Assembly (NCBI GenBank): GCA_021202245.1
Contig: JAJQDK010000023.1
Location: forward strand, 1-32,879
DNA length: 32,879 nucleotides
Reading direction: 5' to 3'
Origin: Clostridiales bacterium
Lineage (GTDB): Bacteria; Bacillota; Clostridia; Oscillospirales; Acutalibacteraceae
A program made the translations under genes and the position numbers. The notes below the pieces were generated by a model. The model had not been told where the DNA came from. It did not search any database and worked only from the letters and a program-made list of their open reading frames with translations. Positions 1-32,879 of the stretch are shown here, piece after piece; position 1 is the first letter of the stretch, and each line of letters begins with the position of its first letter.

Positions 1-467
1 ATTACACAGACATAGGGATTTATTTGCGCAATTTCAGCTTTAAGCGCATCGGTTTTTTTCATTCCGAGATGGCTCACCATATACTGCTGACGATTAAGAT
101 TGCTCGGCTCTACCGTGTCAAAATCAATCAGATGAAGCGTACCCACGCCTGTTCTCGCAAGCATAAGAGCTATGTTTGAGCCGAGCCCTCCCAAGCCTGC
201 AATCGCAACCCGCGAAGCCTTTACCTTTTGATAAACCTTCGGAGTGTGACGGGCGCTGAGCATAGCTTCAAATTCATCGCTGTCGGGCATTTTGCCCTTT
301 TCTATCAGAACAATTTCATCCTCAGAGCTCACCGATACGTTTTCATTTGTCTGAAATCCGTTGATAATCATTACAAGACCGTCGGTTCGACAGCCCAGCT
401 CCTGCGCAACGGAATAAAGCGTTGACGAGCTTACCTCACGCAGCCTTCCGTTTATCTTAATTTTCAT
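1..467 (-). CDS. thiF: ThiF-type sulfur carrier adenylyltransferase with N-terminal ThiS-like domain (partial, runs off window start)
   Basis: Translation of the minus strand from ATG at 467: MKIKINGRLREVSS...VAIAGLGGLGSNIALMLARTGVGTLHLIDFDTVEPSNLNRQQY, which has the ThiF/MoeB nucleotide-binding motif and lies next to thiS and a TPP riboswitch. Confidence 0.85.
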   Translation of the reverse strand, partial: MKIKINGRLREVSSSTLYSVAQELGCRTDGLVMIINGFQTNENVSVSSEDEIVLIEKGKMPDSDEFEAMLSARHTPKVYQKVKASRVAIAGLGGLGSNIALMLARTGVGTLHLIDFDTVEPSNLNRQQYMVSHLGMKKTDALKAEIAQINPYVCV

Positions 468-476
468 AGAGATTTA

Positions 477-671
477 TCAGCCTCCCCCCACAAAGCTTAC
501 AATTTCCACTTTGTCGCCGTCGGCAAGCACGGTTTCGCCGTACATTGACTTCGGCAAGATTTCACCGTTAAGCTCAACGGCAATTCTATTGGGATTATAG
601 CCGTTGCCGTTCAGATATTCACTCAGTTTGATTGAGCGTTCGTTCAATTCTTTTCCGTTGATGCAAATCAT
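477..671 (-). CDS. thiS: Sulfur carrier protein ThiS
   Basis: MICINGKELNERSIKLSEYL...EIVSFVGGG: ~65 aa, C-terminal GG(G). RBS aaggaggg precedes the ATG at 671; the longer ORF-track start at 713 runs into the leader. Confidence 0.9.
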   Translation of the reverse strand: MICINGKELNERSIKLSEYLNGNGYNPNRIAVELNGEILPKSMYGETVLADGDKVEIVSFVGGG

Positions 672-686
672 ATTTTCCCTCCTTAA

Positions 687-722
687 CCAAAAACAGAGTA
701 TGCCGAAAGACACACTCTGTTA
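687..722 (-). terminator. Riboswitch-associated intrinsic terminator (expression platform)
   Basis: Minus strand AACAGAGT-gtgtctttcggcat-ACTCTGTTTTT between the TPP aptamer and the thiS RBS. Confidence 0.7.
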
Positions 723-732
723 AAAGCAATTT

Positions 733-816
733 ATGTCCCTACGTTGGCATTATCCAAATCAGGTTGACGGTCGAAATGTAGTCATTTCCTCTCAGCCGTT
801 CGGCTCCCGTGTTGTA
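733..816 (-). promoter_or_regulatory. TPP riboswitch (THI element) aptamer
   Basis: Minus strand: ACGGGAGCCGAACGGCTGAGAGGAAATGACT...GACCGTCAACCTGATTTGGATAATGCCAACGTAGGGA. This has the conserved CTGAGA and ACCTGAT(T)TGGATAATGCCA.CGTAGGGA blocks. Confidence 0.95.
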
Positions 817-955
817 TTGAATTTTGCGATTAAACTTCCTATTTATTATAATATCCTTTTATTAAAATGTAAACCCTTATTTTTAAATAAACTGAGAATA
901 TAAACAAATTTGTCTGCTAATGCCCTGCCTGCGGCTTAGGATAACAGGTTAAAGC

Positions 956-1171
956 TTATTCAAAAAGAGCGCTCATCATATTTTTTATTTTTTCTTTGCG
1001 CCTTTCGGTTTCAAGTTTGTCAAGGAAATAGCTTCCCTCTTCAAAAACGAGGACATCGCCCTCCTTTATATTTTGGGGGAGGGATGTAATATCAAGCGAA
1101 ACACATTCGCCGTTTTCACATTCAAGAACAGCCCTTGCGCCCTCGATTCTGTCTAAAGTGAATTTTTTCAT
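956..1171 (-). CDS. DUF3006-domain protein
   Basis: 71 aa MKKFTLDRIEGARAVLECENGECVSLDITSLPQNIKEGDVL; typical small partner next to a ComEC-like hydrolase. Confidence 0.7.
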   Translation of the reverse strand: MKKFTLDRIEGARAVLECENGECVSLDITSLPQNIKEGDVLVFEEGSYFLDKLETERRKEKIKNMMSALFE

Positions 1172-1173
1172 TT

Positions 1174-2106
1174 TCAGTTATTCCTTTCAATAGAGTCGCC
1201 GTTTGTTTCAACGCTGTTCTCGCTGCCGTCGGTAGTGACCTTTACGGTTTTGTCATGGTCTGTTCTGTAGATTTCCGCATTAAACTGCTCCAACAATTCC
1301 AAGGTGGATTCGTGGGGATGACCGTAGTCGTTGCCCTCGCCTACAGAAATAACCGCAATACCGGGATTAACATTATAAAGAAAATCCTCTGTCGTAGATG
1401 TATTGCTTCCGTGATGTCCGACTTTAAGCACATCCGCTGACATATTATATGTAATTTCAGATAGCTCCTCTTCCTCGGCATCGCCTGTAAAAAGGAATTT
1501 GGTGCTGCCGTAGGTAATTTTTAGGACGATTGAGCAATTATTTAAATCACTTTCGTTAATAGTGACGGGACCGAGGATGTCAACCGAGCAGCCATCCTCT
1601 TCAAATATATTCATTCCTGCTGTTGCAGAGGTGATTTTTAAGCCTTTGTCGGATACGGCAGTCAGGAGATTTTCGTAGGTCTTGGTGGTTGTGCCGACGT
1701 TCGGCATATATACCTGCCCTATGTCGGTATTTTCTACAACATAAGTCATTGAACCGATGTGGTCGGCGTGAGGATGAGTTGCAATGAGATAATCAATTTG
1801 CGAATATCCGAGGTTGTCTATATAGCTTACAATTCCTTCTCCTTCTCCGCTTACTCCTGCATCAATCAGCATAGACTGAGCGTTAGGCAGCTCGATAAAA
1901 ATCGAATCGCCCTGCCCTACGTCGAGAAAATGGCAGACAAGACTGCCGCCCTGCGGTGTCAGCTCCTCTTCCTCGTTTAAAAAATCGCTCAAATCAAATT
2001 CAAAATACGCACACGAACAAAATGTGATACATACCGCAAGCAGAGCGCAGAGAACGGAAGCAGCCCGAATTTTTAAAAATTTTATCTTATTTCTGTTTCG
2101 TTTCAT
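1174..2106 (-). CDS. ComEC/Rec2-like metallo-beta-lactamase-fold hydrolase, secreted lipoprotein-like
   Basis: Signal/lipobox-like N-terminus (ITFCSCAYF), HFLDVGQGDSIFIELPN, THPHADHIGSM, LFTGDAEEEE, LKVGHHGSNTST. Confidence 0.85.
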   Translation of the reverse strand: MKRNRNKIKFLKIRAASVLCALLAVCITFCSCAYFEFDLSDFLNEEEELTPQGGSLVCHFLDVGQGDSIFIELPNAQSMLIDAGVSGEGEGIVSYIDNLGYSQIDYLIATHPHADHIGSMTYVVENTDIGQVYMPNVGTTTKTYENLLTAVSDKGLKITSATAGMNIFEEDGCSVDILGPVTINESDLNNCSIVLKITYGSTKFLFTGDAEEEELSEITYNMSADVLKVGHHGSNTSTTEDFLYNVNPGIAVISVGEGNDYGHPHESTLELLEQFNAEIYRTDHDKTVKVTTDGSENSVETNGDSIERNN

Positions 2107-2132
2107 AGATACCTCTCATTTTTCTGTTTTTT

Positions 2133-2288
2133 AACTCGGAACAAAGCCCGATGTAAGCTTGCTTAACATCGCAACCTCGCCGCAGGAGCGTTAGCTCCTC
2201 AGTGTTTCAGTGGAAGATTACAACTCCCTCTGAAATGACGAATGGCACCCGCCGCCTTAGAGGCGGGGACATCTTTGCATAAGTTATA
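2133..2288 (+). repeat. Dispersed structured repeat, long form (copy A)
   Basis: Shares ggagcgttagctcctc...gtttcag..gg.agattacaactccctctgaaatga.gaatggcacccgccgccttag.ggcgg with 21493-21664. Confidence 0.8.
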
Positions 2289-2364
2289 TCTTCTATTTTA
2301 CAGCAAATAAATATTTTTTCAAGCTTTGATTTAAAGGCTGCAAAATCACCGCCTTTATAAAGGA

Positions 2365-2409
2365 AAAAGCAGGACTGTATACCGACAAGAGCGGCGCAGT
2401 CCTGCTTTT
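2365..2409 (-). terminator. Intrinsic terminator downstream of ABC exporter genes
   Basis: AAAAGCAGGACTG...CAGTCCTGCTTTT inverted repeat with flanking A/T tracts. Confidence 0.8.
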
Positions 2410-2440
2410 GTATAATAAAGAAAATGTCAGCAAGAAATAT

Positions 2441-4345
2441 TTAAGCTGTTTTTCCCGTATAGAGCTGATAGTATTTGCCCTTTTTCTCCAAGAGCTGATC
2501 GTGAGTTCCGCGCTCGATTATTCTTCCTTGCTCAAGAACCATAATGCAGTCCGAATTTTGAATAGTAGACAGGCGGTGAGCTATAACAAAGGTTGTTCTG
2601 CCCTGCATCAGCTTATCCATACTGTCCTGAACCATTCTTTCGGTGCGTGTATCAATAGAGCTTGTTGCCTCATCAAGAATAAGAGCGGGCGGATCCGCAA
2701 CAGCCGCACGAGCTATTGCAAGCATCTGCCGTTGTCCCTGGCTGAGATTTCCGCCGTCACCCGTTAATACTGTGTTGTAGCCTTCGGGAAACTTGCGGAT
2801 AAAGCTGTCTGCGTTGGCAAGCTTTGCCGCTGCAACAACCTCTTCATCGGTTGCGTCAAGTCTGCCGTAACGGATATTTTCCATTACGGTACCCGTAAAC
2901 AGGTGAGTATCCTGCAAAACGATACCGAGCGAACGTCTTAAATCAGCCTTTTTAATCTTATTGATATTTATGCCGTCATAACGAATCTTGCCGTCCTGAA
3001 TATCATAGAAGCGGTTGATAAGATTGGTTATTGTAGTTTTTCCGGCGCCGGTTGAGCCTACAAAGGCAATCTTCTGTCCGGGTGTTGCGTACAGTTCTAT
3101 ATTGTGAAGCACCATATTGTTGTCGTTATAGCCGAAATCAACGTCATCCATTACAAGCGCACCCTGAAGCTCTTTGTACTCTACCTCGCCTGTTTCCTGA
3201 TGAGTGTGCTTCCAAGCCCAAAGTCCTGTATGCTCGTTTGTTTCAACAAGTCTGCCGTTTTCTTTCTTTGCATTTACAAGAGTAACGTAGCCGTTGTCCT
3301 CCTCGGGCTTTTCGTCAAGCAAATTGAATATACGCTCAGCGCCGGCAAGCGCCATTATTATGCTGTTAAACTGCTGGTTTACCTGGGTAATCGGCTGGGT
3401 GAAGCTCTTGTTAAACGTGAGGAAGCTTACGAGCGCGCCTACGGTAAGACTGCCCACTGAGTTGAGGGCGAGCAGGCTGCCTATAATTGCGCAAAGCACA
3501 TAGCTTACATTGCCGAGCTGCGCATTAACAGGCATAAGTATATTTGCAAATTTATTGGCATTGTAAGCGCTTTCATAGAGCTTATCGTTAAGCTCTTCAA
3601 ATTCTTCGATACTCTTTTCCTCGTGATTAAACACCTTAACGACCTTTTGACCGTTCATCATCTCTTCAATGTAGCCGTTTTCCTTACCTAAATTCCTTTG
3701 CTGGGCAAGGAAGTATTTGCTGCTTCTTGAGCCGAGTGCCCTTACGCAGAGGAGCATAACTACAACCATTGCAAGAGTTACCAACGTAAGCGTTATACTC
3801 AAGGATATCATACTGATAAGCACGCTTACTATAGTAATTACCGCCTGGAAAATCTGGGTAAGGCTTTGGCTTATCATTTGGCGGAGAGTATCGACATCGT
3901 TGGTGTAGATACTCATTATATCGCCGTGAGAGTGGGTATCAAAATATTTTACGGGAAGCTTCTGCATATGCTCAAATATTTCGCTTCTTACATTCCTCAA
4001 AGTGCCCTGAGAAACATTTACCATTATTCTTGAATACGCATATGTGGCAAGCACGCCTGCCAAATAGAAGGCGGCTACCCTTAAGATTGCGGAAATAAGA
4101 GGTCCGAAATCGGGGTTTGTTTGTCCCATCATCGGCGTAATATAGTCGTCAATAAGCGTTTGAATAAACAGGGTTCCCTGAACATTTGAAAGTACGCTTA
4201 TAACAATACAAACCAAAACCACTATCATATGCACCGTGTATTTTTTAAACATAAGTCCGAGTATACGGCCCAAAACCTTCATCGGTTTTTGCGCTCTTGC
4301 TCCGGTATCCGGTTTTCTGTTTCTTCCGCCCATAGGTCCCGGCAT
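2441..4345 (-). CDS. ABC exporter, permease/ATP-binding protein (canonical NBD)
   Basis: N-terminal TMD; Walker A GSTGAGKTT, LSQGQRQ signature, Walker B ALILDEATSSID. Confidence 0.92.
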   Translation of the reverse strand: MPGPMGGRNRKPDTGARAQKPMKVLGRILGLMFKKYTVHMIVVLVCIVISVLSNVQGTLFIQTLIDDYITPMMGQTNPDFGPLISAILRVAAFYLAGVLATYAYSRIMVNVSQGTLRNVRSEIFEHMQKLPVKYFDTHSHGDIMSIYTNDVDTLRQMISQSLTQIFQAVITIVSVLISMISLSITLTLVTLAMVVVMLLCVRALGSRSSKYFLAQQRNLGKENGYIEEMMNGQKVVKVFNHEEKSIEEFEELNDKLYESAYNANKFANILMPVNAQLGNVSYVLCAIIGSLLALNSVGSLTVGALVSFLTFNKSFTQPITQVNQQFNSIIMALAGAERIFNLLDEKPEEDNGYVTLVNAKKENGRLVETNEHTGLWAWKHTHQETGEVEYKELQGALVMDDVDFGYNDNNMVLHNIELYATPGQKIAFVGSTGAGKTTITNLINRFYDIQDGKIRYDGININKIKKADLRRSLGIVLQDTHLFTGTVMENIRYGRLDATDEEVVAAAKLANADSFIRKFPEGYNTVLTGDGGNLSQGQRQMLAIARAAVADPPALILDEATSSIDTRTERMVQDSMDKLMQGRTTFVIAHRLSTIQNSDCIMVLEQGRIIERGTHDQLLEKKGKYYQLYTGKTA

Positions 4346-4347
4346 AA

Positions 4348-6096
4348 TTACATCTCTCCTTTCTCGTCAAAATCGCCGCTGCCGCCCGTTTGAGCGGCAT
4401 ATATCTCGCTGTAAATCGGGCTTGCTTTGAGAAGCTCGTCACTTGTTCCGACAGCGCTGATTTTTCCGTCGTCCATTACAATAATTTTATCTGCGTTTTC
4501 AACGCTTGAAACACGCTGGGAAATAATAATTTTTGTAGTATTGGGGATTTCCTCACTGAAGGCTCTGCGGATTTTGGCGTCCGTTGCGGTATCAACTGCG
4601 CTTGTAGAGTCATCAAGAATGAGTATCTTCGGCTTTTTGAGCAGAGCTCTTGCTATGCAAATTCTCTGCTTTTGACCGCCCGAAACATTCGTGCCGCCCT
4701 GCTCGATATAGGTGTTGTATTTGTCGGGGAAGCTCTGAATGAAGTCGTCGGCGCAAGCAAGCTTGCAGACGTTTATACATTCCTCTTCCGTAGCGTTTTC
4801 ATTGCCCCACCTGAGGTTATCGAGAATTGTACCGCTGAAAAGCACATTTGACTGAAGCACAACGGATACCTCGTCACGCAGGGTTTTTAAATCGTAGGCT
4901 TTTACATTCTTTCCGCCCACATAAACCTCGCCGTCGGTGGTGTCGTACAATCTGCCTATAAGGTTTACAAGGCTTGTTTTTGAGCTGCCCGTGCCGCCGA
5001 TGACACCGATGGTTTCTCCTGATTTTATCGAAAGATTTATATCAGACAAAATCGGCTTTTCGGCAGTTTTATTATAGCTGAACGATACATTTTTAAAGTC
5101 AATGCTGCCGTCCTCAACCTTATAATCGGGATTTTCGGGATTTGTGAGGTCGGATTGCTCATTAAGCACGCCTGCAACACGCTTTGCGCTTGCAATGCTC
5201 ATAGTCAGCATTACAAATATCATTGCAAGCATAAGCAGACTCATAAGTATATTCATACAGTAGGTAAGCATACTTGTAAGCTCCCCGGTAGTAAGCGTTT
5301 CGGAAACTATCATATTAGCGCCGAGCCAGTTAATGGCAATCAACGAGCCGTAAACGGCAAACATCATTACCGGAGATACGGAAGCCATTGCTCCCTCAGC
5401 CTTTACAAAGAGCTTATAAAGATTATTAGCCGCCTTGTTGAATTTTTTTACCTCATAATCCTCACGTACAAAGGATTTTACAACACGGATTGCCGAGACG
5501 TTTTCCTGAACGCTTGCGTTAAGCTCATCATACTTTTCAAATACACGGCTAAAATATTTGTAGGTTGACTTAATCAAAAATGTCAGCACTATTCCAAGCA
5601 CAACAATTGCGATAAGATAAACCGAGGCAAGCCTTGCGTTGATAATAAGCGTCATTACCAAAGCGCAAATCAAGCTTATAGGCGCTCTGACGCACATTCT
5701 CAGCAGCATTTGATAAGCGTTTTGAATGTTGGTAACATCGGTTGTCATTCGTGTTACAAGTCCTGCGGTAGAATATTTGTCAATGTTTGCAAACGAGAAG
5801 GACTGAATATTCTTAAACATAGCCTCTCTGAGATTGTGAGCTAAGCCCGCCGACGCCTTTGCTCCGTACTTTCCACCCATTATACCGGCAAAAAGACCGA
5901 TTAAGGCGCAAACCAGCATACATCCGCCGGTTATAAAGATTTGCTGCATATTCCCCGCTGATATGCCGTCGTCAATCATTCTTGACATAAGCAGCGGAAT
6001 AATCATCTCAACAATTACTTCAAGAATCATAAACAGCGGAGTGGCAACAGAAGCCTTGGTGAATTGCTTAATGTGTTTCGCTAAAGTTTTTATCAA
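4348..6096 (-). CDS. ABC exporter, permease/ATP-binding protein (degenerate catalytic site)
   Basis: TMD plus NBD: GGTGSSKTS, VSGGQKQR, ILILDDSTSAVD. Likely start is the TTG at 6096, preceded by GGAG (aaaggagtattcaaTTG); the ORF-track ATG at 6141 overlaps the regulator gene. Confidence 0.88.
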   Translation of the reverse strand: MIKTLAKHIKQFTKASVATPLFMILEVIVEMIIPLLMSRMIDDGISAGNMQQIFITGGCMLVCALIGLFAGIMGGKYGAKASAGLAHNLREAMFKNIQSFSFANIDKYSTAGLVTRMTTDVTNIQNAYQMLLRMCVRAPISLICALVMTLIINARLASVYLIAIVVLGIVLTFLIKSTYKYFSRVFEKYDELNASVQENVSAIRVVKSFVREDYEVKKFNKAANNLYKLFVKAEGAMASVSPVMMFAVYGSLIAINWLGANMIVSETLTTGELTSMLTYCMNILMSLLMLAMIFVMLTMSIASAKRVAGVLNEQSDLTNPENPDYKVEDGSIDFKNVSFSYNKTAEKPILSDINLSIKSGETIGVIGGTGSSKTSLVNLIGRLYDTTDGEVYVGGKNVKAYDLKTLRDEVSVVLQSNVLFSGTILDNLRWGNENATEEECINVCKLACADDFIQSFPDKYNTYIEQGGTNVSGGQKQRICIARALLKKPKILILDDSTSAVDTATDAKIRRAFSEEIPNTTKIIISQRVSSVENADKIIVMDDGKISAVGTSDELLKASPIYSEIYAAQTGGSGDFDEKGEM

Positions 6097-6127
6097 TTTG
6101 AATACTCCTTTCCGTACACCTTTAATT

Positions 6128-6627
6128 TCATAAATTTTCAATACCCTTTCTTAGCTTTTTGATTAAATACACAAATGTCTTTTGTTCTTCTTCCGTGAGA
6201 AGGCTGTTTAACCGCCGGTTATTATCTGCAATAGATTTATCAATTATATGGCATACAGACACGCCTTTATCGGTAAGAATTATTTTTTTAGCCTTGCATC
6301 ACTTTCAATCGAAATGCGTCTTATGTAATTCTTTTTCTCCATCAGCTTGAGTATGCTGGTAACGGTGGAACGAGCTATGGCAAATTCCGCCTCAATATCC
6401 TTTTGAAAAATATCATTTTCACGGTTGATATACAAATACTTGATTATCCACCCGTGCATTACCGTAACCTGTTCCACACCTGCTTTTGTCGCAATGGCGA
6501 TTAGCTTACGGTTAAGGATATTATCCAGCGCTTTTATCTCACGACTGATAAAGTCCGGTGATTCATCAAAATTCTTTTGCTCAAATTTTTGAAGCAGGCA
6601 ATTTTGAGAAGCACACTCCGAATCCAT
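6128..6627 (-). CDS. MarR-family transcriptional regulator, interrupted by an apparent -1 frameshift at A7
   Basis: Frame 1 (6280-6627): winged-helix MarR-like ...AEFAIARSTVTSILKLMEKKNYIRRISIESDARLKK-stop. The -1 frame continues IILTDKGVSVCHIIDKSIADNNRRLNSLLTEEEQKTFVYLIKKLRKGIENL to TGA at 6128-6130 (166 aa in total). Confidence 0.75.
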
Positions 6628-6879
6628 ACAAACACCTCCTGCCTTATTCTACAAAAAATTGTTAAATTATTAACCGTTCGATATAAAACATTTTCTGCGT
6701 ATTTTATTATACACCTTTCAGAGTGTAAGTTAACAAGCAAATTAAATGTTCACACAATTTTCAGATTCAGACTTATTTTGAAATATTTTCAAGGTTAAAT
6801 TGCAAAATTCAATAATATATTTCTCGTTTTGACCTTTTAATTAAATATGCAAGTATTTTAAAAAATATTTCATTTTATA

Positions 6880-6908
6880 TTGACAATGAATATTTGCGGT
6901 GTTAGAAT
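6880..6908 (+). promoter_or_regulatory. Sigma70/sigmaA-type promoter for the ATP-grasp operon
   Basis: TTGACA (6880-6885), 17-nt spacer, TAGAAT (6903-6908). Confidence 0.8.
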
Positions 6909-6920
6909 ATTAACATAAAC

Positions 6921-6959
6921 AAAGGCGTTTTACACTCAAATTGTGTAAAGCGCCTTTTT
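6921..6959 (+). promoter_or_regulatory. 5'-leader terminator-like hairpin directly after promoter
   Basis: AAAGGCGTTTTACAC-tcaaatt-GTGTAAAGCGCCTTT (15-bp stem with one G-U) ending in a T5 run; RBS aaggagg lies just downstream. Confidence 0.75.
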
Positions 6960-6980
6960 GGCGTTAAGGAGGAAGTTAGA

Positions 6981-8297
6981 ATGGATGGACTCATCAGAAA
7001 CTCAGAAACCATCAATAAGCTGTTGTCACGCTACGGCGTAAAATTCGGCATTTATAAAAACGGCGTGTTCAAGGAACAGCTGTTTCCTTTTGACCCGGTT
7101 CCTAGGATTATAAAATACGATGAATTTTTGTATCTTGAAAAAGGTCTTACTCAAAGGGTAAATGCTCTGAATATGTTTTTGAGCGACGTATACGGCAGCA
7201 AGCAAATTATCAAGGACGGAGTTATTCCTGAGGAATTTGTGTACTCGGCATCGGGCTTTTTGCCTCCCTGCGACGGAGTTATGCCGTCCAAAAACATATA
7301 CAGTCACATTTCGGGCATTGACCTTGTACAATCAAAGGATGATAACTGGTACATACTTGAGGACAATTTACGAGTTCCCTCCGGCGCCTCATATTCTATG
7401 ATTGCACGAGAGCTGCAAAGAAGAAGCACGCCGGAAACATTTCGGCAGAACAGTGTGATTGACAACAGAAATTATGCCGATTTGCTCAAAGAGGTTATGG
7501 ACAATGTTAATACGGGCGGCATCAATGTAATTCTGTCGCCGGGCAGATACAACGCCGCTTACTTTGAACACTCCTATCTTGCCGAAAAGACAGGCGCCGT
7601 GCTGACCACAGGCAATGATATTGTATGCGAAAACGACAATCTTTATTATATAGATTACAACGGCAAAAAGCAGCGTATCGGCGCAGTGTACAGAAGAATT
7701 TCCGACGAATACTTAGACCCGATGACATTTAACGAGGAATCCGTTATCGGAATTCCGCATATATTTGAAGCGTACAAAAAAGGCAATGTCGCCTTAATCA
7801 ACGCTCCCGGAAACGGAGTGGCTGACGACAAGGGAATTTATTATTTTGTGCCTAAAATGATTAAATATTATCTGGGCGAGGATTCGATTTTGAAAAATGC
7901 GCCGACCTATCTCCCCTATTACGAGGATGATATGAAATATGTGCTTGATAAATTTGACAGCTTGGTAATAAAGGACGTTGCTGAGGCGGGAGGCTACGGA
8001 GTAGTGTTCGGCAGCTCTCTGACCAAAGAGAAAAAGGCGGATTTTATCGAGCTTCTCAAAAAAGAACCGAGGAGGTTTATTGCACAGGAGGTCATTGATT
8101 TTTACGACTTGGACATCCTCGGCGACGACGGCAGTCTTGTGCCGAGAAAAGCAGGTTTGAGAGCTTTTGTACTTACGGGAAGGTCTACAAAGGTATGGCC
8201 GAGCGGACTTACACGCTTTTCACGCAACCCCGATTCATTCATAGTAAATTCATCACAGGGCGGAGGTTTTAAAGATATATGGGTATTATCACGTTAG
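6981..8297 (+). CDS. Circularly permuted type 2 ATP-grasp protein (COG2308-like)
   Basis: 438 aa: ...GIDLVQSKDDNWYILEDNLRVPSGASYSMIARELQRRSTPE..., VIKDVAEAGGYGVVFGSSL, RAFVLTGRSTKVWPSGLTRF. Ends where an alpha-E gene begins. Confidence 0.9.
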   Translation: MDGLIRNSETINKLLSRYGVKFGIYKNGVFKEQLFPFDPVPRIIKYDEFLYLEKGLTQRVNALNMFLSDVYGSKQIIKDGVIPEEFVYSASGFLPPCDGVMPSKNIYSHISGIDLVQSKDDNWYILEDNLRVPSGASYSMIARELQRRSTPETFRQNSVIDNRNYADLLKEVMDNVNTGGINVILSPGRYNAAYFEHSYLAEKTGAVLTTGNDIVCENDNLYYIDYNGKKQRIGAVYRRISDEYLDPMTFNEESVIGIPHIFEAYKKGNVALINAPGNGVADDKGIYYFVPKMIKYYLGEDSILKNAPTYLPYYEDDMKYVLDKFDSLVIKDVAEAGGYGVVFGSSLTKEKKADFIELLKKEPRRFIAQEVIDFYDLDILGDDGSLVPRKAGLRAFVLTGRSTKVWPSGLTRFSRNPDSFIVNSSQGGGFKDIWVLSR

Positions 8298-8947
8298 AAA
8301 AAAGCAACAATTTATTTTGGCTGGGACGATATATCGAGCGTGTTTACACGACCTTGAAATATTACATTAAGGGCACGGACAGGATGCTTGACAGCGATCC
8401 CGGATATTATTCGGTGTTTTGCAACAAAATAGGCATTACGAACATTTACGGCTCCCGTGAGGTTTTTGCCAAGACCTATCCCTTTGACGAAACCGACCCC
8501 AACTCTATTATAAGCAATCTCAACAGGGCGTATGACAACGCAATTATTCTGCGTGACTACATAGGAACCGAAACTATGGCGTACATTCAGCTTGCCGTTG
8601 ACGACATTGAGACAGCTCAGCGGGGCGACGCGCCCTTGGCTGATTTGATGCTTGCTATTGACCATATACTTGCATTTTGGGGATGCGTCAACGATATGAT
8701 TGACGATATACAAACCCGAAACATTATAAAGCTGGGCAAGGGCGTTGAAAGAGTTGACCTGTATCTCAGTCTTGACAAACCGCTTTCGGAAATCAAGAGG
8801 GAATACAACAGAATGAAGCAATTTCTTGAGAAATCCCGTATGAGATATGATGAGAGCATTATCAACACCTTTGACGCAATGATAAATTCGTCGGATTTTA
8901 ATTATACAAATGCAAGGAATCTTATGCGTAACCTCACTATTGAATAA
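8279..8947 (+). CDS. Alpha-E domain protein (COG2307-like)
   Basis: 222 aa: MGIITLEKSNNLFWLGRYIERVYTTLKYY...; overlaps the ATP-grasp gene by 19 bp. Confidence 0.88.
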   Translation: MGIITLEKSNNLFWLGRYIERVYTTLKYYIKGTDRMLDSDPGYYSVFCNKIGITNIYGSREVFAKTYPFDETDPNSIISNLNRAYDNAIILRDYIGTETMAYIQLAVDDIETAQRGDAPLADLMLAIDHILAFWGCVNDMIDDIQTRNIIKLGKGVERVDLYLSLDKPLSEIKREYNRMKQFLEKSRMRYDESIINTFDAMINSSDFNYTNARNLMRNLTIE

Positions 8948-8953
8948 GAAAGA

Positions 8954-9754
8954 GTGATTGTTATTAAAAACCTGAAATTTAACTACAAATTGCAGGCACA
9001 ATACAGCGCACCCATTGAGCATCATAATTTTTCGGTAATGTTTTTGCCTGCAAGTAATAACAGACAGGAAATTACAAGCCTGAATATTGATATTAAAGGC
9101 TGTGATAAGTACAATCTTACCACCGATAACTTCGGCAACGGGAAATGCTACGGTAAAATTGCAGAGCCGCACGATTTTTTTGACATCTGTATCTGCGGAA
9201 CGGCAAAAACAGGCATTGATATTTACGAGGAATACACAAGCGATCCGATGCAGTATTCCCTACTGAAATGCCATACTAAGCTAACCTATCCTTATGAAAA
9301 GCTTACAGAATACCACAAAAGCTTAGAATTGGACAAGCTGAGCGGGCCTTATGACAAGGCGCTGCACATAATGCATACTATTTACTATACCTTTAAATAT
9401 CTGCCCGGCGCTACGTCCATACACGAAACCGCCGAGGAGGCCCTTGCACTGGGAGAGGGCGTATGTCAGGATTACGCGCACATAATGGTGTCGCTGCTCA
9501 GGATGGAGGGTATAGCCGCAAGGTATGTTGTGGGAATGATTCCGGGAGATGGCGCAAGCCACGCTTGGGCGGAGGCGCTGTGCAACGGATATTGGTACGG
9601 CTTTGACCCCACCAACAACAAGCTTGTAAACGACGAGTACATAAGGGTATCCTGCGGCAGAGATTCAAGCGACTGTGCAGTGATTAGGGGCACGTTCAGA
9701 GGGATTGTAGCTCAAAAGCAATCCGAAGCCGTAACGGTTGAAGAGATTATTTAG
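8954..9754 (+). CDS. Transglutaminase-like protease-fold protein (COG1305-like)
   Basis: Catalytic triad motifs EGVCQDYAH (Cys), SHAWAEAL (His), YGFDPTNN (Asp). Confidence 0.9.
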   Translation: MIVIKNLKFNYKLQAQYSAPIEHHNFSVMFLPASNNRQEITSLNIDIKGCDKYNLTTDNFGNGKCYGKIAEPHDFFDICICGTAKTGIDIYEEYTSDPMQYSLLKCHTKLTYPYEKLTEYHKSLELDKLSGPYDKALHIMHTIYYTFKYLPGATSIHETAEEALALGEGVCQDYAHIMVSLLRMEGIAARYVVGMIPGDGASHAWAEALCNGYWYGFDPTNNKLVNDEYIRVSCGRDSSDCAVIRGTFRGIVAQKQSEAVTVEEII

Positions 9755-9803
9755 GCAAGGCACAACCGCTTAGCTCCGATTAACAAAAAGGGAGAGGATT
9801 AAA

Positions 9804-10733
9804 ATGGTCAGCACCATTGCATCGGTAGGTCTGCCTATTGATGAAACACTGATGATAAAGAAAAACCGTCTGATTCCCAAGGAGGGACTCAAGGGCGGTG
9901 AAAAAAGGATAAGCATTGTAACGGGCACACACGGCGATGAGCTTGAGGGGCAGTATGTATGCTATGAGCTGCAGCGCAGAATTAAAGAAAGCTATGACTG
10001 TCTGACGGGCATAGCCGACATTTATCCTGCATTGAATCCGCTGGGCGTTGACTCGATAACAAGGGGGATTCCGGGATTTGATTTGGATATGAACAGAATG
10101 TTTCCGGGTTCGGGGCACAACTCAATGCCGGAATACATCACCTCGCAAATCACAAACGATTTGAGCGGGAGCGACGCTGTAATTGACATACATGCAAGCA
10201 ATATCTATTTGAAGGAAATCCCGCAAATACGAATTAATGAAATTACAAGGGACACGCTTGTGCCGTATGCAAAGTTGCTCAATGTTGACTATATTTGGAT
10301 TCATGCCTCGGCAACCGTGCTTGAATCCACTCTCGCCTACTCGCTCAACAGTATAGGAACTCCCACGCTGGTTGTTGAAATGGGCGTAGGTATGAGAATT
10401 ACAAAGGAGTACGGCGATCAGCTTGTTGACGGGATATTTTGCCTTATGAAGGAGCTTGGAATATGGCAGGGCAAAGTCATTGAGCCTAAAAAGCCGATTA
10501 TCTCGGAGGACGGCAAGGTTTCGTTTATAAACGCAAACAGCGCCGGCGTATTCGTACCTCTTGCAGAGCATTGGAAAAATGTAAAAAAAGGCGACCCTAT
10601 CGGCAAAATCCTAAATCCGCTTACCGGAGAAGCCGCAGAAGAAATTTTTGCGCAGACGGACGGTATCGTGTTTACACTGCGTGAGTATCCGATTGTATCG
10701 GAAGGCTCGCTCGTTGCAAGGATACTTTCGTAG
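9804..10733 (+). CDS. Succinylglutamate desuccinylase/aspartoacylase-like M14 metallo-deacylase (intact active site)
   Basis: GTHGDELEG (HxxE), NRMFPG, VIDIHAS, LVVEMGVG. Confidence 0.85.
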   Translation: MVSTIASVGLPIDETLMIKKNRLIPKEGLKGGEKRISIVTGTHGDELEGQYVCYELQRRIKESYDCLTGIADIYPALNPLGVDSITRGIPGFDLDMNRMFPGSGHNSMPEYITSQITNDLSGSDAVIDIHASNIYLKEIPQIRINEITRDTLVPYAKLLNVDYIWIHASATVLESTLAYSLNSIGTPTLVVEMGVGMRITKEYGDQLVDGIFCLMKELGIWQGKVIEPKKPIISEDGKVSFINANSAGVFVPLAEHWKNVKKGDPIGKILNPLTGEAAEEIFAQTDGIVFTLREYPIVSEGSLVARILS

Positions 10734-10749
10734 GGGGATTGGGATTATT

Positions 10750-11688
10750 ATGGAAGAAAAAACACTGTATGAATTAGGCTCAATTTACAGGGATAATATG
10801 CGGGTAAAGGGCTATATATTCGGCAAAGGAGAAAAATCCGCCTGCATTGTCGGAGCAACACGAGGCAATGAAATACAGCAGGTGTATATGTGTTCTCAGC
10901 TCATTAAAATTTTTACACAGCTTGAAAAGCTCGGAAAAATACAGGACGGAAAATCAATTATGGTTGTTCCCACCGTAAACAGCTATTCAATGAACATAGG
11001 AAAGCGTTTTTGGTCAACCGACAACACGGACATAAACAGAATGTTTCCCGGCTACAATCTCGGCGAAACAACTCAGAGAATAGCCGCAGGTGTGTTTGAA
11101 AGCGTGAACGACTATAAATACGGAATTCAGTTTACAAGCTTTTATATTCAAGGTAATTTTATTCCCCACGTAAGAATGATGAAAACGGGTTTTGAGGACC
11201 TTGACCTTGCGAGAGATTTCGGTCTTCCCTACATTTACCGCAGAAAGCCCCGTCCGTATGATACAACAACGCTCAACTATAATTGGCAGCTGTGGAAAAC
11301 AAAGGCATTTTCGGTATACACAAACGCAACCGACAGCATTGATACAGTAAGCGCACGGGAAGCTATCAACTCGGTTTTAAGCTTTCTGAATAAAAACGGC
11401 ATTATTGATTACAAATGCCACGAAGGATACATATCTCAGCTTATAGAAGGCGACTTGCTTGTCAACGTAAAATCCTTTGTTTCGGGTATTTTGGTAGTAC
11501 GCTCCGACGCAAATTCAAGCGTTAAAAGGGGCGATTTGCTCGCAGAGATTCTTGACCCGTACACGGGCAGGGTACTCGATGAGATAACCTCGCCCGTAAA
11601 CGGAATTGTATTTTTCCACGCAAACCAACCGCTGATTTACTCTCAGACAACGCTGTTTAAAATCATTCGGGAGGACGACCTGATTTAA
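10750..11688 (+). CDS. AstE/AspA-like M14 paralog, predicted pseudoenzyme
   Basis: ATG at 10750 (MEEKTLYELGSIYRDN). Retains NRMFPG and the C-terminal lipoyl-like region but has GATRGNE, IQFTSF and VYTNAT where 9804-10733 has THGDE, IDIHAS and VVEMG. Confidence 0.8.
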   Translation: MEEKTLYELGSIYRDNMRVKGYIFGKGEKSACIVGATRGNEIQQVYMCSQLIKIFTQLEKLGKIQDGKSIMVVPTVNSYSMNIGKRFWSTDNTDINRMFPGYNLGETTQRIAAGVFESVNDYKYGIQFTSFYIQGNFIPHVRMMKTGFEDLDLARDFGLPYIYRRKPRPYDTTTLNYNWQLWKTKAFSVYTNATDSIDTVSAREAINSVLSFLNKNGIIDYKCHEGYISQLIEGDLLVNVKSFVSGILVVRSDANSSVKRGDLLAEILDPYTGRVLDEITSPVNGIVFFHANQPLIYSQTTLFKIIREDDLI

Positions 11689-11689
11689 C

Positions 11690-11770
11690 CTAAGGCGCAA
11701 AAGGCTCCTGCGGCGGTTGCAATCGCCGCTGCAAGATTAAACAAGCTATCTTACTTAGCTCCGATTTAAA
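11690..11770 (-). repeat. Dispersed repeat family member, inverted orientation
   Basis: Minus strand ATTTAAATCGGAGCTAAGTAAGATAGCTTGTTTAATCTTGCAGCGGCGATTGCAACCGCCGCAGGAGCC aligns with the 5' halves of the 2133 and 21493 copies. Confidence 0.5.
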
Positions 11771-11784
11771 TAAAATATATACGC

Positions 11785-11824
11785 AAAAGCAGTGCAGTTC
11801 AATTTAAAGAGCTGCGCTGCTTTT
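11785..11824. terminator. Bidirectional intrinsic terminator
   Basis: AAAAGCAGTGCAG...CTGCGCTGCTTTT between convergent genes. Confidence 0.8.
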
Positions 11825-11839
11825 GTCTGTGCGATTAGC

Positions 11840-12583
11840 TTAGCCGGAGGACAGGGCAAGCCGTAAATCGGTGACATCGGCTATATTTATTTCTCTGTCA
11901 GAATTATAATCGGAAGCGTACAATATATATGCGTCCTCGTCGCTGTCATCGTATTCAAGAAGACCGCAAACATATTTTTGTATAAGCTCGGAATCGACAT
12001 AGTCGGTTTTTCCGTCAAGATTTAAATCCTTCATATTTTCGGGAACCCTGCCGCCTGCCAGCACAAAATCTACATATTCGTTTTCTATCAACTCAAGCGA
12101 CGCACTGTTTGAAGCTTCAAAAATATAAAGCCCGACCGAATCAAGACTCGTTATAATTTCATCTTCCGAATCAAAATAGCTGTTTTTAAACATCTCCGCT
12201 TTTTCATTTGTAATGCCCTTTTTGCTTAAATATTCATCAAGCCTTGTAAGCAAATCGACGGTATAGTCGTTATCGGTTGATGCCCTTTCAAGGTCAACAT
12301 TGTTCCTGATATAAAACCAGCCTGCGCACAAAAGGGTGTAGGGCTTAAAAACATCAAGACCGCAGTACACGGCGGTGGGCTGCACCATACTCGGATCGGT
12401 ATTTTTAAGAGAAAGCTTGGTGTATCCGTTTAATATGCTGAAGCCGAGCGCCATACCGTCGTCTGTCATATCCTCCTCGCTGAGCGCGGAAACCGAAAAG
12501 CTGCTGTACACAGCCGCAGATACGGACATAGTGATTGCAAGCACCGCTGAAATAATACGCTTAAAAAATTTGTGTTTGTTCAT
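11840..12583 (-). CDS. Secreted protein with C-terminal dockerin-like repeats
   Basis: Signal peptide; MKDLNLDGKTDYVDSELIQKYVCGLLEY...ASDYNSDREINIADVTDLRLALSSG. Confidence 0.75.
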   Translation of the reverse strand: MNKHKFFKRIISAVLAITMSVSAAVYSSFSVSALSEEDMTDDGMALGFSILNGYTKLSLKNTDPSMVQPTAVYCGLDVFKPYTLLCAGWFYIRNNVDLERASTDNDYTVDLLTRLDEYLSKKGITNEKAEMFKNSYFDSEDEIITSLDSVGLYIFEASNSASLELIENEYVDFVLAGGRVPENMKDLNLDGKTDYVDSELIQKYVCGLLEYDDSDEDAYILYASDYNSDREINIADVTDLRLALSSG

Positions 12584-12591
12584 ATAAAAAA

Positions 12592-12628
12592 CCTCCGTTC
12601 GATAAAATTATTATTTACCGAACGGAGG
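12592..12628 (-). promoter_or_regulatory. SD-sequestering 5' hairpin
   Basis: Minus strand CCTCCGTTCG-N17-CGAACGGAGG (perfect 10 bp), with GGAGG as the RBS of the ATG at 12583. Confidence 0.75.
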
Positions 12629-12718
12629 AAAAAATTATTATATACAAATTTAATTTAAAATTTTTTAAATAATGGACTTGCCCGCTTTAAAAACCGAGTG
12701 CACCGAAGTGCGGCATTA

Positions 12719-13857
12719 TCAGAGGTCGTTGACACCTACAATCTGTTTTTGAATTTCGGTAACATCGGTAACGTCAATACGTCCGTCATCATTAAAATCG
12801 CTGACAGAAGAATAGGATAAATCAGATTTATCCTCCGCCTTGCCTACAATAATTTTTTGAATGTAGGTTGCATCGGAAACAGAAAGCGAGCCATCCGAAT
12901 CTGCATCGCCTATCAGGTATACGCTCATAAGATAAGACGGGGAATTCTCTTTTAAACATTCGCACATCTCAGAGCCTGAGATTATTTTTTGTTCCAACGC
13001 TTCATCAAGTGTAAGCACATCTCCGGTTTCGGTATTAACAGCTAAATATCCGAACGGCGACAACGATCCGTACTGACTCACTTGATAAATATATCCGTTT
13101 ATTCGCTCCACAAGTTTGCCTTCATCTACGTCAGCATTGTTATATCCGGTATTTATAATTCTGTAACCGTTACTGAAATATTTGAAAACAGGAACGTCCA
13201 CATAATAATCGGGCTCATCCGGAGTTACTGAAATATTATTGTAATACTCGTCAACAAGTGAGTAAATATTCACTGCTTCCTCGCCGGTCACAAAATCTTT
13301 ATTTTTGGTTTCCGGCACAAGAGTCATATAGAAGTCCTTTAACTCATTAGTAAGGTTATCAATATACTCCGGGTCATTCTCATAACATATCGCAATCTGA
13401 GCATTAAGCACATAATCTGTCAAGGCGCTCTTATTATCCTCAAACAACAAATCGCTGTAATTTTTTTAACATAGGCGCCGTATTCATAGTATCTGCCGAT
13501 TAACTCATCCTGCCAATTACATTCAATAAAATTATACCGTGTTTCAACAAGCACAGCTGTGGCTTCGTCAACTTCGACCTGCGTAGCGTCCGGATTATTA
13601 TATACTTTCAAAGCCATTTCCTCCGCCGCCTTCACATTTTCATAATATTCGACTGTCAGATTAAAACCTTCAAACCACTCGTAATTGTATAAAGCGTCAT
13701 ACAGCGCAGATTTATCCACATCGTCTGCATCTGCTTCTGAAACATACTGAGAAGAATTTTCAGCAGCGCAAACATTAAGAGTTATACTCGGTGCACAGAT
13801 AATTGATAACGACATCAGCACTGCAACGGTCTTTTTGAAGCTGTTATACTTTTTCAT
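12719..13857 (-). CDS. Secreted dockerin protein, interrupted by an apparent -1 frameshift at A7
   Basis: 13420-13857 carries the signal peptide and FIVAR-like N-terminus; 12719-13450 carries the C-terminal dockerin (GDADSDGSLSVSDATYIQKIIVG...DFNDDGRIDVTDVTEIQKQIVG). They join as ...YGAYVKK|NYSDLLFEDNKSALTDYV... after a -1 shift at T7 13461-13467. Confidence 0.7.
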
Positions 13858-14016
13858 TAGAATTTCCTCCTTTTCATTAACCTGAAATTGCTTTATTGAC
13901 GGGCAACAGGCTGCTTCTGCGGCATCTCCGGTTGCAACAATCTTTTTGCCGGCCGATACGGTGTAACTGCCGACCGGAAAAGCCTAAGATAAAACAAACC
14001 TATTGTTTTCAGTTAC

Positions 14017-14045
14017 ATATTATCATAAACAATGTGAGTTGTCAA
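14017..14045 (-). promoter_or_regulatory. Promoter for dockerin gene 12719-13857
   Basis: Minus strand TTGACA-N17-TAATAT; leaves a ~150-nt leader before the ATG. Confidence 0.65.
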
Positions 14046-14085
14046 GAGCAAGTGGGATTTTTATTACGATTTTTTTAAAATATTT

Positions 14086-14991
14086 TTAATACTTTTGGTC
14101 AAAAAGCTTTTTAACTATTTTTTTCAGGCTGAAGCTTTTAATTACATCGTGATATACATAATTTATTTCGGCACAAATCATAAAGGAAGCCATACAAAAG
14201 TAAAGCCATATCATTATTACGGCAAATCCGGTCAGACTTCGGTAAATTGAAAATCCGTTAAAGTTATTAACATAGGTTGAAATTACAAATGAAAGCACAT
14301 ACCACGACAGTGTGCAGAGCAACGCACCCGGGAGCTGGTATTTAAAGCCGTATTCACGGTGTTCCGCTCTGCTGATATTGGGGAAATTTCGGTAGATAAG
14401 CGCAAATATAACGACAATAAAAGCAAAAAGCAGGACATATCTCAAATGATAAATTCCGGCGACTATATTCGGCAAAAAGGCAACGTAAGGTGAAAGCCAG
14501 TCGTTTAAGGACGAGCCGAACACAACGACGACTATTGACATAAGTATGATGAGGAAAAAGATAAGGGTGTAAATCATAGCGCGAATACGCAGATAAATCC
14601 AGGTTCTGTTTTCATATGCGTTATAGATGCGGTTCAAGCCGTTTGTCAGCGCGTGCATACCCTGTGAAGCCGACCAAAGCGTAACAATAAGTGTAATAAA
14701 AGAAATTCCCACCGCACTGTTGTAAGCATCGCTAAGGAACTCGGAAACCTGAGTTACGATTTCTTCGGAGAAAATTCCGTTCAAGCCCAGCTCAATAAAC
14801 TCAACGGGAATATGCAGGTTTTGCAGCAGCGACACAAGAAACATCAAAAGCGGAACGGCAGAAAGCAGCATAAAAAAGGCGGACTGCCCCGCAATGGCAT
14901 ACACATTGTCGTGATTGCATTTACTTATAATGGGGTCATATTTATCAAAAATTTTCTGAAAAAAATTCATTATTCTCTTTATATATTTCAA
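14086..14991 (-). CDS. YihY/virulence factor BrkB family membrane protein
   Basis: Multi-TM; YAIAGQSAFFMLLSAVPLLMFL, LWSASQGMHALTNGLNRIYN, LPGALLCTLSWYVLSFVISTYVNNFNGFSIYRSLTGFAVIMIWLYF. Confidence 0.88.
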   Translation of the reverse strand: MKYIKRIMNFFQKIFDKYDPIISKCNHDNVYAIAGQSAFFMLLSAVPLLMFLVSLLQNLHIPVEFIELGLNGIFSEEIVTQVSEFLSDAYNSAVGISFITLIVTLWSASQGMHALTNGLNRIYNAYENRTWIYLRIRAMIYTLIFFLIILMSIVVVVFGSSLNDWLSPYVAFLPNIVAGIYHLRYVLLFAFIVVIFALIYRNFPNISRAEHREYGFKYQLPGALLCTLSWYVLSFVISTYVNNFNGFSIYRSLTGFAVIMIWLYFCMASFMICAEINYVYHDVIKSFSLKKIVKKLFDQKY

Positions 14992-15024
14992 GCTCTCACC
15001 AACCCTATATAAAAAGCGCTGTTA

Positions 15025-15786
15025 TTACTGCGTGCCGCTCTTTCGGCTTTGAATACGGTAAGCAACTCTTGTTACAAGTTTTTCACTTCCAAAGTGTTCA
15101 AGGAGCTTTGTGACTTTCATTGAAAAGCCGGGTATGATTACCATTTTATTCTTAAAGGTTTTATCAACGGCATACTTTGCAACATATTCGGGAGTTAATC
15201 CGTCAACACAGAATTTTACATTTGCCACGTCGTTAAAATTGGTTTTGACCGGTCCGGGACAGAGGGCGGATATTCCGACGTTAATATTGTCACGGCGAAG
15301 CTCCTCGTGGATTGCCTCGGTAAGGCGCAGAACATAGTTTTTGGAAGCGTAGTAGCTTGAAAACGTGGGGCCTGCCGAAAATCCTGCCAATGAAGCCACA
15401 TTCAGAATATAGCCGCTGTTGCGTTTTGCCATATCTTGAAGATAAAGCTTTGTCAGAATATGAACAGCAACCATATTTGTGTGCATAAGCTCAACCTCGG
15501 TTTCAAGCTGTACATCCAAAAACTTTCCGTAAGCTCCGAATCCGGCATTGTTTACAAGAAAGTCAATATTTTCATCCTTTGTATGCTCGTACAAGTCATA
15601 GCAATCCTGCTCACGTGACAAATCAAGTGTTATTACACGAACATTTACATTTTTTATTTCATCTCTGAGCTTATAAAGCTTGTCTGTGTTCCGTGCTACA
15701 ATTATTAAATCATAATTCAACAGCGCAAGATATTTTGCTGTTTCTCTGCCTATTCCGGAGCTTGCGCCGGTAACCAACGCTTTCAT
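15025..15786 (-). CDS. Short-chain dehydrogenase/reductase
   Basis: ALVTGASSGIGRETA, NNAGFGAYG, YYASKNYVL. Confidence 0.92.
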   Translation of the reverse strand: MKALVTGASSGIGRETAKYLALLNYDLIIVARNTDKLYKLRDEIKNVNVRVITLDLSREQDCYDLYEHTKDENIDFLVNNAGFGAYGKFLDVQLETEVELMHTNMVAVHILTKLYLQDMAKRNSGYILNVASLAGFSAGPTFSSYYASKNYVLRLTEAIHEELRRDNINVGISALCPGPVKTNFNDVANVKFCVDGLTPEYVAKYAVDKTFKNKMVIIPGFSMKVTKLLEHFGSEKLVTRVAYRIQSRKSGTQ

Positions 15787-16436
15787 TTAATCACCTGATT
15801 TTTTGATTTTTCTGCTGTTGCGCACATCCAGCTTGTACCGCTTTTTGTGTATGTCCGAATATTTATATAACCGGCTTGCGAGAGAATATTCTCTATTCCT
15901 TCCTCGGAAACCGCCTTGATGCCGAGCGTTTTTTCCACCTTTTCCCACTTGAACGGGTCCTCGTCGCTTTGCAGCATTTCAAATACAAGCAACAGCTTTC
16001 CGCCGACTTTCAAAATCCTGTTTATTTCTTTTAAATCATTAAGCTTGTCGGGCCAGAAATAATATGTTTCTACAGCGGTGACAACATCCATATTGTTATT
16101 GTTAAACGGCAGCGCCGAAACGGAGGCCTGCGCAATTTTCGCCTTGCCGCAAAGAATATTCCTTTCGTTAAGCTTTTTGGCCTTTTTTACGCACAAATCG
16201 GAATAGTCTATTCCCCACACCTTTCCGTTTCCGATTTTTTCGCACAGCTTCGCAACCGCTTTTCCGCCGCCGCAGCCAACGTCAAGCACATTGTACCTGC
16301 GCTCAAATTCAATATGGCTTAATCCCCAATCGGTCAAATCGGAATGGCCGCTGTTCATTGATTTTATCATAAGCTTTCCCCAAAATCCCTTGGGTTTTCC
16401 TGCATTTTCCACTAATTTGCGGTATTTCATTATCAC
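15783..16436 (-). CDS. Class I SAM-dependent methyltransferase
   Basis: VLDVGCGGGKAVAKL motif I; 4-bp overlap with the SDR gene. Confidence 0.85.
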   Translation of the reverse strand: MIMKYRKLVENAGKPKGFWGKLMIKSMNSGHSDLTDWGLSHIEFERRYNVLDVGCGGGKAVAKLCEKIGNGKVWGIDYSDLCVKKAKKLNERNILCGKAKIAQASVSALPFNNNNMDVVTAVETYYFWPDKLNDLKEINRILKVGGKLLLVFEMLQSDEDPFKWEKVEKTLGIKAVSEEGIENILSQAGYINIRTYTKSGTSWMCATAEKSKNQVIK

Positions 16437-16450
16437 TCACTCCTTGATTA

Positions 16451-17854
16451 CTATGTTAAATAAGGGACTTTCACACAACAAAAAAAATATCGGCATTTTT
16501 CAATCAAACACACGCTCTCTACGTGGGAGGTGCGGCTGAACATATCGCAGGGAGTAATTTCCCGTGCAAAATAACCGCGCTGCGAAAAATACTTTAAATC
16601 TCTTGCAAGCGTTGCGGGGTCGCACGAAACGTATACAATCCGCTTGGGAGACATTTCAAAAATTGTCCCGACAAGCTCCTCACCGCAGCCCTTTCTCGGC
16701 GGGTCAAGAATTATAACGTCGGGCTTTAACCCCTCGCTCTTTAGCTTTGCAGCCGCTTTTGCGGCATCGGCGCATATAAATCTTGCATTTTTTATATTAT
16801 TAAAACGTGCGTTTTCTTCTGCGTCCTTTACGGCATCCTCAACAATTTCAACTCCGATGAGAGCTTTGCAATCCTCAGCCATTGTCAGTCCTATTGTACC
16901 TGTTCCGCAATACAAATCAAGCAGAATTTCGTCGGAATGCAAATCGGCATATTCCTTAGCCCTGCCGTAAAGCTTTTCTGCCTGCCTGCGGTTGACCTGC
17001 CAAAATGAAAACGGAGAAATTTTGAATTTTAACCCGCAAAGCTCATCGGTTATATAATCGCTTCCGTAGGCTACACGATTCTTTGAGCCTAAGATAACAT
17101 TTGTTTTTTCTCTGTTTGAATTTATTATTACGCTTTTAAGGTTCAAAAGCTCGGATTTAAGCATTTTTACAAGCAAGTCCTCTTGCTTCAAGCCGTTTCC
17201 GTTTACGACATAGCAGACCATAAGCTCGTTTGTGACCTCGCCCAAACGAATATACAGGTGTCGGAGCCTGCCCTTTCCGGTGCTTTCATCATAAATATCA
17301 GCATTTGTACGACTTATAAAATCACGGGTAATTTTCAAAACCTTTGTAAAGGCTTCGGGCTGTAATACGCAGTCGTCGCAGTCAATAATACGGTGACTGT
17401 GAAAAGCATAAAATCCGATAACAGCATTGCCGTTTTTGTCCCTGCCAATCGGCAGCTGCGCCTTGTTGCGGTATCTCAGCGTGCTGTCTGAAGCAATTAT
17501 AGGCTTGTATGTTACATTTTCAACGCCGCCGATGCGTTCAAGCGCATCAATCACACGCTGCTGTTTAATGCTGCATTCCGCCTCATAGCTTATATGCCTC
17601 CACACACAGCCTCCGCAGCGGGAAAAATAAGGACAGTCGGGCTTGATACGTGACGGCGATGGCTTGATTATTCTTTCGATTTTACCGAAGGCGTAGGTTT
17701 TTTTTACCTTTAATATGCGCACCTCAAGCTCATCGCCTACTGCGGAAAGCGGTACAAAAACAGCTATTCCGTCATCTGTTCTTCCTATGCCGCTCCCCTC
17801 GGCGGCAGCGGAATTTATTGTCAGGGTTATAATATCGTTCTTTGCTAAATTCAT
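16451..17854 (-). CDS. rlmD: 23S rRNA (uracil-5)-methyltransferase, RlmD/RumA-like
   Basis: TRAM-like N-terminus; CPYFSRCGGCVWRHISYE Fe-S Cys motif; LLDLYCGTGTIGLTMA; DPPRKGC; VYVSCDPATLARDL. Confidence 0.85.
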   Translation of the reverse strand: MNLAKNDIITLTINSAAAEGSGIGRTDDGIAVFVPLSAVGDELEVRILKVKKTYAFGKIERIIKPSPSRIKPDCPYFSRCGGCVWRHISYEAECSIKQQRVIDALERIGGVENVTYKPIIASDSTLRYRNKAQLPIGRDKNGNAVIGFYAFHSHRIIDCDDCVLQPEAFTKVLKITRDFISRTNADIYDESTGKGRLRHLYIRLGEVTNELMVCYVVNGNGLKQEDLLVKMLKSELLNLKSVIINSNREKTNVILGSKNRVAYGSDYITDELCGLKFKISPFSFWQVNRRQAEKLYGRAKEYADLHSDEILLDLYCGTGTIGLTMAEDCKALIGVEIVEDAVKDAEENARFNNIKNARFICADAAKAAAKLKSEGLKPDVIILDPPRKGCGEELVGTIFEMSPKRIVYVSCDPATLARDLKYFSQRGYFAREITPCDMFSRTSHVESVCLIEKCRYFFCCVKVPYLT

Positions 17855-18047
17855 ATTTTACCACCACAAGTTTTTTGATTTTATTTTATCATCCTTATCA
17901 AATTTTGGCAACACATACTTAACCAAATTCAAAGCCTGCGAAAACAAAAATTTAAATAATGTGTTAAAATAATGAAATAGGTATTTATTTTTCGCATAAA
18001 AGCTTTATAATAAAATATATACATATTTCGGAACGGAGTGGACTATT

Positions 18048-19436
18048 GTGAATTACGACAGTCTTTTGGATAGCATTAAGAGAATACATTTTATCGGAAT
18101 CGGCGGAAGCGGAATGTGTCCGCTGGCTGAAATTTTGAGAGCCGAGGGCTTTGAGCTTTCGGGTTCGGATATGAACGAGGGAGAAACACTCGACAGAATC
18201 AAAAGCTACGGTATTCCCGTATATATGGGTCACAGCGCCGAAAACATTAACGGAGCGGAGCTTGTGGTGTATTCCGCCGCTGTCAGGGAGGATAATCCCG
18301 AACGCAAAGCGGCAGCGGAGCAGGGCATTCCCTGCATTGAAAGAAGCGTTATGCTCGGCGTGGTTACGAGGAGATACAAAAGGAGCGTTGCGGTTTCGGG
18401 CACTCACGGCAAAACCACCACAACAGCTATGCTCTCTCAGGTATTGATAGGAAGCGGATTTGACCCCTCTGCCATCATCGGCGGAAAGCTGCCGTTTATA
18501 GGCGGCAACAGCTATGTAGGGCAAAGCGACATAATTGTTTGCGAGGCGTGCGAATATGTTGATACGTTTTTGCAGCTTAACCCCTTTATTTCAATTATTC
18601 TGAATATTGACGCCGATCATCTGGATTATTTCAAAAATCTTGATAATATTAAAAAATCGTTCAATAAATTTTCAAAGCAGACGACAGGACTGCTTGTGAT
18701 TAACGGCGATGACAAAAATACGCTTGAGGCTGTCAAAGACGTTGATATTCCCAAGCTGAGCTTCGGCTTCGGCGAAAGCTGCGACTACCGGGTAGTGAAC
18801 ATCAGCGCCGACAAGGGAGTTCATGAGCAATTTGATTTGTATTACAAGGGTGAAAAGCTCACGAGTATTAAGCTGATTGTACCCGGCAAGCATAATATTT
18901 ACAATGCCCTTGCCGCAGCGGCAACAGCTCATTATCTGGGAGCTACCCCGAATGAAATTTCAGAAAACCTGCATAAATTCGGCGGTGTTCACAGAAGATT
19001 TGAAATTTTGGGCACACCAGACGGCATCACCGTAGCCGATGATTTTGCACATCACCCGACCGAGCTGACAGCAACGCTCAACGCAGCAATGAATATGGGC
19101 TTCAACAAGGTTTGGGCGGTGTTTCAGCCGCACACGTTTTCAAGAACGGCTATGCTGCTTGACGACTTTGCAGAAGCGCTTAAAATTCCCGACCAAGCCG
19201 TTATTTCGGAAATTCTGCCTGTAAGGGAAACAAACACCTACAACATCTACTCAACCGATTTAGGGGCAAAGGTTCCCGGCTCCGTTTGCCTTGATACGTT
19301 TGAAGAAATCACGGATTATGTATGCAGTCACGCAAAAGAGGGCGACCTCATTCTGACTATGGGCGGCGGAAATGTCTATATGTGCGCCAATATGATAGTC
19401 AAGCAGCTTAATTATATGGCTGAAAATAAATCATAA
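18048..19436 (+). CDS. murC: UDP-N-acetylmuramate--L-alanine ligase
   Basis: IHFIGIGGSGMCPLAEIL, VSGTHGKTTTTAML, NIDADHLDYF, DDFAHHPTE. GTG start with an upstream purine-rich RBS. Confidence 0.95.
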   Translation: MNYDSLLDSIKRIHFIGIGGSGMCPLAEILRAEGFELSGSDMNEGETLDRIKSYGIPVYMGHSAENINGAELVVYSAAVREDNPERKAAAEQGIPCIERSVMLGVVTRRYKRSVAVSGTHGKTTTTAMLSQVLIGSGFDPSAIIGGKLPFIGGNSYVGQSDIIVCEACEYVDTFLQLNPFISIILNIDADHLDYFKNLDNIKKSFNKFSKQTTGLLVINGDDKNTLEAVKDVDIPKLSFGFGESCDYRVVNISADKGVHEQFDLYYKGEKLTSIKLIVPGKHNIYNALAAAATAHYLGATPNEISENLHKFGGVHRRFEILGTPDGITVADDFAHHPTELTATLNAAMNMGFNKVWAVFQPHTFSRTAMLLDDFAEALKIPDQAVISEILPVRETNTYNIYSTDLGAKVPGSVCLDTFEEITDYVCSHAKEGDLILTMGGGNVYMCANMIVKQLNYMAENKS

Positions 19437-19447
19437 AATAAAATTAC

Positions 19448-19489
19448 GGCAAACCCTTCGGCACTTCTCCGGGCTTTGCCGCAGCTTTT
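19448..19489 (+). terminator. murC terminator
   Basis: CGGCAAACCC...GGGCTTTGCCG followed by cagctttt. Confidence 0.6.
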
Positions 19490-19512
19490 GCAAAATTTTG
19501 AAAATAATGCAG

Positions 19513-19547
19513 AAAAAATCCCGACAAGCTCAGTTGCCGGGATTTTC
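19513..19547 (-). terminator. htrA-like gene terminator
   Basis: AAAATCCCGaCAA...TTGcCGGGATTTT inverted repeat with a U-tract on the minus strand. Confidence 0.7.
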
Positions 19548-19579
19548 CCTTAAGGGAGATATTTCTGATAAAAACAACA

Positions 19580-21343
19580 TTACCAGCCGAACATCTGAGA
19601 CCAGATTGAGTTGTCGGACTCAGCGCTGCTTGTAGCTGTTGTTGATGACCCGTTTGCGGTGCTGCCCGAGGGTGTGTATTCCTCAAGCACCAGGTCTATA
19701 TCAACCGTTTGACCGCTGCGATATACAGTGAAGGTCACCGTATCGCCCACCTCAAAATCTTCAAGAACGCTTTCCACCTCAGATGAAGAGGTTACCTCCG
19801 TGCCGTTTACGCTTGTAATCAGGTCGCCGGCTATGAAGCCTGCCGTAGCCGCATTAGAACCGGAGGTTACAGACAATACATAGCAGCCTGTTTGGCTTAC
19901 GCTGTAATAGAACGCCGATTCGTTTGTAATATCCGTAAGCTGCATACCAAGGTCGATTTTACCCGTTACATATCCATAGGTTTTCAAATCGCTGATGATA
20001 TCAAGCACATTGTTTATGGGAATTGCAAAAGCTATACCCTCGACCTCGGTGTCGCTGTCCTTAGCGTTGACAATACCGACAAGCTCGCCGTCTGAATTAA
20101 ACAGACCGCCGCCCGAGTTGCCGGGGCTTACCTGTGCATTTGTCTGAAGCAGGGTCATACTGTTGTCGTCAATAGTTACCTCGCGGGCAAGTGCGCTGAT
20201 GATGCCGTCGGTTACCGTACCGCCGAGCTCGCCGAGCGGATTGCCGATTGCAACTACGTAATCGCCTACCTCAAGGGAGGAGCTGTCCCCGAAGGTTGCG
20301 GGCGATAAGCCCTCTGCTTCTACCTTTAAAAGCGCAATATCATTATCTTCATCACTGCCGATGATTGTAGCATCATATGTTGTGCCGTCACGGAGAGTAA
20401 CGGTAATTGTATTTGCATCCTCTATTACGTGATAATTAGTAATAATGTAACCGTCCTCGGAAATAATTACGCCCGAGCCTGCGCCTGACTGCACATATTG
20501 CTGCGCAAAGCTGCCGGTTACTACGCTTTCGGTTGCTATTTCAACAACACTATTGGCTGTCTTTTTTACAATTTCAGAGGTCAAGCCCGAAGACGACTCG
20601 GAGTCGCTGTCGCTTGAGGTGTTGCTTGCTTCCACCTTGTTGATATTAAGACTTCCATCGGAGGATGAGGTCAGCTGATTGGCTATATATTCGCCGCCGA
20701 AACCGCAGGCAGCCGAGAAAACTATTGCAATTATTACTACAGCTGCAAGTGCGCCCCGTGTTACGGGCTTTTTCGGCTTCTTTACCTTCGGCTTTTTGAC
20801 CTTTGCTTTTTTCACCTGCTGAGTATTCATATGCGGCGGTGTATTGCCGTAAATGGGATTCTGATACTGATTGCCCGCATAATTGCCGTAGGGGCTTTGC
20901 TGTGAATAGCCGTTATAGGAGCTTTGCCCGGAAGTTGTATCCTGTGAGCCGGTATTTGAATAGCCGTAAGAATTATTTGTGGAAGAATACTGTGCGCTTG
21001 AATAAGCGTTGTCATAGTTATTAGGGTTGTGTGCGGCATTTTCGTTGTTGCCGTTCACATATGAATAATGATATTCTCCGGAGCTTGAGCTGCCGCCGGC
21101 ATTCCATTCATATGAGCTTTCCTTATTTTGGGGTGTAGATTCTGCCTCAAACTGCAAGTCGCCCGAAGCAGTGCCGGGAGAATCCGGCGTGAATTGAGAA
21201 TTGTCAGAAGCGTCGGTTGATGATGCGGAAAAATCCGAAGCAGGCTCGGAATTTACGTTTGCATCGCTTTCCGCTGTATTGCTTTGAGAATTATTGCTTT
21301 CGTCAAATCCGTTGTCGTTAAAATTATTATAATTATCAGACAT
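19580..21343 (-). CDS. HtrA/DegP-like S1C serine protease with PDZ domain
   Basis: ITNYHVIEDA, DNDIALLKVEA, VSPGNSGGGLFN catalytic motifs; TM segment after an N/S/Q-rich N-terminus; C-terminal PDZ. Confidence 0.92.
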   Translation of the reverse strand: MSDNYNNFNDNGFDESNNSQSNTAESDANVNSEPASDFSASSTDASDNSQFTPDSPGTASGDLQFEAESTPQNKESSYEWNAGGSSSSGEYHYSYVNGNNENAAHNPNNYDNAYSSAQYSSTNNSYGYSNTGSQDTTSGQSSYNGYSQQSPYGNYAGNQYQNPIYGNTPPHMNTQQVKKAKVKKPKVKKPKKPVTRGALAAVVIIAIVFSAACGFGGEYIANQLTSSSDGSLNINKVEASNTSSDSDSESSSGLTSEIVKKTANSVVEIATESVVTGSFAQQYVQSGAGSGVIISEDGYIITNYHVIEDANTITVTLRDGTTYDATIIGSDEDNDIALLKVEAEGLSPATFGDSSSLEVGDYVVAIGNPLGELGGTVTDGIISALAREVTIDDNSMTLLQTNAQVSPGNSGGGLFNSDGELVGIVNAKDSDTEVEGIAFAIPINNVLDIISDLKTYGYVTGKIDLGMQLTDITNESAFYYSVSQTGCYVLSVTSGSNAATAGFIAGDLITSVNGTEVTSSSEVESVLEDFEVGDTVTFTVYRSGQTVDIDLVLEEYTPSGSTANGSSTTATSSAESDNSIWSQMFGW

Positions 21344-21492
21344 ATATGTTTCTCCTATTGTTAACAGCCCTCGCTGTTGCTTTTTATGTTGTAAATATAA
21401 TAATTTTTTAAAGTGATAAATGTATGAAATAACGCTGAATTAAAATTGAAATAGTATAAATATTGCGTGAAATGCCTTAGATATATATTTTT

Positions 21493-21664
21493 AAATCGGA
21501 GCAACGCTCTGTCAAGCTCGCTTGAAACAGAGTTTGCGATAGATTGCAACTTGCAAAGGGGAGCGTTAGCTCCTCCGTGTTTCAGCGGGAGATTACAACT
21601 CCCTCTGAAATGATGAATGGCACCCGCCGCCTTAGTGGCGGGTGCCATCTTTGCATAAGTTATA
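21493..21664 (+). repeat. Dispersed structured repeat, long form (copy B)
   Basis: Shares ~110 bp with copy A; contains GGCACCCGCC-gccttagt-GGCGGGTGCC. Confidence 0.8.
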
Positions 21665-21692
21665 ATGCATTGAAAATCATCAATATTTATTA

Positions 21693-21747
21693 AACTCGGA
21701 GTAAAAGCCGACGTAAGCTCACTTAAGATTGGTGAATAGGTTTTATA
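21693..21747 (+). repeat. Dispersed repeat, short form (copy D)
   Basis: aactcggagtaaaagccgacgtaagctcacttaagattggtgaataggttttata. Confidence 0.7.
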
Positions 21748-21947
21748 ATAAGCTTAGGAAAAATGCTCAGTCTACGAAAGAACACGGCAAGCTCCCTGTT
21801 TGCAAATGCGGGACGTAACTAAACGAGCTGTCAATCACTTTTAAGCTTTTAATGTTTACTTTAATTTTGTAATATATAATGTATTCGCAGTATAAGTTTC
21901 AGATAAAGATTAAACAGGCAAAGCTGTTTAGCTCCGGCTGACAGTTT

Positions 21948-22000
21948 AACTCGGAGCAAAGCCCGATGTAAGCTCGCTTAAGATTGGCGAATAGGTTATA
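21948..22000 (+). repeat. Dispersed repeat, short form (copy C)
   Basis: aactcggagcaaagcccgatgtaagctcgcttaagattggcgaataggttata. Confidence 0.75.
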
Positions 22001-22030
22001 AATATAAATCAATTATAGGCGGTGTATCAT

Positions 22031-23872
22031 ATGATAAAAAAATCAATCAAAGCTGCATGCAGCATGGCTTTAGGTGCTGTTGTGATATTTTCATCTGCAT
22101 TCTGTATGAATGTATCCGCTGAGGAAAGCTCTCATGCAGAACTTGTTTCAATAAAAAACATAGGCGGAAAAGTTACAGCAGTAAAGAACAGCGATGTGGA
22201 AATTGATGAAATCACACAAGAGCAGAGCAATAGGCTAAAGAAAAGCTCCTCCCTCCCATCCTATTACAACCTTGCAGAGCTGGGACTTTCAACCTCTGTC
22301 AAAAATCAAAACATCTACGGCACCTGTTGGAGCTACGGTATTTTGTCGGCTTTGGAATCAAATATAATTCTTGCGGGCAACGCAGACTCAAGCCTTGATT
22401 TGTCGGAAAAGCACCTTACGTGGTTTACCTTTAACGGACAGGACAGCAGTTCGGACACAAGCCTTTACGCCGGCGGAGATACCTTTTTATGCGACAACTC
22501 TGATTGTTATAATTACGGCGGAGATACGGTTTTTTCATTGCCGACTCTTATGAGAAGATACGGTGCCCTTGACGAAAGCAAGCTTTCATTCAGCTTTGAC
22601 AGCGATGATTATAATGTTGACGACAGCTTGAGGACAGAATCCGACATATATATTGAAAACGCTTATTATTTGGACAGCACTGCATATATTGAGTACGATT
22701 TTATGGGCAGCATCAGCGACCAAGGAACCTTAGATGAAGCCGAATTCAACGAAAGCCTCACGGCAATTAAAGAGGCCCTGATGAACACAGGCGTTGTCGA
22801 TATAGGATTGTATGTATCGGATGCGGTAACCGGCTCGGTTGACAACGATGAATATTGGAACGGAACCTACAACAGCTATTATTTTGATGCTTCCGTTACG
22901 AGCAGCAAGCGTGATAACGGCTACCGTTCAGCTAACCACGAGGTTTGTATCGTGGGCTGGGACGACAGCTTTTCCAAAGATAATTTTGAAATTCAAGCTC
23001 CCGGCGATGGTGCGTGGATTGTGAAAAACAGCTGGGACACAGATTGGGGCGACAACGGATATTTTTACTTATCTTATTATGATATAGGCTTATCCGGCAT
23101 TACCGTTTGCGTGGCTGAAAACGCAGAGTATAAATCCGACGGCACAACAGAGCATACATATGAAAACATATATCAATACGACGGTGTAGGAAACGGCTCA
23201 TATCAATTTTATGATGAAAGCGGCGACACTGTTTTGGCAGCAAATTACTTTTCCGCAAGAGGAAACGAGGTGCTTGAAGCAATAGGAATGGAATCTTTGG
23301 TTGCGGATATAACAGTAAATTATGATATTTATCTTAACCCGACCTCCTCAAAAGACCCGACCACCGGAACGCTTGCCGAAAGCGGAAGCAAGTACTGCGA
23401 GTATGGCGGCTACTACACGATACCGCTTGAAAGCTCGGTGAATCTGAGCAGCGGTGATACGTACGCTGTGGTTATTTCAATCACTTTTTCGTCTGACGGA
23501 GATTTGTATTATATGTATCCGTGCGAAATCTCGGACAGAAACGACAGCTATGTCACCATTGAATCAAACAGCGGCGAAAGCTCTATATTCTGTAACGGCA
23601 CCTGGAAAGCAATAACAAGCAACTACACTATGGACGGCTACCGGTTCGGAAACGCCTGCGTTAAAGCTTACACTAATGATACAAGTATAAAATATGATGT
23701 CAATCTCAACGGAGTAACGGATGTTTCGGATGTTACCGCCGTTCAGCAATACACGGTGGGTACAATAACATTGACATCCGAGCAAATTGAAATTGCCGAT
23801 GCAAACGGCGATAACGCTGTCAATGTTCAGGATGCAACCATTATTCAAAAATATATTGTCGGCTTAGAATAA
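22031..23872 (+). CDS. Secreted C1A (papain-like) cysteine protease with C-terminal dockerin
   Basis: Signal peptide; NQNIYGTCWSYGILSALESN (Cys), NHEVCIVGWDD (His), WIVKNSWDTDWGDNGYFYLSY (Asn); C-terminal DVNLNGVTDVSDVTAVQQYTVG...DANGDNAVNVQDATIIQKYIVG. Confidence 0.92.
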   Translation: MIKKSIKAACSMALGAVVIFSSAFCMNVSAEESSHAELVSIKNIGGKVTAVKNSDVEIDEITQEQSNRLKKSSSLPSYYNLAELGLSTSVKNQNIYGTCWSYGILSALESNIILAGNADSSLDLSEKHLTWFTFNGQDSSSDTSLYAGGDTFLCDNSDCYNYGGDTVFSLPTLMRRYGALDESKLSFSFDSDDYNVDDSLRTESDIYIENAYYLDSTAYIEYDFMGSISDQGTLDEAEFNESLTAIKEALMNTGVVDIGLYVSDAVTGSVDNDEYWNGTYNSYYFDASVTSSKRDNGYRSANHEVCIVGWDDSFSKDNFEIQAPGDGAWIVKNSWDTDWGDNGYFYLSYYDIGLSGITVCVAENAEYKSDGTTEHTYENIYQYDGVGNGSYQFYDESGDTVLAANYFSARGNEVLEAIGMESLVADITVNYDIYLNPTSSKDPTTGTLAESGSKYCEYGGYYTIPLESSVNLSSGDTYAVVISITFSSDGDLYYMYPCEISDRNDSYVTIESNSGESSIFCNGTWKAITSNYTMDGYRFGNACVKAYTNDTSIKYDVNLNGVTDVSDVTAVQQYTVGTITLTSEQIEIADANGDNAVNVQDATIIQKYIVGLE

Positions 23873-23913
23873 GTTGGAAAATTAAAAATTTTTACCGTAG
23901 CATTTCATAATAA

Positions 23914-23951
23914 AAAGGTCAGAGTTTTGCAAAACTCTGACCTTTATTTTT
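23914..23951. terminator. Perfect-palindrome bidirectional terminator
   Basis: AAAGGTCAGAGTTTTGCAAAACTCTGACCTTT (23914-23945) followed by attttt. Confidence 0.85.
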
Positions 23952-23972
23952 AATGGAATACACCGCTGTTTT

Positions 23973-24027
23973 ACTCGGAGCAAAGCACGATGAAGGCTCG
24001 CTTAGTATGGGCGGATAAGTTGTATTA
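23973..24027 (+). repeat. Dispersed repeat, short form (copy E)
   Basis: actcggagcaaagcacgatgaaggctcgcttagtatgggcggataagttgtatta; overlaps the exonuclease stop codon. Confidence 0.6.
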
Positions 24028-24897
24028 AGTAGCTGTGTTTTTTGACTCGGTTTGCCGGGATTGGGGAAGAATTTTTTTCTTGACGACAACGCTGTCGTAT
24101 TTTTTCTTGAAGGAAATTTTGCCCAAAAACTTTTTTCCGCAGCTTTTACAGGTGAAATTAGCGGTAAAAAATCTGTTATGAAAGCTCCAGTCCGAAGTCT
24201 TTTTGGCCTTATTTCCACATTCATCGCAGACAAAGCGCAGCTGCTTTTTGTCGATATAGGGACTGTTGATGCTTGAAATAAAATAATTTTTGAACGTCAG
24301 CTTGCCGTAAAAATCATCGTTGTCAGCATCAACAATAAAGGGCGACAAGGAGCATACATTCGTAAAATGCAGCATACATTCAAGGCTCATTTCGGCATCG
24401 GCAAAAGCTCTGTGATGCTCTTCCTTGGAAAATTCAAGCCCAATTTTTTCTGCACACGGAAGCAAACCGAGCATTGCGGAGTCATCGTTTAAGCCAAGAC
24501 AGCTTTCACAATATTCCTGAATATTGCAATAGCGCTTTAAAAACGGAAGCTTGGTATTACCGGTATGGTAGCAATAGTTTTCGATTAAAGCCAAAATGTC
24601 GGAGGTTCCCCACGTCATCAGAACGCTGTCGCCGGAAAATTTTGTAAACTGCTCCACAACCTGCAAAAACGGCAGACCCTCGTCGTTAAGCTCTTCATTG
24701 GTAATCTTTGTAAGCTCGGAAATTTTGTTGCGCAGCTTTTTGGCAATTTGCGGTTTTACGAGCATAGAAAACTTATCAATAATACTAAAGTCATCGTCAA
24801 CCTTTACTGCGCCGAATTCAATTATTTCGCTGATATATTTGTGCGCCTGTTTGCTATATGCGCCGTTCCACTCAAGGTCAAGAATTACGTAGCTCAT
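24025..24897 (-). CDS. DEDDh 3'-5' exonuclease with C-terminal zinc-ribbon-like domain
   Basis: YVILDLEWNGAYS (DxE), HRAFADAEMSLECM (HxxxD); C-terminal FVCDECGNKA...FTCKSCGKKF. Confidence 0.85.
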   Translation of the reverse strand: MSYVILDLEWNGAYSKQAHKYISEIIEFGAVKVDDDFSIIDKFSMLVKPQIAKKLRNKISELTKITNEELNDEGLPFLQVVEQFTKFSGDSVLMTWGTSDILALIENYCYHTGNTKLPFLKRYCNIQEYCESCLGLNDDSAMLGLLPCAEKIGLEFSKEEHHRAFADAEMSLECMLHFTNVCSLSPFIVDADNDDFYGKLTFKNYFISSINSPYIDKKQLRFVCDECGNKAKKTSDWSFHNRFFTANFTCKSCGKKFLGKISFKKKYDSVVVKKKILPQSRQTESKNTAT

Positions 24898-26714
24898 TTT
24901 TTGCGAAAAGCCTGTTTCATACGCTGTTCTTTTGATAAAATCTTCTTGCGCATACGAATACTTTGCGGAGTTACCTCTACAAGCTCATCATCAGCAATAA
25001 ATTCAAGGCACTGCTCAAGCGACATCTGCGTGGGCGGCGTAAGCTTAAGCGCATCATCGGAGCCGGAAGCCCGGGTGTTGGTGATATGCTTCTTTTTGCA
25101 TACGTTTACGGTGATGTCCTCGGCTTTCGGACTTGCGCCTACTATCATACCCTCGTACACCGGCACACCTGCGCCGATAAAGAGTCTGCCTCTTTCTTGT
25201 GCAGCATAAAGGCCGTAGGTTACGGTTTCTCCTGTTTCAAAGGCAATAAGAGAGCCCTGATAGCGCGTGACGATTTCACCCTTATACGGCTCGTAGCCGT
25301 CAAAAATATGATTCATAATACCGTTGCCGTTGGTGTCGGTCAAAAACTCGGGACGATATCCCATAAGACCTCTTGACGGTATTCTGAATTCAATATGAGT
25401 TGTACCGCCATCCCTTGTGCCCATATTTATAAGCTCCGCCTTGCGTGAGCCGAGCTTTTCCATCACGGCTCCTACATAGTTGTCCGGAACCTCGATAATG
25501 AGATATTCCATAGGCTCGCAGAGCTTGCCGTCAATAGTCTTGGTGATAACCTGAGGACGTGAAACCTGAAATTCATAGTTCTGGCGGCGCATAGTTTCAA
25601 TGAGGATAGAAAGATGAAGCTCACCTCTGCCCGATACTTTAAAGGTATCTGCACTGTCTGTTTCCTCAACACGAAGCGCAACATTTGTTTCAATTTCTTT
25701 AAAAAGCCTGTCACGCAGGTTGCGGGAGGTAACGTACTTGCCCTCTCTGCCGGCAAAAGGTGAATTATTTACGATAAAATTCATAGAAACGGTGGGCTCG
25801 TCAATCTTTACAAAAGGAAGCGGTTCTATGCAGTCGGGAGCGCAGATGGTTTCGCCGATATTCAAATCCTGAACACCGCTGATGCAAATAAGGTCGCCGA
25901 GCTTAGCCTCTTCACATTCCATTCTCTTTAAGTCCTCAAACTGATAGAGCTTGGCTATGCGAACATTTTGCGTTGTGCCGTCCGTATGGCACAAAACGGC
26001 GTTTTGCCCGTTCTTTACAGTGCCTCTTTCAACTCTGCCGATGCCTATCTTGCCGACGAATTGATCGGAGTCAATGTTTGAAATTAAAATCTGAAGTCCT
26101 CCGTCAAGCTCACCCTGCGGAGCGGGAATTTCGTTGACAATGGCATCAAATAACGGCTTCATATCGGTTCCTGTTTCGTGGTAATCGGTGCTTGCGTAGC
26201 CGTCACGAGCCGAAGCATAAATAACGGGGAATTCAAGCTGATCCTCGTCTACTCCGAGCTCAATAAACAAATCAAGGACTTCATCTATAACCTCCTCGGG
26301 ACGGGCGCCGGGACGGTCAATTTTATTTAAAACCACGAGCGGTTTTTTGCCGAGTCCGAGAGCTTTTTTCAAAACAAATCTTGTTTGGGGCATACAGCCC
26401 TCAAAAGCGTCAACAAGCAGAACAACTCCGTCAACCATCTGCAAAATACGCTCAACCTCACCGCCGAAATCGGCATGTCCGGGAGTATCTACAATGTTGA
26501 TTTTAATTCCGTTATACATAACCGCAGTCGGCTTTGAAAGGATGGTAATTCCCCTCTCTCTTTCAAGGTCGTTGGAGTCCATAACCCTTTCTTCAACGGT
26601 TTCATTCTCTCGGAATATACCGCTCTGCTTCAAAAGCTGATCAACCAAGGTGGTTTTGCCGTGGTCAACGTGAGCTATAATTGCGATATTTCTTAAATCT
26701 TCTCTTACGTCCAT
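24894..26714 (-). CDS. typA: Translational GTPase TypA/BipA
   Basis: IAIIAHVDHGKTTLVDQLL, RERGITILSK, DTPGHADFGGEVER, NKIDRPGARPEEV; ATGA overlap with the exonuclease gene. Confidence 0.95.
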   Translation of the reverse strand: MDVREDLRNIAIIAHVDHGKTTLVDQLLKQSGIFRENETVEERVMDSNDLERERGITILSKPTAVMYNGIKINIVDTPGHADFGGEVERILQMVDGVVLLVDAFEGCMPQTRFVLKKALGLGKKPLVVLNKIDRPGARPEEVIDEVLDLFIELGVDEDQLEFPVIYASARDGYASTDYHETGTDMKPLFDAIVNEIPAPQGELDGGLQILISNIDSDQFVGKIGIGRVERGTVKNGQNAVLCHTDGTTQNVRIAKLYQFEDLKRMECEEAKLGDLICISGVQDLNIGETICAPDCIEPLPFVKIDEPTVSMNFIVNNSPFAGREGKYVTSRNLRDRLFKEIETNVALRVEETDSADTFKVSGRGELHLSILIETMRRQNYEFQVSRPQVITKTIDGKLCEPMEYLIIEVPDNYVGAVMEKLGSRKAELINMGTRDGGTTHIEFRIPSRGLMGYRPEFLTDTNGNGIMNHIFDGYEPYKGEIVTRYQGSLIAFETGETVTYGLYAAQERGRLFIGAGVPVYEGMIVGASPKAEDITVNVCKKKHITNTRASGSDDALKLTPPTQMSLEQCLEFIADDELVEVTPQSIRMRKKILSKEQRMKQAFRKK

Positions 26715-26930
26715 AATATCCCCCTAATTGAAAATTTCAAATATTATTATTTCAGTTAAATATCAGCATACATCGCATACATTAAATATTATAGCACTTA
26801 TAACATAAAAATTCAATTTATAATTTTCATTACCTTTTGCCTATAATGCGACATATTTTATTACATTTTTCCAATATGACGGAAAATCTTTAAAAAATTT
26901 CATTTTTTGCGATATTCAGGCGATTTTTGC

Positions 26931-26965
26931 TTTACAATATTACGAGATTGTTATATAATTAACAT
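26931..26965 (+). promoter_or_regulatory. Promoter with Rex-like operator overlapping the -10
   Basis: TTTACA (26931-26936) N17 TATAAT (26954-26959). TTGTTATATAATTAACAT (26948-26965) matches TTGTTAANNNNTTAACAA at 12 of 14 defined positions. Confidence 0.7.
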
Positions 26966-27017
26966 AGTTATTTTGTCTCTGATAAAATATCTATCTTTAA
27001 TATACGGAGGTATTTTT

Positions 27018-28949
27018 ATGGGCTACACGATTGCACAGAAAATCATCAAAGAGCATCTTGTAAGCGGAGAAATGACTGTCGGCAACGACATCGGTCTTAA
27101 GATTGACCAAACGCTTACACAGGATGCCACGGGAACTATGGCTTATATTGAATACGAGGCCATGGGCATCCCCCGTGTAAAAACCGAAAAAAGTGTTGCG
27201 TACATTGACCACAACACGCTTCAGACAGGTTTTGAAAATGCTGACGACCACAGATTTATTCAGTCTGTCTGCAAAAAGCACGGAATTTATTTTTCAAGAC
27301 CGGGCAACGGCATTTGCCATCAGGTACATCTTGAAAGATTCGGAAAGCCGGGCAAAACCTTAATCGGTTCCGACAGTCACACTCCCACCGGAGGCGGCAT
27401 AGGTATGCTGGCTATAGGCGCAGGCGGACTTGACGTTGCGGTAGCAATGGGCGGCGGCGCTTATTATATAACAATGCCTAAAATGGTAAGGGTTAATCTT
27501 ACCGGCAAGCTCAGCCCGTGGGTTTCCGCAAAGGATATTATTCTTGCAGTTCTCCGAGTTATGAGCGTTAAGGGCGGAGTCGGCAAAATTGTTGAATACG
27601 GTGGCGACGGCGTTAAAACTCTCACCGTTCCCGAACGTGCAACTATTACAAATATGGGCGCTGAGCTCGGCGCAACAACCTCTATCTTCCCTGCCGACGA
27701 AACCACAAGAGAGTTCCTTAAGGCGCAGGGCCGTGAGGAGGACTACACAGAGCTTAAGGCAGACGATGATGCGGTGTATGACGAGGTTATTGAAATAAAT
27801 CTCTCTGAGCTTGAGCCTCTTGCAGCCTGCCCCCATTCTCCCGATAACGTAAAGCCGATTAAAGAGCTTGAGGGTCAAAAGATTGATCAGGTTTGCATCG
27901 GCTCCTGTACAAATTCAAGCTATCTCGATATGATGAGAGTTGCCCATATTCTCAAGGGCAAAAAGGTTGCCGACAACGTATCTCTTGCCATTGCTCCCGG
28001 AAGCAAGCAGGTGTTTAATATGCTTGCGCTCAACGGCGCACTCGGCGATATGATTGCAGCCGGCGCAAGAATTCTTGAAAGCGCCTGCGGCCCCTGCATA
28101 GGTATGGGACAATCTCCAAACAGCAAGGGCATTTCCCTGAGAACCTTCAACCGCAATTTTGAGGGCAGAAGCGGCACGGCAGACGGTCAGATTTATCTGG
28201 TATCTCCCGAAACAGCGGCTGTGTCGGCTCTCACCGGCGTATTCACCGACCCGAGATCTCTCGGCGATGCTGCTGACATTGAAATGCCTGAAAAGTTCCT
28301 TATCAATGACAATATGGTTATTGACCCGGCTCCCGTTGAAGAAATGGACAGCATTGAGGTACTCAGAGGACCGAACATCAAAAATTATCCCGAAACCAAT
28401 CCTCTCACGGAGTCTGTAGAGGCTTCATGCTCGCTGAAGGTAGGCGACAACATCACCACCGACCACATTATGCCTGCCGGAGCAAAAATCCTTCCGCTCC
28501 GTTCAAATATCCCGAAAATTTCGGAATACTGCTTTACGGTATGCGACAAGGACTTCCCTCAAAGAGCGAAAACTCTGGGCAAGAGCATTATCGTAGGCGG
28601 CGAAAACTACGGTCAGGGCTCCTCAAGAGAGCATGCGGCGCTCGCTCCTCTTTATCTGGGCGTAAAGGCTGTGCTTGTTAAGAGCTTTGCACGTATTCAC
28701 AGAAGCAACCTCATCAACGCCGGTATTCTTCCGCTTACATTTGCAGATGCCGGGGATTACGATAAAATCAAGCTCGGCGATATGCTTGAGCTTCCCAAGG
28801 TAAAGGAAGAAATTTCAAACGGCAGCGACGTTACGGTTGTAAACAAAACCACAGGAGATACATTCACCGCAAAATGCGAGCTTTCAGACAGAACAAGAGC
28901 AATAATCCTCGCAGGCGGTCTGCTTGACTACACAAAGGAGAACAGCTGA
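27018..28949 (+). CDS. Aconitate hydratase
   Basis: [73 protein letters not shown] tacggaggt precedes the ATG at 27018. Confidence 0.93.
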
Positions 28950-28950
28950 T

Positions 28951-30159
28951 ATGGATAAAATTAAAATGACTACGCCCCTCGTTGAGATGGACGGCGACGA
29001 AATGACGCGGGTAATCTGGCAGCAGATTAAAGACATTCTCATTCTTCCCTATGTTGACCTCAAAAGCGAGTACTACGACCTCGGTCTTGAGCACAGAAAC
29101 GAAACCGACGATCAGGTAACGATTGACAGCGCAAACGCCACCAAAAAGTACGGTGTTGCCGTAAAATGCGCCACAATCACTCCCAATGCGGCAAGAATGG
29201 ATGAATATAACCTCAAAAAGATGTGGAAGTCGCCCAACGGCACCATCCGTGCAATTCTTGACGGTACGGTATTCAGAAGCCCCATCCTTGTTAAGGGCAT
29301 CACCCCCTACATTCCCACCTGGAAAAAGCCCATCTGCATTGCCCGTCACGCTTACGGCGATGTTTACAAAAATACCGAAATGAGCGTTAAGGGCGGCAGC
29401 AAGGCTGAGCTTTGCGTAACAAAGCCCGACGGCAGCGAAGAAAGAAGCCTTATCTACGACTTCACCTCCGACGGCGTAATCCAGGGTATGCACAATATTG
29501 ACAAGAGCATCTCCTCGTTTGCACGCTCCTGCTTTAACTATGCGCTCGACCAAAAGCTTGACGTTTGGTTTGCCACAAAGGACACCATCAGCAAAACCTA
29601 CGATCACAGATTCAAGGATATTTTTGCCGAGGTATTTGAAGCAGAGTACAAGGACAAATTTGAAGAGGCAGGCATTACATACTTCTACACCCTGATTGAC
29701 GATGCAGTTGCTCGTGTAATCCGCAGCGAGGGCGGTTATATGTGGGCTTGCAAAAACTACGACGGCGACGTTATGAGCGATATGATTGCCACAGCCTTCG
29801 GCTCGCTTGCAATGATGACAAGCGTTCTTGTTTCACCCGACGGCATCTATGAATATGAGGCCGCTCACGGCACGGTTCAGCGCCACTACTACAAATACCT
29901 CAAGGGCGAGGAAACCTCCACCAACTCGGTTGCCACTCTGTTTGCGTGGACAGGTGCGCTCAGAAAGCGCGGAGAGCTTGACAAGCTGCCGCAGCTGATG
30001 AGCTTTGCAGATAAGCTTGAAAAAGCCACCATTCAAACTATTGAGGACGGCGTAATGACCGGTGACCTCTATGCTATATCTACACTTGAAAACAAAACCA
30101 AGGTAAACACCGAGGACTTCCTCAAGGCTATTGACGAGCGCCTTGCAGCTTCACTTTGA
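28951..30159 (+). CDS. icd: NADP-type isocitrate dehydrogenase (eukaryote-like subfamily)
   Basis: [51 protein letters not shown]; immediately after aconitase. Confidence 0.92.
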
Positions 30160-30195
30160 TTTTGTATTCGTAATTAAAAAGGAGCAAATTGAGTA

Positions 30196-30831
30196 ATGTC
30201 AAAGAATGACAGTATTTCAATGTCGGTTATCAGGCGATTGCCGAGATATTACCGCTTTTTATCAGAGCTTAACGAGCAAAAGATTGATAAAATTTCATCT
30301 ACCAAGCTTGCGCAGATTATGAACGTCACCGCTTCTCAGGTCAGGCAGGATTTAAACTGCTTCGGCGGCTTCGGTCAGCAGGGCTACGGCTACAGCGTGA
30401 GTCAGCTCAAGGATGAAATCAAAAACATTTTGGGGCTGAACAACAACTACCAAGCCATTTTAATCGGCGTGGGCAACCTCGGCAAAGCGGTGGCGCTGCA
30501 TATGAACTTTGAACGGCTGGGGTTTGACCTGATTGCCTGCTTTGACAGCAACGAAGAAAAGGTCGGCAGCCGGCTCAACAACCTGACGGTTATGCCCGAC
30601 AGCGAGATTGAGGAATTTTGCAAAAGCAGCAGCATTGACACAGCGTTTATGTGTATTCCCCGAACAAGCGTAGAAAATGTGCTTGACAAGCTGTATGCGC
30701 TCGGAATAAAAAGCTACTGGAATTTCAGCCATTACGACATCAGCGCACGCTACGGCGATACAATCGTTGAAAATGTTCATCTGAGCGACAATCTTATGAC
30801 TCTCAGCTACAGAATGAACAACAGCAAATAG
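30196..30831 (+). CDS. rex: Redox-sensing transcriptional repressor Rex
   Basis: VIRRLPRYYRFLSEL, VTASQVRQDLNCFGGFGQQGYGY, AILIGVGNLGKAVALH. Confidence 0.95.
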   Translation: MSKNDSISMSVIRRLPRYYRFLSELNEQKIDKISSTKLAQIMNVTASQVRQDLNCFGGFGQQGYGYSVSQLKDEIKNILGLNNNYQAILIGVGNLGKAVALHMNFERLGFDLIACFDSNEEKVGSRLNNLTVMPDSEIEEFCKSSSIDTAFMCIPRTSVENVLDKLYALGIKSYWNFSHYDISARYGDTIVENVHLSDNLMTLSYRMNNSK

Positions 30832-30856
30832 CCTGCCGCTTATACCTAAAACAGCT

Positions 30857-30887
30857 CTCCCCTCTTGAATTTCAAGAGGGGAGTTTT
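30857..30887 (+). terminator. Terminator of the acn-icd-rex operon
   Basis: CTCCCCTCTTGAA-t-TTCAAGAGGGGAGTTTT. Confidence 0.85.
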
Positions 30888-30903
30888 GTCGTTATTTTAT
30901 TTT

Positions 30904-31632
30904 TCAACCGCGCACCATAGCGTCACGGGCAAGAAGGGCGGCTGATGGGTCGGTGTTGCAGGTGAGGATATAAAACCTTGAGCAGGCGATAAGGTCATCA
31001 AAATTTTTCAGCATATCGCTTGCGCCCTGCTCGCAGTTCGGGTAGGTCGTGCCGTGATAAAGCCCGGCGACAATTTCCCCGGTGTCGGCAGGTCGGATTG
31101 AGTTCTCCTCTCCCCGCCGCACAAAGGCAATTCCGCCCAGCGGAGCGCTCTCGTTGAGGGCAATCCCGCTGCCGCCGTCAAAGGGCGTGCCGTACACCCT
31201 TGCGCCGTCTTGGGCGAGTCTGATTACCGGCTTGTCGTCATTGATAATCCTCACGTTGTCGCTGCCGAAAGCCTCAATCCACAGCCGGGTATGAGTTGAC
31301 TTGCCCACCCCCGAAGCGGCAGAGAACAAATAAGCCCTGCCCCCGTAGATTATCGCAGAGGAATGAAGCAGCACAGCGTGGAATTTGACAGCCTTGGCGG
31401 CAAAAATCGAAGCGTAGGCATACTCCTCCACGCCGCCGGGGTCAACGGCGGAGTTCATTTTGCGGCTGAGCATATTAAAATATTTGTCGGTCATTTGCAT
31501 CGCAAAATCCGCCCTGCCGCCGCCGTTGTACTCAAAGGGCTTTGAAAGCCGTTTCAGCTTGTCATATTTGGGAGCGTATTCAACAATCAGCTCCGCAATT
31601 TTATATTTAGGCAAAATTACCTCCAGCGTCAA
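30904..31632 (-). CDS. HPr kinase-like P-loop protein
   Basis: AYLFSAASGVGKSTHTRLWIEAFG (Walker A), IINDDKPVIRL, YGTPFDGGSGIALNESAPLGGIAFVRRGEEN. TTG start overlaps the upstream stop; the exact start is uncertain. Confidence 0.7.
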   Translation of the reverse strand: MTLEVILPKYKIAELIVEYAPKYDKLKRLSKPFEYNGGGRADFAMQMTDKYFNMLSRKMNSAVDPGGVEEYAYASIFAAKAVKFHAVLLHSSAIIYGGRAYLFSAASGVGKSTHTRLWIEAFGSDNVRIINDDKPVIRLAQDGARVYGTPFDGGSGIALNESAPLGGIAFVRRGEENSIRPADTGEIVAGLYHGTTYPNCEQGASDMLKNFDDLIACSRFYILTCNTDPSAALLARDAMVRG

Positions 31633-32546
31633 ATGCCGACGATGTAATATTGCAGGTTGGTAACGTCAGTAACGGTGATAGCGTCGTCGCCGGTCATATC
31701 GCCGAGGAACACCTGTTCCCTGTCAAGCGACTTGGTGCCCACAACGGCGTACTGAATCAGCGTGGCGTCGGAAACATCCACATAGCCGTCACGGTTGACG
31801 TCGCCGGAAGCGTAGTCGGAAATCATCTGAAAGTTAATTCCGTACTCGGCGGCATAGGTTTCGGCATAGGAATCGGCGTAGCCGTAAATCGTCAGCTCCT
31901 CGGAGCAATTTTTAAATGCGGTGGATGAAATCTCGGTGACGGCTGCCGGAATGACAATCGACATCAGCGAGGTACAATCACCGAACGCAAGGTTGCCGAT
32001 TGAGGTCACGGTGTCGGGCAGGGTCACACTTTCAAGCGCGGTGCATTTGTAAAACATCTGCGTGTTCACCATTGTCATTGAGTTGTTAAACACCGCCGTT
32101 TTCAGCGAGGTACAGCCCTGGAACACAGCCACGTCAAGGTCGTTGCAGTTTTCGGGAATCACAACGCTTTCAATGGAGGTCATATTTTGGCAGGCAAAAT
32201 AGCCGATAGTAGTCAGGGTTGAGGGAAAGGTTATTGAGGTGATGTCGTCCCTGCCGTTAAAGGCAAGGCGATAAATCTCGGTGACTGTGTAGCCGAGAAT
32301 GGTTTCGGGAATCTCCACATCGGTGCTTTCGCCCACGTATTCGGCAATAATCGCATTAGTGCCGGAACGAATGAATTTAAACTCATCGTTTTGAATATAG
32401 GTTTCCGCAAATGCAGTCAAGCCGCAAAGGCACAGCGACAGCACAGCGCAGGTCAGCACGGTCAGGAGCTTAATTCCGTGAAGCTTTTTAGTTTTTTTCA
32501 TATTTTTAGGTTTTTTCATATTTTTCATATTTTTAATTTTTTCCAT
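31629..32546 (-). CDS. Secreted BspA-type leucine-rich-repeat protein with C-terminal dockerin
   Basis: ITSITFPSTLTTIGYFACQNMTSIESVVIPENC... LRRs; DVNRDGYVDVSDATLIQYAVVG...DMTGDDAITVTDVTNLQYYIVG. Confidence 0.85.
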   Translation of the reverse strand: MEKIKNMKNMKKPKNMKKTKKLHGIKLLTVLTCAVLSLCLCGLTAFAETYIQNDEFKFIRSGTNAIIAEYVGESTDVEIPETILGYTVTEIYRLAFNGRDDITSITFPSTLTTIGYFACQNMTSIESVVIPENCNDLDVAVFQGCTSLKTAVFNNSMTMVNTQMFYKCTALESVTLPDTVTSIGNLAFGDCTSLMSIVIPAAVTEISSTAFKNCSEELTIYGYADSYAETYAAEYGINFQMISDYASGDVNRDGYVDVSDATLIQYAVVGTKSLDREQVFLGDMTGDDAITVTDVTNLQYYIVGI

Positions 32547-32611
32547 AAAATCACCCGAAGCGGTTTTGATAGATATTTTTAATTTTAGATTTGTGTCGTT
32601 TTCGCAGAAAA

Positions 32612-32802
32612 GTCAGTGACCGCCATTGTCGCAACGTGTTCCATTGTGTGCGAAAGTTCGGTTTACAGCATTTCCGTAGCGGCGGTCAGTGACCGCCATT
32701 GCCGCAACATATACCACTGTGTGCAAAGGTTCGGCTTACTGCATTTCCGTAGCGGCGCACAGTGTGCGCCATTGTCGCAATGCCCACCACTGTGTGTGGA
32801 CG
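32612..32802. repeat. 73-bp tandem repeat (about 2.6 units)
   Basis: Unit starts at 32612, 32685 and 32758: (gtcagtgac/cacagtgtg)cgccattg.cgcaa...ccattgtgtg.g(aa)...tttccgtagcggcg. Confidence 0.85.
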
Positions 32803-32827
32803 TATAATTTATCACTGCAACCCGTGC

Positions 32828-32876
32828 CTCCCTCTGACGAGGGAGGTGTCACCGAACGGTGACGGAGGGAGAGAAA
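32828..32876. repeat. Dispersed hairpin repeat
   Basis: CCTCCCTC-tgac-GAGGGAGG followed by GTCACCG-aa-CGGTGAC and GGAGGGAG. Confidence 0.6.
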
Positions 32877-32879
32877 ACG

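Follow-up and report, generated by a model that had tools for sequence, protein, structure and literature searches.

A conserved clostridial AstE/AspA paralog without both zinc histidines and the catalytic glutamate, encoded next to its intact relative

The gene pair and its operon

Two paralogous genes, p1 and p2, lie head to tail on the forward strand of the window (the whole 32,879-nucleotide stretch of DNA analysed here). p1 (9804–10733, + strand) encodes an intact AstE/AspA-type zinc amidohydrolase of 309 amino acids (PF24827, E = 3.9e-22), with His43, Glu46, His130 and Glu192 in the active site and substrate residues Arg87, Asn97 and Arg98. p2 (10750–11688, + strand) starts with the ATG at 10750, encodes 312 amino acids and matches the same family at E = 9.8e-10 (38.7 bits to AstE_AspA_cat, cut-off 25). 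The 16 bases between the genes (10734–10749, + strand) are purine-rich (GGGGATTGGGATTATT) and probably hold the ribosome-binding site of p2. Across the whole genome, p2 matches only the p1 and p2 places at E ≤ 0.001.

The two proteins align over 284 columns with 24% identity (E = 2e-18). This alignment pairs His43 of p1 with Arg38 of p2, Glu46 with Glu41, His130 with Thr129 and Glu192 with Tyr190; we take the residue roles to be those known from carboxypeptidase A and aspartoacylase. The third zinc ligand, the Glu of the HxxE motif, is thus still present in p2 (Glu41), as are Arg86, Asn96 and Arg97 on the substrate side. A preliminary sequence-only reading had claimed that the downstream paralog has lost both zinc histidines and the catalytic Glu, and we find the motifs where it placed them; the retained zinc Glu and substrate-side residues are additions to that account. 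As far as the alignment predicts, p2 has kept its substrate-binding side and lost its metal-binding and catalytic side, and p2 is very probably not a zinc amidohydrolase.

Three genes precede the pair on the same strand. The first gene of the operon encodes a circularly permuted ATP-grasp protein (CP_ATPgrasp_2, 6981–8297, +; PF14403, E = 9e-133) and is followed by genes for an alpha-E domain protein (8279–8947, +; PF04168, E = 3e-16) and a transglutaminase-like protein (8954–9754, +; PF01841, E = 9e-19), in whose translation Cys (GVCQDYA), His (SHAWAE) and Asp (GFDPTN) are present. A search for defence systems with PADLOC gave no match.

Co-occurrence of p1 and p2

Of the 247 genomes searched from the order, 23 contain p1 (E ≤ 1e-60) and the same 23 contain p2; one p2 (genome G759) is truncated. 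Many gut Clostridia have p1 and p2 as adjacent genes, and in 98 pairs the median spacing is 1 bp, with 95% within 60 bp and many short overlaps. One genome (G788) has an additional p1 and an additional p2, on separate contigs. In G759, p2 is down to 47 matching residues and the ATP-grasp gene is fragmented (locus L193, 3180–5702); no alpha-E match is seen there, p1 and the transglutaminase gene are present, and the operon seems to be decaying.

The order CP-ATP-grasp, alpha-E, transglutaminase, p1, p2 is conserved as a single operon in most loci, heliobacteria included, as would be expected if p2 served the first three proteins, and not p1, as a scaffold or specificity factor, for example by presenting a modified substrate to the ligase. 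However, in seven of nine tested genomes with p1 and p2 (mostly Clostridium drafts) no CP-ATP-grasp passes the cut-off, and some of these pairs lie beside aminotransferase and transporter genes; we therefore consider a role of this kind quite improbable. Since the pair is present without a detectable CP-ATP-grasp, p1 plus p2, and not the five-gene operon, looks like the working unit.

In three Clostridium loci (L066, L067 and L079; ~1800–6933), the pair adjoins genes for a GABA-type aminotransferase, a PucR/CdaR-like regulator and amino-acid transporters. The aminotransferase and transporter neighbours hint that the substrate of p1–p2 is an amide derived from an amino acid.

Fixation of the substitutions

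We gathered orthologs from 80 genome loci and from family, phylum, order and heliobacterial searches, and aligned 105 distinct p1, 102 distinct p2 (main clade) and 21 outgroup proteins jointly, using p1 numbering. The His, Glu, His and Glu of the active site are kept in all 105 p1 and all 21 outgroup proteins, and in the p1 orthologs the HxxE...H triad, the catalytic Glu and the Arg...Asn-Arg residues are all invariant or nearly so. In the p2 orthologs, position 43 is Arg in 101 and Lys in one, position 130 is never His (0/102; Ala, Thr, Ser, Pro or Val instead), and position 192, the catalytic Glu, is Tyr in 100 and Phe in two. Since the pattern is fixed in 102 p2 proteins and absent from 105 p1 and 21 outgroup proteins, it is not due to chance. 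The equivalents of Arg87, Asn97 and Arg98, which vary in the outgroup, are retained in 101, 102 and 102 of the 102 p2 proteins, respectively, and p2 has invariant motifs of its own (KRFW..D..D, GETTQ, PHVR and LNYNWQ.W).

The median dN/dS is 0.093 for p2 and 0.063 for p1, both rough values from a simple Nei–Gojobori count with differing pair sets and rather high dS. On this codon-level estimate p2 is under purifying selection and is conserved, not decaying. It is very hard to credit that p2 is a decaying duplicate heading for loss: the truncated copy in G759 fits such a fate, but the open frames are intact and the residues fixed in 102 orthologs from several families, with a dN/dS of about 0.09.

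By descent, p2 belongs to the AstE/AspA (M14-like) family, as its PF24827 match, its Foldseek relatives and the tree described below agree. As to catalysis, the two zinc histidines and the general-base Glu of the family are missing in 102/102 main-clade orthologs, and p2 is a pseudoenzyme in the sense that its catalytic residues are lost while the protein is conserved. The ortholog alignment that the sequence-only reading had called for thus finds the p2 substitutions fixed clade-wide, and its view of p2 as a pseudoenzyme beside an active paralog gains support from this fixation, from purifying selection and from the co-occurrence with p1.

Heliobacterial orthologs and the history of the duplication

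All five tested genomes of one lineage (f57) encode a PsaA/PsaB-like reaction centre, from which we infer that the lineage represents the heliobacteria. In all six sampled p2 proteins of this group the zinc triad is intact, but the catalytic Glu is replaced by Met, within an ungapped stretch of the alignment.

In a tree of 77 proteins, P1 has a support of 100/98, and P2 together with the heliobacterial p2 proteins one of 100/96. Within the latter group, the zinc-less P2 clade (100/100) is set off by a stem 2.58 changes per site long, and the length of this stem puts the orthology of the heliobacterial p2 proteins at some risk in the tree. Apart from the tree, this orthology is supported by what heliobacterial and other p2 proteins have in common, namely GETTQRIADG, the PH.R motif and the position in the operon.

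Orthologs that keep the His and Glu residues were named beforehand as the observation that would speak against a pseudoenzyme. The heliobacterial proteins go halfway, with both zinc histidines present and the catalytic Glu absent; they are likely intermediates and not a refutation. The simplest order of events is a single duplication, followed by loss of the Glu and then by loss of the zinc site. Alternatively, the Glu may have been lost independently, to Met in one lineage and to Tyr in the other.

Another tandem AstE/AspA-like pair, with both active sites intact, is found at locus L109 (1069–3119, - strand; genome G333). Its members are mutual nearest relatives in the tree and probably stem from an independent duplication.

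Structure models

The AlphaFold model of p2 has a pLDDT of 85.5 and a pTM of 0.85. Its nearest solved folds are DoeB/EutE (6twm; Foldseek probability 1.00, TM about 0.7) and then CphZ (8eip). p2 His140 is invariant and may be regarded as a candidate replacement ligand on the basis of the alignment.

To model the pair, we fused p1 and p2 of locus L073, which lie in one frame there, by reading through the stop, and used 11 paired rows. The resulting model has a pTM of 0.56 and a pLDDT of 74.6, and the relative placement of the two halves is of low confidence. A mixed alignment of fused and single proteins was dropped, as its p2 rows fell on the p1 half. The weak conserved loop 83–93 of the p2 model was rejected as a sign of partner binding because the same loop is weak in p1. 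Locus L029 (1066–2952) was considered as a natural p1–p2 fusion and discarded, its N-terminal part being unrelated and the whole probably an assembly join; the same holds for L042.

p2 could have been neofunctionalised, acting either without metal or through a new metal site formed by its own invariant residues (R38, E41, C48, H140, R165, Y190, GETTQ and LNYNW). The rigid p2-only signature, with many 100% invariant positions around the old active site, is compatible with this, as is the invariant His140, which the zinc-bearing heliobacterial proteins already have; a long stem (2.58 changes per site) with strong constraint after it also looks like a new function. Nevertheless, loss of both histidines and the general base with retention of the pocket is the usual pseudoenzyme pattern, C48 is mostly Cys in p1 too and is thus no new ligand by itself, and p2 is strictly paired with an active paralog, which speaks for a role as its partner. 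We therefore regard neofunctionalisation as unlikely.

Comparison with known systems

p1 and p2 have the fold and the C-terminal beta domain in common with DoeB/EutE (N-acetyl-diaminobutyrate deacetylase), AstE and AspA (PF24827). Like these enzymes, p1 has all catalytic residues, whereas p2 is without both zinc histidines and the general base. As a DoeB of ectoine utilisation, p1 scores 51.9 bits against an equivalog cut-off of 402.7 (TIGR02994, NCBIfam); being so far below this cut-off, it probably has a different substrate. CphZ, the second-ranked fold match of p2 (12% identity), hydrolyses the cyanophycin dipeptide beta-Asp-Arg (PDB 8ein/8eip), and isopeptide hydrolases of this type carry M14 or succinylglutamate desuccinylase annotation (PMC10206079). 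A cyanophycin pathway was rejected for the source genome, in which no cyanophycin synthetase passes the cut-off.

Active-site changes have been tabulated for the eukaryotic M14 pseudopeptidases AEBP1/ACLP, CPXM2, CPD domain III and Ecm14 (PMC11266112). In AEBP1, CPXM2 and CPD-III the general-base Glu is replaced by Tyr (Y270), while Ecm14 retains the zinc ligands and has Lys instead of the Glu (PMC11266112). p2 shares the Glu-to-Tyr change with the former three, apparently by convergence, and the heliobacterial p2 proteins resemble Ecm14 in keeping the zinc ligands with an altered general base (Met versus Lys). In contrast to p2, which retains the R127/N144/R145 equivalents, the listed eukaryotic proteins are without the substrate-binding R145; p2 also differs from them in being bacterial and in adjoining an active paralog. 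The M14 pseudoenzymes in that survey are eukaryotic (PMC11266112); p2 would add a bacterial example that is fixed throughout Clostridia and coupled to an active paralog. Our literature search found no paper on an AstE/AspA pseudoenzyme pair, and a prior description in a 2009 amidoligase review is possible.

Pairs of a zinc-bearing and a zinc-less homologous subunit are known among M16B proteins (TTHA1264/TTHA1265, SPH2681/SPH2682 and AlbF/AlbE; PMC12731061), and the mitochondrial processing peptidase is built likewise. TTHA1264 by itself is monomeric and inactive, its partner being the product of the neighbouring gene (PMC12731061). The M16B proteins belong to an unrelated fold and family, and their complex is proven, whereas a p1–p2 heterodimer is proposed only. 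By analogy, p2 most likely works as the inactive M16B subunits do.

The Anbu operon comprises ATP-grasp, alphaE, transglutaminase and Anbu genes (PMC6376114). The first three genes of the p1–p2 operon are the same in kind and order, and p1–p2 stands in Anbu's place. The source genome has no match to the proteasome family PF00227, and 10 of 14 control genomes do.

Proposed role of p2

The reading of p2 with the best support is that of a non-catalytic p1 subunit whose carboxylate pocket contains no metal. The sequence-only reading had suggested a regulatory or substrate-binding partner, which gene coupling and the conserved carboxylate pocket make the best inference; a complex is putative, the fusion model having a pTM of 0.56. 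That the genes are adjacent and co-occur is equally compatible with a shared pathway and with a complex. The p1–p2 distance correlation (0.86) is the lowest among the five operon genes, and the mirror-tree signal was rejected as evidence of co-evolution since it is not specific to p1–p2.

In the history that we propose, p1 is a zinc amidohydrolase of the AstE/AspA family, and the duplication giving rise to p2 predates the split of the heliobacterial from the other clostridial pairs. In p2 the general-base Glu would have disappeared first and the zinc histidines later, along a single long branch, while the family's Arg/Asn/Arg grip on the substrate carboxylate was kept and residues specific to p2 became fixed. 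The residue losses, their fixation, the purifying selection, the co-occurrence and the branching order are observed; what follows on binding is proposed. p2 would bind p1, and its metal-free pocket would perhaps hold a carboxylate substrate or product, by which p2 could complete, orient or regulate the p1 site. That p2 acts through p1 is probable; for a carboxylate ligand in its pocket we see an even chance. On balance, we lean towards a single amide or isopeptide hydrolase in which p1 is the catalytic and p2 the non-catalytic subunit, the two having arisen by one duplication. A wider picture, in which an obligate AstE/AspA hydrolase and its dead paralog, with a heliobacterial intermediate, take Anbu's place and provide the cleaving half of a ligation–cleavage cycle, is tentative and somewhat doubtful.

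Extant relatives that seem to represent an earlier stage of the loss make it possible to test directly how a subunit of a metalloenzyme turns into a non-catalytic partner, and the pair gives a handle on ATP-grasp/alpha-E/transglutaminase operons, the function of which is putative.

Other genes of the window

A secreted dockerin protein is encoded on the - strand (12719–13857), apparently split over two frames (12719–13450 and 13420–13857) at an A-run near 13430, which reflects a sequencing error or else a genuine frameshift. On the + strand, 22022–23872 encodes a papain-family cysteine protease with a lectin-like domain and a dockerin, which suggests a cellulosome-like system in the source genome.
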